In this document: positions 1 to 64,000 of the stretch, one piece after another
How positions within the stretch are numbered: position 1 is the first letter of the stretch
How the letters are laid out: every line of letters starts with the position of its first letter
Assembly: GCF_002812705.1 (NCBI RefSeq)
Contig: NZ_CP025030.1
Location: 1,612,001 to 1,676,000 of the forward strand
DNA from: Achromobacter spanius
GTDB taxonomy: Bacteria; Pseudomonadota; Gammaproteobacteria; Burkholderiales; Burkholderiaceae_B
Direction of reading: 5' to 3'
Length of the DNA stretch: 64,000 bases
Program-made: the position numbers and the translations under genes
The notes under the pieces: model-generated
What the model saw: the letters and a program-made list of their open reading frames with translations, nothing else
The model's database searches: none
Told to the model about the DNA's origin: nothing

Positions 1-584
1 TAGGCCAGGCGCCCAAAGAACGGGACCCACACGCCGTCGCCCACGCTGGGCGCCTGGTCGGGCAGCATGCCCACCGATTCGCCGCGACGCAGCGCGCGCA
101 CGAATTCGCGTACGCCCTGCATATTGGCCGGGACGGCGTTGACGGCGGAACTGTTGCGCGCCGTCTCCAGCAAGGGGGCCAGCACGTCTTTGCGCGGGGG
201 GCGGAACATGACCGTCATGGGCATCTGGCGGGCCAGATAGCGGGCGGTGATTTCAAAGCAGCCCAGGTGCGGGGTCAGGAACAGGATGCCGCGCCCTTCG
301 GCGCGGGCGGCGTCGACCACCTCGTTATCGTCCGACACGACCTGGGCCAGGCTTTCCGCGTTCTTGAACCAGACGCGGGGGTTCTCAAGAATCATTGCGC
401 CAGTCTCGGCCGCGGCCTGGCGCGCGAAGGCCGCGCCCGGGTAGCCGGCCTGCGCGGCATTGGCCTGAAGGCGCCGCCGATACTTGCCGGGCCAGGCGTA
501 CACGGCCAGTCCCGCCGCGCGGCCAAGGGCGTGCGCAACCGGTAGTGGCAGGGCGGCGAAAAGTCGGAACAGAGCGAGCAGCAT
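1..584 (-). CDS. Lipid A biosynthesis acyltransferase (LpxL/HtrB family), partial
   Basis: An inner-membrane enzyme that transfers an acyl chain to the lipid A precursor during lipopolysaccharide synthesis. The visible 194 residues start with a hydrophobic segment (MLLALFRLFAALPLPVAHAL) and contain the acyltransferase motif H-x4-E in PHLGCFE, at about residues 105-111. A second conserved block, MLPDQAPSVGDGVWVPFFG, lies near the cut end. The family is about 290-310 residues long, so roughly a third runs off the left edge. The ATG at 584 is the first start before the hydrophobic segment. It is divergent from metK, an arrangement I recall from Bordetella relatives. Whether it acts as LpxL or LpxM cannot be told from this part. 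Confidence 0.85.
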   Translation of the reverse strand, partial: MLLALFRLFAALPLPVAHALGRAAGLAVYAWPGKYRRRLQANAAQAGYPGAAFARQAAAETGAMILENPRVWFKNAESLAQVVSDDNEVVDAARAEGRGILFLTPHLGCFEITARYLARQMPMTVMFRPPRKDVLAPLLETARNSSAVNAVPANMQGVREFVRALRRGESVGMLPDQAPSVGDGVWVPFFGRLA

Positions 585-686
585 GCGGCAAATAGAAAAG
601 GACGGGCAGGGTTATGCCGGTGTTCGGGAATATGTTCATACCCCCGCCGCGAGCATAAGAACGGCATTTTCGCTTAAAATCCGTCC

Positions 687-771
687 AGTCGCCGAGTTAA
701 CCGACAACTTGCGGGGCGACGGCAAGGGTAAAGCGCTTTGCGCGGCCTTTGCCAAATCCGCTAAAGCGTCG
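687..771 (+). promoter_or_regulatory. Candidate SAM-II-type riboswitch in the metK leader
   Basis: The leader can fold as an H-type pseudoknot. P1 pairs GTCGCC (688-693) with GGCGAC (715-720). The loop after the first P1 strand begins GAGTTAACCG, close to the GATTTAACCG that I recall for SAM-II aptamers. P2 pairs CTTGCGG (708-714) with CCGCTAAAG (758-766), and CGAC (702-705) with GTCG (768-771); GCTAAA is also a SAM-II hallmark. An extra hairpin, GGCAAGGG (721-728) with CCTTTGCC (746-753), is inserted in the long loop and would compete with the alternative pairing CTTGC/GCAAG. A -10-like TAAAAT at 675-680 would start RNA almost exactly at P1. Downstream, GTCCGG (796-801) can pair with CCGGAC (839-844) just before the metK ribosome site. 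Family assignment is from remembered consensus, not a covariance search. Confidence 0.6.
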
Positions 772-859
772 CGCCCAGATAGCGTATGTCATGCAGTCCG
801 GGGTGCAACGCGCCTCGTGAACCTATGCGCCGGCAAGGCCGGACACTAAGGACGCATCT

Positions 860-2023
860 GTGGCCAATAACGATTTTCTCTTCACTTCCGAATCCGTCTC
901 CGAAGGGCATCCCGACAAGGTTGCCGACCAGATTTCTGATTCGATCCTGGACGCCATCTTCACGCAGGACCCCAACGCGCGCGTTGCAGCCGAAACGCTG
1001 TGCAACACGGGCCTGGTCGTGCTGGCTGGTGAAATCACCACCACCGCCAACGTGGACTACATCCAGGTTGCGCGGGACACCATCCGCCGCATCGGCTACG
1101 ACAACACCGAATACGGCATCGACTACAAGGGCTGCGCGGTGCTGGTTGCTTACGACAAGCAATCGCCCGACATCGCCCAAGGCGTCGATCGCAGCTCGGA
1201 AGACTATCTGAACCAGGGCGCGGGCGACCAAGGCCTGATGTTCGGCTATGCCTGCGACGAAACGCCCGACCTGATGCCTGCCCCGATCTGGTACGCGCAC
1301 CGCCTGGTGCAGCGCCAGAGCGAACTGCGCAAGGACGGCCGCCTGCCGTGGCTGCGTCCGGACGCCAAATCGCAAGTGACCTTCCGCTACATCGACGGCC
1401 GCCCGGCGGAAGTCGACACCGTGGTGCTGTCGACCCAGCACGCGCCGGAAGTCACGCAAGAGACCATCCGCGAAGCGGTGATCGAAGACATCATCAAGCC
1501 GAGCTTCCCCGAAGGCCTGATCACGCCGCAAACGAAGTTCCTGGTCAACCCGACGGGCCGCTTCGTCATCGGCGGCCCGCAAGGCGATTGCGGCCTGACC
1601 GGCCGCAAGATCATTGTCGACACCTACGGCGGCGCATGCCCGCACGGTGGCGGCGCGTTCTCGGGCAAGGATCCGTCCAAGGTTGACCGTTCGGCTGCTT
1701 ACGCGGCCCGCTACGTGGCCAAGAACATCGTGGCCGCCGGCCTGGCGCGCCAGTGCCAGGTGCAGGTCAGCTACGCCATCGGCGTGGCCGAACCGATCAA
1801 CATCACGGTCTACACCGAAGGCACGGGCGTCATCCCCGACGACCAGATCGCCAAGTTGGTGCGCGAGCACTTCGACCTGCGTCCGAAGGGCATCGTGAAC
1901 ATGCTGGATCTGCTGCGCCCGATCTACGCGAAAACCGCCGCCTACGGCCACTTTGGCCGTTCCGAGCCGGAGTTCTCGTGGGAAGCCACGGACAAGGTTC
2001 AGGAATTGAAGAAGGCGCTGTAA
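860..2023 (+). CDS. metK: S-adenosylmethionine synthetase
   Basis: Cytoplasmic enzyme that makes S-adenosylmethionine from methionine and ATP, the methyl donor of the cell. At 387 residues it has normal length. The N-terminal ATP-binding motif GHPDK is at about residues 17-21, [12 protein letters not shown] follows at about 115-126, and the glycine-rich phosphate loop [17 protein letters not shown] is near residue 258. The start is GTG at 860, preceded by TAAGGACG as ribosome site; the next sequence, [20 protein letters not shown], matches the usual N-terminus. It stands alone, closed by a strong terminator. The leader carries a SAM-II-like pseudoknot, so feedback by its own product is likely. 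Confidence 0.98.
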
Positions 2024-2044
2024 AACAGCGGATCTTCATGAAGA

Positions 2045-2081
2045 ACGCCCCTGCCATGAAGAATGGCAGGGGCGTTTTTTA
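2045..2081 (+). terminator. Intrinsic terminator of metK
   Basis: A perfect 13-bp stem, ACGCCCCTGCCAT (2045-2057) with ATGGCAGGGGCGT (2063-2075), a five-base loop, and a run of T at 2075-2080. It lies 22 nt after the metK stop. Confidence 0.95.
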
Positions 2082-2106
2082 TGGGAGACGACCCTCTCCA
2101 TGAAGC

Positions 2107-2174
2107 ACGTAGGATGGGTGAAGCGCGCCAACCTCTCCACCACTGCGCCAACGCCGATCGCGCGCAACCCATCA
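2107..2174. repeat. Palindromic intergenic repeat, copy A
   Basis: Starts GTAGGATGGGTGAAGCGCG and ends CGCGCAACCCATC, so the ends form an imperfect inverted repeat around a variable centre. Copy B lies 140 bp away in opposite orientation and copy C is at 25.5 kb. Together A and B fill much of the 295 bp between metK and the convergent amidase gene. Between them I see no gene or clear signal. Confidence 0.8.
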
Positions 2175-2313
2175 ACCGCCGATGGCATGACGCCGCACTG
2201 GTTAAGAACAATCGCGCATTTGATGGCCCGGCTTAAGAACCCTTGGGCGTTTTCGACGACGCCAGTTCAGAACGCTTGGGTTCTTGGCCTTGTCCATAAG
2301 ACTCTACCGTTGC

Positions 2314-2382
2314 TTGATGGGTTTCGCGCGAACCTTGTCGGTTTTCTAATCCCCTGCGTTGCGCGCTGCACCCATCCTACAG
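2314..2382. repeat. Palindromic intergenic repeat, copy B (inverted), overlapping the amidase stop
   Basis: On the minus strand it reads GTAGGATGGGTGCAGCGCG and ends in ACCCATC, the same family as copies A and C. The first bases of the repeat, in the reading direction of the amidase, supply the TAG stop codon at 2377-2379. The repeat therefore inserted into, or ends, the coding sequence. Confidence 0.8.
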
Positions 2383-3984
2383 GTCCCACGGTGACATATC
2401 GGGCGTCTGTCGCGTCGGCGCCAGCACCCGTTCCAGCGTTGCCGCGCAGTCCAGCAGTGGGGCATCGCGGCCCGCGGGGGCCAGTAGCTGTACACCGATC
2501 GGCATGCCTTCGGCGTCGAAACCGGCGGGTAGGGTGATGGCGGCCGCGCCCAGGAAATTGGCGGGGCGCAGCAGCTTGCCAAGGCCTACGTGGCGCACGT
2601 CTTCGGCGTCCAGCGGCTGCGCACCCTGGTCGCAGGCGGGCATCAGCAGGGCGTCCAGCCCTTGCATGGCGCCGGCAAATGCGGCCATGTCGGCCTGCCG
2701 CCGGTTCAGCGCGGCTTCGTAGTCTGCCTGCGCGATCCGGCCGCCCGCCGCGATGCGCGCGCGCACCACTTCCCACAAGGGCGCGGCGGGGTTTTCGGCC
2801 AGCGCGCCGAAATAGCGATAGGCCTCGTACGCCAGCACCAACGAGTTGTCGTCCGCCATGCGGGCGAACGACAAGGAGGCGGGCGGATGCCAGGCGGTGG
2901 GCCTCAGGCCGGCTTGTGCAAGGCGCTCTTGTGCTTGATGCCAGACCTGCAGGGCGGCGTCGGACAGCGGCGCGGGCCAGGCTTGTGGCGGCAATATGGT
3001 GACAGAGATGGGAACGTTTAAGGCGGAGGAGGAGGCGGCAGCAGGGAGGGCAACGTCACCGGAGGCGGCGGAGGAGGCGAGGAAGGCGGAGGAGGAGGAG
3101 GCAGAGGAGGAGGCAGTAGGGGGCGTAACAGCACCGGCGGAGGTGGGGGCGGTAGCGGTGGCCGAGAAGGCGAGAGCGTTAGCGGCGACTCGGCGCGCCA
3201 CGGGATGGCGCAGCGCGGTGACGCAGGAGGCGTGCAGCGCCAAGGTGGCGGCGTCGTCCACATCGGGTCCGGCCAGCACTTGCGCCAGCAGCCGGGCGTC
3301 CGCCACGCTGCGGGCGATGGGCCCCAGCACATCCAGCGTGTCCGACAGTGGCAGGCAGCCGGCGCGGCTGATCAGGCCCGACGATGGCTTGTAGCCCACC
3401 ACGCCATTAAGCGCGGCGGGCGCGCGTACCGAACCGCCGGTGTCGCCGCCCAGTGCGATGGGCGTCAGGCCGGCCGCCACCGCCACGCCCGCGCCGCTGG
3501 ACGATCCGCCGGGCGCGCGTGCGACCTTGGCGTCCCACGGGTTGCGCGCCGTGCCTTGGGTAGGGTTCTGGCCCGACAGCCCAAACGCGAATTCCGTCAT
3601 GCGCGTCTTGCCCAGAATCACCATGCCCGCCGCCGCCAGCGCGCGCACCGCCGCCGAGGTTTCCGTGCTGATCACGCCACGCCGCGCCTGCGAGCCGCCG
3701 GTGGTGGGCGTGCCCTGCCACTGGATGCTGTCTTTCACCGCCACCGGCACGCCGTGCAAGGGACCCAGCAGCATGCCCGCGTCCTGCAACCGGTCCGCCG
3801 CGTCGGCCTGGGCCAACGCGCGTTCGGCCGTGACTTCGCTGAAGGCAGCCAGTGGCGCGGCGCGTTCGATGCGGTCCAGGAAGTGGGCGGTGACCTGGCG
3901 CGAGCTCAGTTCACGGTCACGGATGGCGCGAGCCAGTTCGCGGGCGTCTCGAAAATGCAGGTCGGTGGGGTGTTGTGCTGGCAT
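2377..3984 (-). CDS. Amidase (amidase signature family) with a low-complexity insert
   Basis: Hydrolyses an amide bond; the substrate cannot be told. The amidase-signature Ser-cisSer-Lys triad is visible: Lys in GVPVAVKDS near residue 84, the serine cluster GGSSSGAG near 160, and the nucleophile Ser in GGDTGGSVRAP near 185. About residues 273-321 are an Ala/Ser/Pro-rich stretch, unlike the rest of the protein and not typical of the family, placed where a surface loop is expected before the C-terminal half. The C-terminus ends at a TAG donated by a palindromic repeat. I chose ATG 3984 (MPAQHPTDLHF) over an in-frame TTG at 3996; neither has a strong ribosome site. It follows the MFS transporter gene on the same strand, but a terminator separates them. 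Confidence 0.85.
   Translation of the reverse strand: MPAQHPTDLHFRDARELARAIRDRELSSRQVTAHFLDRIERAAPLAAFSEVTAERALAQADAADRLQDAGMLLGPLHGVPVAVKDSIQWQGTPTTGGSQARRGVISTETSAAVRALAAAGMVILGKTRMTEFAFGLSGQNPTQGTARNPWDAKVARAPGGSSSGAGVAVAAGLTPIALGGDTGGSVRAPAALNGVVGYKPSSGLISRAGCLPLSDTLDVLGPIARSVADARLLAQVLAGPDVDDAATLALHASCVTALRHPVARRVAANALAFSATATAPTSAGAVTPPTASSSASSSSAFLASSAASGDVALPAAASSSALNVPISVTILPPQAWPAPLSDAALQVWHQAQERLAQAGLRPTAWHPPASLSFARMADDNSLVLAYEAYRYFGALAENPAAPLWEVVRARIAAGGRIAQADYEAALNRRQADMAAFAGAMQGLDALLMPACDQGAQPLDAEDVRHVGLGKLLRPANFLGAAAITLPAGFDAEGMPIGVQLLAPAGRDAPLLDCAATLERVLAPTRQTPDMSPWDL
3022..3168 (-). repeat. Purine/pyrimidine-asymmetric low-complexity tract inside the amidase gene
   Basis: On the plus strand this is almost all GGA/GGC/GAA triplets (for example GGAGGAGGAGGCAGAGGAGG), so one strand is purine-rich. 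It encodes the Ala/Ser/Pro-rich insert of the amidase and keeps frame. Clustered GG and GGG runs could form G-quadruplex or triplex DNA. Triplet slippage is the simplest origin. Confidence 0.75.
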
Positions 3985-3995
3985 GGCTCTCTTCA

Positions 3996-4036
3996 AGAAA
4001 AGGAAAAGCCTTCCGGCCCTGAGGGGTCCGGAAAGC
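3996..4036 (-). terminator. Intrinsic terminator after the MFS gene
   Basis: On the minus strand CTTTCCGG (from 4035 to 4028) pairs with CCGGAAGG (4016 to 4009), with an 11-base loop, followed by the U-rich CTTTTCCTTTTC. It lies just before the amidase start, so most transcripts of the transporter gene should stop here. Confidence 0.7.
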
Positions 4037-4066
4037 GTTTATACGGGGCGCGCTGGAGCGATCTCA

Positions 4067-4162
4067 GAGATGGCTTTCAGCGGCGACTTCGGCAGCGCCT
4101 TCAATGATGCGTTCAGCAGCGACTTCAGCAGCGACTTCAATGCTGCTTTCAGCAATTACTTC
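4067..4162 (-). repeat. 12-nt tandem array spanning the MFS stop codon
   Basis: Eight 12-base units, consensus GAAGTCGCTGCT, run from the last codons of the transporter gene into its 3' flank. The first unit reads GAAGTAATTGCT and contains the TAA stop (4156-4158) where other units have TCG. Because 12 is a multiple of three, the frame stays open for 38 more codons to a second TAA at 4039-4041, encoding Leu/Lys/Ser tetrapeptides such as LLKSLLKSLLNA. Confidence 0.85.
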
Positions 4163-5475
4163 AGCGTCTGCCCGCGCGTTTCGGGCATGCGGATGAAGGT
4201 GATCAACGTGATCACGGCGCCGGCCAGCACGTAGTAGAAGAACCAGCGTTCCATGCCTTTGCTTTGCAGCCAGGTCAGCAGGTAGGGCGTGGTGCCGCCC
4301 AGCAGCGCCACAACCAGGTTATACGGTGTGCCGATGCCGACGGCGCGCACGCTGGTGGGAAATTGTTCCGACATGATGGCCGGGGCAATGGCCGTGTACA
4401 TGGCGTACAGCACCAGGCCGAACAGTTCCACGGCCAGGATCGACCCGAACGACGGGCCCAGCGTGGTCATGAGCGGGTAGAAGAACACCAGGTAGCCGGC
4501 CGCGAAGAAAATCAATTGCGGCTTGCGGCCGATGCGGTCGGACAGCATGCCGAACAGCGGCTGCACCAGCATGAAGACAATCAAGGCCACGGTGTTGGCC
4601 GCGAACGCGGTCTTGGGGTCGGCGCCCACCTGGCGGATGGCGTAGGTGGGCACGTAGGCCACGAAGATGTAGAACGCAAACGTCGTCAACACCGAAAAGC
4701 CCACGATGCGCAGCACTTCACGCGGGTGGTCGCGCAGCAGCGTGCGCAGCGGCTGCTTTTCGATGCCGGCTTGCTTGGCGTGGGAAAACGCTTCGGTTTC
4801 GGGAATCGAGCGGCGGATCCACATGCCCGCCAAGCCGCCGAACGCGCCCAGCAGGAACGGAATGCGCCAGCCCCAAGAGGCCATGTCGGCCTTGGTCAGG
4901 GTGGACGTCAGGATCCAACCCACGGCGGACGCGGCCAGGATGCCCACGGCGGCGCTGAAGAACACAAAGCTGGAATAGAAACCGCGCTTTTCCGGCGGCG
5001 CCATTTCAGCCAGAAAGGTCGTGGCCGAGGCATACTCTCCGCCTAGCGACAACCCTTGCAAGAGGCGCGCGGCGGTCAGCAGCAACGGAGCCGCCAAGCC
5101 GATGGTGGCGTAAGTGGGGGTGATGGCGATGATGAGGGAACCGCCCGCCATCATCAGAATCGTCAGACCCAGCGCGGCTTTGCGGCCGTAGCGGTCGGAA
5201 AAGATGCCCAGCACCCAGCCACCCACGGGGCGCATGAAGAAGCCCACGGCGAAGATGCCGAAGGTGGCGAGCAGCGCCGTTGTTTCATTGCCTTCCGGAA
5301 AGAACTGGCTGGAAAAGAAGATGGCGAACGAGGCGTAGATGGTCCAATCGAACCACTCGACCGCATTGCCTACACTACCGGCCAGAATGGTGCGGGCGCG
5401 GGATACGGGCGCCGCGCTGGCGGGCGCGGCGCTTGCCCCTTGCTTGCTGCGCAAGGTCGCGGATGGGCTGCTCAT
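4156..5475 (-). CDS. MFS transporter, metabolite:H+ symporter (MHS) type
   Basis: Inner-membrane proton-driven symporter of the same branch as ProP, KgtP and ShiA; the substrate is probably a small organic acid or osmolyte, but is not known. The 439 residues carry the MHS opening GNAVEWFDWTIYASFAIFF and the loop 2-3 motif DRYGRKAAL. About 12 membrane segments can be counted, and it ends ETRGQTLK as relatives do. I chose ATG 5475 because TGAGGACG precedes it; an upstream in-frame start at 5508 lacks a ribosome site. It is divergent from a double Lrp/AsnC regulator across an AT-rich gap, which suggests that regulator controls it. The stop codon lies inside a tandem repeat. Confidence 0.88.
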   Translation of the reverse strand: MSSPSATLRSKQGASAAPASAAPVSRARTILAGSVGNAVEWFDWTIYASFAIFFSSQFFPEGNETTALLATFGIFAVGFFMRPVGGWVLGIFSDRYGRKAALGLTILMMAGGSLIIAITPTYATIGLAAPLLLTAARLLQGLSLGGEYASATTFLAEMAPPEKRGFYSSFVFFSAAVGILAASAVGWILTSTLTKADMASWGWRIPFLLGAFGGLAGMWIRRSIPETEAFSHAKQAGIEKQPLRTLLRDHPREVLRIVGFSVLTTFAFYIFVAYVPTYAIRQVGADPKTAFAANTVALIVFMLVQPLFGMLSDRIGRKPQLIFFAAGYLVFFYPLMTTLGPSFGSILAVELFGLVLYAMYTAIAPAIMSEQFPTSVRAVGIGTPYNLVVALLGGTTPYLLTWLQSKGMERWFFYYVLAGAVITLITFIRMPETRGQTLK

Positions 5476-5592
5476 GTCGTCCTCAGGTAAGAGTTTATTT
5501 TTGGTCAAAAAAACAGTTTAAATTTGTGTTTTTATCAATGCGCGAACGTTAGATTAATGAATATAGTCACGTCAAGTAAGGGTAAGCCCTTA

Positions 5593-6564
5593 ATGCCAGT
5601 GCTGGATGACACCGACCTGGCCTGCCTGATCGCGTTGCAGGCAGACCCCCGCGCGTCCTGGCGCGAGCTGGGCGCGGCCACCGGCATCGCCGAGCGCACC
5701 GTGGCGCGCCGCATCCGCCGCCTGATGGAAGCCGATGCGCTGCGCGTCATTGCCGAACCCGATCCGCTGGCCATGGGGCAGGGCGTGGTGCTGCATGCCT
5801 GGGTGCGCTGTCGATCGGGCCGGGTGCCGGACGTGGCGGAGCAACTGGCGCGGCTGGACATCAGCCAACTGGTGGTGACGCTGGCCGGCACGGCCGACCT
5901 GATGGCCGAACTGACCCTGGCCGACGCCGCCGACATGCCGGACGTGGTGACGCGGGTGTTGCCGTCCATCGACGGCGTGGAACACGTGGAAGCGCGCCTG
6001 GTGCTGCGCCCCTTCAGGCGCGCGGGCCAGTGGCGCATCCAGGCGCAGCCGGCCGTGGCCGCCGCCGAGGCCGCACCCGCGCAGCCGCCCGCTGCGTTGA
6101 GCGAGCCCGAGCAGCGCATGATGGCGCATCTGATGCGTGACGGGCGCGCCAGCCTGGCCGAACTGGCCGAACACGCCGGCGTCAGCGAACCCACCGCGCA
6201 GCGCTTGTTGCAGCATCTGGTTGAGCGTCGCGCGCTGAGCTTTCGGGTGGAAGTTGAACCCGCCTTGGTGGGCTTTCCGTTGGAAGCGGTGATTTCAGTG
6301 CAGGTGCGGCCGCAAGCCGTTGACGCGCTGGCCGCGCATCTGGCGCTGGATCCGCACACACGCTGCCTGTTTGGCACCAGCGGCGCATCGCAACTGTTCT
6401 GGCACGTGCTGTGCCGCGACAGCCTGCATCTGTGGGAAGTGGTGACACGCAGGCTGGGTGAGCTGGACGGCGTACTCAACAGCGAAGTCGGCGTGGTGAT
6501 GCGCGCGCACAAGCGTTGCGGCATTGTGCGTGCGGGGGCGCGCCTGGAAGCGGACGCGGCCTAG
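5593..6564 (+). CDS. Lrp/AsnC family regulator with two fused Lrp units
   Basis: Transcription regulator made of two tandem Lrp/AsnC modules in one chain of 323 residues, about twice the usual 150-170. Module one has a winged helix at about residues 4-50 (SWRELGAATGIAERTVARRI) and an effector domain to about 145. After an Ala/Pro-rich linker (AAAEAAPAQPPAALSE), module two has its own helix-turn-helix (LAELAEHAGVSEPTAQRLL, about 190-210) and effector domain. A single chain could thus act like a covalent dimer. ATG 5593 (MPVLDDTDL) is preceded by AAGGG at about 10 nt; ATG 5557 is an alternative. Divergent from the MFS gene, its likely target. Confidence 0.85.
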   Translation: MPVLDDTDLACLIALQADPRASWRELGAATGIAERTVARRIRRLMEADALRVIAEPDPLAMGQGVVLHAWVRCRSGRVPDVAEQLARLDISQLVVTLAGTADLMAELTLADAADMPDVVTRVLPSIDGVEHVEARLVLRPFRRAGQWRIQAQPAVAAAEAAPAQPPAALSEPEQRMMAHLMRDGRASLAELAEHAGVSEPTAQRLLQHLVERRALSFRVEVEPALVGFPLEAVISVQVRPQAVDALAAHLALDPHTRCLFGTSGASQLFWHVLCRDSLHLWEVVTRRLGELDGVLNSEVGVVMRAHKRCGIVRAGARLEADAA

Positions 6565-6692
6565 CGCCCAAGGCCGGCCGGCCCGCGTTCTTGTCTGCGT
6601 TCTTGTTGCGGCCGCGCCCGCAGCCGTGGCCGCGGGGCGGGCTTGGTTGCCAGGAACCGCTCGGCGGTTGTTGCCCCGGCGGGGGCATCGCT

Positions 6693-9185
6693 TCATGCGC
6701 CCAGATACGCGCGAGCCAACGCGCCGTCTTGCGCAATTTCCGCCGCCGACCCTTGCGCCGCCACGCGCCCGGACTCCAGCACATACGCCCGGTCCGCCAA
6801 CGACAGCGCCAGCGCCGCCATTTGATCCACCAGCAGAATCGTCATGGATTCGGCGCGCAGGCGGTCCAGCGCTTCGAACAGCTCGTCGATGATCTTGGGC
6901 GCCAGGCCCAGCGACGGTTCGTCCAGCAACAAGATCACCGGCTTGGACATCAGCCCGCGCGCAATCGCCAGCATCTGCTGTTCGCCGCCCGACAAGAGGC
7001 CGGCGCGCTGATGCAGGCGTTCGCGCAGGCGCGGAAAGCGCGTCAGCATTTCTTCGACGCGGGCCTCGCGGTCCTGGGGATGCAGGAAGGCGCCCAGCCG
7101 GATGTTGTCCAGCACGCTCAAGCCGGGAAACACTTGCCGCCCTTCGGGCACCAGCACCAGACCGCGCGCCACGATGCGGTCTGCGGCCAAGTTGTTCAGT
7201 TCCATCCCTTGCAAATGCATGCCGCCTTGCGCGGGCCGATGCAGCCCGGCCAGCGTGCGCATCAAGGTCGACTTGCCCGCGCCATTGGCCCCCAGCAGCG
7301 CCACCATCTCGCCCTGGCGCACTTGCAGGTCGATGCCGTGCAGCACGGGGTTCGCGCCGTAGCCGGTGACCAGGTTGCCCACGCCCAGCACCTCGGGCGC
7401 CACGGGCGCGCCCTCCGGACGTTGCCGCGCGGCCGGCGCGCGCCGGGCGCTGTCGTCGCCCAGATACGCCTGACGCACGGCGGGCGACTGCTGGATTTCG
7501 GCCGGGTTGCCCTTGGCCAGTTCGCGGCCCGCGTCGATGGCCACGACGTGATCGGACACGCCCATCACCAGCGCCATGTCGTGTTCGACCAGCAGCACGC
7601 CCGCGCCCGCTTCGGCAATGCGCCGCAACAGGCCGGCCAGGCGCGTCTTGTCTTCGCGCGACAGGCCGGCTGCCGGTTCGTCCATCAGCAGAATGTCGGC
7701 GCCCGTGGCCAAGGCCCGCGCAATTTCCACCAGCCGTCGGTCTACGTGCGGCAGGTCGGCGGCGGGCACGTTCAGCGCGCCTTCATAGCCGCAGAAGGCC
7801 AGCAGCGCACGCGCGCGTTCGCGTACGTCCGGCGCCAGATAGCGGCGCGATCCCAGCAACCCGCCCAGGCGGCCGCGCACCATGCCCAGCGCCACGTTGT
7901 CTTCCACGGTCAAGGTGTCGAACAACTGCGAGGTCTGATAGGTGCGGGCAATGCCGCTGCGCGCCACGCGGTAGGCGGGCAGGGCGGCCAGCGGCGTGTC
8001 ACCCAGCGACACCGCGCCGCTGGTGGGTTGGTAGTAGCCGCTAAGCATGTTGATGACGGTGGACTTGCCCGCGCCATTGGGGCCGATCAACGCCGTGACG
8101 GCGGCGGGCGGCACGTTGAACGACACGGACTGCACGGCTCGCACGCCGCCAAACGTCATGGTCAGCGCATCGGCGCGCAGTACGCGCCCGGCGCGTCCGC
8201 CCATCGACATGCCGCCGCCATGGCGCGGTGCAAGCGCCTGGCCCGCCGCGTTGCGACGCCAGCGCGACAGCAAGCCGGCCACGCCGTCCGGCGCCGCCCA
8301 CAGCACCACGAGCAGGAACACGCCGAAGAACAGCAGGCGGTATTCCTCCAGGCTGGACAGCAGTTCGGGCAGCAGGCCCACCACCACCGCGCCCAGCAAG
8401 GGCCCGGCCAGGGATCCCGCGCCGCCCAGCGTCACCGCCAGCACGAACAGGATCGACTGCATGAAATTGAAGTTGTGCGGCGTGATCATGCCGGTCTGCG
8501 GCGCGTAGAGCCCGCCCGCCAGGCCCACCACCGCCGCCGACACCATGAACGCCACCGTCTTGACCATCAAGGGATTGATGCCGATGGATTCGCTGGCGGT
8601 CTCGCTGTCTTTCACCGCGCGCATGGCGGCGCCCCAGGTGCCGCGCGACAGCAGCGCATATGCCGCCAGCGCCACGAACACGGCCACGATCGCCAGCATT
8701 GCTACGCCCCGGTCGCCGCCGATGCTGCCCAGCGAGGGCTGCGCGATGCCCATCAGGCCGTTCTGCCCGCCGGTGATGTCGCCGCCTTCGATCAGCGCGT
8801 GCTCCACGATGAAGCCAAAGGCGATGGTGATCATCGCCAGGTACGGACCCTTCACGCGCAGCGCGGGCAGGGCCAGCAGCAGGCCGAAGGCGCCCGCCAC
8901 CAATGCGGCCATGGGCCACGCCAGCCAGAAGCTCCAGCCCGCCTGGCCGGTCAGGATGGCCACGGTGTAGGCGCCGATGGCGTAGAAGCCCGCGTGGCCG
9001 AATGACATCTGCCCGGTCAACCCCAGCAGCACGTTAAGGCCGATGCCGGCCAACGCCAACAGCGCCACGTTGCCCAGCACGAAGACGTAATAGCCGTTGA
9101 CGGTAGCCGCCAGAACCAGGGCGGCCACGGCCAGCAGCGCGTAGAGCGCCAGCCACAGCCGGCGCGATGCAAGTCGCTTATTCAT
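6693..9185 (-). CDS. Fused branched-chain-type ABC importer: LivM permease + LivG ATPase + LivF ATPase
   Basis: One 830-residue polypeptide carries three subunits that are usually separate. Residues 1 to about 315 are a LivM-type permease (GLTGQMSFGHAGFYAIGAY and several membrane segments). Residues about 335-590 are a LivG-type ATPase with Walker A GPNGAGKST near 370 and Walker B ILLMDEP near 497. Residues about 605-830 are a LivF-type ATPase with GANGAGKST near 632, LSGGEQQ near 734 and ILLLDEPSLGLAP near 753. In the LivG part the signature site reads LPHVD rather than LSGGQ. The start overlaps the livH-type stop as TGATG, so translation is coupled. It imports amino acids or a related small acid in the inner membrane. 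Convergent with the Lrp-type gene. Confidence 0.92.
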   Translation of the reverse strand: MNKRLASRRLWLALYALLAVAALVLAATVNGYYVFVLGNVALLALAGIGLNVLLGLTGQMSFGHAGFYAIGAYTVAILTGQAGWSFWLAWPMAALVAGAFGLLLALPALRVKGPYLAMITIAFGFIVEHALIEGGDITGGQNGLMGIAQPSLGSIGGDRGVAMLAIVAVFVALAAYALLSRGTWGAAMRAVKDSETASESIGINPLMVKTVAFMVSAAVVGLAGGLYAPQTGMITPHNFNFMQSILFVLAVTLGGAGSLAGPLLGAVVVGLLPELLSSLEEYRLLFFGVFLLVVLWAAPDGVAGLLSRWRRNAAGQALAPRHGGGMSMGGRAGRVLRADALTMTFGGVRAVQSVSFNVPPAAVTALIGPNGAGKSTVINMLSGYYQPTSGAVSLGDTPLAALPAYRVARSGIARTYQTSQLFDTLTVEDNVALGMVRGRLGGLLGSRRYLAPDVRERARALLAFCGYEGALNVPAADLPHVDRRLVEIARALATGADILLMDEPAAGLSREDKTRLAGLLRRIAEAGAGVLLVEHDMALVMGVSDHVVAIDAGRELAKGNPAEIQQSPAVRQAYLGDDSARRAPAARQRPEGAPVAPEVLGVGNLVTGYGANPVLHGIDLQVRQGEMVALLGANGAGKSTLMRTLAGLHRPAQGGMHLQGMELNNLAADRIVARGLVLVPEGRQVFPGLSVLDNIRLGAFLHPQDREARVEEMLTRFPRLRERLHQRAGLLSGGEQQMLAIARGLMSKPVILLLDEPSLGLAPKIIDELFEALDRLRAESMTILLVDQMAALALSLADRAYVLESGRVAAQGSAAEIAQDGALARAYLGA

Positions 9186-10063
9186 CAGACCTTCCTGACA
9201 TCGGCGCGGCCGAACAGTCCATTCGGACGCACGGCCAACATGACGATCACCAGCGTGAAGCTGATGATGTGGGTGTACCCAGAGCCCAGGTTCACGGTGA
9301 TCAGCGCTTCGACCACCCCAAACAGCAGGCCCGCGATCATCACGCCCCAGGCGCTGGTGATGCCGCCCAGGATGGCCACCACATAGGCCTTCAAGCCGAA
9401 CAGCGTGCCCATGTCCGCCTGCACGTTGAACAGCGGCGCCACCAGCGCGCCGGCCACGCCCGCAAACAGCGTGGACACGGCGAAGGCGGCCATGATGGCG
9501 CGGCGCACGGGGATGCCCATGAGCCGCGCGGCGTTCGGGTTCTGCACCACGGCCAGCAGCGCCACGCCCCAGCGCGTGCGGCGCGACAGGGTGTGCAGCG
9601 CGGCGGCCAGCGTCAGTCCGACCAGCGGAATCAGCAGTTGCAGCGGGTAGACGCCGAGCCCCAGGCCGCCGATTTCAAGCGGGGCTTGGGCCAAAGGCGA
9701 AGGCAGGCTGCGCGGTTCCTTGCCGAAGGTGAACATCACCACGTTGTCCAGCACGATGCCCAGCGCCACCGTCGACATCAGCCAGGCGTTGGAGCCCCGG
9801 CTGGCAAACGGCCGCACGGCCAGCCGCTCGACCACCAGCCCATACAGGGCGCAGAGCGCCAGCGCCACCAACAGCGCGGGCGCCAGCGGCCAGCCCAAGG
9901 TCTGGACGAACGTGTAGGTCAGTACGGCGCCCAGCATCATGGAACTGCCCTGGGCGAAATTCACCGTTCCCGACACGGCGTAGGTCAGGTAAAAGCCCAG
10001 GGCCATCAGCCCGTACATGCTTCCCAGACCCAGGCCGCTGACGATGGCGGACATCAACAACAT
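9185..10063 (-). CDS. Branched-chain-type ABC permease, LivH family
   Basis: The second membrane subunit of the importer encoded just downstream as a fusion protein. It has 292 residues and about eight hydrophobic segments, with the LivH hallmark GSMYGLMALGFYLTYAVSG at the N-terminus and GGITSAWGVMIAGLLFGVVE near the C-terminus. ATG 10063 follows GGGAGA at the right distance. It begins 27 nt after the receptor gene stop and overlaps the next gene by one base, so receptor, permease and fused permease-ATPase form one operon. Confidence 0.93.
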   Translation of the reverse strand: MLLMSAIVSGLGLGSMYGLMALGFYLTYAVSGTVNFAQGSSMMLGAVLTYTFVQTLGWPLAPALLVALALCALYGLVVERLAVRPFASRGSNAWLMSTVALGIVLDNVVMFTFGKEPRSLPSPLAQAPLEIGGLGLGVYPLQLLIPLVGLTLAAALHTLSRRTRWGVALLAVVQNPNAARLMGIPVRRAIMAAFAVSTLFAGVAGALVAPLFNVQADMGTLFGLKAYVVAILGGITSAWGVMIAGLLFGVVEALITVNLGSGYTHIISFTLVIVMLAVRPNGLFGRADVRKV

Positions 10064-10090
10064 GCGCGTCTCCCGCGTGATTCAACCGGT

Positions 10091-11281
10091 TTACTGCGTG
10101 CCCTTGACGGGCAGGATGCGGTTGTCGATGAAATGCGTCCACACGTAGTCGTTTTCGCGCAGCGCGTCGTGCGACGTGGGGGTGAAGGGCTGTTCGTAGG
10201 TCTTGATCAGGCCGTCATACTTGCCGATCTTGTAGAAGCCCTGGCGCACCGCGTCGCCATCGGTCGAGCCGGCCTGCGCGATGGCCAGCGCGGCCAGTTG
10301 CATGCCGTCATAGGCGTTGGCCACGCCCACCGCCGGCGTGATGTCTTGCGGGCCCTTGATGTCGGAATACTTGGTCTTCAGCGCCTGCAAGACCTTTTCG
10401 CCCACCGGCCCTTGCTTGCCGAAGAAGCTGTAGGTCTGCACGAAGTGCACGTTCTTGGCGTTGGGGCCGGCCAATTCGGTAAAGCGCCCGCCTGCCGGAC
10501 CCCAGTGCGACACGATCGGCACCTTCCAGCCCATGCGGTCCAGCGACTTCACCACTTGCGCCGACGGGCCCACGTTGCCCACCATGAACAGCGTGTCCGC
10601 GCCCGCCGCCTTCAGGCGGCTCAGTTGCGGCACCACGTCCAGGTCGTTGGGCTGGAATTTCTCGGTGCCCGCCGCCGTGATCTTGGCGGCGGCCATCGCC
10701 ACGTTCAGCCCTTTCTCGTTGGATTCGCCCCAGGGGTTGTTCACCAGGATCAGCCCCGGCTTGGCGGTTTGAAACGTCTTTTGCGCGTACTGCACCATCG
10801 CGCTGTCAACAATCTCGTCCATGGCTGACACGCGGAACACGAAGTTGGGGTTGCCCTTGTTGTGCGTGATGGCCGTGCCGGCGGCCCAGGGGCCCATGAA
10901 CGGCACTTTCTCCTGGTTCACGATGGGCACGATGGCCATCGACACCGGGGTGTCCAGGCCGCCGAACAGCACCGCCACTTTCTCTTTGAAGATCAGCTCG
11001 CGCGCGGCGGCCATGCCCTTGGCGGGGTTGCCTTCGTCGTCGCGGCGCACCAACTCGATCTTGCGGCCGCCCAGCAGTCCGCCCTTGGCGTTGATCTCGT
11101 CGATGGCGATGGTCATGCCGCGCGTCAGCGCTTCGCCCGCGCGGGCGGATTCACCCGACAGCGCGGTGATCAGGCCGATCTTGATGGGGTCGGCGGCAAG
11201 CGCCGGTTGCAGGGCGAGGCCGGCCGTGAAGAGGGCGGCGGCGGTGGCGCGAAGCATGAAGGAACGGCGGGTCGGGACCAT
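10091..11281 (-). CDS. Periplasmic substrate-binding protein of the ABC importer (LivJ/Leu-binding type)
   Basis: Captures the ligand in the periplasm and delivers it to the permease. It has 396 residues with a signal peptide (MVPTRRSFMLRATAAALFTA...) cut probably after ALA near residue 30. The twin-arginine-like TRRSF may be coincidence. The mature part starts ADPIKIGLITALSGESA, typical of type I receptors for branched-chain amino acids, amides and aromatic acids, so the ligand is open. I chose ATG 11281 because AGGAG lies 8 nt upstream and it places the signal peptide correctly. It is the first gene of the operon and its leader holds a 14-bp perfect hairpin. Confidence 0.92.
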   Translation of the reverse strand: MVPTRRSFMLRATAAALFTAGLALQPALAADPIKIGLITALSGESARAGEALTRGMTIAIDEINAKGGLLGGRKIELVRRDDEGNPAKGMAAARELIFKEKVAVLFGGLDTPVSMAIVPIVNQEKVPFMGPWAAGTAITHNKGNPNFVFRVSAMDEIVDSAMVQYAQKTFQTAKPGLILVNNPWGESNEKGLNVAMAAAKITAAGTEKFQPNDLDVVPQLSRLKAAGADTLFMVGNVGPSAQVVKSLDRMGWKVPIVSHWGPAGGRFTELAGPNAKNVHFVQTYSFFGKQGPVGEKVLQALKTKYSDIKGPQDITPAVGVANAYDGMQLAALAIAQAGSTDGDAVRQGFYKIGKYDGLIKTYEQPFTPTSHDALRENDYVWTHFIDNRILPVKGTQ

Positions 11282-11307
11282 CGAGACACTCCTGAAAAAA
11301 GTGGAAC

Positions 11308-11355
11308 GGATCTTGCATGGGAATAAGTGCTGCTTCCCTACCCCATGCAAGATCC
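11308..11355 (-). promoter_or_regulatory. 14-bp perfect hairpin in the leader of the receptor gene
   Basis: GGATCTTGCATGGG (11308-11321) and CCCATGCAAGATCC (11342-11355) are perfectly complementary around a 20-base loop. On the transcribed minus strand the stem is followed by GTTCCAC, then six T and the ribosome site CAGGAG of the receptor gene. It could be a leader attenuator, a shield for the ribosome site, or a regulator operator. Confidence 0.6.
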
Positions 11356-11513
11356 ATGCCACCTGCGTTCACGGCATTGCTGATTGCCTGGATCGCGCTG
11401 CCACCAGGGGAGATGTGGCGTCTTTGGGCGTGGTTTGTATGCGTCAGAACCGAGTTTTGTTTCCAAAGAACCAAGAATTTTGTTAACAATCATGCATCAG
11501 GATTTGCACCAAA

Positions 11514-12476
11514 ATGAACCCAACCTTGCTTGCAGGCACTAATCCGGGGCGTGACGACGCCGCTGCCTGGACCCCCGAGGCCCTGGCTTGCCACGGCCGC
11601 TTCGCCTATCAACCGATTGCCGGTCGGCCGGACTACACCTGGCCGAACGGGGCGCGGCTGGCCGTGTACCTGGGCTTCAACATTGAGCATTTCGCCTTTG
11701 GCGAAGGGCTGGGGGCGGAACTGGGACCGGCCTCGCCGCATCCGGACGTGCTGAACTACGCCTGGCGCGAGTACGGCAACCGCGTGGGGGCGTGGCGCTG
11801 CCTGGAATTGTTTGACGAACTGCGCTTGCCCGCGGGCGTGCTGATCAACACCGCGCTGTATGACCATTGCCCCGACCTGATCGACGCCTTCCTGGCACGT
11901 GGCGACGAACTGATCGGTCATGGCTACAGCAACGCGCATCGGCAGGGCGGCTTGCCCGAAGCCGAGGAAAGCGCGCTGCTGGCGCATTGCCGCGACCGCA
12001 TTGCCCAGCACGCCGGCCAGGCGCCCGCGGGTTGGCTGTCACCCTGGATATCGGAAAGCCGCGCCACGCCCGACCTGCTGGCCGAAGCCGGCTACCGCTA
12101 CACGCTGAACTGGTGCCACGACGACCAGCCCATGCGCATGCGCACGCGCGGGGGCGAACTGTGGGCCATTCCGTACCCGCAGGAACTCAACGACATCCCG
12201 ATGATCATGGGCCGCAAGATGGACGCGCGCGACTTTGCCGATATGATTCTTGACCAGTTCGAAGAGATGCGCGCGCAGGCGCTGCGCCAGCCGCTGGTGA
12301 TGGGCATCGCGCTGCATCCCTATATCGTTGGGCAGCCATATCGCTTGCGGCATCTGCGCCGGGCGCTGGCGCCCCTGGCGGCCGCGCGCGACCGGGGCGA
12401 GATCTGGTTCACCACGCCCGGCGAAATCTGCCGTCACGTGGACAGCCTGCCGCCCGGCGTGATCGCCGCGCTCTGA
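11514..12476 (+). CDS. Polysaccharide deacetylase-family protein (PuuE/allantoinase-like)
   Basis: A NodB-fold hydrolase of 320 residues. The N-terminal half shows the PuuE-like sequence RPDYTWPNGARLAVYLGFNIEHF, then IGHGYSNAH near residue 137 with candidate metal-binding His residues, and ALHPYIVGQPYRLRHLRRAL near the C-terminus. No signal peptide, so it should act in the cytoplasm, probably on a small C-N substrate rather than on polysaccharide. It heads a group with a GntR regulator and a flavin reductase-like gene, and is divergent from the ABC importer, hinting that the imported compound is its substrate. The exact reaction is unknown. Confidence 0.82.
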   Translation: MNPTLLAGTNPGRDDAAAWTPEALACHGRFAYQPIAGRPDYTWPNGARLAVYLGFNIEHFAFGEGLGAELGPASPHPDVLNYAWREYGNRVGAWRCLELFDELRLPAGVLINTALYDHCPDLIDAFLARGDELIGHGYSNAHRQGGLPEAEESALLAHCRDRIAQHAGQAPAGWLSPWISESRATPDLLAEAGYRYTLNWCHDDQPMRMRTRGGELWAIPYPQELNDIPMIMGRKMDARDFADMILDQFEEMRAQALRQPLVMGIALHPYIVGQPYRLRHLRRALAPLAAARDRGEIWFTTPGEICRHVDSLPPGVIAAL

Positions 12477-12556
12477 CGGTCGAACGTCCGTCCGAACCGC
12501 ACCGACGCCCTTATTGCCTGTAATGCCCGTCTTGCACGTTTACCACCGAGCCCAGC

Positions 12557-13333
12557 ATGCCAACCCGTAGCCCCGCAACACCCCGCGCCAAGCCCGCTGC
12601 CCGTAAACCGATTGCCGTCGAACCCGCCGTGGCGGGCGCCGCCAGCGCTGGCGACGGCTCGCCCGACAGCGACATGGAACGCCGCATCTGCGAAGCGGTA
12701 TATGAAAGCGTGATGAGCCAGCGCCTGACGCCCGGCACGAAGCTGCCCGAGGCCGCGATCTGCGAGCTGTTCGGCGTGTCGCGCTCGGTGGCGCGCAAAG
12801 CCTTGCAGCGCCTGGCGCACGAGCACGTGGTGGACTTGCACCACAACCGGGGCGCCGTGGTGGCCGAACCCACGCCCGAAGACACGCGCCAGATCTTCCA
12901 GGCGCGCCGCGCGCTGGAAGCCGCGCTGCTGCCCTTGGCCATGGCGCGCGCCACCAAGGCCGACTATGCGTCGCTGCGCAAACAGTTGCGCGACGAGCAC
13001 GCCTTGCTGCATCGCGCCGGCCAGCCCGCGTGGGCGCGGCAGGCCAGCGCATTTCACGTGCGGCTGGGCGAGCTTTCCGGCAACGCCATCCTGCACGGCT
13101 ACCTGGCCGAACTGGTGTCGCGCTGCTCGCTCATCGTGGCGCTGTACGAACCGCCCGGCAACGCCGCGTGCGAACACGACGAACACGTGCTGATCGTGGA
13201 CCTGATGGAACGCGGCGACGTGGCCCAGGCCGTGAAGATCAATGACAACCACTTGGCGGACCTGGAGCGGCGCATCAGCCTTGAGCGCCCACAGCCCGCG
13301 CAAACCCTTGCCCAGATGCTGGGACTGGCCTGA
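12557..13333 (+). CDS. GntR-family transcription regulator (FadR/FCD subfamily)
   Basis: DNA-binding regulator of 258 residues. After an Ala/Pro/Lys-rich tail of about 35 residues comes a winged helix (RICEAVYESVMSQRLTPGTK, then LPEAAICELFGVSRSVARKA, about 40-85), followed by an all-helical FCD effector domain with metal/ligand-type His residues (FHVRLGELSGN, DEHVLIVDLMERGDVAQAV). It lies 80 nt after the deacetylase-like gene and one base before the flavin reductase-like gene. It is therefore a likely local regulator of these genes or of the divergent importer. The ligand is unknown. Confidence 0.9.
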   Translation: MPTRSPATPRAKPAARKPIAVEPAVAGAASAGDGSPDSDMERRICEAVYESVMSQRLTPGTKLPEAAICELFGVSRSVARKALQRLAHEHVVDLHHNRGAVVAEPTPEDTRQIFQARRALEAALLPLAMARATKADYASLRKQLRDEHALLHRAGQPAWARQASAFHVRLGELSGNAILHGYLAELVSRCSLIVALYEPPGNAACEHDEHVLIVDLMERGDVAQAVKINDNHLADLERRISLERPQPAQTLAQMLGLA

Positions 13334-13334
13334 T

Positions 13335-13976
13335 ATGGAAATCGACTTCGACGCAATCACCGAATACCAGCGCTACAAGCTGATGGCCAGCCTGATCGTG
13401 CCCCGCCCGATCGCGCTGATCACCACCTTGTCCGAAACCGGCGTGGTCAACGCGGCGCCGTTCAGCATGTTCAACATGCTGGGCGAAGACCCGCCCATCG
13501 TCATGGTCAGCATCAACCGCCTGGAAGATGGCGGCTTGAAGGACACGGCGCGCAACATCGCGCGCGACAAGGAATTCGTGGTGCACCTGACCGACGAAGC
13601 CATGGCCGAAAAGATGCATCGCTGCGGCGACCGCCTGCCCGCCGACGTCAGCGAACTGGCCCACGCCGGCCTGGACGCCGCGCCCAGCCACCACGTCAAG
13701 CCGCCGCGCATCGTGCAGGCCCCCGTCGCGTTCGAATGCACGCTGTACGAAACCATGGAAACCGCCAGCCGCCAGATCTTCATCGGCCAGGTGCGCTGGC
13801 TGCACGCGCGCGACGGCCTGATCGACACGGAAACCTGGCGCGTGCGTTTGCAGGATTACTTCCCGGTGGGCAGGTTCGGCGCAAGCTTCTACGTCACCAC
13901 GCGCGACCGCTACGCCATCGGCGCGGGCGACGCGCCGGCGGGCACGGCGGCGAGCACGGCGATTGATGAGATTTAA
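13335..13976 (+). CDS. Flavin reductase-like FMN-binding protein
   Basis: A small split-barrel flavoprotein of 213 residues (flavin reductase-like/DIM6-NTAB group). The N-terminal segment LMASLIVPRPIALITTLSET and NAAPFSMFNMLGEDPPIVMV are the FMN-contact regions of the family. Such proteins reduce flavin for a partner oxygenase or act alone on small molecules. No oxygenase gene is near. The ATG at 13335 starts one base after the GntR stop, so the pair is transcribed together; a longer upstream frame would overlap the regulator and is not needed. Confidence 0.85.
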   Translation: MEIDFDAITEYQRYKLMASLIVPRPIALITTLSETGVVNAAPFSMFNMLGEDPPIVMVSINRLEDGGLKDTARNIARDKEFVVHLTDEAMAEKMHRCGDRLPADVSELAHAGLDAAPSHHVKPPRIVQAPVAFECTLYETMETASRQIFIGQVRWLHARDGLIDTETWRVRLQDYFPVGRFGASFYVTTRDRYAIGAGDAPAGTAASTAIDEI

Positions 13977-14020
13977 CGTCCGAGGGCTAGCTGTGGATCG
14001 ACGCGGCTATGCGTGCTTGG

Positions 14021-14105
14021 GCGCGGCCGGCTAGGCGCGGCCGGCCAGGCGCGGCCGGCTAGGCGCGGCCGGCTTAGGCGCGGCCGGCTCAGGCGCGGCC
14101 GGCTA
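14021..14105. repeat. Tandem array of six 14-15-nt units
   Basis: Six near-identical units, GCGCGGCCGGCTAG and variants with one extra base, start at 14021, 14035, 14049, 14063, 14078 and 14093. The core GCCGGC/CGGCCG is self-complementary, so each unit can fold on itself. The array abuts the hipA stop codon (14103-14105) and fills the gap between hipA and the convergent flavin reductase gene. Confidence 0.9.
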
Positions 14106-15437
14106 ACGCGCGGCCAGCCCTTCGGACCGTCCGATGACGCGGGATGTGTCCAAGGGTGCGTCGGCGGCTTCGTAGCCTGCCTCGGAAATCGCGGCGTCCA
14201 GGCTACGGTACCGAGCATCAAGTTTCGAACTCCGCAGCCCGCACATGCCGTCGTTCCAGGCATGCACCATTTGCTTGGCAATCCAGCGCCACTGCGGTTC
14301 GTTCTTCGCTGCCTCGATCACCTCGCGTCCCACTTCGACTGCCGATTCGCATAGCTGTTCGACCATCGCCTGATACTGCTTTGAATTGATGCCAAGCCTG
14401 GCCAGCATGAACTTGGCCAGCGTGCTGCCGGGAACCCATGTCTTGCGTCCGTCAACGGACAGGGCGGGCGCACTGTTGCTGAATTCGGGGTAGGCCTGGG
14501 TCGTGACGATGTCGTAGACAGGCGTGTACGCGATGTCGGCGCGCGATGTGTAATACAAGGCGATGTTCTTGGCATGGCAATCCGCGTTGCGGACCACGTA
14601 GTTCGTAAGCAGATGCCAAGCGAAGTGCAGGTTTTGCGCACGCAGCGATGCCGAAGGAATGTACTCGCGGGTGGCCTTGTAGAGGCGCTCGGTGGTCGTG
14701 GCGTACTTTTCGTGCGGTGGCAGGCCGAGCAGGCTGCAAGCGTCTTCCACACCGCTTATCGGCTGGCCGGCAGCATCGACGTCGAAGCGGTCAACGACCA
14801 GCACACGGCCATCGTCGGACATCTGGGCATTGACGACGGGCACGACATTCAGGCGCCGCAATACGCGCAGCGTGAAGAACTCGTTGAATCCCAAATAGGG
14901 AGTCCTCTCGTCGGACCCTTTGATGATGTGTTGCGGGGTCCGCAACGTGGCTTTTTCCGGGTCGGCGGCGCCTTGGCTACCCCCGTCGGGAGCCAGGAAC
15001 TTGGGCACCACGCCTGAGATGGCGCTGCGTGCATACGCGCGCACCAGCGCGTCGAAGCGGGGCGCCGTGTTCTCGGCCGTCAACAGGTCCTTGATATTCA
15101 GAGGCGGTAACGGCACGCCAGGAGTTGCGCCTTCCGCTGTAACGGCTACGCGCCCAATACCGGATGCGCCGACGACGGCAAGCAGGGATAAGTCCGTGCC
15201 ATCCATGAGCGGGCCAAACAGCTCGCGGATTACGCCAAGCAGATGGCCTTCAGGCAAGTTTTGGCGAAAAAACGGGTGCAAGTCGCGGGGCCATCGCCAC
15301 GCCGCCTCGCGCACTGGCATCGTAAGACTGACGAAGGCGTCGTCGGGGGCGTCAGGGACATAATCGAGAACGTATTCGTCTGCCTCGCGATAGAGCTTGG
15401 CGACGTGGCGTCCGAGAACGTGGACGTCCAGTTTCAT
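14103..15437 (-). CDS. hipA: HipA-type serine/threonine kinase toxin
   Basis: Toxin kinase of a HipAB module; known HipA proteins phosphorylate glutamyl-tRNA synthetase and promote dormancy. It has 444 residues, normal length. The HipA N-terminal domain carries FRQNLPEG (about 58-64). The kinase core shows AISGVVPKF with the autophosphorylation-type Ser141, ATP-binding Lys173 in HIIKGSDE, catalytic Asp286 and Asn291 in NADCHAKN, and Asp309 in YDIV. All key residues are present, so it should be active. It lies 3 nt downstream of the antitoxin gene. The target in this organism is unknown. Confidence 0.9.
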   Translation of the reverse strand: MKLDVHVLGRHVAKLYREADEYVLDYVPDAPDDAFVSLTMPVREAAWRWPRDLHPFFRQNLPEGHLLGVIRELFGPLMDGTDLSLLAVVGASGIGRVAVTAEGATPGVPLPPLNIKDLLTAENTAPRFDALVRAYARSAISGVVPKFLAPDGGSQGAADPEKATLRTPQHIIKGSDERTPYLGFNEFFTLRVLRRLNVVPVVNAQMSDDGRVLVVDRFDVDAAGQPISGVEDACSLLGLPPHEKYATTTERLYKATREYIPSASLRAQNLHFAWHLLTNYVVRNADCHAKNIALYYTSRADIAYTPVYDIVTTQAYPEFSNSAPALSVDGRKTWVPGSTLAKFMLARLGINSKQYQAMVEQLCESAVEVGREVIEAAKNEPQWRWIAKQMVHAWNDGMCGLRSSKLDARYRSLDAAISEAGYEAADAPLDTSRVIGRSEGLAAR

Positions 15438-15440
15438 GGC

Positions 15441-15698
15441 TTATTCCCCACGCCGTTGTTCGGCCAAAATGTCTTCCAACGTCCGCTGGTGGCCAGCTTT
15501 GACAACTTTGAGGTCATAGCCGGCTGCGTCCAGCAACCGCACCAGCGCTGATACGCTCATGTCGTTGCGTGCCAAGTTTTCCATGCGCGTCAGCGTGGTT
15601 CGGGCGACATCCGCGCGCCGGGCCATTTCCTCTTGCGACAAGCCGCTTTCCTTGCGGGCCGAGCGCAGCATTTCCGCGACATCGCCAAGTGTGGTCAT
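15441..15698 (-). CDS. hipB: HipB-type antitoxin, XRE-family repressor
   Basis: Antitoxin that binds HipA and represses its own operon. It has 85 residues from ATG 15698 (MTTLGDVAEML), with one Cro/cI helix-turn-helix at about residues 14-50 (LSQEEMARRADVARTTLTRM). An in-frame ATG at 15716 would add six residues but sits almost at the predicted transcription start. The gene precedes hipA by 3 nt. Palindromic sites in front of it fit autoregulation. Confidence 0.85.
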   Translation of the reverse strand: MTTLGDVAEMLRSARKESGLSQEEMARRADVARTTLTRMENLARNDMSVSALVRLLDAAGYDLKVVKAGHQRTLEDILAEQRRGE

Positions 15699-15700
15699 TT

Positions 15701-15759
15701 TGTAGCCCCTGGGCATCAGAATTGGCTAATTCTAGCTAATTTGTAGCCCTGAGGCTACA
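15701..15759 (-). promoter_or_regulatory. hipBA promoter with two operator palindromes
   Basis: A perfect palindrome TGTAGCC-CTGA-GGCTACA is at 15742-15759, and a degenerate second copy, TGTAGCC-CCTG-GGCATCA, is at 15701-15718. Between them is the AT-rich GGCTAATTCTAGCTAAT; on the minus strand this includes a -10-like TAGAAT at about 15734-15729. One site would overlap the -35 region and the other the leader, as expected for HipB autoregulation. Confidence 0.7.
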
Positions 15760-15770
15760 TCGAAGATCAA

Positions 15771-16718
15771 TTACCAGCCCGCATTTCCGCCGCCCGGCCC
15801 CTTCAAATACCGCGCGAAGCGCTGTGACAGGAAATCCACGAAAGCCACCGTCTTGGCCGGCAGGTTCAGGCGTTCGGGGTAAAGCGCGTGGATGTCGGCG
15901 GCGGGCGTGCGCCAGTCGGTCAGCACTTCGCGCAGTCGGCCGTCGCGCAGGTAGGCGGCGGTTTCCCATTCCGAGCGCATGACGATGCCGTGGCCGTCCA
16001 GCGCCCATTCCAGCGCGCTTTGGCCGTCGTTGGAACTGACCGGGCCGCGCACTTTCACGGTTTCGGCGCGTTGGCCGGATTCCAGCCGCCAGGTGCCGTA
16101 GGCGACCTCGTTTTCGCGCACCACGATGCAGCGGTGGCGTTGCAGTTCGCCCGGGGTGCGGGGTTCGCCGTAGGTGTCCAGGTAGCGGGGCGATGCGCAC
16201 AGCAGCCGCCGGTTGGACGCGATCTTGCGAGCCGTCAGGCGGGCGTCGGGCAGGTCGCCGAAGCGCACGGCCACGTCGAAGCCTTCTTCGATCAGGTTCA
16301 GCGGCCTGTCCGTCAGCCGCATCTGCACTTCCACATCGGGATACTGGCGCGCGAAATCCGAGACGGCCGGAACGATGTGTGCGCGGCCGAAGCCGAACGT
16401 GGCGTTCAGCCGCAGCAGCCCCTGGGGTTGCGCGCGGGCGCTGGACACCGAGCGTTCCAGCGCTTCAAGGTCAGCCAGGATGCGGCCACCTTCGGCGAGA
16501 TAAAGCTCGCCTTCCTGGGTAACGCTGACGCGCCGGGTGGTGCGGTTCAGCAGCCGCACGCCCAGGCGCTGCTCCAGCCGGGCCAGCCTGGCGCTGATGG
16601 CGGGCGGCGTCAGGCCCAGTTCGCGCGCCGTGGCGGACAGGTTGCCGTGTTTGACCACCAGCGAAAAGAAAGCAAGATCGGAAAGGGCGTCCATGGCAGT
16701 CCCCAAGGCGGTGGCCAT
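15771..16718 (-). CDS. LysR-family transcription regulator
   Basis: A LysR regulator of 315 residues. The N-terminal winged helix is at about residues 10-70 (GNLSATARELGLTPPAISAR), followed by the periplasmic-binding-like effector domain. ATG 16694 (MDALSDLAFF) is an alternative start nine codons downstream, which is the more usual N-terminus of the family. It is divergent from the Bug receptor, leuCD-like and dehalogenase genes across about 130 bp, so it most likely controls that catabolic operon. Confidence 0.9.
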   Translation of the reverse strand: MATALGTAMDALSDLAFFSLVVKHGNLSATARELGLTPPAISARLARLEQRLGVRLLNRTTRRVSVTQEGELYLAEGGRILADLEALERSVSSARAQPQGLLRLNATFGFGRAHIVPAVSDFARQYPDVEVQMRLTDRPLNLIEEGFDVAVRFGDLPDARLTARKIASNRRLLCASPRYLDTYGEPRTPGELQRHRCIVVRENEVAYGTWRLESGQRAETVKVRGPVSSNDGQSALEWALDGHGIVMRSEWETAAYLRDGRLREVLTDWRTPAADIHALYPERLNLPAKTVAFVDFLSQRFARYLKGPGGGNAGW

Positions 16719-16725
16719 TTATAAA

Positions 16726-16746
16726 TTAAATCTAATAAAGATTTAG
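16726..16746. promoter_or_regulatory. Candidate LysR-binding palindrome
   Basis: TAAATC (16727-16732) and GATTTA (16740-16745) are inverted around seven AT bases, between the LysR start and the divergent operon. Further downstream AGCGGCC (16772-16778) and GGCCGCT (16787-16793) form a second palindrome around TATAAACT. Both are plausible regulator sites; neither is proven. Confidence 0.5.
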
Positions 16747-16851
16747 TTTTTCCGCGAATTATAAAGACCCAAGCGGCCTATAAACTGGCCGCTCCACTAT
16801 AGAGCCGCAGTGCCACTGCGCCACCACGCGGCCAACCGAGGAGACATCCGC

Positions 16852-17835
16852 ATGACCATCAAACCCGTAGCCGGCGCCTTGTGCGCGGCCCTTGCCGTTG
16901 CAGCCTGTTGGACCGCGCCGGCCGCTGCCGCCGACGCTTTTCCTGATCGGGCGATCACCCTGATCGTGCCGTTTGCGCCTGGCGGCAGCGTGGATATCGC
17001 CGCGCGCCTGATCTCGGAGGCCTGGGGCCGCGCGCTGGGGCAAAGCGTGATCATCGAAAACCGGGCCGGCGCGTCCGGCAACATCGGCATGTCCGCCGTG
17101 GCGCGCGCCCAACCCAACGGCTACACGCTGGGCATCAACACCATGTCGCTGGCCATCAACCCGGCGCTGTTCAAGACCATGCCGTTCGACACGGGCAAAG
17201 ACCTGCGCTCGGTGGGCACCGTGGGCACGTCGCAGCACGTGCTGACGGTGACGAACGCCTTGCCCGTGGCCAACGTCAGCGAACTGCTGGCCTATGTGCG
17301 CGCCCGCCCCGCGAATGACCTGAGCTTTGGGTCGGCCGGCACCGGCAGCACCTTCCATATGGCGGCGGAATTGTTCAAGTCCGTGTCCAAGACGCAGATC
17401 CTGCATGTGCCGTACAAGGGCGGCGGCCCGGCCATGGTGGACACCATCAGCGGCCAGGTGCAGATGAGCTTTCCGGTGTTGTCCGCCGCCAAGCCCCAAG
17501 TCGACGGCAAGAAGCTGCGCGCCCTGGGCGTGACCGGCACGACGCGCTCGCCGCTGCTGCCCGATGTGCCGACCATCGCCGAATCCGGCCTGCCGGGCTA
17601 CGAGTTCAACACCTGGTTTGTCGTCAGCGCGCCGGCTGGTACGCCGCAACCGGTGATCGACACCTTGAACGCCAAACTGGCCGAAGCGCTGCAATCGCAG
17701 GAGCTCAGCACGCGCATGCAGAAAGAGGGTTTCGAGCCGCTGGTGTCGTCGCCCGCGAAGGCGGACGACATGGTGGCCGCCGAGATGACGCGCTGGGCCA
17801 AGGTGGTGAAGGACGCTGGAATTCAGGCCAACTGA
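16852..17835 (+). CDS. Bug-family periplasmic receptor (tripartite tricarboxylate transporter type)
   Basis: Periplasmic binding protein of 327 residues that captures carboxylates. A signal peptide covers about residues 1-24 (ending APAAAA), and the mature part begins with the Bug motif DRAITLIVPFAPGGSVDI. The block VIIENRAGASGNIG is the next family signature, and TGTTRSPLLPDVPTIAESG lies in the C-terminal half. No TctA/TctB membrane partners are encoded nearby, as is common for the many orphan Bug receptors of Bordetella relatives. ATG 16852 is preceded by GAGGAGAC. First gene of the operon with leuC-, leuD- and hydrolase-like genes, so its ligand may be their substrate. Confidence 0.9.
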   Translation: MTIKPVAGALCAALAVAACWTAPAAAADAFPDRAITLIVPFAPGGSVDIAARLISEAWGRALGQSVIIENRAGASGNIGMSAVARAQPNGYTLGINTMSLAINPALFKTMPFDTGKDLRSVGTVGTSQHVLTVTNALPVANVSELLAYVRARPANDLSFGSAGTGSTFHMAAELFKSVSKTQILHVPYKGGGPAMVDTISGQVQMSFPVLSAAKPQVDGKKLRALGVTGTTRSPLLPDVPTIAESGLPGYEFNTWFVVSAPAGTPQPVIDTLNAKLAEALQSQELSTRMQKEGFEPLVSSPAKADDMVAAEMTRWAKVVKDAGIQAN

Positions 17836-17905
17836 TTGGCCGATTGAAGCCATTGCAAGACGCGCCCGCGCCCGCCGCGGGCGCTCAAATTCAAGGAAGC
17901 AAGAC

Positions 17906-19327
17906 ATGCCCCGCATGACGCTGTACGACAAACTGGTGGCCAGCCATGAGGTGGCCCGCATCGACGACGAGCACATTCTGCTGTACGTGGATCTGCACAT
18001 CATGAACGAATACACCAGCCCGCAAGCCTTCAGCGGTCTGGCCGCGCGCGGCCGCGACGTGTTGCGGCCGGGGCAGCAGATGGCGGTGGTGGACCACATC
18101 ATTCCCACGCATCCGGTGCCGTCGGCGCTGCGCGTGATTGCCGATGAGGCGTCGTCGCGTCAGGCCGTGAACCTGAAGCGCAATTGCGACGAGCAGCACA
18201 TCGCGCTCTTCGATACGACCGACCCGTTGCAGGGTATTGAGCACGTGATCGCGCCCGAGCACGGCATGATCCTGCCCGGCATGGTGGTGCTGTGCGGCGA
18301 CAGCCACACCACCACCTATGGCGCGTTGGGCGCGTTGGGCTTCGGCATCGGCACGTCGGAAGTCGAACACATACTGGCCACGCAGACGCTGGTGTACCGT
18401 GTGGCGCGCAATATGCGCGTGCGGGTCGACGGGGTGCTGGGCACGGGCGTGTCCGCCAAGGACCTGGTGATCTACCTGGTGCATCGCATGGGCGCGCAAG
18501 GCGCGCGCGGCCACGCGGTGGAGTTCTGCGGCGAGGCCATCGACGCCTTGTCGGCCGAGGCCCGCATGACCCTGTGCAACATGACGGTGGAAGCCGGCGC
18601 GCGCGCCGCGCTGATCGCGCCGGACGCCACGACCGACGGCTACGTCACTGCGCACGCGCCGCAGTTGCAGGGCGACATGCTGGCACAGGCACGCGCGTAC
18701 TGGGCCACGCTGCGCACCGATGCCGACGCGGTGTTCGACGCCGAACACGTGTTTCATGCCGCTGACATTGCGCCGTTCGTCACCTGGGGCACCAGCCCCG
18801 ATCAAGCGGTGCCGGTCACCGGTTGTGTGCCCGACCCGCAAGCCGAACCTGATCAACTGGCCCGGCTGGCGCTGCAAAAGGCCATGGACTACATCGGCCT
18901 GGTACCCGGCGCGCCGATCGCCGGGGTGCCGGTGGACCGCGTGTTCATTGGGTCCTGTACCAACGGGCGTATTGAAGACCTGCGCGTGGTGGCCGGGCTG
19001 GTGCGGGGCAGGAAGGTGGCGGCGGGCGTGCGCGCGATGGTCGTGCCGGGTTCGGGCGCGGTGCGCGCGCAGGCCGAAGCCGAAGGCCTGGCGGCGTTGC
19101 TGATCGAGGCGGGTTTCGAATGGCGCCAACCGGGCTGTTCGATGTGCCTGGCGATGAACGACGACGTGCTGCGCCCGGGCGAGCGCTGCGCGTCCACCAC
19201 CAACCGAAATTTTGAAGGACGCCAGGGGCGGGCAGGGCGCACGCACCTGATGAGTCCGGCGATGGCCGCCGCCGCCGCGCTGGCCGGCCGCATCGTGGAC
19301 GTCCGCGACTGGAGCCAAACCAAATGA
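17906..19327 (+). CDS. leuC: Large subunit of a 3-isopropylmalate dehydratase-type hydro-lyase
   Basis: Iron-sulfur hydro-lyase subunit of 473 residues, of the aconitase superfamily. The three cysteines that hold the 4Fe-4S cluster are present: GSCTNGR near residue 350 and PGCSMC near 411-414. LeuC isomerises 2- and 3-isopropylmalate in leucine synthesis, but relatives act on citraconate, 2-methylmalate or dimethylmalate. The gene lies with a carboxylate receptor, a haloacid-type hydrolase and a LysR regulator, and not with leuB or leuA. A catabolic role on a methyl-branched dicarboxylate is therefore at least as likely. It overlaps the small-subunit gene by four bases. Confidence 0.9.
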
Positions 19328-19980
19328 ATCCGTTGATTGAAGGCATCGCCGCGCCGTTGCCGTACTCCAACCTGGACACCGACCAGATCATGCCCAAGCA
19401 GTTCTTGCGCATCATCGACAAGGCGGGGCTGGACCAGGGCCTGCTGTATGACCTGCGCTTTGACGAGCATGGCGCACCGCGCGCGGATTTCGTGCTGAAC
19501 CAGGACGCCTACGCGGGCACGTCCGTGCTGGTGGCCGGCCCGAACTTCGGCTGCGGATCCAGCCGCGAGCACGCGGTGTGGGGCTTGCAGCAGTTCGGCA
19601 TCCGCGCGGTGATCGCGCCCAGCTTTGGCGAGATCTTCTACTTCAACGCGGTCAACAACGGCTTGCTGCTGGTCAGCCTGCCACCCGCCGATGTCGACGC
19701 TTTGCTCGCGCGGGTGTCCAATACGCAAGCGCCCGGGAACAACTGCCTGGCCATCGACGTGATGGCGGGCCAGGTCCGCGCCGCCGACGGCTGGACGGCG
19801 GGCTTTGCCTTGCCGGAGCGGCATCGCCGCATGTTCGCGCAAGGCCAGGACCTGGTGGGCGCGTCGCTGTTGCAATTGCCCGAGGTGGAGCGGTTCGAAG
19901 CCACCCACTGGGCGCGGCATCCGTGGATGAAGGATGTGGCGCGCACGGTGCGCGACCGCCTGGATTCCGCTCGACAATAA
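19324..19980 (+). CDS. leuD: Small subunit of a 3-isopropylmalate dehydratase-type hydro-lyase
   Basis: Swivelling substrate-specificity subunit of 218 residues that pairs with the upstream large subunit. The N-terminal [16 protein letters not shown] and the loop [17 protein letters not shown] are the family signatures; the latter contacts the substrate. Its ATG overlaps the leuC-like stop (ATGA), so the two are made in equal amounts. Specificity may differ from true LeuD, as argued for the partner. Confidence 0.9.
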
Positions 19981-20001
19981 ACGCACAAGGAGACCCCACC
20001 C

Positions 20002-20889
20002 ATGACCGCATTTTTCGACCTGCCCGTGCGCCGCATCCCGGCCAATGGCATTGAGATCGCCGCGCGCATCGACGGGTCGGGCCCGCCCTTGCTGCTGCTG
20101 CACGGCCATCCGCAAACGAATGCCATCTGGCACCGCGTGTGGCCGGAGCTGACTCGGCATCGCACCTGCGTGGCGGCCGACTTGCGCGGCTATGGCGACA
20201 GCACCAAGCCCGCGGCCACGCCGGACCACGCCGCGCATGCCAAGCGCGAGATGGCCGCCGACATGCTGGGCTTGATGCGCGCGCTGGGCCACGAGCGCTT
20301 CGAGGTGCTGGCGCATGACCGTGGCGCGCGCGTGGCGCATCGGCTGGCGCTGGACCATGCCAGCGCCGTGTCGCGCATGATGCTGCTGGATGTTGCGCCG
20401 ACGCTGGACATGTACGAAGGCACCACGCGCGCGTTCGCCCAGGCCTACTTCCATTGGTTCTGGCTGATTCAGCCCGCGCCCGGCCCGGAAACCATGATCG
20501 AGCACGACCCCGTTTTCTACCTGCGTTCGGTCATGGGTGGACGCCCCGGCGGCCTGGCACATTTTTCGGCCGAGGCGATGGCCGAATACGAATGCGCGGC
20601 CCGCCTGCCCGGTTGGGCCACGGGCCTGTGCGAAGACTATCGCGCGTCGGCCACGATAGACCTGGAGCACGACCGCGCCGGCCGCGCCTCGGGCGAGCGG
20701 CTGCGCATGCCGGTGCGGGCGCTATGGGGCGAGCGCGGGGCGGTAGGCAAGAATTTCGACGTGCTGGCGCTATGGCAGGCGATTGCCGACGAGGTCTCGG
20801 GCGGCCCCTTGCCGGGGGCGCATTACCTGGCCGAAGAATGCCCCGACGCCGTGCTGCAAGAGGCCGGCGCGTTCTTCGGATGGCGCTGA
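20002..20889 (+). CDS. Alpha/beta hydrolase, haloacetate (fluoroacetate) dehalogenase type
   Basis: A 295-residue alpha/beta hydrolase. The nucleophile motif is AHDRGAR with Asp106 instead of Ser, plus Arg107 and Arg110 for the substrate carboxylate. AYFHWFW with His151 and Trp152 matches the halide-binding pair of fluoroacetate dehalogenases. The acid Asp130 (LLDVAP) and a C-terminal His (GAHYLAEE, near 272) complete the triad. This residue set predicts hydrolysis of a 2-haloacid to a 2-hydroxyacid. Last gene of the Bug-leuCD-like operon, 21 nt after leuD, suggesting a pathway for a (possibly halogenated) small acid. Confidence 0.82.
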   Translation: MTAFFDLPVRRIPANGIEIAARIDGSGPPLLLLHGHPQTNAIWHRVWPELTRHRTCVAADLRGYGDSTKPAATPDHAAHAKREMAADMLGLMRALGHERFEVLAHDRGARVAHRLALDHASAVSRMMLLDVAPTLDMYEGTTRAFAQAYFHWFWLIQPAPGPETMIEHDPVFYLRSVMGGRPGGLAHFSAEAMAEYECAARLPGWATGLCEDYRASATIDLEHDRAGRASGERLRMPVRALWGERGAVGKNFDVLALWQAIADEVSGGPLPGAHYLAEECPDAVLQEAGAFFGWR

Positions 20890-20968
20890 ACGGCCGCCGT
20901 CAAGCTAGCCTTGGTGGGCGATAGGGCTATCCAGAAAGGGACACAACCCGGGTGGTAACCTTCGCCCC

Positions 20969-21205
20969 ATGAATCGTTACTTCGCTGATCTTTCCGAACT
21001 GCCCGACCCTGACGACGCCCAGCGCGTCTTCAAGGCAACCGACTCCCCCTGCGTGGCCGTGTGCTCGACCCTGTTCGACGACATCTGCCGAGGCTGCGGC
21101 CGCACGGCCATGGAAGTCGCCAACTGGGTGTTCATGTCGGAAGAGGAAAAGCGCGACGTCTGGGTGCGCATCAAGGCGCAGGGGTACCCCCGGCGCAACA
21201 ACTAA
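20969..21205 (+). CDS. DUF1289 small cysteine-motif protein
   Basis: A 78-residue protein of the DUF1289 family, of unknown function. Four cysteines, SPCVAVC followed by CRGCGRT (about residues 28-45), could bind iron-sulfur or zinc. The C-terminal half (WVFMSEEEKRDVWVRI) is a predicted helix typical of the family. It is transcribed alone and closed by a terminator. Confidence 0.8.
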   Translation: MNRYFADLSELPDPDDAQRVFKATDSPCVAVCSTLFDDICRGCGRTAMEVANWVFMSEEEKRDVWVRIKAQGYPRRNN

Positions 21206-21214
21206 GGCGGGGCG

Positions 21215-21240
21215 GGCCGGGTCTACCGGCCATTTTTTTC
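21215..21240 (+). terminator. Intrinsic terminator after the DUF1289 gene
   Basis: GGCCGG (21215-21220) pairs with CCGGCC (21226-21231) around GTCTA, followed by seven T at 21233-21239. Confidence 0.85.
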
Positions 21241-21346
21241 CCCGCTGTTTCGGGTCTGGCCAACGTGGCCTGGTGTCGTGGCCCTGTCACATGGCACGGG
21301 CTAAATCGCGGTATCGCCGCAAACGCGGCGCACTTCCGGCCCTATC

Positions 21347-22405
21347 ATGCGCATCGTCCTGGTTACGGATGCCTGGCATCCGCAAGTCAATGGCGTCGTC
21401 CGCACCTGGACGACCATGCGGCAGATTCTGCATGAATGGGGCCACGAGCTGATCGTGGTGAGCCCGGAGGGCAGCCGAACCGTGCCGGCGCCGTCCGAGC
21501 CCGATCTACGTCTGTGCCTGCAACCCGGGCGGCAGTTGCGCCGCATCCTGGGCGACACCATTCCCGACGCGCTGCACATTGCCACCGAAGGCCCGCTGGG
21601 GCTGGCGGCGCGCCGCATGGCGCTGTCGCGCGGCTGGCAATTCACGACGTCATTCCACACCATGTTCCCCGACTACCTGCAAGCGCGGATGGGCATTCCC
21701 GCCGCCTTGCCGTGGCGCTACCTGCGCTGGTTCCACCGGCCTTCGCAATGCGTGCTGGTGCCCACGCCCACGGTGCGCGATGTGCTGGTGCGTCGTGGCC
21801 TGGGCAAATTGCAGGTCTGGTCGCGCGGGGTGGACGCGCGCAAATTCCAGCCGGCCCGCAGCCAGGCATTCGCGCATCTGCCTCGCCCCGTTTTCCTGAG
21901 CGTGGGCCGCGTGGCGCGCGAGAAGAACCTGGATGCCTTTCTGTCGCTGGACTTGCCGGGCAGCAAGGTGGTGGTGGGGGCGGGCCCGGACGAGGCGCGG
22001 CTGAAAAAGCGCTTTCCCGATGCGGTCTTCCTGGGCATGCAGCAGGACGACGCGCTGCCCTCGTTCTACGCCGCGGCCGATGTGTTCGTGTTTCCCAGCC
22101 TGACCGACACGTTCGGCCTGGTGATGCTGGAGGCGATGGCTTGCGGCACGCCCGTGGCGGCGTTTCGCAGCGAGGCGCCGCTGGCGGTGGTGAACCAGGG
22201 CGTCACCGGCTGCCTGGACGACGACCTGGCCCAAGCCTGCCGCGCCGCGCTGCCGCTGGACCGTGACGCAGTGCGGGCGCATGCGCTGACCCGCAGCTGG
22301 GACACGGTGGCGACGAGCTTGCTGGATGCGCTGGTGCCGCTGGTGGCCGTGCCGCCGCAAGTGCCGGCATCCCCTTCCCGGACCGCGTCGGCGCGGGCGG
22401 AATGA
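21347..22405 (+). CDS. Glycosyltransferase family 4 (GT-B fold)
   Basis: Transfers a sugar from a nucleotide donor; acceptor unknown. It has 352 residues. The N-terminal MRIVLVTDAWHPQVNGVVRT is the GT4 acceptor-domain opening seen in mannosyltransferases, and SVGRVAREKN plus DVFVFPSLTDTFGLVMLEAMA is the donor-site E-x7-E region near residues 185-265. No membrane segments, so it acts at the cytoplasmic face. It stands alone between a terminator and the ahcY leader. Similarity to the GDP-mannose-dependent alpha-mannosyltransferase group is inferred only. Confidence 0.85.
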   Translation: MRIVLVTDAWHPQVNGVVRTWTTMRQILHEWGHELIVVSPEGSRTVPAPSEPDLRLCLQPGRQLRRILGDTIPDALHIATEGPLGLAARRMALSRGWQFTTSFHTMFPDYLQARMGIPAALPWRYLRWFHRPSQCVLVPTPTVRDVLVRRGLGKLQVWSRGVDARKFQPARSQAFAHLPRPVFLSVGRVAREKNLDAFLSLDLPGSKVVVGAGPDEARLKKRFPDAVFLGMQQDDALPSFYAAADVFVFPSLTDTFGLVMLEAMACGTPVAAFRSEAPLAVVNQGVTGCLDDDLAQACRAALPLDRDAVRAHALTRSWDTVATSLLDALVPLVAVPPQVPASPSRTASARAE

Positions 22406-22477
22406 TGAACTGATCTTTCCCTGGTTTTTTTCAGGGACGGAATTCCGCGCGCCGTGCCGAACCGGTACAATGCCCGG

Positions 22478-22632
22478 CAATCCTGAGGAGCGTTGCGACG
22501 ACCCAGCGGTTCCCGCCTTGCACGGTAAGTGCAACGGCAATGTGCAATAGCACGTGGACCCCGGCTCGCCAGGCTCAGGAATCCTTGTTCAAGCGCCGCG
22601 CCTTGCGCGTCGCTACAGCAACGGCGCTCACC
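22478..22632 (+). promoter_or_regulatory. S-adenosylhomocysteine (SAH) riboswitch upstream of ahcY
   Basis: P1 pairs TCCTGAG (22481-22487) with CTCAGGA (22574-22580). The pseudoknot pairs GAGCGTTGC (22488-22496) with GCAACGGCGCTC (22618-22629). The conserved block CCAGGCTC (22569-22576) sits at the P1 3' side, as in the known SAH aptamer of betaproteobacteria. About 105 nt separate it from the ahcY start. SAH riboswitches switch genes on when the toxic by-product SAH builds up. Confidence 0.9.
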
Positions 22633-22736
22633 TTTGTCGCATATGGCGGGAAAGGCGAGCACTCGACTGTCGTGGTGTATTCGCGTTGTCCGGCCATATC
22701 GTGCGCCGTTCGATATTCACGTGGAGCCTACACACC

Positions 22737-24155
22737 ATGAACGCTGTTACTGATAAATCCTTCTCCGACTACTTGGTTGCCGACCTGTCGCTGGCTGGCT
22801 GGGGCCGTCGCGAACTGGCCATCGCCGAAACCGAAATGCCCGGCCTGATGGCCATCCGCGAAGAATTCGCCGCCGCGCAGCCGCTCAAGGGCGCGCGCAT
22901 TGCCGGCAGCCTGCACATGACCATCCAGACCGGCGTGCTGATCGAAACGCTGGTGGCCCTGGGCGCCGAAGTGCGCTGGGCCTCGTGCAACATCTTCTCC
23001 ACGCAAGACCACGCCGCCGCCGCCATCGCCGCGTCCGGCACGCCGGTCTTCGCCGTCAAGGGCGAAACGCTGGAAGAGTACTGGCAGTACACCCACAAGA
23101 TTTTCGAATGGCCCAATGGCCAGCACGCCAACATGATCCTCGACGACGGCGGCGACGCCACGTTGATGCTGCACCTGGGCACCAAGGCCGAGAAAGACAT
23201 CTCGGTGCTGGCCAATCCGGGCAGCGACGAAGAGCGCATCCTGTTCGCCGCCATCAAGGAAACGCTCAAGCGTGATCCGAAGTGGTATTCCACCCGCCTG
23301 GCGCAGATCAAGGGCGTGACGGAAGAAACCACGACCGGCGTGCATCGCCTGTACCAGATGTCGCAAAAGGGCGAGCTGGCCTTTGCCGCCATCAACGTCA
23401 ACGACTCGGTCACCAAGTCCAAGTTCGACAACCTGTACGGCTGCCGTGAATCGCTGGTGGACGGCATCAAGCGCGCCACCGACGTGATGGTCGCCGGCAA
23501 GATCGCCGTCGTGGCCGGTTACGGCGACGTGGGCAAGGGCTGCGCCCAGGCGCTGGTCGCCTTGCGCGCCCAAGTCTGGGTTACCGAAATCGACCCGATC
23601 TGCGCCCTGCAAGCCGCGATGGAAGGCTTCAAGGTCGTGACGATGGAAGAAGCCGCCGTGCACGGCGATATCTTCGTCACCGCCACCGGCAACTACCACG
23701 TCATCACGCGCGAACACATGAACGCCATGAAGGACCAGGCGATCGTCTGCAACATCGGCCACTTCGATAACGAAATCGACGTTGCCGGCCTGGCCGATTG
23801 CCAATGGGAAGAAATCAAGCCGCAGGTTGATCACGTGATCTTCCCGGACGGCAAGCGCATCATCCTGCTGGCCCAAGGCCGCCTGGTGAACCTGGGTTGC
23901 GCCACCGGCCACCCGTCGTTCGTGATGTCGTCGTCGTTCGCCAACCAGACCATCGCCCAGATCGAATTGTTCACGCGCAACGAAGCCTACAAGTCGGGCG
24001 AAGTCTACGTGCTGCCCAAGCACCTGGACGAAAAGGTTGCCCGCCTGCACCTGAAGAAACTGGGTGTGAAGCTGACGACGCTGCGCAAGGATCAGGCCGA
24101 CTACATCAACGTGCCGGTCGAAGGCCCCTTCAAGCCCGAGCACTACCGTTATTGA
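22737..24155 (+). CDS. ahcY: Adenosylhomocysteinase (SAH hydrolase)
   Basis: Splits S-adenosylhomocysteine to homocysteine and adenosine in the cytoplasm, keeping methyltransferases from being inhibited. It has 472 residues, the length of proteobacterial AhcY with its family insert. The NAD-binding Rossmann motif [13 protein letters not shown] is near residue 260, [15 protein letters not shown] near 83, and the C-terminus is the conserved ...[13 protein letters not shown] 22737 (MNAVTDKSF) is preceded by GTGGAG; the upstream open frame lies in the riboswitch and is not coding. First gene of an operon with a small membrane protein and metF. Confidence 0.98.
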
Positions 24156-24180
24156 TGGGTTGAAAGCACAATAGGAAATG

Positions 24181-24253
24181 CCGCGCCATGTTGGCGCGGG
24201 TTTCCAAGCCGCGGGCGAACCTGGTTTTCACCCAGTTAAAACCAGGCCGCGGC
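24181..24253 (+). other. Two tandem hairpins between ahcY and the next gene
   Basis: The first is CCGCGCC (24181-24187) with GGCGCGG (24193-24199). The second is a long bulged stem: GCCGCGG (24208-24214) with CCGCGGC (24247-24253), and inside it CCTGGTTTT (24220-24228) with AAAACCAGG (24238-24246). No long T-run follows either, so full termination is unlikely. They may process the mRNA or lower expression of the downstream genes. Confidence 0.7.
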
Positions 24254-24275
24254 GCGTCAACACAGGAGTTCGAAC

Positions 24276-24614
24276 ATGGTGGCACTGATACTCGTCTGGA
24301 TCCTGAACGCGGTGGCCCTGCTGGCCGTCGCCTACCTCTTGCCCGGTATCGTCGTGGCCAGTTTCGGTTCAGCGCTGATCGCGGCGTTGGTGCTGGGCCT
24401 GGTCAACATGCTGGTCAAGCCGGTGCTGGTGTTGCTTACCTTGCCCATCACGATCGTCACGCTCGGGCTCTTCCTTATCGTCATCAACGCCTTGTTGTTC
24501 TGGTTCGTCGGCTCCGTGCTGAAGGGCTTCCAGGTCAACGGGTTCTGGTGGGCCGTGGGCGGTGCCATTCTGTACAGCATCATCTCTGGCCTGCTTACCA
24601 AACTGATCCCCTAA
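24276..24614 (+). CDS. Small four-helix membrane protein (phage holin family 4 / DUF superfamily)
   Basis: A 112-residue integral membrane protein with about four hydrophobic segments (ILVWILNAVALLAVAYLLPG, LIAALVLGLVNMLVKPVLVL, IVTLGLFLIVINALLFWFVG, WWAVGGAILYSIISGLL). This matches the PF04020-type family, called holin-like for topology only. It sits between ahcY and metF, an order I recall from other betaproteobacteria; its role there is unknown. The stop overlaps the metF start as TAATG. GGAG precedes ATG 24276. Confidence 0.85.
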   Translation: MVALILVWILNAVALLAVAYLLPGIVVASFGSALIAALVLGLVNMLVKPVLVLLTLPITIVTLGLFLIVINALLFWFVGSVLKGFQVNGFWWAVGGAILYSIISGLLTKLIP

Positions 24615-25456
24615 TGTCTGACTCGACTTCCCCTGCTTTCAGCCTGGAGTTCTTTCCTCCGCGCGACCTGGCCGGCCAAGAGCGGCTGGTGCGCGCGGCC
24701 AAGCAGATGCTGGCCATTCAGCCCAAGTACGTCAGCGTGACCTTCGGCGCGGGTGGTTCCACGCGCGCCGGCACGGCCGATGCCGTGCGCACGTTGCGCA
24801 ACCTGGGTTGCGATGCGGCGCCTCACTTGTCTTGCGTGGGCGCCACGCGCCAGGATCTGCGCGACATACTCCAGACGTACAAGAGCGAAGGCGTGCGGCG
24901 CGTGGTCGCCCTGCGCGGCGACCTGCCCTCGGGCATGGGCGGCGACGCGGGCGAGCTGCGCTACGCCAGCGAACTGGTGTCGTTCATCCGCGAGGAAACC
25001 GGCGACTGGTTCCACATCGAAGTGGCCGCCTATCCCGAAATGCACCCGCAAGCCGCCAACCCGTCGGCTGACCTGGATCATTTCGTGGCCAAGGTGAACG
25101 CCGGCGCCGATGCCGCCATCACGCAGTACTTCTTCAACGCCGACGCCTACTTCGACTTCGTCGACCGGGCCCAGGCCAAGGGCGTGAACGTGCCGATCGT
25201 GCCGGGCATCATGCCCATCACGAACCACACGCAACTGCTACGTTTTTCGGAAATGTGCGGCGCGGAAGTGCCGCGCTGGATCCGCCTGCGCTTGGCGGAG
25301 TTTGGTGACGACAAAGCGTCCATCCGCGCCTTTGGCGTGGATGTGGTGACCGAGTTGTGCCAGACCCTGCTGGACAACGGCGCCCCGGGTTTGCATTTTT
25401 ATACGCTGAACCAGGCAGAAGCACCGCTTGCGGTGTGGAAGGAACTGGCGCTGTAA
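24614..25456 (+). CDS. metF: Methylenetetrahydrofolate reductase
   Basis: FAD enzyme that reduces 5,10-methylene-THF to 5-methyl-THF, the methyl source for remaking methionine from homocysteine. It has 280 residues, slightly shorter than E. coli MetF. The N-terminal SLEFFPPRD contains the catalytic Glu, VSVTFGAGGSTR follows near 38-49, and ALRGDLP and VAAYPEMHP are FAD/folate contacts. The ATG at 24614 overlaps the preceding stop. Being in the ahcY operon, it should respond to the SAH riboswitch, which links homocysteine production to remethylation. Confidence 0.96.
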   Translation: MSDSTSPAFSLEFFPPRDLAGQERLVRAAKQMLAIQPKYVSVTFGAGGSTRAGTADAVRTLRNLGCDAAPHLSCVGATRQDLRDILQTYKSEGVRRVVALRGDLPSGMGGDAGELRYASELVSFIREETGDWFHIEVAAYPEMHPQAANPSADLDHFVAKVNAGADAAITQYFFNADAYFDFVDRAQAKGVNVPIVPGIMPITNHTQLLRFSEMCGAEVPRWIRLRLAEFGDDKASIRAFGVDVVTELCQTLLDNGAPGLHFYTLNQAEAPLAVWKELAL

Positions 25457-25461
25457 AGCTT

Positions 25462-25531
25462 GCGTAGGATGGGTGAAGCGCGCGCGACCCGGCAAAAGAA
25501 CGCGATGCCGCGCCGCGCGCAACCCATCATT
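25462..25531. repeat. Palindromic intergenic repeat, copy C
   Basis: Starts GTAGGATGGGTGAAGCGCG and ends CGCGCAACCCATC like copy A at 2.1 kb. It lies 7 nt after the metF stop and before the stop of the convergent receptor gene, filling the gap between them. Confidence 0.8.
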
Positions 25532-25543
25532 CACGGTCTGGGT

Positions 25544-26542
25544 TTAATCCGCGTAGACGCCTGCCTTGCGGATGACGACGCCCCATTTGTTGATTTCGGA
25601 TTGCAGCCAGGTTTGCAGGCCTTCTGGCGTCTGCTTCGATTCCGGCACGATGTCGGCGCCCAGTTCTGCCATTTTCTGCGTGAACGTCGGGTCTTTCAGC
25701 GCCGCGCGCAGCGCCGCGTTGAACTTGTTGATGGCTTCGGGCGGCGTGCCCTTGGGCGCATAGACGCCGTGCCAGACCTTTACCTCGAACCCCTTCAAGC
25801 CGGCTTCCTGCAAGGTTGGCGCGTCAGGCAGTGTCTTGATGCGGTCCAGCGTGGTGACGCCGAATAGCTTCACGCGGTCGGCCTTGATCTGCGGGATGGT
25901 TTGCGTGGTCTGGTCGCACAGCACGTCCACCTGGCCGCCCAGCAGTGCCGTCATGGCGGGGGCCGTGCCGGCATAGGGGACCGTGGTGAATTGCACGCCC
26001 AGCGCTTCCTGCAGCAGCATGCCGCACAACTGCGATACGGCGCCCAGCCCGGCGTTGGCCAGGTTGACCTTGTTGCCGTTTTCGCGCGCGTACTTGATAA
26101 AGCCCGTCATGCCGTCGGCCGGCAAGTCCTTGCGGCCCAGCAAGGTCATGGGCACGTCCGCCACCTGGCCGACGTAGGCGAAGTCCGTCAGCGGGTTGTA
26201 CGACAGCTTGCGGTATAGCGCCGGGGCGGTCGCCATGCCGTTGTGGTGGATCAGGAAGGTGTAGCCGTCGGGCGCGGCGCGCGCCACGTGCTGCGAGGCC
26301 AGCGTGCCGCCCGCGCCGGTGCGATTTTCGATCACGACACTTTGCCCCAGCGTCTTGGCCATGGACGCGCCCAGGCTGCGCGCGACCACATCGGTCGGCC
26401 CGCCGGCCGCGAACGGCACCACCAGCGAAATGGGGTGGTTGGGATAGGCGCCCTGCGCGCTGGCGGATCCCCAGGCAAGGCATGACAGGGCCAGCACGGG
26501 CCAGGCTGCGCGCGTTGCCGCGCGCCCGAAGTAATTGGGCAT
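25544..26542 (-). CDS. Bug-family periplasmic receptor, orphan
   Basis: A second tripartite-tricarboxylate-type receptor, 332 residues. The signal peptide ends near residue 29 (...GSASAQG); the mature part opens with HPISLVVPFAAGGPTDVV. VVIENRTGAGGTLAS and LPDAPTLQEAG are the next family marks. No membrane partner is adjacent, so it must use a TctAB pair encoded elsewhere or act as a sensor. ATG 26542 follows AAGGAG. It is transcribed alone and shares little with the Bug protein at 16.9 kb outside the motifs, so the ligand probably differs. Confidence 0.9.
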   Translation of the reverse strand: MPNYFGRAATRAAWPVLALSCLAWGSASAQGAYPNHPISLVVPFAAGGPTDVVARSLGASMAKTLGQSVVIENRTGAGGTLASQHVARAAPDGYTFLIHHNGMATAPALYRKLSYNPLTDFAYVGQVADVPMTLLGRKDLPADGMTGFIKYARENGNKVNLANAGLGAVSQLCGMLLQEALGVQFTTVPYAGTAPAMTALLGGQVDVLCDQTTQTIPQIKADRVKLFGVTTLDRIKTLPDAPTLQEAGLKGFEVKVWHGVYAPKGTPPEAINKFNAALRAALKDPTFTQKMAELGADIVPESKQTPEGLQTWLQSEINKWGVVIRKAGVYAD

Positions 26543-26855
26543 GTCTCGCTCCTTGTGGTTTTTCTACAGGCAGCAAGCAGTGTGGCCCGTGTAGCCAAGG
26601 ATGAGAATTCGCCGTTTCACAAGCCGGGTTTCAGCAAGTGGAAAGGGGGGAAAACGTGGGGGGAAATGCCGTGGGAGCGTGCCCGAAGGGAAATGCCAGG
26701 GAGATGCCGCGTGAAACGCGGCGAGCGCTGGGGCTTGTCGCGGCGGTGTTCAACGCAATGCTGTTAACAGGGCGGCGAGACGGCGAGACGGCAAGACGGC
26801 AAGACGGCGAGACGGGCCACGCAAGTCTGCGCGTCCCAGAAACCGCCGCCTGGAT
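26543..26855. other. Intergenic region, 313 bp, mostly unexplained
   Basis: It must contain the promoter of the Bug gene on the minus strand. Purine-rich sequence at about 26635-26705 carries no open frame I trust. A small hairpin GCCGCG-TGAAA-CGCGGC is at about 26705-26721. The right third is an 8-base tandem repeat. I see no RNA gene. Confidence 0.5.
26779..26815. repeat. 8-nt tandem repeat GACGGCRA
   Basis: Four full copies in a row (GACGGCGA, GACGGCAA, GACGGCAA, GACGGCGA at 26779-26810), flanked by partial copies on each side. It lies just after the 3' end of the Anbu gene. The length is not a multiple of three, so copy changes would not be frame-neutral, but no gene crosses it. Confidence 0.85.
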
Positions 26856-27719
26856 TCAATTCGCCTGATCCTTGCCCGAATCTTGCGCCAGCACCTGCGG
26901 TGTGGGGTAGCTGGGTTCGGGCGCGTTCACCGGCTCGATGCGCAGCGGCTGGTGCACGCGGCTCAAGGGCACCAGTGAGCTGGGGTCGTCGGGGTTGGTC
27001 CACAGCGGGTCGGGGATCTCGGCGAAAACCTGGCGCAGGCGTTCGCCCCAGGTGCCGCGGATCATGCGGAAGTATTCGTTGTTTTCGTCGATGCTGGCAA
27101 AGTGCGTCACGCGCAGGGCGTTGGTGTCATACACCAGCAAATCCAGCGGCAGGCCCACGGAAATGTTCGACCGCAAGGTCGAGTCCATGGAAATCAGCGC
27201 GCACTTGGCGGCTTCGTCCAGTGACGTGTCGGGTCGCAGCACGCGGTCCAGGATGGGCTTGCCGTACTTGGCTTCGCCGATCTGGAAGTACGGGCATTCC
27301 TGGCCGGCTTCAATGAAATTGCCGGCCGCGTAAACCTGGAACAGGCGGCAGCGTTCGGCGCCGATCTGTCCCCCGAAAATGATGCTGACGTTGAAGTCCA
27401 CGCCTTGCTCATGCAGGGCAGGGGCTTCGCGCTGGTAGACCTCGCGCACGGCGGCGCCCACGCAGCGGGTGGCCTCGAACAGGTCGGTGGCGGTCCAGAT
27501 GGTGTCGCCGCCTTCCTCGTGCTGGCGGGCCAGGGCATGCAGCACGGCCTGGCTGACCGCCAGGTTGCCGGAAGTCATCATGACCATGACGCGCTCGCCC
27601 GGTCGTTCGAAGACGGTCATTTTTCGGAAGACGCTGATCTGGTCGACGCCCGCATTGGTGCGGGAGTCAGAGAGAAATACCAGGCCAGCGTCAAGGCGGG
27701 CGGCTACGCAGTAGGTCAT
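26856..27719 (-). CDS. Anbu: proteasome/HslV-like peptidase
   Basis: Ancestral beta-subunit ('Anbu') of the Ntn-hydrolase fold, 287 residues. After Met removal the first residue is Thr1 (TYCVAARL), with Asp17 in LSDSR and Lys32 in FRKM, equivalents of the HslV Thr1, Asp17 and Lys33 sites. HslV itself is about 175 residues; the C-terminal extra part (PDPLWTNPDDPSSLVPLSR...) is typical of Anbu. ATG 27719 is chosen because it exposes the nucleophile. Known Anbu proteins assemble into open rings or helices, with substrate unknown. Last gene of a four-gene operon with ATP-grasp, alpha-E and transglutaminase-like proteins. Confidence 0.9.
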   Translation of the reverse strand: MTYCVAARLDAGLVFLSDSRTNAGVDQISVFRKMTVFERPGERVMVMMTSGNLAVSQAVLHALARQHEEGGDTIWTATDLFEATRCVGAAVREVYQREAPALHEQGVDFNVSIIFGGQIGAERCRLFQVYAAGNFIEAGQECPYFQIGEAKYGKPILDRVLRPDTSLDEAAKCALISMDSTLRSNISVGLPLDLLVYDTNALRVTHFASIDENNEYFRMIRGTWGERLRQVFAEIPDPLWTNPDDPSSLVPLSRVHQPLRIEPVNAPEPSYPTPQVLAQDSGKDQAN

Positions 27720-27773
27720 GATCGAAAATTTGGAGAAACCACGCCGCATTGTATTGCGGCGCGGGCGCGGCGG

Positions 27774-28577
27774 TTATTGCTGGCCGGACGTCTGCACCTG
27801 CACGCTGATCTCCATGGATTCCTCGCCGCCGCCGCTGCGCACGCCGCGCACCGGCGAGGCCGAGTCATAGTCGCGCGCCACGGCCAGGCGGCAATGGCTG
27901 TCCGAGGCGAACTGGCGGTTGGTGATGTCGACGCTGGTCCAGCCGATATCGGCCAGCCATACGTCGGCCCAGGCATGGCTGGCCGAGTGTTCGGTGGTGG
28001 TGTGCACGTAGCCGCTGACGTAGCGCGCGGGCACGCCCAGGCCGCGCACGCAGGCCAGGAACAGGTGGGCGTGGTCCTGGCATACGCCGTGGCCCATCGC
28101 CAGGACCTGGTTGGCGGCCGTGGTGACGTCGGTGGTGCCGGGCTCGTAGGCGACCCGGTCGCTGATGGCGTTGGCCAGCGCCAGGATGTCGTCCGGGGTG
28201 GTGATGCCGTTGGGCAGCACGCTGCGCACAAAGGCAAGAATGGTGTCGTCGGCTTGCGTCAACGAGGTCTGCACGCAATAGGCGTGGACGGGCAGGCGGC
28301 TGTCTTCGCCGCCCAGCAGGCCGCGCGTCAACGGCGCCACCTGCACCTGCCCCACCACGCGCAATTCAATATCGGTGTGGGGCCGGTTCAAGGTCAGCGT
28401 GTGCGTGATGTTGCCGTAGGCGTCCACCTGCTTTTCCAGCGCGCCCGGTGCTTCGATGTTCCAGCGCAGCAGGCGCTGGTGCTCGTCGTCGCGCGGGGTC
28501 AGGCGCAGCGTCTGGATGCTGTAGGTGACCGGCGCGGTGTAGCGGTAGTGGGTGATGTGCGTGATGAACTGTTTCAT
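27774..28577 (-). CDS. Transglutaminase-like cysteine protease-fold protein
   Basis: A 267-residue cytoplasmic protein with an N-terminal beta domain (HYRYTAPVTYSIQTLRLTPR) and a transglutaminase core. The triad is complete: Cys166 in GHGVCQDHAH, His201 in SHAWADVW and Asp217 in VDITN. The family can cut or make isopeptide bonds. It starts 15 nt after the alpha-E gene stop and lies 54 nt before Anbu. In this setting a role in cutting or transferring a peptide made by the ATP-grasp protein is plausible, but unproven. Confidence 0.9.
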   Translation of the reverse strand: MKQFITHITHYRYTAPVTYSIQTLRLTPRDDEHQRLLRWNIEAPGALEKQVDAYGNITHTLTLNRPHTDIELRVVGQVQVAPLTRGLLGGEDSRLPVHAYCVQTSLTQADDTILAFVRSVLPNGITTPDDILALANAISDRVAYEPGTTDVTTAANQVLAMGHGVCQDHAHLFLACVRGLGVPARYVSGYVHTTTEHSASHAWADVWLADIGWTSVDITNRQFASDSHCRLAVARDYDSASPVRGVRSGGGEESMEISVQVQTSGQQ

Positions 28578-28592
28578 GGTGCTGTCTCCAGG

Positions 28593-29567
28593 TTATGCCG
28601 ACAGCGGAACCAGGAAGTCCTGGCTGATCCGGTTGCCCAGGTCGTTGATGCGGTCCAGGAAATGGTCCAGGTATTGGTGCAGGCCACTATCCAGGATGTC
28701 TTCGACGCGGCCGAATTGCAGCTCGGCGCACAGCATGCCCGCGCGCCGCTGGGTTTCGGTCGAGCGCTGGTTCGATACGCGCGCCAGGTCCTCGGACACC
28801 GCGCGCATCGACGCCAGCAGCGATCGCGGCATGTCGGGGTGCAGGATCAGCAGCTCGGCCACGCGATCGGGCGTGATGACGTCGCGATACACCTTGCGGT
28901 AGATCTCCAGCCCGGACACAGAACTCAGCAGCGCCGACCAGCGATAGAACTCGCTTTGCAGCGCGGCGGTGCCGGAGGGTTCGCCGCGGGACTCCATCGT
29001 GCCGTTGCTGCCGCGTTCATGGAACTTCACGTCCAGCATGCGGGCGGTGTTGTCCGCGCGTTCCAGATGCATGCCGATACGCAGGAAGTACAGCGCCTCG
29101 TCTTCGAGCATGGTGCCGATGGTGACGCCACGCGCCAGGTGCGAACGGAACTTCACCCATTCGAAGAACTCGCCGGGGTTGCGTTCCAGCAGGCCGGTAT
29201 GCAGGTGCTTGAGCAGCTCCAGCCAGGTGGTGTTGTACGTTTCCCAGACTTCGGTCGTCAGGCTGCCGCGCACGGCGCGCGCGTTCTCGCGGGCGGCACG
29301 CATGCAGGAATAGATGGACGAGGCGTTTTCCGGGTCGCGCACCATGTACTGCAGCACGTCGTGCGGCGAGATGGATGCGTACTTGCTTTGATATAGCCCT
29401 TGCAGTTCAGAGATGCGCAGCACGCCCAGCCACGAGCCTTCGCGCGTTTGCGTGTCTTGCGGCAGCAGCGACATCTGCAGGTTCACGTCCAGCATGCGCG
29501 CGGTGTTTTCGGCGCGCTCGATGTAGCGGCACATCCAGAACAGGTTGTCGGCGGTACGGCTCAGCAT
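28593..29567 (-). CDS. Alpha-E domain protein (DUF403)
   Basis: An all-helical 324-residue protein of the alpha-E family, starting MLSRTADNLFWMCRYIERAENTARML. A second helical ERADNTARMLDVKFHER block near the middle looks like an internal repeat of the first. Function is unknown, but it nearly always accompanies circularly permuted ATP-grasp and transglutaminase-like genes. ATG 29567 begins two bases after the ATP-grasp stop, so coupling is tight; a longer upstream frame overlaps that gene and is rejected. Confidence 0.9.
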   Translation of the reverse strand: MLSRTADNLFWMCRYIERAENTARMLDVNLQMSLLPQDTQTREGSWLGVLRISELQGLYQSKYASISPHDVLQYMVRDPENASSIYSCMRAARENARAVRGSLTTEVWETYNTTWLELLKHLHTGLLERNPGEFFEWVKFRSHLARGVTIGTMLEDEALYFLRIGMHLERADNTARMLDVKFHERGSNGTMESRGEPSGTAALQSEFYRWSALLSSVSGLEIYRKVYRDVITPDRVAELLILHPDMPRSLLASMRAVSEDLARVSNQRSTETQRRAGMLCAELQFGRVEDILDSGLHQYLDHFLDRINDLGNRISQDFLVPLSA

Positions 29568-29569
29568 GT

Positions 29570-31000
29570 TCAGTCCTCCAGAACCCAGGTGTCTTTGGTG
29601 CCGCCGCCCTGGCTGCTGTTGACCACCAGCGAGCCTTCGGTCAGCGCCACGCGGCACAGGCCGCCGGGCACGGTGCGGATGTCTTTGCCGCACAGCACGT
29701 AGGGGCGCAGATCCACGTGGCGCGGCGCCACGCCGGATTCCACGTAGGTGGGCACGGTGGACAGCGCCAGCGTGGGTTGCGCGATGTAGTTGCTGGGGTT
29801 GGCGCGCACGCGGTCCTTGAAGGCGTCGATCTCGGCATGGCTGGCGGACGGGCCCACCAGCATGCCGTAGCCGCCGGCGCCGTGCACTTCCTTCACCACC
29901 AGCTCGTGCATGTTGGCCAGCACGTGGGAAAGTTCGCTGGGCCGGCCGCAGCGCCAGGTCGGCACGTTGGACAGGATGGGTTCTTCGCTGAGATAGAACC
30001 GGATCATGTCGGGCACGTAGAGATAGGTGGATTTGTCGTCGGCGATGCCGGTGCCGATGGCGTTGGCCAGCGTGACGCGGCCGGCGCGGTACACCGACAG
30101 CAGTCCAGGCACGCCCAGGGCCGAGTCGGCGCGAAACGACAGCGGGTCAAGAAAGTCGTCGTCCAGCCGGCGGTAGATCACGTCCACCTTGCGCGGGCCT
30201 TGCGTGGTGCGCATGTAGACGGTGTTTTGTTCGACGAACAGGTCTTGTCCTTCGACCAGCTCCACGCCCATCTGCTGCGCCAGGAAGGCGTGTTCGAAGT
30301 AGGCCGAGTTGTACATGCCGGGCGTCAACACCACCACGGTGGGGTCGTCGCCGCCATGTGGGGCCACTTCGCGCAGGTTGTCCAGCAACAGGTCGGGGTA
30401 GTGCGCCACGGGTTCGACCTTGATGCGGCTGAAGGCGTCGGGCATCAAGCGCATCGACATCTTGCGGTTTTCAAGCATGTAGGACACGCCCGACGGCACG
30501 CGCAGGTTGTCTTCCAGCACATAGAACTCGCCCGCGCCGGCCCGCACGATGTCCACGCCTGCGATGTGGCAGTAGATGTCCTCGGCCACATCCACGTCCT
30601 GCATTTCAGGGCGGTACTGGGCGTTCAGGAAGACCTGTTCGGCCGGCACGATGCCGGCGCGCACGATGTCGTGGCCGTGATAGATGTCGTGGATGAACAT
30701 GTTCAGCGCGCGCACGCGCTGCTTCAGGCCGGCTTCCAGGTGCCGCCATTCGTCGGCGGGAATGATCCGGGGGATCAGGTCGAACGGGATCAGGCGTTCG
30801 GTGCCGGCGGCGTCGCCCGCGACCGAAAAAGTAATGCCGACCCGGCGAAAGCTCAGGTCGGCTTCCAGGCGGCGCACGGCCATGGCTTCAGCCGATTGCT
30901 CTTGGTGCCAGCGTTCGAACGCCTGGTACTGGGAGCGGATGCCGCCTGCGCCTTGGCGCATTTCGTCATAAGCGGCGGGACGGGATGTTCTGTCCTTCAT
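29570..31000 (-). CDS. Circularly permuted ATP-grasp peptide-ligase-like protein
   Basis: A 476-residue protein of the circularly permuted ATP-grasp group (DUF404/DUF407). Visible blocks are YVLEDNLRVPSGVSYMLENR near residue 165, VTLANAIGTGIADDK near 300 and VVKEVHGAGGYGMLVG near 370, the last with the ATP-binding lysine and glycine loop. ATP-grasp enzymes join a carboxylate to an amine through an acyl phosphate, so peptide or amide ligation is expected; substrates are unknown. ATG 31000 is preceded by GGAGG at ideal spacing. It leads the operon ATP-grasp, alpha-E, transglutaminase-like, Anbu. Confidence 0.9.
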   Translation of the reverse strand: MKDRTSRPAAYDEMRQGAGGIRSQYQAFERWHQEQSAEAMAVRRLEADLSFRRVGITFSVAGDAAGTERLIPFDLIPRIIPADEWRHLEAGLKQRVRALNMFIHDIYHGHDIVRAGIVPAEQVFLNAQYRPEMQDVDVAEDIYCHIAGVDIVRAGAGEFYVLEDNLRVPSGVSYMLENRKMSMRLMPDAFSRIKVEPVAHYPDLLLDNLREVAPHGGDDPTVVVLTPGMYNSAYFEHAFLAQQMGVELVEGQDLFVEQNTVYMRTTQGPRKVDVIYRRLDDDFLDPLSFRADSALGVPGLLSVYRAGRVTLANAIGTGIADDKSTYLYVPDMIRFYLSEEPILSNVPTWRCGRPSELSHVLANMHELVVKEVHGAGGYGMLVGPSASHAEIDAFKDRVRANPSNYIAQPTLALSTVPTYVESGVAPRHVDLRPYVLCGKDIRTVPGGLCRVALTEGSLVVNSSQGGGTKDTWVLED

Positions 31001-31219
31001 GGCTCCTCCGATGCTGTGCTTGCTGCCGGCTTGTGGGTGGCCGGCTTGCACGCGGTCAACCCGGCCAATGCTCGGCCGGTCACAAACTAATAAGCAACCC
31101 GCGTGCCAGCTTTTGGGGACACGCCTTTGGGGAAATATCCTCTCAAGGGCGCTGAAACACCATCCCCTCGGCGGTTGATGGCACCGCTTTGGTGCGCGCC
31201 GCCGGGCGGTTCTGGTGCG

Positions 31220-31894
31220 TCAGTTCATGCGGAACGTATGCAGGGTGGTGCCGCCCGTGGTTCCTTGCGAAAGTGGCGCTTCCGGCACCCAGCCGTCCTG
31301 GGTCAGCACGGCGTCCAGCGGAAAGTCGTGCGGGGCGGCCTGGTAGTCGGCGTCCAGCTCGCCGCAGCTCCAGGCGATGCCGATGGTGATGAAGGGATGG
31401 CCGCGGTCGCGCAAGGCGGCCAGCGTGCGGTCGTAATAGCCCGCGCCATAACCCAGGCGGTCGCCGTGTTCCGTGTAACCCAGCGTGGGCACCAGGACCA
31501 CGTCCGGCAGCACGTTGGGGCCGGCCACGGGTTCCTGGATGCCGTACGGGCCGGCGCGAAGCTCGGCATCGGGGGTCCAGGGCAGGAAGGCCAGCGGGGC
31601 ATTGCGCTCGCGCACCACGGGCAGCGCCACGGCCACGCCGTTTTCCACCCATTGCGTCAGCAGCGGACGCAGGTCGGGTTCGCCGTCCAGGGGCCAGAAG
31701 GCGGCCACGGTGGCGGGCGCCGCGCGACCCGCGCGTACGGCCTCGTCGCGGGCCACATTCAGCCAGGTGAACAGCCGCGCGCGCATCAGCAAACCGCCGC
31801 GGCTGCGCTGGTCTTCGGGCATTTCGGCACGCAGTTTCCGCAATCGCGTACGGTGCTGGACTGCGGTATCCTCTGGAGTATTTTGCGTAGTCAT
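31220..31894 (-). CDS. 5-formyltetrahydrofolate cyclo-ligase
   Basis: Cytoplasmic enzyme that converts 5-formyl-THF to 5,10-methenyl-THF with ATP, rescuing stored folate. It has 224 residues. An N-terminal basic ATP/folate-contact segment (RTRLRKLRAEMPEDQRSR) and the signature RLGYGAGYYDRTLAAL near residues 145-160 identify it. ATG 31894 (MTTQNTPEDT) is the first good start; the frame stays open far upstream only because it runs antisense to the divergent transglycosylase gene. It is upstream of the ATP-grasp operon on the same strand, 219 nt away. Confidence 0.92.
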   Translation of the reverse strand: MTTQNTPEDTAVQHRTRLRKLRAEMPEDQRSRGGLLMRARLFTWLNVARDEAVRAGRAAPATVAAFWPLDGEPDLRPLLTQWVENGVAVALPVVRERNAPLAFLPWTPDAELRAGPYGIQEPVAGPNVLPDVVLVPTLGYTEHGDRLGYGAGYYDRTLAALRDRGHPFITIGIAWSCGELDADYQAAPHDFPLDAVLTQDGWVPEAPLSQGTTGGTTLHTFRMN

Positions 31895-32056
31895 GCAGTG
31901 GCTGTAATGGGGGTGGACAATGAAGGCGAAGATGAAAGCGAAGCTGCTGGCATCGGACGTGCAAGGCGGCGTGCAAGGCGCCCTGCGAAGCAGCGTGCCG
32001 ATGTGCATACAGGCGTGCGGCAAGGCCTGGGTATGACGGTAAATGAGGGACGCGGC
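31895..32056. other. Divergent promoter region between the cyclo-ligase and transglycosylase genes
   Basis: A 162-bp gap. GTGCAAGGCG occurs twice 12 bases apart, inside a possible hairpin closed by CATCGG and CCGATG. I looked for 6S RNA, which often sits upstream of this gene in gammaproteobacteria, and do not see its fold. Confidence 0.4.
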
Positions 32057-34195
32057 ATGACACAAGCGCAGCAATCTGGACGGTATCAGAAAACTCGCCG
32101 GAAATCCCCGCAAGGCGCGTTCGCGCCGGACCCCCGCGCTGGCCTGCGCCGTTGGTTGCCCTTGCTGGCGCTGTTCACCGCCGCCTGTGCGCCGGTTGAT
32201 GCCCAGCAGCGCAACGCCGCCATCAGCGCGCAAGCCCAAACCGCCGCCCAAACTTCCCAACCCGCCCAACCCGTCATTGCCGTGCCGCCCGCCGTGCTGG
32301 CCGGCCTGCCGCCCACCGCTGATACGCCCGCGCTGACCGCCGTGGTTGCCGCGCGCGAGGCCATGACGCGCAAGCAATGGTCCATCCTGGGCGCGCTGGT
32401 GCCGCAGGCCAAGCCCGACATCCTGGGCATGTACCCCGAATACTGGCTGCTGCGCTATCAACTCTGGACGGTGCCCGCCAGCGGCCGGCCCACGGCCGAC
32501 CTGCAACGTTTCATCAGCAGCAACGGCGACGCCTATCTGGCTGACCGCCTGCGTGGCGACTGGCTGCTGGCCGCCGCCCGCAGCGGCGACTTCGACACCG
32601 TGCGCAAGCTGGCGCCCGTGAAGAACAGCAACGCCCAGATCGAATGCGCCATCCTGGACGCCAAGCACATGAGCGGCCAGCGTGCCACCGCCGAGCAGGC
32701 GATGTCGGCGTTCGCGCCGGGCAGCGCCTGCTGGGCGCTGTACGACCAACTGGTGGCGGATGGCGTGCTGGGGTGGGAACAGTTGGAACCGCAGTTGCGC
32801 GACGCCATCGAGGCCGACAAGACGTCCGACGCGCGCAAGCTTGTGCAATACATGTTCGAGCCGCGCGATCTGAAAACCTACGACGTCCTCATGAAGGACC
32901 CGATGAAGTGGCTGACCCGCCAAGACCGCATGCCGGTGGGCCGCAACGAGAAAGAGCTCGTGACCATCGCGCTGGCCCGCTTGGCGCGTTCGGACGTCAG
33001 CGTGGCCGATTCCTACCTGCGCCGCGAATGGGCCAAGTCCATGTCCAAGCCGAATCTGGCCTGGGTGCGCGGGCAATATGCGCTGGTCGCCGCGCTGCGG
33101 ATGGATAGCCGCGCCGATGATTGGTACCACGAGGCCGGCCACATCCGCATGACGGAATACAACGCCGGCTGGAAGGTGCGCGCCGCGCTGCGTCAGCCGA
33201 AGATTGACTGGAAGTGGGTGATTGCCTCGATCGACGAGATGCCGGCGTCGCAGCGCAACGACCCGTCGTGGGTGTACTGGAAAGCGCGCGGGCTGGCGGC
33301 CACGGGCCGCAAGGACGACGCCAACGCCCTGTACGCCAGCATTGCCGACCGCTTCGATTTCTACGGCCAGTTATCGTCCGAAGAGTTGGGCCGGCGCATC
33401 AACGTGCCGCCGCGCCCGGCGCCCATCACCGACAGCGAAATCGCCGAAGCGCGCGCCAACCCCGGCTTGCAGCGGGCCGTGCAATTGTTCCGCCTGGGCT
33501 GGCGAGGCGAGGCGGTGCCCGAATGGAACTTCACGCTGCGCGGCATGAGCGACCGCCAACTGATGGCCGCCGCCGAACTGGCCCGCGCCGAGAACATCTA
33601 CGACCGCGTGGTCAACACGTCTGACCGCACGGAAAAAGAGTTCGACTTCACCCAGCGCTTCATCGCGCCGTTCGAAGGCCGCGTCACCGCCAAGGCCAAC
33701 GCCATCGCATTGGACCCAGCCTGGGTCTATGGCCTGATCCGCCAGGAATCGCGCTTCATCATGGATGCGCGTTCGCACGTGGGCGCGTCCGGCCTGATGC
33801 AGTTGATGCCGGCCACGGCGAAGTGGGTGGCGGGCAAGATCGGCATGACGGATTTCACGCCGTCCAGCGTGAACGATTTCGACACCAATACCGTCCTGGG
33901 CACCAACTACCTGAACATGGTGCTGCGCGATCTGGATGGGTCGCAGATGATGGCCAGCGCCGGCTACAACGCGGGGCCGCGGCGTCCGCAGAATTGGCGT
34001 TCCACCTTCTCGCATCCGGTTGAAGGCGCCATTTTTGCCGAGACCATCCCGTTCAACGAAACCCGCACCTACGTGAAGAACGTGATGTCCAACGCGGTGT
34101 ACTACGCGGCGATGTTCAGCGGCCAGTCGCAGTCCCTGAAAGAGCGTCTGGGCAGCATCACGCCGCTGGGCGCCGAGAGCACCGCGGCCCGATGA
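32057..34195 (+). CDS. slt: Soluble lytic murein transglycosylase (Slt70 type), predicted lipoprotein
   Basis: Cleaves peptidoglycan glycan strands in the periplasm. It has 712 residues: a basic N-terminus, hydrophobic [14 protein letters not shown] with a lipobox-like TAAC at about residue 40, a long helical superhelix domain, and a C-terminal lysozyme-like domain. The catalytic Glu is in [20 protein letters not shown] (near 560), followed by [14 protein letters not shown] and [17 protein letters not shown] 32057 follows GAGGGA; the frame is open further upstream but only as an antisense shadow. Its stop overlaps the cca start (ATGA). Confidence 0.93.
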
Positions 34196-35325
34196 TGCCG
34201 GGCCCGACGCAAGACCCGGCCATCGACGGCTTGCAGGTGTATATCGTGGGCGGCGCGGTGCGTGACGCGCTGCTGGGCCTGCGGCCCGGCGACCACGACT
34301 GGGTCGTGGTGGGCGCCACGCCTGAAGACATGGTGCGCCGTGGGTTCATTCCCGTCGGCGGCGATTTTCCCGTGTTCCTGCACCCGCGCACCAAAGAGGA
34401 ATACGCGCTGGCGCGCACCGAACGCAAGTCCGGCCGGGGCTACAAGGGCTTTACCTTCTATACCGGCGCCGACGTGACGCTGGAAGAAGACCTGCGTCGC
34501 CGCGACCTCACCGTCAATGCCATCGCCCAGACGCAAGACGGCGAATTGGTCGACCCGCTGGACGGCGCGGCCGATGTGCGCGCTCGCGTGTTTCGCCACG
34601 TGGGGGAAGCGTTTCAGGAAGACCCCGTGCGCATCCTGCGACTGGGCCGCTTCGCGGCGCGTTTCGATGATTTCACCGTGGCGCCCGAAACCCTGGCGCT
34701 GTGCCAGCGCATGGTCCAGGAAGGCGAGGCCGACGCGCTGGTGGCCGAGCGCGTCTGGAAAGAACTGTCGCGCGGCCTCATGGCGAAGAAGCCGTCGCGC
34801 ATGCTGGACGTGCTGCGAGATTCCGGCGCGCTGGCCCGTGTGATGCCCGAACTGCAAGGGGTCAGCGAAGCTGGCGCCAACGTGGACCGGGCGGCGGAGC
34901 AGGGCTTGTCGCTGGCGGGGCGCTACGCCTTGCTGTGCCGCCTGACGCCCGAGCGCGAGGCGCTGGGCCGGCGCATGCGCGTCCCCACCGAATGCAACGA
35001 CTACGCGCGTTTGTTGCCGGAGGTGCTGACGGGTCTGGATGCGGTGGAACGTGATACAGACGCGGACATGGCCAGTGACGAGTCCACGGAAGCGCAGTTG
35101 GCGTTGATGGAGCGCGCCGATGCGCTGCGCAAGCCTGACCGGTTTTTTGATCTGTTGAAGACGGCGTCGATCTTGCGGCCCGTGGACATGGCCGTGTGGC
35201 AGTCGCGGGTGGACGCCGTGCGCGGTGTGGATGCCGGCGCCATCGCCAAGGCCTGCGCCGGCGACCCGGCCCGTATCAAGAGCAGCGTCCGGCGCGCGCG
35301 GCTGGACCGGCTGCGCGCCGGCTGA
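34192..35325 (+). CDS. cca: CCA tRNA nucleotidyltransferase
   Basis: Adds or repairs the 3' CCA of tRNAs. It has 377 residues. The nucleotidyltransferase core shows [12 protein letters not shown], the metal-binding DHDWVVVG (D-x-D type) and the flexible [11 protein letters not shown] near residue 103; [14 protein letters not shown] begins the tRNA-binding helical part. No C-terminal HD phosphohydrolase domain is visible, so it is the shorter bacterial form. It is translationally coupled to slt by a four-base overlap. Confidence 0.95.
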
Positions 35326-35334
35326 GGCCGGCGG

Positions 35335-36543
35335 CTACAGCTTGCCCAGGCGGTCGCCGCGCGAGAATCCGGCCAGCGGTTCCGTCATGCCTCGGCCCAC
35401 GGCCAGCACCTTGAAGAGTTCGCCCATTTCGGCTTCGGACAGCAGCTTTTGCACCGGCGCCACCGCCTGCGCGTATTGCTGCGCATCCGACGGGTCCAGT
35501 TGCGCCAGCAGATCCATCAGCCCGGCGTTCATCAGAAAGCGCGCCTGGGATGTGTAACCCAACACCTGCAAATTGGCCTCGAGCGCCGCATCCGCCATGG
35601 CCGTGAAATCCACGTGGGCGGTGATGTCCTGCAACCCCGGCGCGGTGAAGGGATCCCCATGCGCGTGATGGCGCAAATGGCACATGAGCGTGCCGCCCGC
35701 GCGTTGCGGATGGTAGTACTCGCTGCGCGGAAAACCATAATCCACCAGCAGCGCCGCGCCGCGCTCCAGCCAGCTACCCATGGCGGCGATCCAGGCTTCG
35801 CCCTGCAGATTGATTTCGGACACGTACCCGGGCAACGCCGGCATGCGCGCCGCCACGGCCTGCGCCAGTGCGGCCGGCGCGGGCCGGTCGCTCCAGACAA
35901 AGCCTTGCTGCGCATCCAACGCCACGCCGCGCTCCAGCACGGCGCCGTCTTCGCTCCAGCAGAACAGGGAAACGGGCATGGCGTCCAGCACCTCGTTGGC
36001 CAGCACGCAGCCCGCGAACGCGTCGGGCAGTGAATCCAGCCATTGCACGCGGTTGCCGAACGACGCCAGCCTTTCGGCCTGACGCGCGCGCAGGTCGGCC
36101 GACACTTCCAGGATCAGGTATTGCGTCTGGTCCAGCCCCAGCGCGTCCAGCTCGCGCAGCACGCCTTCAGCCAGTGCGCCGGTCCCCGCGCCAAATTCCA
36201 GCACCGTTTGCGTTTGGGTTTGGCGCAGCACCTGGGCCGCCTGGCGGGCGATGGTGCGGGCGAACAGCGGAGTCAGTTGCGGCGCGGTGACGAAGTCGCC
36301 GGCAGGCGTCTTGGCGCCGTCATCCGTATCGGCCAGCTTGACGTTGCCGGCCGCGTAGTAGCCCAGCCCGGGCGCGTACAGCGCCTCCGCCATCCAGTGA
36401 TCGAACGGCAACCAGCCGCCATTGGCGGAGATTGTCTTGCGCAAGTGCGCGGCGGTGGCGTCGCTGTGCGCCTGGGCGGCGGGGGACAGGGGGGGGAGGT
36501 TGGCGGGCGCGGGGCGTTGCATGGTCGAGGAAGGCGTGGTCAT
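35335..36543 (-). CDS. SAM-dependent methyltransferase, MidA/NDUFAF7 family
   Basis: A class I methyltransferase of 402 residues. The family marks are WLPFDHWMAEALYAPGLGYY near 43-62, the SAM-binding glycine loop VLEFGAGTGALAEGVL near 113-128, and ANEVLDAMPVSLF near 180. The mitochondrial relative methylates an arginine of complex I subunit NDUFS2; the bacterial substrate is unproven. Convergent with cca. Terminal in its own unit, about 70 nt downstream of the rhlE terminator. Confidence 0.88.
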   Translation of the reverse strand: MTTPSSTMQRPAPANLPPLSPAAQAHSDATAAHLRKTISANGGWLPFDHWMAEALYAPGLGYYAAGNVKLADTDDGAKTPAGDFVTAPQLTPLFARTIARQAAQVLRQTQTQTVLEFGAGTGALAEGVLRELDALGLDQTQYLILEVSADLRARQAERLASFGNRVQWLDSLPDAFAGCVLANEVLDAMPVSLFCWSEDGAVLERGVALDAQQGFVWSDRPAPAALAQAVAARMPALPGYVSEINLQGEAWIAAMGSWLERGAALLVDYGFPRSEYYHPQRAGGTLMCHLRHHAHGDPFTAPGLQDITAHVDFTAMADAALEANLQVLGYTSQARFLMNAGLMDLLAQLDPSDAQQYAQAVAPVQKLLSEAEMGELFKVLAVGRGMTEPLAGFSRGDRLGKL

Positions 36544-36611
36544 GGGCGCATTTTCCCAAAAAAAGAACGGCGACGCTGGGCGTTGTTGGGCGCTTCAGTT
36601 TGGGGCCGCCC

Positions 36612-36643
36612 CAAAAACAAACCCCGCGACAGGCGCGGGGTTT
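36612..36643 (-). terminator. Intrinsic terminator of rhlE
   Basis: On the minus strand AAACCCCGCG (from 36643) pairs with CGCGGGGTTT (to 36619), with loop CCTGT, followed by GTTTTT. It lies about 20 nt after the rhlE stop. Confidence 0.92.
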
Positions 36644-36664
36644 GGTGGGGATCAAGCGGGCGAA

Positions 36665-38461
36665 TTAGCCGCGGCGATCAGCCGGCTTGGCGAAACGCTT
36701 GGCGGGGCCGCCGGGGCGCTTGTCAAACGAGGGCTTGGCGCGGAAGCCGCCTTCCGGACGGTCACCGCCACGGAAGCCGCCTTCACGAGCGGGACGATCG
36801 CCGAAGCTGGGGCGGGCGTCACGGTCAGCGCCGCGGAAACCGCCTTCACGGGGAGCGCGTTCGCTGAACGGGCGGGCATCGCGCTGGGGGCGGTCGCCAA
36901 AACTGGGACGGTCGCCGCCGAAGCTCGGGCGGGCATCACGGTCACCACCACGGAAGCCGCCTTCACGCGGGGGACGGTCGCCGAACGGGCGATTGCCCTG
37001 GTAGCCGCCTTCGCGTTGGGGACGATCACCGAAGCTGGGACGATCGCTGAACGAACGGGCCGGACGGTCGCCGAAGGGGCGATTGCCTTGGTAGCCGCCT
37101 TCGCGCGGGGCGCTGTCGCGGTTGCCTTGGTAACCACCTTCACGCGGCTTGAATTCGCCACGGGGAGCGGCGCCTTCACGCGGGCCGCCAAACGAACGGC
37201 CTTCGCGGTTGCCTTGGTAGCCGCCGCCTTCATGGCGCGAACCACCAAAACCGCCAGGACGCTTGCCGAACGGCTTGCCGCCGCGCGGGGCGCCGCTGCC
37301 GCCGGCCGACGGACGCGGCGTGCGCTTGGGTTCCAGACCGGCGATGGTTTCCGGCGTAATCGTTTGGCCGATGTAGTGCTCGATACGGCGAACCTTGTGG
37401 CGCTCGGAGTGCGTGGCCAGCGTGAACGCCAGGCCGCTGCGACCGGCGCGGCCGGTACGGCCGATACGGTGCACGTAGTCTTCGGCTTGCATCGGCAGGT
37501 CGAAGTTGACGGCGTGGCTGATGCCTTGCACGTCGATGCCGCGGGCGGCAACGTCGGTGGCAACCAGAATGCGCAGTTGGCCGCGTTGCAGTTGCGACAG
37601 CGTACGGGTGCGCTGGCGCTGGTTCATGTCGCCATGCAGGGCAGCGGCGGCAAAGCCTTGGTCGGCCAGGCGATCGGCCAGGTCGTCAGCGCCACGCTTG
37701 GTGGACGTGAAGACGATGGCTTGATCCAGCTTGGCGTCGCGCAGCACGTGATCCAGCAACTGCATCTTGTGGCCGGCGTCGTCCGCGTACAGCAGGCTTT
37801 GCGTGATGTTGGTGTGCTTTTCCTTGGCGCCGGCCATCTCGATACGCTGCGGGTCGCGCATCATCTTCGCGGCCAGCTTGGCAATCGTGCCGTCCAGCGT
37901 CGCCGAGAACAGCAGCGTCTGGCGGTCTTCCGGCAGGCGGCTGACGATGGTTTCGATGTCTTCAATGAAGCCCATGTCCAGCATGCGGTCGGCTTCGTCC
38001 AGCACCAGCGTGTGCACGGTGTTCAGCTTGACGCGACCCGATTGCAGGTGATCGATCAGGCGGCCGGGGGTGGCGACCAGCACGTCAACGCGACGCGACA
38101 GGGCCTTCAATTGGGCGCCGTAGGGCATGCCGCCAACGACAGTGGCGGTGCGCAGGTCAGCCAGCTTGCGGCCATAGGTGGCCGTGGCTTCGGTGACTTG
38201 CAGGGCCAGTTCGCGGGTCGGGGTCAGCACCAGCACTTGCACGCCGACGCCCTTGTTGGCGGGCATCTGGGCAATACGGTGCAGGGCGGGCAGCATGAAG
38301 GCGGCGGTCTTGCCGCTGCCCGTTTGCGAGGACACCATCAGGTCGTGGCCGGCCAGTGCTTGCGGAATGGCGGCAGCTTGGACCGAGGTGGGGGTATTGA
38401 AGCCAGCTTCTTGAACGGCCGACAACAGAGCGGGTGCAAGACCCAGGTTTTCGAAAGACAT
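36665..38461 (-). CDS. rhlE: DEAD-box RNA helicase RhlE with a long Gly/Arg-rich tail
   Basis: ATP-dependent RNA helicase for ribosome assembly and RNA turnover. It has 598 residues. The core (1 to about 375) shows the Q motif, SSQTGSGKTAAF (motif I, near 45), PTREL, DEAD (near 155), SAT, and HRIGRTGRAGR near 325. From about 380 the tail is disordered and repetitive, with REGGYQGNR four times and many SFGDRP, GGFRGGDRD and similar units; it should bind RNA and perhaps drive condensates. The start is ATG 38461 (MSFENLGLAPALL). The 5' flank of 278 nt separates it from ung. Confidence 0.96.
   Translation of the reverse strand: MSFENLGLAPALLSAVQEAGFNTPTSVQAAAIPQALAGHDLMVSSQTGSGKTAAFMLPALHRIAQMPANKGVGVQVLVLTPTRELALQVTEATATYGRKLADLRTATVVGGMPYGAQLKALSRRVDVLVATPGRLIDHLQSGRVKLNTVHTLVLDEADRMLDMGFIEDIETIVSRLPEDRQTLLFSATLDGTIAKLAAKMMRDPQRIEMAGAKEKHTNITQSLLYADDAGHKMQLLDHVLRDAKLDQAIVFTSTKRGADDLADRLADQGFAAAALHGDMNQRQRTRTLSQLQRGQLRILVATDVAARGIDVQGISHAVNFDLPMQAEDYVHRIGRTGRAGRSGLAFTLATHSERHKVRRIEHYIGQTITPETIAGLEPKRTPRPSAGGSGAPRGGKPFGKRPGGFGGSRHEGGGYQGNREGRSFGGPREGAAPRGEFKPREGGYQGNRDSAPREGGYQGNRPFGDRPARSFSDRPSFGDRPQREGGYQGNRPFGDRPPREGGFRGGDRDARPSFGGDRPSFGDRPQRDARPFSERAPREGGFRGADRDARPSFGDRPAREGGFRGGDRPEGGFRAKPSFDKRPGGPAKRFAKPADRRG
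36700..37230 (-). repeat. Repetitive DNA coding for the RhlE tail
   Basis: Degenerate units of about 24-60 bases encode repeats of REGGYQGNR, SFGDRP and REGGFRGGDRD. Codon use inside the units is alike, so the array expanded by duplication. Reverse-strand reading gives long Ala/Thr-rich open frames, which are shadows. Confidence 0.75.
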
Positions 38462-38739
38462 TACTTTCCCTTGCCGCAGACAATGCGACGCAGTGCTTGG
38501 TCGGGCCAGGGGATTAGGCGGCCGGATCCAGGCGACGGTTGATGGAGCATCGTGCCGACCGAATCAACCGTGCGCGTGGCGCGTTCTCTTGTACAGATTG
38601 GAACGCAGGGCGAAAGGAAAGGAGGTCAGGAATCGATGATAGTTCGGCATGGGGCCGGGGCTAGGTTGCCCGGCAGACTGCAAAAAATGCCGCTAAATCA
38701 AAGCGGTAAATGCCGAACTCGTTTTGTGCAGTGCGGCGA
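38462..38739 (-). other. 278-bp region between ung and rhlE
   Basis: It should hold the end of the ung transcript and the rhlE promoter and leader. A weak hairpin CCGCT-TTGATTT-AGCGG followed by CATTTTTTG on the minus strand (about 38710-38680) could end ung transcription. No other element is clear. Helicase leaders are often autoregulated, but I see no defined structure. Confidence 0.4.
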
Positions 38740-39501
38740 TCATAACCTGATTTCGCCCTGCAAGGGAATTACTTTTTTGTCCAGCCCCCAATCAATAGGG
38801 TTTTTCCCTTGGTTCACCAGCCATGCGTTGGTCATCTGAAAGTGCCCGCAGCCCAGGAAAGGCACGGGCGGCCTGCGGGCGGACAGTGGCGAGGGGTGGT
38901 TGGACATCAACACCAGGTGGCGATTGTTGTCCGGCAGCAACAATCGCTTGGCCTGCGCATGGGCGCCCCACAGCATGAACACCTTGGGTGCGGGGTCGCG
39001 CGCAACCAATGAGATCAGCGCATCGGTCACCGTTTCCCAGCCGCGCTTGGCGTGCGAGGCGGGCTGGCCGTCTTCCACCGTCAGGCAGGTGTTCAAGAGC
39101 AACACCCCCTGTTCCGCCCAGGGGCTGAGGTCATTGCCGGCGGGAATGGCGGTGCCGGGGTATTCCTGCGCGATTTCGTTGAAGATGTTGCGCAGGCTGG
39201 GCGGGCGCTTGCAGTCATCGGGCACCGAGAACGCAAGCCCTTGGGCTTGGCCGGGGCCATGGTAGGGGTCTTGTCCCAGGATCACCACGCGCACATCCGA
39301 AGGCGCCAGGCCGTGCAGGGCGCGAAACGGCGTGGCCGGGTACACGACCGCGCCGTCTGCAAGGCGCTTTTCCACGTGGGCGGTGGCCGAGGCCAGCGCA
39401 TCGGCCACGACGCGTGGCGCGAAAGCCGCAGCCCAGGCGGCGGGAAGTTCAGCCGTCTGGGCGGCAAGGGCGTTGGGAGTCAGGCGGTTATCAATCGGCA
39501 T
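38740..39501 (-). CDS. ung: Uracil-DNA glycosylase
   Basis: Removes uracil from DNA, the first step of base excision repair. It has 253 residues, with the catalytic water-activating motif GQDPYHGPGQAQGLAFSV near residue 75, LNTCLTVEDGQPASH, and the minor-groove loop SNHPSPLSARR near 200. ATG 39501 (MPIDNRLTPNAL) is chosen; the open frame further upstream runs into the nhaA end. It is upstream of rhlE on the same strand. Confidence 0.96.
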   Translation of the reverse strand: MPIDNRLTPNALAAQTAELPAAWAAAFAPRVVADALASATAHVEKRLADGAVVYPATPFRALHGLAPSDVRVVILGQDPYHGPGQAQGLAFSVPDDCKRPPSLRNIFNEIAQEYPGTAIPAGNDLSPWAEQGVLLLNTCLTVEDGQPASHAKRGWETVTDALISLVARDPAPKVFMLWGAHAQAKRLLLPDNNRHLVLMSNHPSPLSARRPPVPFLGCGHFQMTNAWLVNQGKNPIDWGLDKKVIPLQGEIRL

Positions 39502-39539
39502 GGGCGCGATTTTGGCATAGCGCGCGCCAGCCTCGGGGC

Positions 39540-40769
39540 TTAACGCGCGGCCTCGGTCGCGGTAACTTCCGCTGCCGGCGCACCGCTCATGCGCAGCAGC
39601 AGGAAGCCCAGCACGGCGGAAAGCAAGGAGCCGGTCAGCACGCCGATCTTGGTGGCGTCGATGGTGGCGGCATCGGTGAAGGCCAGGGCGCCAATGAAGA
39701 GGCTCATGGTGAAACCAATGCCGCAAAGCATCGACACACCATATACCTGCGTCATCGTCGCATGGCGCGGCAGGCTGGCGATGCCGCTCTTGATGGCCAG
39801 CCAGGCGAAGCCGAACACGCCCAACTGCTTGCCCAGGAACAGGCCCAGCGCCACGCCCATGGGTACGGGCTGCGCCAAGCTGGACAGGCCCATGCCCGCG
39901 AACGACACGCCCGCGTTGGCGAATCCGAAAATCGGCACGATCAGCAACGCCACGGGCTTGTGCAGGGCGTGCTCCAGGTCATGCAGGGGGGAATGGGCCT
40001 CCGGCTTGCCTTGGTTGCGCGGCCGCAGCGGGATGGTCAGCGCCAGCGCCACGCCGGCCAAGGTGGCATGCACGCCGGACTTCAGGACGAAATACCAGAG
40101 CACGGCGCCGATCAGCAGGTAGGGCGTCAGGCGCAGCACGCCGGCGCGGTTCAGGCAGAACAGGCAGGCCAGCAGCGCGCCCGCCATGCCCAGCGCGAAC
40201 ACTTGCAATTCCGACGTATAGAACAACGCGATGATGACGATGGCGCCCAGGTCATCCAGGATGGCCAGCGCGGTCAGGAAGATCTTCAAGGACGTCGGCA
40301 CGCGGCTGCCCAGCAAGGCCAGGATGCCCAGCGCGAACGCGATGTCGGTCGCGGCAGGAATGGCCCAGCCGCGCAGGGTTTCGGGGCTGCCCAGATTGAT
40401 CAGCACATAGATCAGCGCGGGCACCGCCATGCCGCCCACGGCGGCAACGCCCGGCAGCACGATGCGGCCGACGCCACGCAGTTGGCCGTCCATGACCTCG
40501 CGCTTGATCTCCAGGCCCACCAACAGGAAGAACACCGCCATCAGACCGTCATTGATCCAATGCAGCACCGTTTCCTTGAGCACGACGGGGCCGGCTTCGA
40601 AGCCCAGCTTGGCCCCCAGCACATCGAAGTAAACAGGGGCGGCCGGGCTGTTGGCGATGATCAAGGCGACCAGCGCGGCGGCCATGAGCACGTAACCGCC
40701 CAGCGCTTCTGAACGCAGGAACGCCTGGAGGAAGGAGACGGGGCGATGGGGCGTGGCCTGCTGGTTCAA
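39540..40769 (-). CDS. nhaA: Na+/H+ antiporter NhaA
   Basis: Inner-membrane antiporter that expels Na+ or Li+ in exchange for protons. It has 409 residues and about 12 membrane segments. The ion-binding aspartates are in [20 protein letters not shown] (Asp pair near 170), and [19 protein letters not shown] carries the unwound helix 4 region. The start is TTG at 40769, preceded by AAAGGACG at correct spacing. The first downstream Met falls within membrane segment one, so TTG is preferred. It ends 38 nt before ung on the same strand. Confidence 0.93.
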
Positions 40770-41158
40770 TGAGCGTCCTTTGTGTGATTTGTTAACATCG
40801 GAAATTGTGCTGAATTTTACCTGAACGGACTGTCAGGCTGGCGGGCGCACGGCGATGCCGACTTGATAAAGAGCGGGGCAACTGTATGCCAACGTCGGCG
40901 AAATTCCTTCCTTTCTCAGAAATTCCTGAGTAAGCAGCTTTGGCTGCCATTGAGCCGGCAGGGCTGAACGTCCTGCCTTTGGACGCTTGCTCTGCGGGTC
41001 GCACGGATGACTTCCGGGCAGATTTCAACTAAATTCCGATTCTCGGTGCGTCAAGTTGTAATAGGCGTGTCAATTAATTTCGATTATCAGAATTTTCTTG
41101 AACATTTTGCTCAGTTCCTGGCTAACAGCAGCGGGCTGGCAACCTTCGCTAGCCCCTC
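40770..41158. other. 389-bp divergent intergenic region, AT-rich at the right end
   Basis: It lies between nhaA (minus) and the unknown gene at 41159 (plus). GGCAGG and CCTGCC at about 40960-40980 form a small hairpin around CTGAACGT-type bases. CTCAG-AAATT-CCTGAG is at about 40915-40930. The stretch 41030-41110 is much richer in A/T than its surroundings and probably holds the promoter of the downstream gene pair. I see no coding sequence or riboswitch I can name. Confidence 0.45.
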
Positions 41159-41536
41159 ATGCCTCTTGATCCTCTTTCCGTGCTGATGTACCGGCCAGCA
41201 ACATCCAGTGTCCGCCGTCTGGTGGACATCGGTCGCGCTCTGCCTTCTCCGGCCGTATCCGCTCCGCATGGGGCCTACGAAGTGCTGCGCCTGACGCCCA
41301 GCATGCGCCTGTTGACGTGGCGGCGCGAAGGCGCGCGCTTCGATTTGTCTGGCACAGGCCGAATCCAGGTGTGGGCTGGCACGCGATTGGCGGCGTCCGA
41401 GTGCGCCGACGACTGCCGCATACATGGCATTCCACCCCTTGAGCAGGACGACGTGGCCTATCTGGAAGCCTATCTTTTGGCCCGCGACCGCGCATGGAAC
41501 AATTCCAACTCGCCCGAAAATTCGACGCTCCGATGA
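41159..41536 (+). CDS. Hypothetical protein coupled to a glycosyltransferase
   Basis: I do not recognise this 125-residue protein. It has no signal peptide or membrane segment. The middle (EVLRLTPSMRLLTWRREGAR, then FDLSGTGRIQVWAG) looks like beta strands, followed by two cysteines (SECADDC) and an acidic helix (PLEQDDVAYLEAYLLARDRAW). That it is a real gene is supported by a four-base ATGA overlap with the next glycosyltransferase and an AT-rich promoter-like flank upstream. The exact start is uncertain; ATG 41187 is an alternative. A role next to surface sugar transfer is only inferred. Confidence 0.55.
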   Translation: MPLDPLSVLMYRPATSSVRRLVDIGRALPSPAVSAPHGAYEVLRLTPSMRLLTWRREGARFDLSGTGRIQVWAGTRLAASECADDCRIHGIPPLEQDDVAYLEAYLLARDRAWNNSNSPENSTLR

Positions 41537-42696
41537 CGCCACCTGTCTTTGATTCGCCGACCGGCAAGGCCGGCGCCCGTTTGCGCATCCTGCATACGGA
41601 GGCCGCCACCTCGTTCGGTGGGCAGGAGTTCTGCATCTTCAAGGAGATGGTCGCGATGCGCGACCGTGGCCACCATCTGGAACTGGTCTGCCAGCCGGGC
41701 GCGGAACTGGGCGACCGACTGAGCCAGGCGGGGTTCACGGTGCACCGCATCGTGATGGACGGCCCCGGCAATTTCCTGCGTGGCGTGGCGTTCGTGCGCC
41801 GTTTGTTGCGGCGCGAGCGCTTTGACGTCCTCAACACGCACAGCCGCCGTGACACCGTGCTGGCGGCGCTGGGCGCAAGGCTGGCGGGTACGCCGCTGAT
41901 CGTGCGTACGCGGCATCTGGCCAAGCCCATCAATTCGCTCTATGCCTATACCTGGCTGGCGCATCGCGTCATCGCCGTCAGCCGGTATGTGCGCAGGCAA
42001 TTGCTGGATGGCGGCGCGCGGCCGGAATCCGTTGCGACGATCCATTCGCCGGTGGTGCTGCCGCAGGTGCGCGAAGGCGTAAGCCTGAGGCAGGAACTGG
42101 GCTTGCCGCAAGATGCGCTGGTGGTGGGTTGCGTGGCCGTCATGCGCGCCGAAAAGGGCCACGGTGACCTGATCGACGCATTCGAACAGATTTCCGCCCG
42201 CTTTCCGACCGCGCATCTGGTGCTGGTGGGCGACGGCATGCCGCTCTTCGAGCAGCTGCAGGCCAAGGTGGCGGCGCTGGGGCTGGCGCAGCGGGTCCAT
42301 TTCACCGGTCGGCGCCACGACATCGGCAATGTGCTGATGGCGTTCGACGTTTTTGCTCTGGCGACGCACCGCGAGGCCTTGGGCACCGTGTTCATTGAGG
42401 CCGCGGCGATGGGCTTGCCCGTTATCGGCACCAACGTGGGTGGCGTCCCGGAAACCATGCAAGCCGGCGTGACCGGCCTGCTGGTGCCGCCGCGCGATCC
42501 CGCCGCGTTGGCGGCGGCGCTGGCGTCGCTGCTGGGTGACCCGGGCTTGCGGCGCCGGATGGGCGACGCGGGCCGGGAGCGCATCCGGGGCGAAGGATTG
42601 TTTTCCGCCGAGCGCATCGCGGGGCAGGTCGAGCACGCTTATACCTCGTGGCTGGCTGAACGAGGATGCCCTGACCGCGAGGCGCGGTCGGCGTAG
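41533..42696 (+). CDS. Glycosyltransferase family 4 (GT-B fold)
   Basis: A 387-residue sugar transferase. The acceptor domain opens RLRILHTEAATSFGGQEFCI, and the donor site shows VGCVAVMRAEKGHGDLI, LVGDGMPLFEQL and the E-x7-E region HREALGTVFIEAAAMGLPVI near 295. GVPETMQAGVTGLLVPPRDP follows, typical of this family in lipopolysaccharide and exopolysaccharide synthesis. ATG 41533 overlaps the stop of the preceding hypothetical gene, and is preferred over an internal upstream start at 41494. Target glycan unknown. Confidence 0.88.
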   Translation: MTPPVFDSPTGKAGARLRILHTEAATSFGGQEFCIFKEMVAMRDRGHHLELVCQPGAELGDRLSQAGFTVHRIVMDGPGNFLRGVAFVRRLLRRERFDVLNTHSRRDTVLAALGARLAGTPLIVRTRHLAKPINSLYAYTWLAHRVIAVSRYVRRQLLDGGARPESVATIHSPVVLPQVREGVSLRQELGLPQDALVVGCVAVMRAEKGHGDLIDAFEQISARFPTAHLVLVGDGMPLFEQLQAKVAALGLAQRVHFTGRRHDIGNVLMAFDVFALATHREALGTVFIEAAAMGLPVIGTNVGGVPETMQAGVTGLLVPPRDPAALAAALASLLGDPGLRRRMGDAGRERIRGEGLFSAERIAGQVEHAYTSWLAERGCPDREARSA

Positions 42697-42765
42697 GTAC
42701 GTAATGAATGCAATGGGCGGAATGGGCCGACGCGGCGTTCCGGGGCCCGGCGCTCGGCCCGACAC

Positions 42766-43230
42766 TCAATGCATGAGCAGCGCGTTCATGCTTTCCACCA
42801 CACGATTGCGGTAGCGCGGCAGCAGGGCCTGCGTGCGCGCCTGGCGGTCGGTCCATTCCGAGGTTTCCGCGCCGGCGGCGATACGCGGCGCGGCCCAGAT
42901 CGGGTCCGGAAAGTGGCGGTCACCGCGCCACCGCGGAATCACATGCCAGTGCAAGTGGGGCACCATGTTGCCCAGCGACGCCAGATTGATCTTGTCAGGC
43001 GCCAGCACCGATTGCTGCGCCTCTTCCACCGCGTACACCGCGCGCATGAGCAGGTCGCGGCCATGCGTGGACAGGCTGGTCATTTCGGCCAGATGGCCGT
43101 TCCAGATCACGCGGGTAAAACCCGGGTAGTCCGCGTCGTTGACCTCGATGACGCGCAGGTGCGGCCCGCGCCACAGTAGCGAGCCGCCATCCTCCAGGCA
43201 TAGCGGACAGTTCGGGTCGCGAGCGCTCAT
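42766..43230 (-). CDS. HIT-family nucleotide hydrolase
   Basis: A 154-residue histidine-triad protein. HLHWHVIPR near residue 92 is the catalytic triad region, and an N-terminal CPLC pair could bind zinc. Such proteins hydrolyse nucleotide-linked phosphoramidates or dinucleotides. Its ATG overlaps the GNAT gene stop (ATGA). It ends the unit PPK2-type kinase, GNAT, HIT, all on the minus strand. Confidence 0.9.
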   Translation of the reverse strand: MSARDPNCPLCLEDGGSLLWRGPHLRVIEVNDADYPGFTRVIWNGHLAEMTSLSTHGRDLLMRAVYAVEEAQQSVLAPDKINLASLGNMVPHLHWHVIPRWRGDRHFPDPIWAAPRIAAGAETSEWTDRQARTQALLPRYRNRVVESMNALLMH

Positions 43231-43676
43231 GCCATCACCTTGCGGTACTGGATGAAGCCGGAGCGGTCCGCGATGCGGTCGTACAACTGCATCGCGGACG
43301 CGTTGGTTTCGTGAGTCAGCCAGTACACCCGCGAAGCGTTCGCGGCGGCGGCTTCGGCGTAGACGTGTTCGATCAGCGCGCGGCCCGCGCCCGTGCCGCG
43401 CACGTCCGCGTCCACGTACAGGTCCTGCAGGTAGCAGTAGTCGCCCGCCGTCCAGGTGGACCGATGAAAAATCCAGTGCACCATGCCGATGGCGCGACCG
43501 CCGCTGTAGGCCAGCGCGGCATGCATGGGTTCGGCGGGGTTCAGCAGGCGCGCCCAGGTGTTGCGGGTTACGGCGTCATCGATGTTGACGCGGTAAAACG
43601 CCTGGTAGCCCTTCCACAACGGCAGCCAGACGTCAAAGTCGGCGGCCACGACAGGGCGGATTTCAAGGGTGCTCAT
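43227..43676 (-). CDS. GNAT-family N-acetyltransferase
   Basis: A 149-residue acetyltransferase. The acetyl-CoA motif is LYVDADVRGTGAGRALIEHV near residues 83-103, and YWLTHETNASAMQLYDRI follows near 120. Substrate unknown; small-molecule amines are typical for this branch. ATG 43676 is preceded by CAGGAG; a longer upstream frame crosses the neighbouring gene and a hexanucleotide repeat, and is rejected. It lies 46 nt after the PPK2-type stop. Confidence 0.88.
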   Translation of the reverse strand: MSTLEIRPVVAADFDVWLPLWKGYQAFYRVNIDDAVTRNTWARLLNPAEPMHAALAYSGGRAIGMVHWIFHRSTWTAGDYCYLQDLYVDADVRGTGAGRALIEHVYAEAAAANASRVYWLTHETNASAMQLYDRIADRSGFIQYRKVMA

Positions 43677-43694
43677 TGCGCGGGGTCTCCTGGC

Positions 43695-43724
43695 GGATTC
43701 GGATTCGGATTCAGATTCGGGTTC
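43695..43724. repeat. Hexanucleotide repeat GGATTC between two coding regions
   Basis: Three perfect GGATTC units at 43695-43712, followed by AGATTC and GGGTTC. It starts at the stop codon of the PPK2-type gene and ends shortly before the ribosome site of the GNAT gene on the minus strand. Changes in copy number would alter their spacing by six bases each time. Confidence 0.8.
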
Positions 43725-45189
43725 AGAGTTGATCTTCCATGGCTTGGACGATGTGTCGCAGCACTTGCACGCGAGCGTACCGCTTGTCGTTGGCCGACAC
43801 CAGATGCCAGGGGGCATGGGCGATGTCCGTGCGCGTCAGCATCTCGTTGGCGGCGGCTGCATAGTCCTTCCATTTTTCGCGATTGCGCCAGTCATCCGGC
43901 GTGATCTTGAAGTTCTTGAAGGGCGATTTCTCGCGCTCCTTGAAGCGTTCAAGCTGCACGTCTGCCGTCACCGCCAGCCAGAACTTCAGCACGATCGCGC
44001 CGCTTGCCGCCAGTTGTTCCTCGAAGTCGTTGATCTCGCCATAGGCGCGCCGCCACTGCGCGGGCGCGGTCAGCTTTTCCACGCGCTCGACCAGCACGCG
44101 GCCATACCAGGACCGGTCAAAGATGGCGACACGGCCGTGGCGTGGCAGGTGACGCCAGAAGCGCCACAGGTAGGGACGCGACAGCTCGTAGCTGTTGGGC
44201 GCGGAGACGGGCGTGATGTCGAACTGGCGGGCGTCCAGCGCGTGCGTCACGCGCCGGATGGCGCCGCCCTTGCCGGCGGCGTCCTGGCCTTCGAAGACCA
44301 GCACCAGCGAGCGATCCAGGAATTTCCGGGACCGTGCCGCGCGCGCCAGCCGGCCTTGCAACAGGCCAAGCTCGGATTCGTAGTCGTCCTTGTCGATCTT
44401 GGCCTCGTAATCCAGCTTGCCCAGGCGGTCGACGATGCGCGCGGGGCGGGAATGCGCCAGGAACGATTGCGGGATGCGCGGCACGCTGCGCTGGCGCATG
44501 GCCGCCAGCACGGCCTCGGCCGTGCGTGCCGAACGCATGTTCTCGTCGGCGCTGGGGATGACGACCCAGGGCGCATGCCCGCTGTCCGTGTGGTTCATCA
44601 CGACTTGGCCGGCGTTGCGGATGCGGTCGTATTTTTTGTAGACCTTCAAGTCCACCGGGCTGACCTGCCACGAGGTTTCGGGGCTGGCCAGCAGGCGCTG
44701 TGCGCGTTCCTGCTGGGCATCGGCCGACAGGTGGAACCACAGCTTGACGATCTGCACGCCCTCCATGGCCAGCATCGCTTCAAAGTGGCGGATGGCGGCG
44801 GCATGCGCGTCGATGTATTCCTGGTTGGGTTTCTTGCGGGCCGCCTCGATGACCAGCGGCGCATACCAGGACCCGAACACGATGCCGGTGCTGCCCTTGG
44901 GCGGCAGGTCTTTCCAGTAGCGCCAGAACGGCGGACGTTCGAGTTCTTCGCCTTCGGGCGGGCCATACGCCAGGGTCTTGATGTGGCGCGGGTCCATCCA
45001 TTCGTTCAGCAGATTGATCGTGGCGCCTTTGCCGGCGCCGTCGATGCCCGCCACCACCACCAGCAGCGTCTTGTCCGCCTTTTCCAGGCGCTGGTATTGC
45101 GCATTGAGCAGGGCGACGCGCAGCCGCGTCTCCAACGATTTGAATTCGTCCTTGGACAGGATGGGGTCGGCTTCGGCTTCTGCGAACAT
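43723..45189 (-). CDS. Polyphosphate:AMP phosphotransferase (two-domain PPK2)
   Basis: Uses polyphosphate to phosphorylate a nucleotide; two-domain members mainly turn AMP into ADP. It has 488 residues in two PPK2 domains. Domain one shows Walker A VAGIDGAGKGATINLLNEW near residue 48, and domain two shows FEGQDAAGKGGAIRRVT near 302 with FDRSWYGRVLVERVE following. In two-domain PAPs the C-terminal unit is catalytic. The start ATG 45189 fits the family but has no clear ribosome site; instead a perfect 8-bp hairpin sits three bases upstream. It leads the unit with GNAT and HIT. Confidence 0.93.
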   Translation of the reverse strand: MFAEAEADPILSKDEFKSLETRLRVALLNAQYQRLEKADKTLLVVVAGIDGAGKGATINLLNEWMDPRHIKTLAYGPPEGEELERPPFWRYWKDLPPKGSTGIVFGSWYAPLVIEAARKKPNQEYIDAHAAAIRHFEAMLAMEGVQIVKLWFHLSADAQQERAQRLLASPETSWQVSPVDLKVYKKYDRIRNAGQVVMNHTDSGHAPWVVIPSADENMRSARTAEAVLAAMRQRSVPRIPQSFLAHSRPARIVDRLGKLDYEAKIDKDDYESELGLLQGRLARAARSRKFLDRSLVLVFEGQDAAGKGGAIRRVTHALDARQFDITPVSAPNSYELSRPYLWRFWRHLPRHGRVAIFDRSWYGRVLVERVEKLTAPAQWRRAYGEINDFEEQLAASGAIVLKFWLAVTADVQLERFKEREKSPFKNFKITPDDWRNREKWKDYAAAANEMLTRTDIAHAPWHLVSANDKRYARVQVLRHIVQAMEDQL

Positions 45190-45192
45190 GGG

Positions 45193-45224
45193 GATCGGTC
45201 TGGTCGGCTGTGGATCGACCGATC
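45193..45224 (-). promoter_or_regulatory. Hairpin directly upstream of the PPK2-type start codon
   Basis: GATCGGTC (45193-45200) and GACCGATC (45217-45224) are perfectly complementary around 16 bases, and a nested GGTCG/CGACC pairing is an alternative. On the minus strand the stem ends three bases before the ATG and covers where a ribosome site would be. Confidence 0.6.
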
Positions 45225-45274
45225 TTGAGGGATTCGCCCGCGCCGCGCAAGCACGGAACGCGCGACGTGGGGGC

Positions 45275-46129
45275 CTACAAGCTGTCGACCGGAATCTTCA
45301 GATAGCGCACGCCGTTGTCTTCGGGCGGCGGGAAATGGCCCGCCCGGATGTTCACCTGGATAGCGGGAAGAATCAGCGTCGGCATGGACAGGGTGGCGTC
45401 GCGCCGCGTGCGCATGGCGACAAAGTCGTCTTCGCTGATGCCGTCGCGGACATGGATATTGGCGTTGCGTTGCTCGGCCACCGATGTCTGCCAATTGGCG
45501 TCGCGGCCATTGGGCGGATAGTCGTGGCACATGAAGAGCCGGGTGTCGCCGGGCAGCTTCAGCAGGCGCTGGATCGAACGATAAAGCTCGTGCGCGTTAC
45601 CGCCCGGGAAATCGCAGCGCGCGGTGCCCACGTCGGGCATGAACATGGTGTCGCCCACGAACGCGGCGTCGCCGATCAGGTAGGCCATGTCGGCCGGCGT
45701 GTGGCCCGGCACGTGGATGGCGGTGGCCTCAAGCTTGCCGATCGGGAAGGTTTCACCGTCGGCGAACAGGCGGCCGAACTGCGAGCCGTCAAGCTGGAAC
45801 TCGGGTTCCAGGTTGAAGATCTGCTTGAACACGCCCTGCACGGTGCGGATGCTTTGCCCGATGGCGATGACGCCGCCCAGCTTGCGCTGCAAGTAGGGCG
45901 CGGCGGACAGATGATCGGCGTGGGCGTGGGTTTCCAGCAGCCATTGCGTGTCCAGCCCGTTCTCCCGCACGTAGTCCACCACCCGGTCCGCGCTGGCAGT
46001 GTTGCTGCGCCCGGACTTCGGGTCGTAGTCCAGCACGGAATCGATGATGGCGCAGGCGCTGCCGTCATGCACCACGTAGGTAACGGTGGCGGTGACGGCG
46101 TCGAAGAAGGCTTGGATATGTGGATTCAT
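45275..46129 (-). CDS. Metallo-beta-lactamase-fold hydrolase, persulfide dioxygenase-like (Blh type)
   Basis: A 284-residue MBL-fold protein. The metal-binding THAHADH motif is near residue 67 (LLETHAHADHLSAAPYLQ), followed by HVPGHTPADMAYLIGD near 140 and FVGDTMFMPDVGTARCDFPGG near 157-177. Its close relatives (Blh, ETHE1) oxidise glutathione persulfide to sulfite with a single iron. It is divergent from a BigR-type ArsR regulator and two YeeE/YedE genes, the classic companions of Blh. A persulfide or hydrogen sulfide detoxification role is therefore strongly suggested. Confidence 0.9.
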   Translation of the reverse strand: MNPHIQAFFDAVTATVTYVVHDGSACAIIDSVLDYDPKSGRSNTASADRVVDYVRENGLDTQWLLETHAHADHLSAAPYLQRKLGGVIAIGQSIRTVQGVFKQIFNLEPEFQLDGSQFGRLFADGETFPIGKLEATAIHVPGHTPADMAYLIGDAAFVGDTMFMPDVGTARCDFPGGNAHELYRSIQRLLKLPGDTRLFMCHDYPPNGRDANWQTSVAEQRNANIHVRDGISEDDFVAMRTRRDATLSMPTLILPAIQVNIRAGHFPPPEDNGVRYLKIPVDSL

Positions 46130-46145
46130 GGCGGCCCGTGAATAT

Positions 46146-46170
46146 CAATATATGTATTTAAATAATATTG
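46146..46170. promoter_or_regulatory. AT-rich palindrome, likely BigR-type operator
   Basis: CAATAT and ATATTG are the ends of a 25-base inverted repeat in the 100-bp gap between the metallo-hydrolase and the ArsR regulator. The gap is very AT-rich against a GC-rich background, as for BigR-type divergent promoters. Confidence 0.65.
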
Positions 46171-46229
46171 CTGAATAGTCTATCTGTAAATATAATGATT
46201 GCTCGATTTTTTCATTTCCAGCCCACGCC

Positions 46230-46565
46230 ATGAATGCCTCCCTGACCGAATGCGAGCTTGCGACCTTGCGAGAATCCGCCGCCCAGGCCTGCACGCTGTT
46301 GAAGGCGCTGGCCAACGAAGATCGCTTGCTGTTGCTGTGCCAATTGGTGCAGAACGAACGCAACGTGGGTGAACTGGAATCCCTGACCGGCATCCGCCAG
46401 CCGACCTTGTCCCAGCAATTGGGCGTGTTGCGCGATGAAGGCCTGGTGTCGACGCGCCGCGAGGGCAAGTACGTCTACTACCAGATGGCCAGCTTCGAAG
46501 TCAGCCAGGTCATGAAAACGCTATCCAGTTTGTACTGCGGCCGCGCGATGGAGTCACTCACATGA
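46230..46565 (+). CDS. bigR: ArsR-family repressor, BigR/SqrR-like persulfide sensor
   Basis: A 111-residue winged-helix repressor. The helix-turn-helix is about residues 45-70 (GELESLTGIRQPTLSQQL). Cys37 (LLLLCQL) and Cys103 (LYCGR) sit where BigR and SqrR have the two cysteines that form a disulfide or tetrasulfide on contact with persulfide, which releases DNA. Cys8 and Cys21 are extra. Its start lies next to an AT-rich palindrome and it is followed by two YeeE/YedE genes, the first overlapping its stop by four bases. Confidence 0.87.
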   Translation: MNASLTECELATLRESAAQACTLLKALANEDRLLLLCQLVQNERNVGELESLTGIRQPTLSQQLGVLRDEGLVSTRREGKYVYYQMASFEVSQVMKTLSSLYCGRAMESLT

Positions 46566-46993
46566 ACCCGGACTGGTCTTCCTTTACCCCCGTCACGGCC
46601 ACGGTTGGCGGCCTGCTGATCGGCGCCGCCGTCGTGCTGCTGATGACGGGCGCGGGCCGCATCGCCGGCATCAGCGGCATTTTGGGTGGCCTGCTGCCGC
46701 CGCAACGCGATGGCGTGTGGCGGCTGGCGTTTCTGGTGGGGCTGTGCGCCGCGCCGTGGCTATACACGCTGGGCGCCGCGCTGCCGGCCATTGTGGTCGA
46801 AGCCGGCACGCCGCGCCTGATCGTGGCGGGCCTGCTGGTGGGCATCGGCACGCGCTACGCATCTGGCTGCACCAGCGGCCACGGCGTGTGCGGGCTGTCG
46901 CGCGGATCGCCGCGTTCGCTGGCCGCCACCGCGCTCTTCATGGCGGCGGGTTTTGCCATGGTCTATGCCACGCGGCATCTGATGGGGGTGTGA
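46562..46993 (+). CDS. YeeE/YedE sulfur-transport-family membrane protein, first half
   Basis: A 143-residue membrane protein with about four segments. The conserved [15 protein letters not shown] (near 103-117) has the cysteines that handle thiosulfate or persulfide in this family. Together with the next gene it forms a complete YeeE-type unit (PmpA/PmpB arrangement). It overlaps the regulator stop by four bases, so all three plus-strand genes are one operon. Confidence 0.88.
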
Positions 46994-46994
46994 C

Positions 46995-47414
46995 ATGACT
47001 GCGCTGATCGCTTTCGTATCGGGCTTGGTCTTTGGCTTGGGCCTGATCGTGTCCGGCATGGCCAACCCGGCCAAGGTGCTGGGCTTTCTGGATCTGGCGG
47101 GCGCATGGGATCCGTCCTTGGCGTTTGTGATGGGGGGCGCGGTGCTGATCACGGCCGCGGGCTTCGCCGTGCTGCGCCGCCGTCGCGCCAGCCTGACCGG
47201 TGAGCCGCTGCGCTGGCCCACCGCCACCCGCATCGACCTGCGCCTGGCATTGGGCAGCCTGGCGTTCGGGGCGGGCTGGGGCTTGGCGGGCTTCTGCCCG
47301 GGGCCGGCGCTGGTGGCCGCGGCGGCGGGCGTGCCGCAGGCCTTGATCTTCGTGGCCGCCATGCTGGCCGGCATGGCGATCTATTCCGCGCTTGAAGCGT
47401 TAAGAAGCCGGTAG
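46995..47414 (+). CDS. YeeE/YedE sulfur-transport-family membrane protein, second half
   Basis: A 139-residue membrane protein that pairs with the preceding one. Motifs are GLGLIVSGMANPAKVLGFLD at the N-terminus and GLAGFCPGPALVAAAAG near 100, with the second half of the sulfur-handling cysteine set. It starts one base after the preceding stop. The pair probably moves sulfur species across the inner membrane for oxidation or export. Confidence 0.88.
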   Translation: MTALIAFVSGLVFGLGLIVSGMANPAKVLGFLDLAGAWDPSLAFVMGGAVLITAAGFAVLRRRRASLTGEPLRWPTATRIDLRLALGSLAFGAGWGLAGFCPGPALVAAAAGVPQALIFVAAMLAGMAIYSALEALRSR

Positions 47415-47507
47415 GCCACGCTGGCCCGCCGGCTTGCTGAATGGCTGCGCCGTTCCTGCTTGTAAAGCGGCTGCGTCATTCCTGCCCCTGCAACGGCTGC
47501 GCCGTTT

Positions 47508-48776
47508 CTATTCGTAGGTACGCACATCGTCGATGACTTTGCCGTCGTTGGGCAGGCCGTCGGCGTCCACCCATTCGACATCCGCGCGCAGCTTGGTCAC
47601 GTCGCGTACCGAGTCCGCGATGCGCTTGGACAGATCGTCGCCGCGCACGCGCGATTCCACTTTCAGCACCATGCGGTCCGATCCGGTGGTGCCGCTGATG
47701 ACCAGCCGCGCCCGCAAAATTTCCGGATGGCGGCGCGCCACGTCCGCCACCTGCGACGGGTGCACGAACATGCCGCGCACCTTGGTGGTTTGATCGGCCC
47801 GGCCCATCCAACCCTTGATGCGCGTGTTGGTGCGCCCGCAAGGCGAAATGCCGGGCAAGACCGCCGACAGGTCGCCCGTGCCGAAGCGCACCAGCGGGTA
47901 GTCCGGGTTCAAGGTGGTTACGACGACTTCACCGACCTCGCCGTCGGGCACCGGTTCACCGGTGCCGGGGCGCACGATCTCCACGATGATGTCTTCCCCC
48001 AGCACCAGCCCTTGGCGGGCGGGCGTTTCGAACGCGATCATGCCCAGGTCGGCGCTGCCATAGGCCTGATAGCCCTCGATGCCGCGCGCCGCCAGCCAGT
48101 CGCGCAGTGACGGCGGGAAGGCTTCGCCCGACACCAGTGCGCGCTGCAATGAATCCAGCTTCACGCCCAGTTCGTCCGACTTTTCCAGGATGATCTTCAG
48201 AAAGCTGGGCGTGCCCGTGTAGCCGCTGGGCGCCAGGTCCTGAATGGCGCGCACCTGTTGTTCGGTCTGGCCGGTGCCGCCCGGGAACACGGTGCAGCCC
48301 ACAGCGTGCGCCGCCGTTTCCATCATGGAGCCGGCCGGAGTGAAGTGATACGAAAAGCAGTTGTAGGCCAGTTCGCCGGCGCGAAAGCCCGCGGCGTACA
48401 AGGCGCGCGCAAAACGCCAGTAGTCGGCGCGCGCGCTTTCCGGTTCGTAGATGGGGCCGGGCGAGGCGAAGACGCGCATCGCCTCGCCCCAGCCGATGGC
48501 GGAGAAGCCGCCGAAGGTCTTGCCGGGGCCGGTGGCGGCGGCGGCGTCGTCGCGGCTGTGCTGCTGGCGTTCCAGCAGTTCATGCTTGCGCAAGACCGGC
48601 AGGCGCGCCAGCGCCTCGCGCGACGTGATGGTGGCGGGGTCGACGCCGCGCAGTTGCTCGGCGATGGCCGGCGCGCGGGCTATCGCCCGGGCAATCGCGG
48701 CGGGCAAGGCGGCCATCAGCTCGCGCTCGCGTTGCTCGGGCGCTCGGGTTTCCAGGACATCGAAAAACTCGGACAT
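47508..48776 (-). CDS. Phenylacetate-CoA ligase-like adenylate-forming enzyme (PaaK family)
   Basis: Activates a carboxylic acid to its CoA thioester in the cytoplasm. It has 422 residues, with the AMP/CoA-binding blocks YTGTPSFLKII near 190, YQAYGSADLGMIAFE near 240 and GMFVHPSQVADV near 340, and the C-terminal DGLPNDGKVIDDVR. PaaK itself acts on phenylacetate; here the substrate is unknown, though aromatic acids are likely. ATG 48776 (MSEFFDVLETRAPEQ) is the family N-terminus; a longer upstream frame is rejected. Last gene of the minus-strand operon with a second ABC importer and another CoA ligase. Confidence 0.88.
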   Translation of the reverse strand: MSEFFDVLETRAPEQRERELMAALPAAIARAIARAPAIAEQLRGVDPATITSREALARLPVLRKHELLERQQHSRDDAAAATGPGKTFGGFSAIGWGEAMRVFASPGPIYEPESARADYWRFARALYAAGFRAGELAYNCFSYHFTPAGSMMETAAHAVGCTVFPGGTGQTEQQVRAIQDLAPSGYTGTPSFLKIILEKSDELGVKLDSLQRALVSGEAFPPSLRDWLAARGIEGYQAYGSADLGMIAFETPARQGLVLGEDIIVEIVRPGTGEPVPDGEVGEVVVTTLNPDYPLVRFGTGDLSAVLPGISPCGRTNTRIKGWMGRADQTTKVRGMFVHPSQVADVARRHPEILRARLVISGTTGSDRMVLKVESRVRGDDLSKRIADSVRDVTKLRADVEWVDADGLPNDGKVIDDVRTYE

Positions 48777-48858
48777 GGGATCGCACCCTCTCGTGTGCCG
48801 TACTGCGGTGTCGTTGCCAGCGGCGGCGCGGTGTGTGCCGGCGTTGCCGCTCCAGGGA

Positions 48859-49713
48859 TCAGGCCAGCCAGCGTTTGCGGCGGCGGTAGAACTTGTTTTC
48901 GCGAAAGCTCTTGCGTTCGCCACTGGAAATACCCAGGTAGAACTCCTTCACGTCCTCGTTTTGGGCCAGGTCCTGCGCGGCGCCGTCCATCATCACGCGC
49001 CCGTTTTCCAGGATGTAGCCGTAGTCGGCATAGCGCAGCGCAATGTTGGTGTTCTGCTCCGCCAACAGGAAGCTCACGCCTTCGCGCTGGTTCAGGTCGC
49101 GCACGATTTCGAAGATTTCTTCCACGATCTGCGGCGCCAGCCCCATCGAGGGCTCGTCCAGCAAGATCATGTTGGGGTTGGCCATCAGCGCGCGGCCGAT
49201 GGCGGTCATCTGCTGTTCGCCGCCCGACGTATAGCCGGACTGGCTGGTGCGGCGTTGCTTCAGGCGCGGGAAGTATTGATAGACACGTTCCAGCGCCGCG
49301 GCGGTGTCGGCGCGGTTCATGTTGCGCGTGTAGGCGCCCGTCAGCAGGTTTTCTTCAATGGTCAGGTGGGCAAAGCAGTGCCGCCCTTCCATCACCTGCA
49401 CGACGCCCCGCTTGACCAGTTCCGAGGGCGACAGCCGTTCGATGCGCTGGCCACGGTATTGGATATGGCCCTTGGTGACGTCGCCGCGTTCGCCCTTGAG
49501 CAGGTTCGAAACGGCGCGCAGCGTCGTGGTCTTGCCCGCGCCGTTGGCGCCCAGCAAGGCCACGATCTTGCCTTCCGGCACTTGCAGGGACACGCCCTTG
49601 AGTACCAGGATCACGTGGTTGTAGATCACCTCGATGCCGTTCACGTCCAGCAGCACGTTGGGGGCGGCGGCGGTGGGGGCAGCGGTGTTTGCAGCGTGTG
49701 TTGCAGCGGTCAT
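48859..49713 (-). CDS. ABC importer ATPase, LivF type
   Basis: One of two ATPases of the second branched-chain-type importer, 284 residues. Walker A is GANGAGKTT near residue 55, the signature reads TSGGEQQM, and Walker B is MILLDEPSMGLAP. The N-terminal TAATHAANTAAPTAAAP is a low-complexity addition of about 18 residues; the C-terminus (RKSFRENKFYRRRKRWLA) is long and basic for this family. Works with the LivG-type ATPase at 53.4 kb. Confidence 0.92.
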   Translation of the reverse strand: MTAATHAANTAAPTAAAPNVLLDVNGIEVIYNHVILVLKGVSLQVPEGKIVALLGANGAGKTTTLRAVSNLLKGERGDVTKGHIQYRGQRIERLSPSELVKRGVVQVMEGRHCFAHLTIEENLLTGAYTRNMNRADTAAALERVYQYFPRLKQRRTSQSGYTSGGEQQMTAIGRALMANPNMILLDEPSMGLAPQIVEEIFEIVRDLNQREGVSFLLAEQNTNIALRYADYGYILENGRVMMDGAAQDLAQNEDVKEFYLGISSGERKSFRENKFYRRRKRWLA

Positions 49714-49773
49714 GACGATTCCTGCGGCGTGGTGGCGGCCGACGCCCGCCAGGGCGCCGGCCGCCGGTTCACA

Positions 49774-51114
49774 TCAGTTCTCGCAAGTGCGGGGCGTGAT
49801 GTTCTTTTCCTTGGCGTACTTGGCCGCGGCTTCCTTGACCATCGGGTCCAGGATGGCCTTGTCGGACTGATACCAGTCAGACACCACCTTGAACTTGGCG
49901 CCGTCCCACTGCACGATGCGGGCCCAGTCATCACCCATGTGGTTGTTGCACGAGGTCTTGACCGGACGCATGATCTGGCCAAAGCCCAGCTTGTCCAGCT
50001 TTTCCTGCGTCAGGTTCAGGTTCTCGAAGCCCCAGCGCACTTGCTCGGGCGTCATGGCCTTGCCCTTGCCGTACTTCTCTTGCGCCGCGCGGATCGCCTC
50101 GACTTGCAGCATGGAAATCATCATGCCGCGCGTGTGGGCGATGGTGTCCAGGGTGTTCTTGGCCGTTTTGTCCGAGCCCTGGCCCTTGTCGTAGACGAAC
50201 TTCTTCAGGTCGTCGTAGACCTTGTCGCTTTCGGCGCCGCTGTTGTGCACGGTGATGGCGTTGTAGCCCTTGGCGACATCACCCAGGTCTTTCACGTCGC
50301 CTTCGGAGCCGGCCCACCAGATGGCGTACATCTTGTCGCGCGGGTAGCCGCTGGCCTGCGCTTCGCGGATGGCGGTCGGCGTCATGATGCCGGCGCTCCA
50401 CAGCAGCACGTAGTTCGGGCGCGCCTGGCGGATTTGCAGCCAGGTGGATTTCTGTTCAACGCCGGGAGCGGTGACCGGATACAGCACCAGCTCGAAGCCT
50501 TCCTTGGCGGCGCGCTTTTGCAGCAGCGGGATCGGTTCCTTGCCATACGGCGAGTCGTGGTAGACCAGGGCGATCTTCTTGCCCTTGAGCTTGTCCATGC
50601 CGCCTTCTTTCTTGGCGATGTCCTGGATCATCACGTCGGCGGCGGTCCAGTACGTGCCCAGCAGCGGGAAGTTCCACTGGAACACGCTGCCGTCCACCGA
50701 TTGCGACAGGCCGTAGCCCATTGTTTCGACGGGCACCTTGTCCTGGATGGCCTTGTCGCTGACCGCGAACGTGATGCCGGTGGACTGGGTGTCGAAGCCC
50801 GAGGCCCCGGTGCCCTTGCCCTTCAGGCGTTCATAGCATTCCACGCCGCGATCGGTGGCGTAGGACGTTTCACATTCTTCGTACGTGATCTTGACGCCGT
50901 TGACGCCACCGTCGCGCTCGTTGACCAGCTTCAGGTAGTCCAGCTTGCCGTCGGCCCAGGGAATGCCCAGCGGCGCGAACGACCCGGTGCGATACACCAG
51001 CAACGGAACGAACTGCTCTTCGGCCGCCATTGCCGGCGTGGCTACGGCGCCGACGGCGCCGGCTGCGGCTACCAATGCCGCCGCCAACTTCAGGTTAAGA
51101 CGCTTCATCTCCAT
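49774..51114 (-). CDS. Periplasmic substrate-binding protein of the second importer
   Basis: Type I periplasmic receptor of 446 residues. The signal peptide ends near residue 30 (AVATPAMAA); the mature part opens EEQFVPLLVYRTGSFAPLG, unlike true leucine-binding receptors and closer to receptors for aromatic or short-chain acids. It has several cysteines (ECETSYATDRGVECYE, TSCNNH, RTCEN). It lies downstream of the livM-type gene, from which a hairpin-rich repeat separates it, and 60 nt before the livF-type gene. Confidence 0.9.
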   Translation of the reverse strand: MEMKRLNLKLAAALVAAAGAVGAVATPAMAAEEQFVPLLVYRTGSFAPLGIPWADGKLDYLKLVNERDGGVNGVKITYEECETSYATDRGVECYERLKGKGTGASGFDTQSTGITFAVSDKAIQDKVPVETMGYGLSQSVDGSVFQWNFPLLGTYWTAADVMIQDIAKKEGGMDKLKGKKIALVYHDSPYGKEPIPLLQKRAAKEGFELVLYPVTAPGVEQKSTWLQIRQARPNYVLLWSAGIMTPTAIREAQASGYPRDKMYAIWWAGSEGDVKDLGDVAKGYNAITVHNSGAESDKVYDDLKKFVYDKGQGSDKTAKNTLDTIAHTRGMMISMLQVEAIRAAQEKYGKGKAMTPEQVRWGFENLNLTQEKLDKLGFGQIMRPVKTSCNNHMGDDWARIVQWDGAKFKVVSDWYQSDKAILDPMVKEAAAKYAKEKNITPRTCEN

Positions 51115-51288
51115 TTACCTCCTGCGTGGTGCTTGGGTCAGTAAACCCTGGGACACCGGGATTGGCCCGGTCTTGAGCCGGGTATTCAGGATGGTCGCCG
51201 TGGCGCTTGTGCCGCCCCGACAGCCGTTGATCAATAAGCTCTTATCGCGTGTTGCTTCAGTGCCTCCGAGTGGGCCCGCGGCGGATCC

Positions 51289-51350
51289 GGCTTTGCCGGT
51301 CCCCAGCGGGGCCCCCTTGAGGGGGAAGCGCCAACGGCGCTTCGGGGGTG
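51289..51350. repeat. Double-hairpin intergenic element between permease and receptor genes
   Basis: CCCCCTTGAGGGGG (51312-51325) is directly followed by AAGCGCC-AAC-GGCGCTT (51326-51342) and a G-rich end. Similar CCCCCTTGAGGGGG blocks are, as I recall, frequent between genes in Bordetella and Achromobacter. It may lower read-through into the receptor gene or stabilise 3' ends. Confidence 0.65.
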
Positions 51351-51358
51351 GGTCACCT

Positions 51359-52423
51359 TCAATGAGGGAATGGCCAGATGCGGAGCTTTTCCTTGCCGAT
51401 GCTCCACAGACGCGCCAGTCCATGCGGTTCCGCAATCAGGAAGAACACGATCAGCGCGCCGAACACCATGTGCTCGATGTGCGCGGCGGTGTCCACCGAC
51501 AGCGGAATGCCGAGTGCGTGCGGAATGTTCGACAGCGCCACCGGCACCAGCACGATGAAGGCCGCGCCGAAGAAGCTGCCGATGATCGAGCCCAGCCCGC
51601 CGATGATGACCATGAACAGCAGTTGGAACGAACGGTTCAGGTCAAAGGCCAGCGGTTCCCAGGAACCCAGGTGGATGTAGCCCCACAGCGCGCCTGCCAC
51701 GCCCACGATGAACGAGCTGACCGCAAACGCCGTCAGCTTCGCGTACATGGGACGGATGCCGATGACCGAGGCCGCCACGTCCATGTCGCGGATGGCCATC
51801 CACTGGCGGCCGATCGCGCCGCGCACCAGGTTCTTGGCCAGCAGGCTGAAGACCACCACCAGAATCAGCACGAACAAGTACTTTTCCAGGGCGGACTGCA
51901 CCGGCAGGCCAAAGGCCGTAAGCGGGGGCACCGACACGCTGCCCGAGGACGAGTAATTGGTGAAGAAGGGAATGCGCAGGAAAGCCCAGTCCACGAAGAA
52001 CTGCGCGGCCAGCGTGGCCACCGCCAGATAGAGACCCCGGATGCGCAGGCTGGGGATGCCGAAGATCACGCCCACCAGGGTGGCAAAGCACCCGCCCAGC
52101 AGAATCTGAAGAAGCAGCGGCATGCCGGGAAAGCGCACGCCGAAGTTCCAGGCCGCATACGCGCCCACCGCCATGAAGGCGCCGGTGCCCAGCGAGATCT
52201 GGCCGCAATAGCCAACCAGAATGTTCAAGCCCACCGCCGCAAGCGACAGGATCAGGAACGGAATCAGGATGGCGCGCAGCAGGTAGTCGGAAGACAGCGC
52301 CGGCACGGCAATGAACGCCACCGCCAGCAGCAGCCAGATGAAGATGCGGTCCTGGCGAATCGGGAAAATCTGCTGATCCGCCCGGTAGCTGGTTTTGAAC
52401 TGGCCGTTTTCGCGATAGAACAT
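51359..52423 (-). CDS. ABC importer permease, LivM type
   Basis: Membrane subunit of the second importer, 354 residues, with about nine hydrophobic segments. The LivM motif is GLNILVGYCGQISLGTGAFMAVGAY near residue 65-90 and the coupling-helix area near AIRDMDVAASVIGIRP. A cytoplasmic N-terminal arm (MFYRENGQFKTSYRADQQ) is typical of this subtype. It begins 26 nt after the livH-type stop. Confidence 0.93.
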   Translation of the reverse strand: MFYRENGQFKTSYRADQQIFPIRQDRIFIWLLLAVAFIAVPALSSDYLLRAILIPFLILSLAAVGLNILVGYCGQISLGTGAFMAVGAYAAWNFGVRFPGMPLLLQILLGGCFATLVGVIFGIPSLRIRGLYLAVATLAAQFFVDWAFLRIPFFTNYSSSGSVSVPPLTAFGLPVQSALEKYLFVLILVVVFSLLAKNLVRGAIGRQWMAIRDMDVAASVIGIRPMYAKLTAFAVSSFIVGVAGALWGYIHLGSWEPLAFDLNRSFQLLFMVIIGGLGSIIGSFFGAAFIVLVPVALSNIPHALGIPLSVDTAAHIEHMVFGALIVFFLIAEPHGLARLWSIGKEKLRIWPFPH

Positions 52424-52449
52424 GTTTTTATCCTAGAGGGCCTGGTGGT

Positions 52450-53379
52450 TTACACGCGGTCGATGATCTTCTCGCCGAACAGCCCTTGCGGACGGAACAG
52501 CAGGAACACCAGCGCCAGCACATAGGCGAACCAGATTTCGATACCGCCGCCCACGAGCGACCCCAGGTAGACCTCGGACAACTTTTCCCCCACGCCAATG
52601 ATCAGGCCGCCCAGAATGGCGCCCGGCACCGACGTCAAGCCGCCCAGAATCACCACCGGCAACGCGCGCAGCGCCGCGGTGGACAGCGTGAATTGCACGC
52701 CGAACTTCGACCCCCAGATAATGCCGGCCACCAGCGCCACCAAGCCCGCCACGCACCACACGATGACCCAGATGCGGTTCAGCGGAATGCCGATGGATTG
52801 CGCGGCCTGGTGGTCGTCGGCCACTGCGCGCAGCGCGCGGCCGGTGGACGTGTATTGGAAGAACAGCGCCAGCGTCGCGACCAGCAAGGCCGCGATGACG
52901 GCTGCGGTCAGATCTTCCAGGTTGATCAACAACCCACCTTCAAAGACCGAGTCCAGGATCAGCAGCGGATCCTTGGGCATGCCCACGTTGATGGAATACA
53001 CCGAACTGCCGAACGTGATCTGGCCCAGGCCGTCCAGGAAGTAGCTGATGCCCAGCGTCGCCATCAACAGCGTGGTGGCTTCCTGGTTGACCAGGTGGCG
53101 CAGCACGTAGCGTTCGATGGCCACCGCCAGCACGAACATCACCATGGCGCTGACAATGAACGCCAGCACGTTGGCCAGGATCAGGTTGTCAAAGCCGAGC
53201 CAGCGCGGAATCCATTCCGAAAAGCGCGCCATGGACAAGGCCGCCACCAGCACCATCGCGCCCTGCGCGAAGTTGAAGACGCCGGAGGCCTTGAAGATCA
53301 GTACAAAGCCCAGGCCGATCAGCGCATACATCATGCCGCTCATCAAGCCGCCGAATAAGGTCTCTAGAAAAAATCCCAT
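52450..53379 (-). CDS. ABC importer permease, LivH type
   Basis: Membrane subunit of the second importer, 309 residues, about eight membrane segments, with GLMSGMMYALIGLGFVLIFKASG at the N-terminus and the coupling region VADDHQAAQSIGIPLNRI near 190. GGLTSVPGAILGGLIIGVGE lies in the C-terminal half. A ribosome site AAGGCGG precedes ATG 53379, 11 nt after the livG-type stop. Confidence 0.93.
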   Translation of the reverse strand: MGFFLETLFGGLMSGMMYALIGLGFVLIFKASGVFNFAQGAMVLVAALSMARFSEWIPRWLGFDNLILANVLAFIVSAMVMFVLAVAIERYVLRHLVNQEATTLLMATLGISYFLDGLGQITFGSSVYSINVGMPKDPLLILDSVFEGGLLINLEDLTAAVIAALLVATLALFFQYTSTGRALRAVADDHQAAQSIGIPLNRIWVIVWCVAGLVALVAGIIWGSKFGVQFTLSTAALRALPVVILGGLTSVPGAILGGLIIGVGEKLSEVYLGSLVGGGIEIWFAYVLALVFLLFRPQGLFGEKIIDRV

Positions 53380-53390
53380 GTCTGTCCGCC

Positions 53391-54188
53391 TTAGTGCGAC
53401 ACGCCGAGATAGGCGCGGATGACGTCTTCATTCGCGCGGACTTCGTCCGGGCGGCCATCGCCGATCTTCTTGCCGTAGTCCAGCACCACCACGCGGTCGG
53501 AAATATCCATGACCACGCCCATGTCGTGCTCGATCAGCACGATGGTGGTGCCGAATTCGTCATTCACATCCAGGATGAAGCGGCTCATGTCCTGCTTTTC
53601 CTCGATGTTCATGCCGGCCATGGGCTCGTCCAGCAGCAACAGGCGCGGTTCCATCGCCAGCGCGCGGCCCAGGTCCACGCGCTTTTGCAGGCCGTAGGGC
53701 AGACGGCCCACCGGCGTTTTGCGATAGGCCTGGATTTCCAGGAAGTCGACGATGTTCTCGACGAATTCGCGGTGCTGGGTTTCTTCGCGTTCGGCCGGAC
53801 CCAGGCGGAACGCCTGCGAGAGCAGGCCGCACTTCATGCGCAGGTTGCGGCCCGTCATGATGTTGTCCAGCACGCTCATGCCTTTGAACAGCGCCAGGTT
53901 CTGGAACGTGCGCGCGATGCCCATTTCGGCGGCGCGCCGTGGGTTCATCTTCGAGAAGCGTTCGCCGCGAAATTCGATGCCGCCTTGCTGCGGCGTGTAG
54001 ACGCCGTTGATGACGTTCAGCATCGAGCTTTTGCCGGCGCCGTTGGGGCCGATGATGGCGCGAATCTCATGCTCTCGCACGTTGAAGGAAATGTCCGTCA
54101 GCGCCTTCACGCCGCCGAAAGACAGGGAGATGTTCTGCATGTCCAGCATGACGTCGCCGATACGCTGGTCGCGGTCGTTGTTGCTCAT
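53391..54188 (-). CDS. ABC importer ATPase, LivG type
   Basis: Second ATPase, 265 residues. Walker A is GPNGAGKSS near residue 43; the signature is LPYGLQKRVDLGRAL, a common LivG variant of LSGGQ; Walker B is LLLLDEPMAGM. ATG 54188 (MSNNDRDQRI) is chosen; the longer frame upstream overlaps the CoA ligase gene. It starts 5 nt after that ligase stop. Confidence 0.92.
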   Translation of the reverse strand: MSNNDRDQRIGDVMLDMQNISLSFGGVKALTDISFNVREHEIRAIIGPNGAGKSSMLNVINGVYTPQQGGIEFRGERFSKMNPRRAAEMGIARTFQNLALFKGMSVLDNIMTGRNLRMKCGLLSQAFRLGPAEREETQHREFVENIVDFLEIQAYRKTPVGRLPYGLQKRVDLGRALAMEPRLLLLDEPMAGMNIEEKQDMSRFILDVNDEFGTTIVLIEHDMGVVMDISDRVVVLDYGKKIGDGRPDEVRANEDVIRAYLGVSH

Positions 54189-54193
54189 GATCT

Positions 54194-56170
54194 CTACGCG
54201 GCTCGGGCTGTGATGGCGGGGAACGTCTTGACGGGTCGGATCTTCAGGTCGGCCGAGATCTTGCCGGTGCGTCCGTCTTCGAACTTCACTTCGGTTTCGA
54301 TGAACTGCGACTGCTTGCCGCCGAACAGCGCGTCGATCAGCACGCCGTACTTCTGTGCAATGAACGCGCGGCGCACCTTGCGCGTGCGGGTCAGTTCGTC
54401 GTCGTCCGGGTCCAGTTCCTTGTGCAGGATCAGGAAACGGCTGACTTGCGAGGCGCACAGTTTCGGGTCGGTGGCCAGGTCGGCGTTGACCTGCTCCACG
54501 CATTCCGCGATCAGTTGGTAGACCTCTTCCTTGGCGGCCAGGTCGGTGTAGCCGGCATACGGCAGGCCCCGGCGCTCGGCCCAGTTGCCCACGGCTTCCA
54601 GGTCGATATTGATGAACGCGCAAACGTCGTCGCGGTCGGCGCCAAAGGCCACGGCTTCCTTGATGTGCTGGAAGAACTTGAGCTTGTTCTCGATGTACTT
54701 CGGCGCGAACAGGCTGCCGTTGGCCAGCTTGCCGACGTCTTTCGCACGGTCGATGATCTTCAACTGCCCGTCGGTATCCAGGTAGCCCGCATCGCCCGTG
54801 TGGAACCAGCCGTCGGCGCTGCGCGCTTCGGCCGTGGCGTCTGGGTTGCGGTAGTACTCCTTGAACAAGCCGGGGCTTTTCACCAGGATCTCACCGTTGT
54901 CCGCCACGCGGATTTCAACGCCTGCCACCGGCGGGCCGACGGTATCGTCGCGCACCTTGCCGTCGGGCTGCACGCACACGAACACCGACGTTTCCGTCGA
55001 GCCGTACAACTGCTTCAGGTTGATGCCGATGGACCGGTAGAACACGAAGAGGTCCGGGCCGATGGCCTCGCCCGCCGTGTAGGCGACGCGCACGCGGCTC
55101 ATGCCCAGCGCATTGCGCAAGGGGCCATAGATCAGCGCGTTGCCGATGGCGTAGCGCAGGCGGTCCCAGGCGTTGACGGATTCGCCGTCCAGGATCTTGG
55201 TGCCGACACGACGCGCCAGGTTCATGCAGGCGCCGAACAGCTTGCGCTTGATGTAGCCCGCGTCTTCCATGCGGATCATCACGTGCGTCAGCAAGCCTTC
55301 CAGCACGCGCGGCGGCGCGAAGTAATAGGTGGGGCCGATGTCGCGCATGTCGATCGCCACGGTGTCGGGCGATTCGGGGTGGTTGACGGTAAATCCCGTG
55401 ACCAGCAACTGCGTGTACGAAAACATGTTCTGGCCGATCCAGGCGGGCGGCAGATAGGCCAGCACGTCTTCCTGGTCGGTCAGCTTTTCCATGTCGGACA
55501 CGGCGCGCGCGCGGTCGATCAGTGCATGGTGCGTGAGCACCACGCCCTTGGGCTTGCCGGTGGTGCCCGAGGTATAGAACATGGCGGCCGGGTCGTGCGG
55601 CTGCACGGCGGCGATGGCCTGGTCCAGGTATTGGGGATGCTGCGCGGCGTATTGCTGGCCCAACGTCTCCAACTGCTCATAAGACTGCAGCATGGGGTCG
55701 GAGTAATGGCGCAGCCCGCGCGGGTCGTCGAACACCACGTGTTTCAAGGCCGGGCATTGCTCGCGCACTTCCAGCATCTTGTCGACCTGTTCCTGGTCTT
55801 CCACGACGGCCACGCTGATCTCGGCGTCTTGCAGCACGTAGACCATTTCCTGCGCGACGGCGTCCTGGTAGAGCGGTACGGGAATCGCGCCCAGCGATTG
55901 CGCGGCCATCATGGCCATATAGAGGCGCGGGCGGTTCTCGCCGATAACGGCAACGTGCATGCCGGGCCGTATGCCCAGTGACGCGAATCCGTTCGCAACA
56001 TGGCGCACATGCGCCGCCACCTCGGACCACGTCAGGGTTTGCCAGATTCCCAGATCTTTCTCTCGAATCGCGGGCCGCGACCCACGAACATTGGCATGCG
56101 CGAACAGCAGCGCTGGAAAGGTGTCCAGCGCCGCCGGCACCTGTGCGGATGCGGGCGATGAATGTGCCAC
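54194..56170 (-). CDS. Long-chain/aromatic acyl-CoA synthetase (AMP-binding)
   Basis: Adenylate-forming CoA ligase of 658 residues. The P-loop-like MFYTSGTTGKPKGVVLTHHA is near residue 195, the second motif LKQLYGSTETSVFVCVQ near 405, DGWFHTGDAGYLDTDGQLKI near 475, and DRAKDVGKLANGSLFAP near 500. It activates a carboxylic acid in the cytoplasm. It opens the operon ligase, LivG, LivH, LivM, receptor, LivF, PaaK-like, so acids are probably imported and activated at once. Divergent from a Crp/Fnr regulator. Confidence 0.93.
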   Translation of the reverse strand: MAHSSPASAQVPAALDTFPALLFAHANVRGSRPAIREKDLGIWQTLTWSEVAAHVRHVANGFASLGIRPGMHVAVIGENRPRLYMAMMAAQSLGAIPVPLYQDAVAQEMVYVLQDAEISVAVVEDQEQVDKMLEVREQCPALKHVVFDDPRGLRHYSDPMLQSYEQLETLGQQYAAQHPQYLDQAIAAVQPHDPAAMFYTSGTTGKPKGVVLTHHALIDRARAVSDMEKLTDQEDVLAYLPPAWIGQNMFSYTQLLVTGFTVNHPESPDTVAIDMRDIGPTYYFAPPRVLEGLLTHVMIRMEDAGYIKRKLFGACMNLARRVGTKILDGESVNAWDRLRYAIGNALIYGPLRNALGMSRVRVAYTAGEAIGPDLFVFYRSIGINLKQLYGSTETSVFVCVQPDGKVRDDTVGPPVAGVEIRVADNGEILVKSPGLFKEYYRNPDATAEARSADGWFHTGDAGYLDTDGQLKIIDRAKDVGKLANGSLFAPKYIENKLKFFQHIKEAVAFGADRDDVCAFINIDLEAVGNWAERRGLPYAGYTDLAAKEEVYQLIAECVEQVNADLATDPKLCASQVSRFLILHKELDPDDDELTRTRKVRRAFIAQKYGVLIDALFGGKQSQFIETEVKFEDGRTGKISADLKIRPVKTFPAITARAA

Positions 56171-56240
56171 GTTGTCTCCTCCGGTTTGGGCACACCGTGC
56201 CAGGCGCCGCGGGAGCGACTATGGCGAGAAGGGGCTTGAC

Positions 56241-56298
56241 CAGTTGGTTTTAGATTTACGGCAGGACTTAAGGTATAAGGTTGGGTTGCTACCAACTG
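56241..56298. promoter_or_regulatory. Divergent promoter region with separated inverted repeats
   Basis: CAGTTGGT (56241-56248) and ACCAACTG (56291-56298) are perfect inverted copies 42 bases apart in the gap between the CoA ligase and the Crp/Fnr gene. They flank the AT-rich middle (TTTAGATTTACGG, TTAAGGTATAAGG). They could be two half-sites of a looping regulator, or coincidence. Confidence 0.4.
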
Positions 56299-56338
56299 TC
56301 ACCATCGCGACATTCAAGGAACTTTTAGGGTATTCCCG

Positions 56339-57046
56339 ATGCAGCTATCCGACTCCCTTCAACTTGCCGCGGCGTGGTTTCGCGTGCTCAACGCCGAGCA
56401 GCAATCGCGCGTCGAGCGGGACCTCTCTGTGCAGCAAGTCGTTGCCGGATCGATCATAGAGCGCAAAGGTGAACTCGCACAGGCTTGGATTGGCGTATTG
56501 GCCGGTTTGGTCAAGGTGTCGGTCGGCAACGCGGAAGGCAAGGTGGCGTCGTTGACCGGCGTACCCGCTGGCGGCTGGATCGGCGAGGGCTCGCTGCTCA
56601 AGCGCGAAGACCGCAAGTACGACATCGTTGCGCTGCGTGATTCCGTCGTGGCGCGGCTGCCGGCGCCCACGTTCGATTGGCTGCTGGACACCAGCATTCC
56701 CTTCAACCGCTATTTGCTGCATCAATTGAACGAGCGCGTGGCGCAGTTCATCGGCAAGGCGGAGTACGACCGATTGCTGGACCCTGACGCGCGGGTAGCC
56801 CGCTGTCTGGCCGAGCTGTTCAACCCTTTGCTGTATCCCGGCATGGGCATGCGCCTGACCATTACGCAGGAAGAGGTCGGCTATCTGGCCCGGGTGTCGC
56901 GCCAGCGCGCCAACCAGGCGTTGCGCAAGCTGGAAGAGGCAGGCCTGCTGAATGTGGAATACGGCGCCGTGCGCGTGCTGAACCTGGATGGCTTGAAACA
57001 ATACGGGTCGGACCGCAGCACCGTCGACGGCGAGCAAGCGGCCTGA
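56339..57046 (+). CDS. Crp/Fnr-family transcription regulator
   Basis: A 235-residue regulator with a cyclic-nucleotide-binding-type beta domain (about 15-120) and a C-terminal helix-turn-helix (ITQEEVGYLARVSRQRANQALRKLE, about 175-200). The four cysteines of FNR are absent, so it does not sense oxygen through an iron-sulfur cluster; the key Crp cAMP residues also do not appear. Ligand unknown. Divergent from the acid-import operon it likely controls. Confidence 0.88.
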   Translation: MQLSDSLQLAAAWFRVLNAEQQSRVERDLSVQQVVAGSIIERKGELAQAWIGVLAGLVKVSVGNAEGKVASLTGVPAGGWIGEGSLLKREDRKYDIVALRDSVVARLPAPTFDWLLDTSIPFNRYLLHQLNERVAQFIGKAEYDRLLDPDARVARCLAELFNPLLYPGMGMRLTITQEEVGYLARVSRQRANQALRKLEEAGLLNVEYGAVRVLNLDGLKQYGSDRSTVDGEQAA

Positions 57047-57079
57047 ACGCGCGGGGCGCGACATCTTTAAAAAAAACCC

Positions 57080-57114
57080 TTGACGTTAAATAGTGCGCTA
57101 TTTAATATTGCACA
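57080..57114 (+). promoter_or_regulatory. ohrR promoter with an operator inside the spacer
   Basis: TTGACG (57080-57085) and TAATAT (57103-57108) are 17 bases apart. The spacer and the -10 box are almost exactly the palindrome TTAAATAG-TGCG-CTATTTAA (57086-57105). The expected RNA start coincides with the ATG at 57115, so a leaderless message is predicted. Confidence 0.75.
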
Positions 57115-57576
57115 ATGAAATCTCGATCCAAAGCCAAAAGCGCATTCAACCCGCTGCTGCTGGACAGCCAGTTGTGCTTCGCCCTGTACTCGACTTCGCT
57201 GGCGATGAACAAGGTGTACCGCAAGCTGTTGCGCGGGCTGGACCTGACGTATCCGCAGTACCTGGTAATGCTGGTGCTGTGGGAAGGCGATGACATCACT
57301 GTGACGGATATCGGCGACCGCCTGTTCCTGGACTCGGCTACGCTCACGCCGTTGTTGAAGCGCCTGGAAGCGGCGGGTTTGGTGACGCGCAAGCGCGCCG
57401 TGGACGATGAACGCCAGGTGATCGTCGGGCTGACGGAACAGGGTCTAGCGCTGCGAGAGCGCGCCGAAACCGTGCCGCATTCGGTGGCGTCCGCCGCGCA
57501 ATGCACGCTGGACGAGGCGCAGGGCATGATGAAAGCGCTGCACGCATTGCGGGTCAAGCTGGTCGAAAGTATTTGA
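57115..57576 (+). CDS. ohrR: OhrR, MarR-family organic peroxide sensor
   Basis: Repressor of ohr, 153 residues. The reactive cysteine is Cys21 ([13 protein letters not shown]), at the place where OhrR proteins sense organic hydroperoxides. The winged helix covers about residues 60-100 ([26 protein letters not shown]). ATG 57115 sits directly at the predicted transcription start. Its operator overlaps its own promoter and a related palindrome lies before ohr, so it represses both genes until oxidised. Confidence 0.93.
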
Positions 57577-57635
57577 AGTGTGGGGTGATGCGTGTCATCA
57601 TCCGGTCTAATAAGTAGTGCACGATATAGTTGTGC

Positions 57636-57649
57636 GCTATTTAAATAGC
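57636..57649 (+). promoter_or_regulatory. OhrR-type operator before ohr
   Basis: GCTATTTAAATAGC is a perfect 14-base palindrome sharing the half-site GCTATTTAA with the operator at 57086-57105. It lies 100 nt upstream of the ohr start. Confidence 0.7.
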
Positions 57650-57748
57650 AAAACGGATTTGCAGGTTTGCAAGTCTTCAGTAAACGCCGAAGCGGGAGGG
57701 CCCGCCAGGCCTGGCAGTTCAACTTTTATCCTACAAAGGAAACGCACC

Positions 57749-58174
57749 ATGTCTATCGAAAAAGTTCTGTATCGCGCCAATGCCACCGCAACCGGCGGCC
57801 GTGAAGGCCGTGGCGTCAGCGATGACGGCAACCTGGACGTCAAGCTGACCACGCCGCGCGAGCTGGGCGGTTCGGGCGCTGCCGGCACCAACCCCGAACA
57901 ACTGTTCGCCGTCGGTTATTCCGCCTGCTTCCTGGGCGCCATGAAGTTCGTGGGTGGCCGCGACAAGATCGCCATTCCGGCTGACGTGTCGGTGAACGGC
58001 ATCGTGGGTATCGGCGCCATCCCGACCGGCTTCGGCATCGAAGTCGAACTGAAGATCTCGCTGCCGGGCATGGATCGCGAACAGGCCGAAAAGCTGGTCG
58101 CCGCCGCGCACATCGTCTGCCCGTACTCGAACGCCACGCGCGGCAACATCGATGTGACGTTGACGATTGTCTGA
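57749..58174 (+). CDS. ohr: Organic hydroperoxide resistance protein
   Basis: Thiol peroxidase for organic hydroperoxides, 141 residues, cytoplasmic. The catalytic Cys60 is in [10 protein letters not shown] and the resolving Cys124 in [10 protein letters not shown]; Arg19 and Glu50, which activate the thiol, are also present. ATG 57749 follows AAAGGAAA. Closed by a terminator shared with the convergent LysE gene. Confidence 0.96.
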
Positions 58175-58261
58175 TCCGCTAAGGTTCGGCCGGTCAGTGT
58201 GATCGGGTCACGTTGATTTGCTCACGTTGATCCGGTCGCTTGATGACGAAAGTTGATGGCG

Positions 58262-58304
58262 AAAGCGCCACCCCTCCTTCACAGGACGGGTGGCGCTTTT
58301 TTTT
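58262..58304. terminator. Intrinsic terminator between ohr and the convergent LysE gene
   Basis: AAAGCGCCACCC (58262-58273) pairs perfectly with GGGTGGCGCTTT (58288-58299), with eight T at 58297-58304 on the plus strand and a run of A-T pairs on the other side, so it can work in both directions. Confidence 0.9.
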
Positions 58305-58316
58305 GGGTGGCGTTTT

Positions 58317-58943
58317 TTATACGCCCTTGAACGCCAGGCTGATGGCCAGCCCGATCATGACCACGGCAATCACGCCATCCAGCACGCGCCAGGCCAAGGT
58401 GCTGGAGAAGAACGGCGCGAACAGGCGTGAACCGATGCCCAGCACGGCCAGCCACAACACACTGGCGGTGAAGGCGCCGGCGGCAAACGCCATGCGGGCG
58501 TCGTCGAACCCGTGGGCAAGCGAACCCACCACCACCATGTCCAGCCAGAAATGCGGGTTCAGCAGCGTGAAGCCCAGCGCGCCAAGCATCGCGGCACGGC
58601 GCGAGGGCGCCACGTCCCGCGCGGCGGCCAGGCCGCCCGTTGCCGACAGGGCACGGCGCGCGGATTGAAGCCCGTACCAGGATAGAAAGGCAACGCCGAA
58701 CCACAGCACGGCGGTGGTCAGCCAGGGAAACCAGGTGGTCAAGGCTTGCAAGCCCGACACGCTGGCGAAGATGAACACGGCATCAATCAGCGCGCAGATG
58801 GCGACCACGCTGAGCAGGTGCGCGCGCATCAAGCCCTGACGCAGGATAAAGGCGCTTTGCGCGCCCACGACCGCGAACAGGCCCAGCCCGGTGGCCGTTC
58901 CGCTGGCCCAGGCTGTAAGGAAGAGGGGGGATGTGGCGAACAT
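58317..58943 (-). CDS. LysE/ArgO-family amino acid exporter
   Basis: Inner-membrane exporter of 208 residues with about six segments. The LysE signature FAVVGAQSAFILRQGLMRAH is at residues 23-42 and ALGFTLLNPHFWLDMVVVG near 125. It expels basic amino acids, probably arginine or lysine. It is divergent from a LysR-type regulator of the ArgP/LysG branch, the usual partner. Confidence 0.9.
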   Translation of the reverse strand: MFATSPLFLTAWASGTATGLGLFAVVGAQSAFILRQGLMRAHLLSVVAICALIDAVFIFASVSGLQALTTWFPWLTTAVLWFGVAFLSWYGLQSARRALSATGGLAAARDVAPSRRAAMLGALGFTLLNPHFWLDMVVVGSLAHGFDDARMAFAAGAFTASVLWLAVLGIGSRLFAPFFSSTLAWRVLDGVIAVVMIGLAISLAFKGV

Positions 58944-59124
58944 GATGCAAATACCTGTGACTGCAGCGCCTGTGGCGGCGCTTTGATGTGGGTGCTGAAG
59001 CTGCGGTGCGGCGCCGCGCGTGTCGCGCGGGGGGCATTGCGCAGTTCGGCAATTGCGTATTTTCCCTTGCCGTATTAATGAAATACAGCTAATTTTCCTT
59101 CACTATATTAAGCAGAACTAATCC

Positions 59125-60024
59125 ATGAAAATTGACCACGGCAACCTGCGAGCGCTGGCCGCGGTAGTGCGCGAAGGCAGCTTTGAGCGGGCCGCGCTGT
59201 CCTTGAGCGTGACGCCGTCGGCGGTATCGCAGCGGATCAAGGCGCTGGAAGACCGCATGGGCCGCCTGCTGGTCCAGCGCACGGTACCCGCCGCCGCCAC
59301 GGTCGACGGCCAGGTGCTGGTGCAACTGGCCGAGCAGACGGCGCTGCTGGAGCACGACGCATTGAATCGGCTGGGTGTGTCCGACGACGACGTGCCGCAC
59401 GCCAGCATCCCCATCGCGGTCAATCACGACAGCCTGGAAACCTGGTTTGTCGAAGCCGCGTTGCTGTTTTCAACCCGCACGCGCGCCACCTTGGACATGC
59501 AGTCCGAAGACCAGGACCACACTGCCGCGCTGTTGCGCAACGGCTCGGTGCTGGGCGCGGTGACGACGCTGGCCGATCCGGTCCAGGGGTGCCGGATCCA
59601 TTCGCTGGGCAGCATGCGCTACGTGGCCACCTGCACGCCCGACTTCCACAAGCGCTATTTCGCCCAAGGCGTCAACGCGCAGACGCTGGCGCAGGCGCCG
59701 GTCTTGGTGTTCAACCGCAAGGACGCCTTGCAGGCACGCTTTGCACACAAGATCTCGGACCCGGCGCCCTGGCAGCCACCCGTCTGGTGGGTGCCGTCCA
59801 CGCGCGCTTTCGTGCAAGCCACCCTCGGCGGCCTGGGCTGGACCATGAACCCGCTGCCCTTGGTGCAAGAGCACCTTGATGCGGGTCATCTGATGCTGCT
59901 TCGGGGCCGCGCCTGGGAAGATGTGCCGCTGTATTGGCAACATTGGCGGGTAAACTCCGAGGCGATGGAAGCCTTGACCGATTCGGTTCTGTCGGCCGCC
60001 CGCAGCTTGGTCCGGCGGCGTTAA
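59125..60024 (+). CDS. argP: LysR-family regulator, ArgP/LysG branch
   Basis: A 299-residue LysR regulator with the winged helix at about 4-60 (REGSFERAALSLSVTPSAVS) and an ArgP-like effector domain (LVFNRKDALQARFAHK, WQPPVWWVPSTRAFVQA). ArgP turns on an arginine or lysine exporter when these amino acids are high. No good ribosome site is seen before ATG 59125, which lies in an AT-rich gap between it and the LysE-type gene. Confidence 0.88.
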   Translation: MKIDHGNLRALAAVVREGSFERAALSLSVTPSAVSQRIKALEDRMGRLLVQRTVPAAATVDGQVLVQLAEQTALLEHDALNRLGVSDDDVPHASIPIAVNHDSLETWFVEAALLFSTRTRATLDMQSEDQDHTAALLRNGSVLGAVTTLADPVQGCRIHSLGSMRYVATCTPDFHKRYFAQGVNAQTLAQAPVLVFNRKDALQARFAHKISDPAPWQPPVWWVPSTRAFVQATLGGLGWTMNPLPLVQEHLDAGHLMLLRGRAWEDVPLYWQHWRVNSEAMEALTDSVLSAARSLVRRR

Positions 60025-60043
60025 CCCACTAGGAGACACCCCC

Positions 60044-60541
60044 ATGAACATCCGCAAATTCGCATGCATTGCCGCGCTGAGCCTGTGTACGGCCGGTTCG
60101 GCGTGGGCGAAGGACTATAAGGTTGGCCAGATCGAAATCGACGATGTCTGGGTGCGCGCGTCGGCGCCGGGCCAGTCCAATGGGGCGGGGTATATGGACA
60201 TCGATAACGACGCCAAGACCGAAGACCGCCTGCTGTCGGTGTCGTCCGACGCCGCCGAGCGCGTCGAACTGCACACCGTGCTGACCGAGAACGGCGTGTC
60301 GAAGATGCGCCAGGTGGAAGGCGGCATCGTGGTGCCGGCCGATGCCGAGGTCAAGCTCAGCCCGGGCGGCTATCACGTCATGTTCATCAAGCTGCGCGCG
60401 CCGTTCAAGGATGGCGCCACCGTGCCCGCCACGCTGAAGTTTGAAAAGGCTGGCGAAGTCGCCGTGCAATTCAAGGTCAAGCCGGCGTCGCACAATCCGG
60501 GCATGAGCATGAACCACGATCACGGCGCCATGAAGCACTAA
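60044..60541 (+). CDS. Periplasmic copper chaperone of the PCuAC family
   Basis: A 165-residue secreted protein; the signal peptide covers about residues 1-22 (ending GSAWA). The copper site has His77-x10-Met88 and His111-x-Met113 (GGYHVMFIKL). The extra tail, MSMNHDHGAMKH, adds more Met/His ligands as in PCuAC variants that deliver Cu(I) and Cu(II) to cytochrome oxidase. AGGAGA precedes ATG 60044. It is followed by a terminator, and no Cox genes are next to it. Confidence 0.92.
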   Translation: MNIRKFACIAALSLCTAGSAWAKDYKVGQIEIDDVWVRASAPGQSNGAGYMDIDNDAKTEDRLLSVSSDAAERVELHTVLTENGVSKMRQVEGGIVVPADAEVKLSPGGYHVMFIKLRAPFKDGATVPATLKFEKAGEVAVQFKVKPASHNPGMSMNHDHGAMKH

Positions 60542-60570
60542 GCGTGTGTCATTGACGACGGAATAACAAG

Positions 60571-60602
60571 AATGGCGGCCTGATGGGCCGCCATTTTTTT
60601 TG
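60571..60602 (+). terminator. Intrinsic terminator after the copper chaperone gene
   Basis: AATGGCGGCC (60571-60580) pairs with GGCCGCCATT (60586-60595) around TGATG, followed by eight T. Confidence 0.93.
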
Positions 60603-60636
60603 GGCCGCCACGCTTATGTGACGGCCAGCGCCAGTA

Positions 60637-61983
<1,347 letters not shown>

Positions 61984-62133
61984 GATTTCCTCGGGGGTGC
62001 TACGAATGGGTGCGTTCTGCGCCATTGTGGGGCGCGGATTAATTATTCTGGTGCATAAACAGCACCGTCATGGTGCGCAAGTGTATGGGAAATTTGTTGC
62101 CCTGCGCAAAGGTGCGAGAACGTCTTAGTGCGT

Positions 62134-62159
62134 TGAAAAGAAAGCGTATTTTCTTTTCA
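62134..62159. repeat. AT-rich perfect hairpin
   Basis: TGAAAAGAAA (62134-62143) is perfectly complementary to TTTCTTTTCA (62150-62159) with a six-base loop GCGTAT. It adjoins the segment bounded by AAAATGGGGACGCAT. Confidence 0.75.
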
Positions 62160-62160
62160 T

Positions 62161-62266
62161 AAAATGGGGACGCATGTATAGAGAATTGCGGCCTTGGTGC
62201 GGGAAAATGGCCAGAATTTCAGGGCAGGCGTTGATTTCGCTGGGGATTTTAATGTGTCCCCGTTTT
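62161..62266. mobile_element. Possible miniature inverted-repeat element (106 bp)
   Basis: The ends AAAATGGGGACGCAT (62161-62175) and ATGTGTCCCCGTTTT (62252-62266) are inverted copies with 13 of 15 matches. The interior has no open frame. No clear target-site duplication is visible, so it may be a decayed element or a regulator site. Confidence 0.45.
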
Positions 62267-62462
62267 GTGGCAATTAAGGCGGAGAGCTGGAATCGCCCTT
62301 AGACCCCGCAAACAAAGGGGTTTGCCGCCAAGTCACGGGTTGGTAACCGCCTCACGGATAAGCTATACGTCCCTGATTATTTTTTTGATCGGAACGTGAT
62401 GTCTGGCGCCCGTGGCGCCGGTCGACATCGGCGGACGCGCCGCGCGCGCCCGCTTTCACCTA

Positions 62463-63251
62463 TCAAAGCGTGGTGTCGTAATCGATCGTCAACGGCGCGT
62501 GGTCGGAAAAGCGCTCGTCCTTGTAGATGGCCACGTTGCGCGCGCGGGCGGCAATGCCGGGCGTGGCGATCTGGTAATCGATCCGCCACCCGACGTTCTT
62601 GGCCCAGGCCTGGCCACGGTTGCTCCACCAGGTGTACTGGTCGGGGCGGTCATCGATGGTACGGAACACGTCCACGAAGCCGCGCTTGTCGAAGACATCG
62701 GTTAGCCACGCGCGCTCTTCGGGCAGGAAACCCGAATTCTTCATGTTGCCCTTCCAGTTCTTCAGGTCGATTTCCTTGTGCGCGATGTTCCAGTCGCCGC
62801 AGATGACGAACTCGCGGCCGGTGGTTTTGTGCTCGTGCATCAGGGCGTCGATCCAGGGAGCGAAGCGGTCCAGGAATCGGTACTTGGCCTGTTGGCGTTC
62901 GTCGCCGCTGGAGCCCGAGGGCAGGTAGGCGCTGACCACCGACAGGTTCTTCCAGTCGGCGCGGATGATGCGGCCCTCGGGGTCGAATTCTTCGCAGCCC
63001 AGGCCGATGTTCACGCGCTCGGCGGCGTTGCGCAGGTAGATGCCCACGCCGCTGTAGCCCTTTTTCACCGCGTGGTGGAAGTGGCCGGTATAGCCAGGCG
63101 GATGACGCAGGTCGTCAGTCAGGTCCGACTCGGCGATCTTGATTTCCTGAAGGCAAAGTATGTCCGCCGCATGCTTTTCCATCCAGGGTTGCAGGCCCTT
63201 GCGGAAAGCGGACCGGATGCCGTTGAGATTGATCGACGTGATGCGCAGCAA
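62463..63251 (-). CDS. xth: Exodeoxyribonuclease III
   Basis: AP endonuclease and 3' exonuclease for base excision repair. It has 262 residues. Motifs are LCLQEIKI with the catalytic Glu near 37, GDWNIAHKEIDLKNWK near 152-167 and the catalytic FSDHAPLTIDY at the C-terminus. Divergent from pyrE, an order common in Burkholderiales. It shares the base excision pathway with ung at 39 kb. Confidence 0.96.
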   Translation of the reverse strand: MLRITSINLNGIRSAFRKGLQPWMEKHAADILCLQEIKIAESDLTDDLRHPPGYTGHFHHAVKKGYSGVGIYLRNAAERVNIGLGCEEFDPEGRIIRADWKNLSVVSAYLPSGSSGDERQQAKYRFLDRFAPWIDALMHEHKTTGREFVICGDWNIAHKEIDLKNWKGNMKNSGFLPEERAWLTDVFDKRGFVDVFRTIDDRPDQYTWWSNRGQAWAKNVGWRIDYQIATPGIAARARNVAIYKDERFSDHAPLTIDYDTTL

Positions 63252-63383
63252 AGCGAAACTCCTGTAAAGCGGCCCGGGGGCCGGAACAATGCCAGGAATT
63301 TAACCGACTCGGCGCCGTGGGCAGGGAATAGCCCCGACAACGGATAAAATGCGGGGGTTTGCCATTCACCGGACCCACTCGCA

Positions 63384-64000
63384 TGCCCGCCGCCACTCCT
63401 GCCACCCCGTCTTCCGCCACGCCTCAAGAATTCGTCCGCTTCGCCCTTGATGAAGGCGTGCTGCGCTTTGGCAGCTTCAAGGTCAAATCGGGTCGGATCA
63501 GCCCGTACTTCTTCAATGCCGGCCTGTTCAACAGCGGCCGCGCGGTCGGCAAGCTGGCGCAGTTCTATGCCCAGGCGTTGCTGGATTCCGGCGTGCAGTT
63601 CGACATGCTGTTCGGCCCGGCGTACAAGGGAATTCCGCTGGCAACCGCAACGGCGGTGGCGCTGGCAGGGCACCCGGCGATGGGCGGCCGCAACGACGTG
63701 CCGTTCGCCTACAACCGCAAGGAAGCCAAGGACCACGGCGAAGGCGGCACCCTGGTCGGCGCGCCGCTCAAGGGCAAGGTCGTCATCATCGACGACGTGA
63801 TCACGGCGGGCACGTCAGTGCGCGAATCGGTGGAAATCATCCGCAACGCGGGCGCCGAACCGGCCGCCGTGCTGATCGCCCTGGACCGCATGGAACGCGC
63901 CGGCCCGGATGACGCGCTGTCCCCCCATTCCGCCGTGCAGGACGTGGCCAAGACGTACGGCATTCCGGTGGTGGCGATTGCATCGCTGTCGGACATCATG
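63384..64000 (+). CDS. pyrE: Orotate phosphoribosyltransferase, partial
   Basis: Makes orotidine monophosphate from orotate and PRPP in pyrimidine synthesis. The first 205 residues are visible and the gene runs off the right edge; full-length enzymes are about 210-225. The N-terminal [21 protein letters not shown] and the PRPP loop [13 protein letters not shown] near 133-145 are diagnostic. An Ala/Thr/Pro tail of about 14 residues precedes the core. The start is ATG 63384. Confidence 0.94.

Follow-up and report, generated by a model that had tools for sequence, protein, structure and literature searches.

Anbu has reportedly been known as a proteasome relative since 2008. When one of its genes stands in line with that of an ATP-dependent ligase, what process do the genes serve, and under which condition? 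We addressed this question for an operon of Achromobacter spanius within a window of 64 kb (the whole stretch of DNA analysed).

Four genes of an Anbu operon

The locus consists of four minus-strand genes at 26856..31000, running from ATP-grasp through alpha-E and the transglutaminase-like gene to Anbu, and it is the Achromobacter copy of the published four-gene Anbu operon. The preliminary description had called the association known but functionally unexplained, and this is correct: the gene association is already published with its function open, and the present analysis adds evidence on its control and on the dependency between its genes. The features are as follows.

29570..31000, minus strand: ATP-grasp peptide/amide ligase, circularly permuted type 2, 476 aa, first gene (PF14403; relative of 3n6x)
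28593..29567, minus strand: alpha-E helical partner, 324 aa (PF04168, 325.5 bits)
27774..28577, minus strand: transglutaminase-like cysteine enzyme, 267 aa, with Cys166-His201-Asp217 (PF01841 and PF08379)
26856..27719, minus strand: Anbu, proteasome-like N-terminal-threonine hydrolase, 287 aa, Met then Thr (five solved relatives)
31093..31108, minus strand: predicted sigma-54 (-24/-12) promoter, TGGCACGCGGGTTGCT (TGGCNC-N5-TTGCW, 0 mismatches)
31181..31195, minus strand: predicted NtrC-type enhancer dyad, GCACC-AAAGC-GGTGC (perfect core dyad)

The promoter had been overlooked in the preliminary description. Its four gene identities, on the other hand, were borne out by profiles and solved relatives. 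The ligase covers the CP_ATPgrasp_2 profile (PF14403) whole, positions 1-374 of 374, at 561.8 bits (CP_ATPgrasp_1, 513.9), which places it in the circularly permuted type 2, and it matches the sequence of the solved relative 3n6x at E 2.2e-215; GGAGGA precedes its ATG. The transglutaminase-like protein matches Transglut_core (PF01841, 82.4), Bact_transglu_N (PF08379, 79.2) and the solved relative 3isr (E 2.9e-9). Anbu scores 24.8 with the Proteasome profile against a cut-off of 22.4, and its relation to five solved sequences, of which three are named Anbu and two 'Peptidase' (E 3.4e-97 to 1.2e-63), assigns it to Anbu (COG3484). The tight spacing described earlier also holds: the genes are exactly 2, 15 and 54 nt apart, provided that alpha-E begins at ATG 29567, a start that matches its 324-aa close relatives.

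Residue conservation, counted with the Achromobacter window row as one member, agrees with the earlier claim of an intact triad and an intact Anbu threonine. Among 137 transglutaminase-like sequences, Cys166 is kept in 97% and His201 and Asp217 in 100%, and this Cys-His-Asp triad lies within Transglut_core, as in bacterial transglutaminase-like proteins. Of 114 Anbu sequences, 112 have Thr as their second residue (1 Ser, 1 gap), 113 keep Asp18 and all 114 keep Lys33. Counting Met, the Achromobacter protein thus has Thr2, Asp18 and Lys33 for the Thr1, Asp17 and Lys32/33 of Anbu, with no propeptide.

Predicted nitrogen control and its recurrence

Of all the features, the promoter points most strongly to the process. 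Within the 219-nt gap upstream of the operon lie a perfect sigma-54 site and, 87 nt upstream of that site (start to start), an NtrC-type dyad; the cores of both are free of mismatches, giving a -24/-12 site with an NtrC dyad at enhancer distance. No other 0-mismatch TGGCNC-N5-TTGCW occurs in the 64-kb window, where 22 more sites have 1 mismatch, and no sigma-70-like promoter was found in the gap. The strict pair of sites occurs three times in the 6.43-Mb genome (0 in the reversed-pattern control): upstream of the Anbu operon, of a second ATP-grasp/alpha-E/transglutaminase cluster and of a nucleoside transporter. The genome encodes an NtrC above NCBI's cut-off and two sigma-54 genes. Under such predicted control by NtrC and sigma-54, the operon would likely be on in nitrogen starvation.

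The pair recurs in other bacteria. Across the order, sigma-54 sites (≤1 mismatch) lie upstream of 39 of 57 ATP-grasp genes, NtrC dyads upstream of 29 and pairs upstream of 21, compared with 0.77, 2.02 and 0.0 in shuffles and 1.43, 3.65 and 0.28 in random windows of the same loci; the reverse-strand control gave 3 sigma-54 sites and 0 pairs. Of 45 genera, 33 have the sigma-54 site, as do 26 of 31 families, and more distant ligase genes within the order are mostly without it (2/9 with a site). Gammaproteobacteria outside the order have sigma-54 sites in 15 of 24 cases and pairs in 8. Beyond Beta- and Gammaproteobacteria, the NtrC dyad is not enriched (1/67) and sigma-54 sites number 18/67. Among 80 named loci, the top-ranking ones of 592, a sigma-54 match (≤1 mismatch) occurs in 25 as a raw count. 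An independent regulator in cyanobacteria was rejected, the NtcA box GTA-N8-TAC preceding the ligase gene in 0 of 3 loci (L232, L235 and L239). A search of the open-licence literature found no paper on paired sites across genera or on a pair common to both clusters.

The second Achromobacter cluster, of the DUF2126 type, is an ATP-grasp/alpha-E/transglutaminase cluster in which the ligase is fused to alpha-E, and it also has a zinc peptidase. Nine loci of this type have enough upstream sequence for the pair to be sought (3 more are too short). It appears at Achromobacter's own cluster and at L054, where it belongs to a neighbouring standalone operon; therefore, general NtrC control of DUF2126 clusters was rejected by this test.

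Published expression data bear on the prediction. In the nitrogen-limitation data of PMC7801951, Pseudomonas putida PP_2686-2688 are up 11-15-fold in the wild type, and induction of the operon is also reported in PMC8050072 and PMC3325844. PP_2685 (Anbu) rises only 1.12-fold in the wild type of the former data and 11.1-fold in PMC3325844. The same PMC7801951 data show PP_2686-2688 still induced in an rpoN mutant (14.2-, 16.0- and 19.6-fold), as are urt genes, which speaks against a strict need for sigma-54 in P. putida. According to PMC5491218, a Burkholderia cenocepacia cluster resembling the second cluster is NtrC- and sigma-54-dependent, with log2 changes of -6.0 to -9.4 in an ntrC mutant. 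These gene names did not turn up in term searches of papers on P. phymatum, P. stutzeri and the GlnR regulon of M. smegmatis.

Dependency of Anbu and kinship of the ligase

In other genomes, 229 of 233 loci have alpha-E next after ATP-grasp, more than by chance; these loci were preselected for carrying either gene, and a few records are possibly present twice (e.g. L148/L177, whose contigs are equally long). Five further loci were left out, 4 because they lie at contig edges and 1 because it has no standalone ATP-grasp. The complete four-gene order is found in 49 of 99 loci of a second sample, all selected for alpha-E. Anbu depends on the ligase module, not the reverse: alpha-E is present in 101 of 102 Anbu genomes, and of 156 genomes with alpha-E, 55 have no Anbu.

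In 20 loci in which no Anbu was found, we looked for the frame that comes next, and 4 of these loci have none listed. Ten candidate proteins were scanned, giving one each of gamma-glutamyltranspeptidase, U32 peptidase, AstE/AspA, ATE and CobW, and five without a family. A regular substitute for Anbu was rejected, as no single replacement emerged among the ten; gamma-glutamyltranspeptidase was seen in 1 locus only.

Alpha-E consists of two homologous halves (hhalign probability 99.4, E 6.7e-22), both of which carry a Glu-Arg (ER) motif, and its AF2 model has a pLDDT of 91.2 and a pTM of 0.90. Ligase and alpha-E occur as one fused protein in the second Achromobacter cluster. A related ligase, one that is fused to alpha-E, was modelled, and a Foldseek search with this model gave 48 matches at E ≤ 0.001. 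They include 3n6x, YgiC and 'Ligase Cp1B'; the remaining ones are glutathione/homoglutathione synthetases, glutathione-synthetase-like effectors and glutathionylspermidine/trypanothione synthetases. As modelled, the related ligase shares the glutathione/glutathionylspermidine synthetase fold and is nearest to glutathione-type synthetases, that is, small-peptide ligases; the Achromobacter ligase is tied to it via sequence kinship to 3n6x. The model of the natural fusion has a pTM of 0.70 and a weak linker, and docking of alpha-E on the ligase is not confidently predicted.

Proposed process, alternatives and known systems

We conceived that the Anbu operon encodes a make-and-break amide cycle of nitrogen starvation, a prediction to which we give slightly less than an even chance and which we favour over tag-and-degrade. 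Phosphorylated NtrC and sigma-54 RNA polymerase would start transcription near 31082. The ATP-grasp enzyme, from its kinship to glutathione and glutathionylspermidine synthetases, would activate a carboxylate as acyl-phosphate and join it to an amine. Alpha-E, a duplicated helical domain which in the second cluster is joined to a ligase of this kind, may hold or position the substrate, so that the pair would make a small peptide-like amide. The cysteine enzyme and Anbu would then probably cut or transfer the product, as amidase or transferase. A wider version, possible if doubtful, takes Anbu to be not a proteasome but the amidase of an undescribed nitrogen-starvation metabolite and the two clusters, both NtrC-controlled in this view, to be one pathway, in which ATP-grasp/alpha-E pairs would make glutathione-like amides and interchangeable hydrolases (transglutaminase-like, Anbu, zinc peptidase Mx and, in one lineage, gamma-glutamyltranspeptidase) would cut them. 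Against the cycle, assays in PMC6376114 found neither peptidase nor amidase activity of YbAnbu, and no stimulation of ligase ATP turnover by Glu or Gln. No demonstrated Anbu substrate was found in the open-licence papers covered.

The preliminary description had likened the operon to a bacterial tagging system. This idea has been put forward in print as a conjecture (Iyer 2009; Valas and Bourne 2008; as cited in PMC6376114 and PMC5666114). On such a reading, a peptide would be attached to proteins by the ligase and the transglutaminase, and Anbu would degrade these proteins or take the tag off, a proteobacterial counterpart of amino-acid recycling by Pup-proteasome in nitrogen starvation. Tagging suits a proteasome relative, and nitrogen-type control matches the role of the M. 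smegmatis Pup-proteasome under nitrogen starvation, as described in PMC8223512. The locus itself does not show it. Against it, the gaps leave no room for a modifier gene, neither a modifier nor an AAA+ unfoldase is encoded among the four operon genes, Anbu is missing from those 55 of 156 alpha-E genomes, the related ligase has the fold of small-peptide ligases, and no specific interaction of YbAnbu with operon proteins was detected (PMC6376114). We regard tagging as rather unlikely. If Anbu were instead a general protease freeing amino acids in nitrogen starvation, the other three genes serving another end under the same promoter, the nitrogen-type promoter would fit, and such a role was suggested for P. 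putida (PMC7801951 and PMC5666114); yet a free-standing protease has no need of alpha-E, present in 101 of 102 Anbu genomes, and no peptidase activity was found (PMC6376114), making this improbable.

Nitrogen-type control with a ligase and hydrolases in one operon would also suit a nitrogen-storage or cross-linked peptide polymer that hydrolases later mobilise. The operon has no polymer-synthase domain besides ATP-grasp, however, and cells usually build storage polymers when nitrogen is plentiful rather than in starvation, so that we consider this very improbable. The sites themselves could be incidental or unneeded, with the operon constitutive or driven by another promoter, as moderate constitutive expression, cited in PMC5666114, and the induction persisting in the P. 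putida rpoN mutant (PMC7801951 data) would allow. Their recurrence far above controls, the induction published in P. putida, the NtrC- and sigma-54-dependence given for the related B. cenocepacia cluster and the gap in which no sigma-70-like site was found make this quite improbable.

The nitrogen-starvation type of control that the sequences of many genera predict, together with the dependency of Anbu, suggests both the condition and the compound to look for: cells starved of nitrogen, and in them a small amide that depends on the ligase. If the amide cycle is true, the proteasome family would include a branch that works as a metabolite amidase.

Among known systems, the Anbu operons of P. 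putida (PP_2685-PP_2688) and Yersinia bercovieri have the same four gene families, and nitrogen-limitation induction is published for P. putida. That is another species; in Achromobacter the site pair is read directly and is also found at the second cluster. B. cenocepacia I35_5080-83 (DUF404/407-DUF403-transglutaminase-large transglutaminase) resembles the second cluster in content and is without Anbu among its four listed genes, whereas in the Achromobacter cluster ligase and alpha-E form one fused protein and a zinc peptidase is present. Pup-proteasome likewise combines an ATP-dependent ligase with a proteasome relative and acts in nitrogen starvation, but it differs by its modifier and AAA+ unfoldase, and Pup ligase is of a family unrelated to the Anbu-operon ligase. 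Glutathionylspermidine/trypanothione synthetase/amidase matches the ATP-grasp fold, and its amide is made with ATP and then cut, by a cysteine amidase; in Achromobacter the proteins are separate, and alpha-E and a threonine hydrolase are added.

The four genes and their conserved residues

The four minus-strand genes are separated by gaps of 2, 15 and 54 nt, in exact agreement with the coordinates of the preliminary description.

Genes of the Anbu operon
31000-29570, minus, ATP-grasp ligase (profile and structure-database matches)
29567-28593, minus, alpha-E (profile match)
28577-27774, minus, transglutaminase-like (profile and structure-database matches)
27719-26856, minus, Anbu (profile and structure-database matches)

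The grouping had been called a known association, and it is indeed found, along with Anbu structures and tagging hypotheses, in PMC6376114 and PMC5666114. According to the same papers, Anbu activity was sought and not found, and the ligase turns over ATP.

The Anbu Thr1 and transglutaminase triad, described earlier as intact, are present and conserved in alignments of family members taken from the fetched loci. In Anbu, Thr occupies the second position in 112 of 114 members, Asp18 is kept in 113/114 and Lys33 in 114/114. Across 137 transglutaminases, Cys166 is kept in 97%, and His201 and Asp217 in 100%. The window Anbu (287 aa) also carries a C-terminal tail of ~40 residues past the typical 240-250 aa (26856-27000), and several relatives within Burkholderiales have similar lengths.

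For alpha-E, whose nearest named relatives are Achromobacter proteins, a structure-database search by sequence found no solved relative (best E 0.67). The AF2 model is confident and all-helical (pLDDT 91.2, pTM 0.90), and no clear fold relative was found. Glu24, Arg25, Glu176 and Arg177 are each kept in at least 98% of 215 members. Residues 1-150 match residues 150-331 with probability 99.4 (E 6.7e-22, 140 columns, 24% identical), compared with 0.2 when the second half is reversed, which indicates that the two ER motifs stem from an internal duplication.

Predicted paired sigma-54 and NtrC-type sites

A gap of 219 nt lies between the 5-formyltetrahydrofolate cyclo-ligase frame and the ATP-grasp ATG. 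Two sites are predicted inside it, 87 nt apart from start to start, and no sigma-70-like site was found in it. All statements on control are predictions from sequence.

Predicted control sites and the second cluster
31108-31093, minus, sigma-54 site TGGCACGCGGGTTGCT (pattern match, 0 mismatches)
31195-31181, minus, NtrC-type dyad GCACCAAAGCGGTGC (perfect dyad)
L043:3489-12907 (within G000:C1:4022001-4042000 of the window genome), second cluster with its own perfect sigma-54/NtrC pair at 3489-3592

The sigma-54 site is the sole 0-mismatch match within the 64 kb window. When the whole genome (one contig, 6,425,783 bases) was searched for the strict pair GCACC-N5-GGTGC, 58-88 nt, TGGCAY-N5-TTGCW, 3 occurrences were found, and 0 for the backwards-read pattern; a looser pattern gave 5 versus 1 in the control. 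The three strict pairs precede the Anbu operon, the second cluster (G000:C1:4025489, spacing 88), and a PnrA-like binding protein gene followed by ABC transporter genes (L071:3718-8566, G000:C1:1291718 on). The second cluster encodes, in order, a transglutaminase 58% identical to that of the window, a transglutaminase-DUF2126 protein, an ATP-grasp/alpha-E fusion, a third transglutaminase and a Peptidase_Mx zinc peptidase. Thus, one genome holds two ATP-grasp/alpha-E/transglutaminase clusters with near-identical control regions. Its NtrC gene scores above NCBI's cut-off, and two sigma-54 (RpoN) genes are present (G000:C1:1199672 and 4230489).

Recurrence was examined in Burkholderiales, where 63 of 120 genomes have alpha-E, using the window genome and 59 loci that come from 58 of the 62 others with alpha-E. 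Dropping L038, L049 and L062 (ligase absent or start missing) left 56 loci, with 57 upstream regions that could be used. Upstream of the ligase, sigma-54 sites (at most 1 mismatch), dyads and pairs (40-200 nt spacing) occur in 39, 29 and 21 of the 57, counts that are inflated by kinship among genomes and may include a few duplicate loci. Scaled to 57, the corresponding numbers are 1.43, 3.65 and 0.28 in random windows of the same loci (n=2280), 0.99, 3.41 and 0.18 upstream of other, mechanically called open frames (n=636), and 0.77, 2.02 and 0.0 in dinucleotide shuffles (60 rounds). The reverse strand gives 3 sigma-54 sites and 0 pairs, with the dyad count unchanged because the dyad is symmetric. 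Sigma-54 sites spread over 33/45 genera and 26/31 families, and pairs over 18 genera and 16 families. With ligases at least 58% identical to the window's, 37/48 regions have the sigma-54 site; with more distant ones, 2/9.

A second sample (99 loci, 98 usable) gave sigma-54 sites in 15/24 and pairs in 8/24 Gammaproteobacteria outside the order, and 3 sites and 0 pairs in seven further loci of the order. Other Pseudomonadota had 18/67 sigma-54 sites (controls <1), a dyad in 1/67, not above controls, and pairs in 0/67. Beta- and Gammaproteobacteria thus show a strong nitrogen signature, which is weak or different outside these two groups.

Nitrogen control itself is already in the literature; new here are its sequence-level breadth, the site pairing and the sharing by both clusters. 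For nitrogen-limited Pseudomonas putida, PMC7801951 reports wild-type fold inductions of 12.6, 11.0 and 14.7 for PP_2686, PP_2687 and PP_2688; in a relA/spoT mutant the three values are 37.3, 16.6 and 32.8, and with rpoN mutated they are still 14.2, 16.0 and 19.6. PP_2685 (Anbu) changes by 1.12-, 4.81- and 1.45-fold in the wild type, the relA/spoT mutant and the rpoN mutant, respectively. Induction in the rpoN mutant argues against a strict sigma-54 need in P. putida; the urt genes, also assigned to NtrB/NtrC by that paper, behave the same. PP_2685 is up 11.1-fold under nitrogen versus carbon limitation (PMC3325844), and on nitrate versus ammonium PP_2685 and PP_2688 reach log2 4.44 and 3.99 (PMC8050072). 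In PMC5491218, loss of ntrC in Burkholderia cenocepacia lowers a cluster like the second Achromobacter one by log2 6.0 to 9.4, and the cluster is counted among the common targets of NtrC and sigma-54. Two further papers place COG3484 among sigma-54 targets (PMC12316311) and correlate domains of the Anbu-type operon with urea-metabolism domains in marine metagenomes (PMC3597751).

Anbu and the ligase module

Anbu depends on the ligase module, and the ligase module exists without Anbu. Among 299 Pseudomonadota genomes, some of them incomplete, alpha-E is present in 156, Anbu (E 1e-10 or better) in 102 and both in 101; only one (G211) has Anbu without alpha-E, and 55 have alpha-E without Anbu. 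Restricting the count to the 239 genomes with completeness of 90% or more and contamination of 5% or less leaves 141 with alpha-E and 96 with Anbu; a minimum of 45 of these therefore carry alpha-E without Anbu. The site pair is kept in some gammaproteobacterial loci from genomes without Anbu, among them L086 and L091.

Alpha-E follows the ligase gene in 229/233 loci, and DUF2126 relatives occur in 78/239 searched loci. A Peptidase_Mx zinc peptidase gene begins at the alpha-E end in 8 loci (L207, L209, L214, L217, L173, L174, L085 and L182). In a single case, from a genome without Anbu, a gamma-glutamyltranspeptidase, another Ntn hydrolase, occupies Anbu's slot, starting 72 nt past the transglutaminase match (L128:2590-4173). 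Incidentally, another locus has a gene of the arginyl-tRNA-protein transferase (ATE) family that begins 99 nt past the alpha-E match (L120:6056-6889), and a relative is also found in L153.

Proposed amide cycling and possible protein tagging

In the second cluster alpha-E is fused to the ligase. The model of a related fused ligase, a relative of the window's own, matches 3n6x best (E 3.9e-27). Its 48 matches at E ≤0.001 are, after 3n6x, almost only glutathione-type synthetases (glutathione, homoglutathione, glutathionylspermidine and trypanothione synthetases and glutathione-synthetase-like proteins). Such synthetases link an amine to a gamma-glutamyl peptide through the peptide's carboxylate, and those for glutathionylspermidine and trypanothione carry their own cysteine amidase.

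We infer that the operon may run a make-and-break cycle in starvation, in which the ATP-grasp enzyme would make the amide of a small peptide-like nitrogen compound and the transglutaminase-like enzyme and Anbu would cut or transfer it. Tagging of proteins for degradation is a possible but less likely reading. The strongest argument for tagging is the resemblance to the Pup-proteasome system, which helps M. smegmatis in nitrogen starvation (PMC8223512), a role paralleled by the predicted nitrogen-type control of the Anbu operon. For the amide cycle, the closest working analogue is the set of glutathionylspermidine and trypanothione synthetases, where an amide is made with ATP and cut by a cysteine enzyme; compared with them, the Anbu operon adds alpha-E and Anbu.
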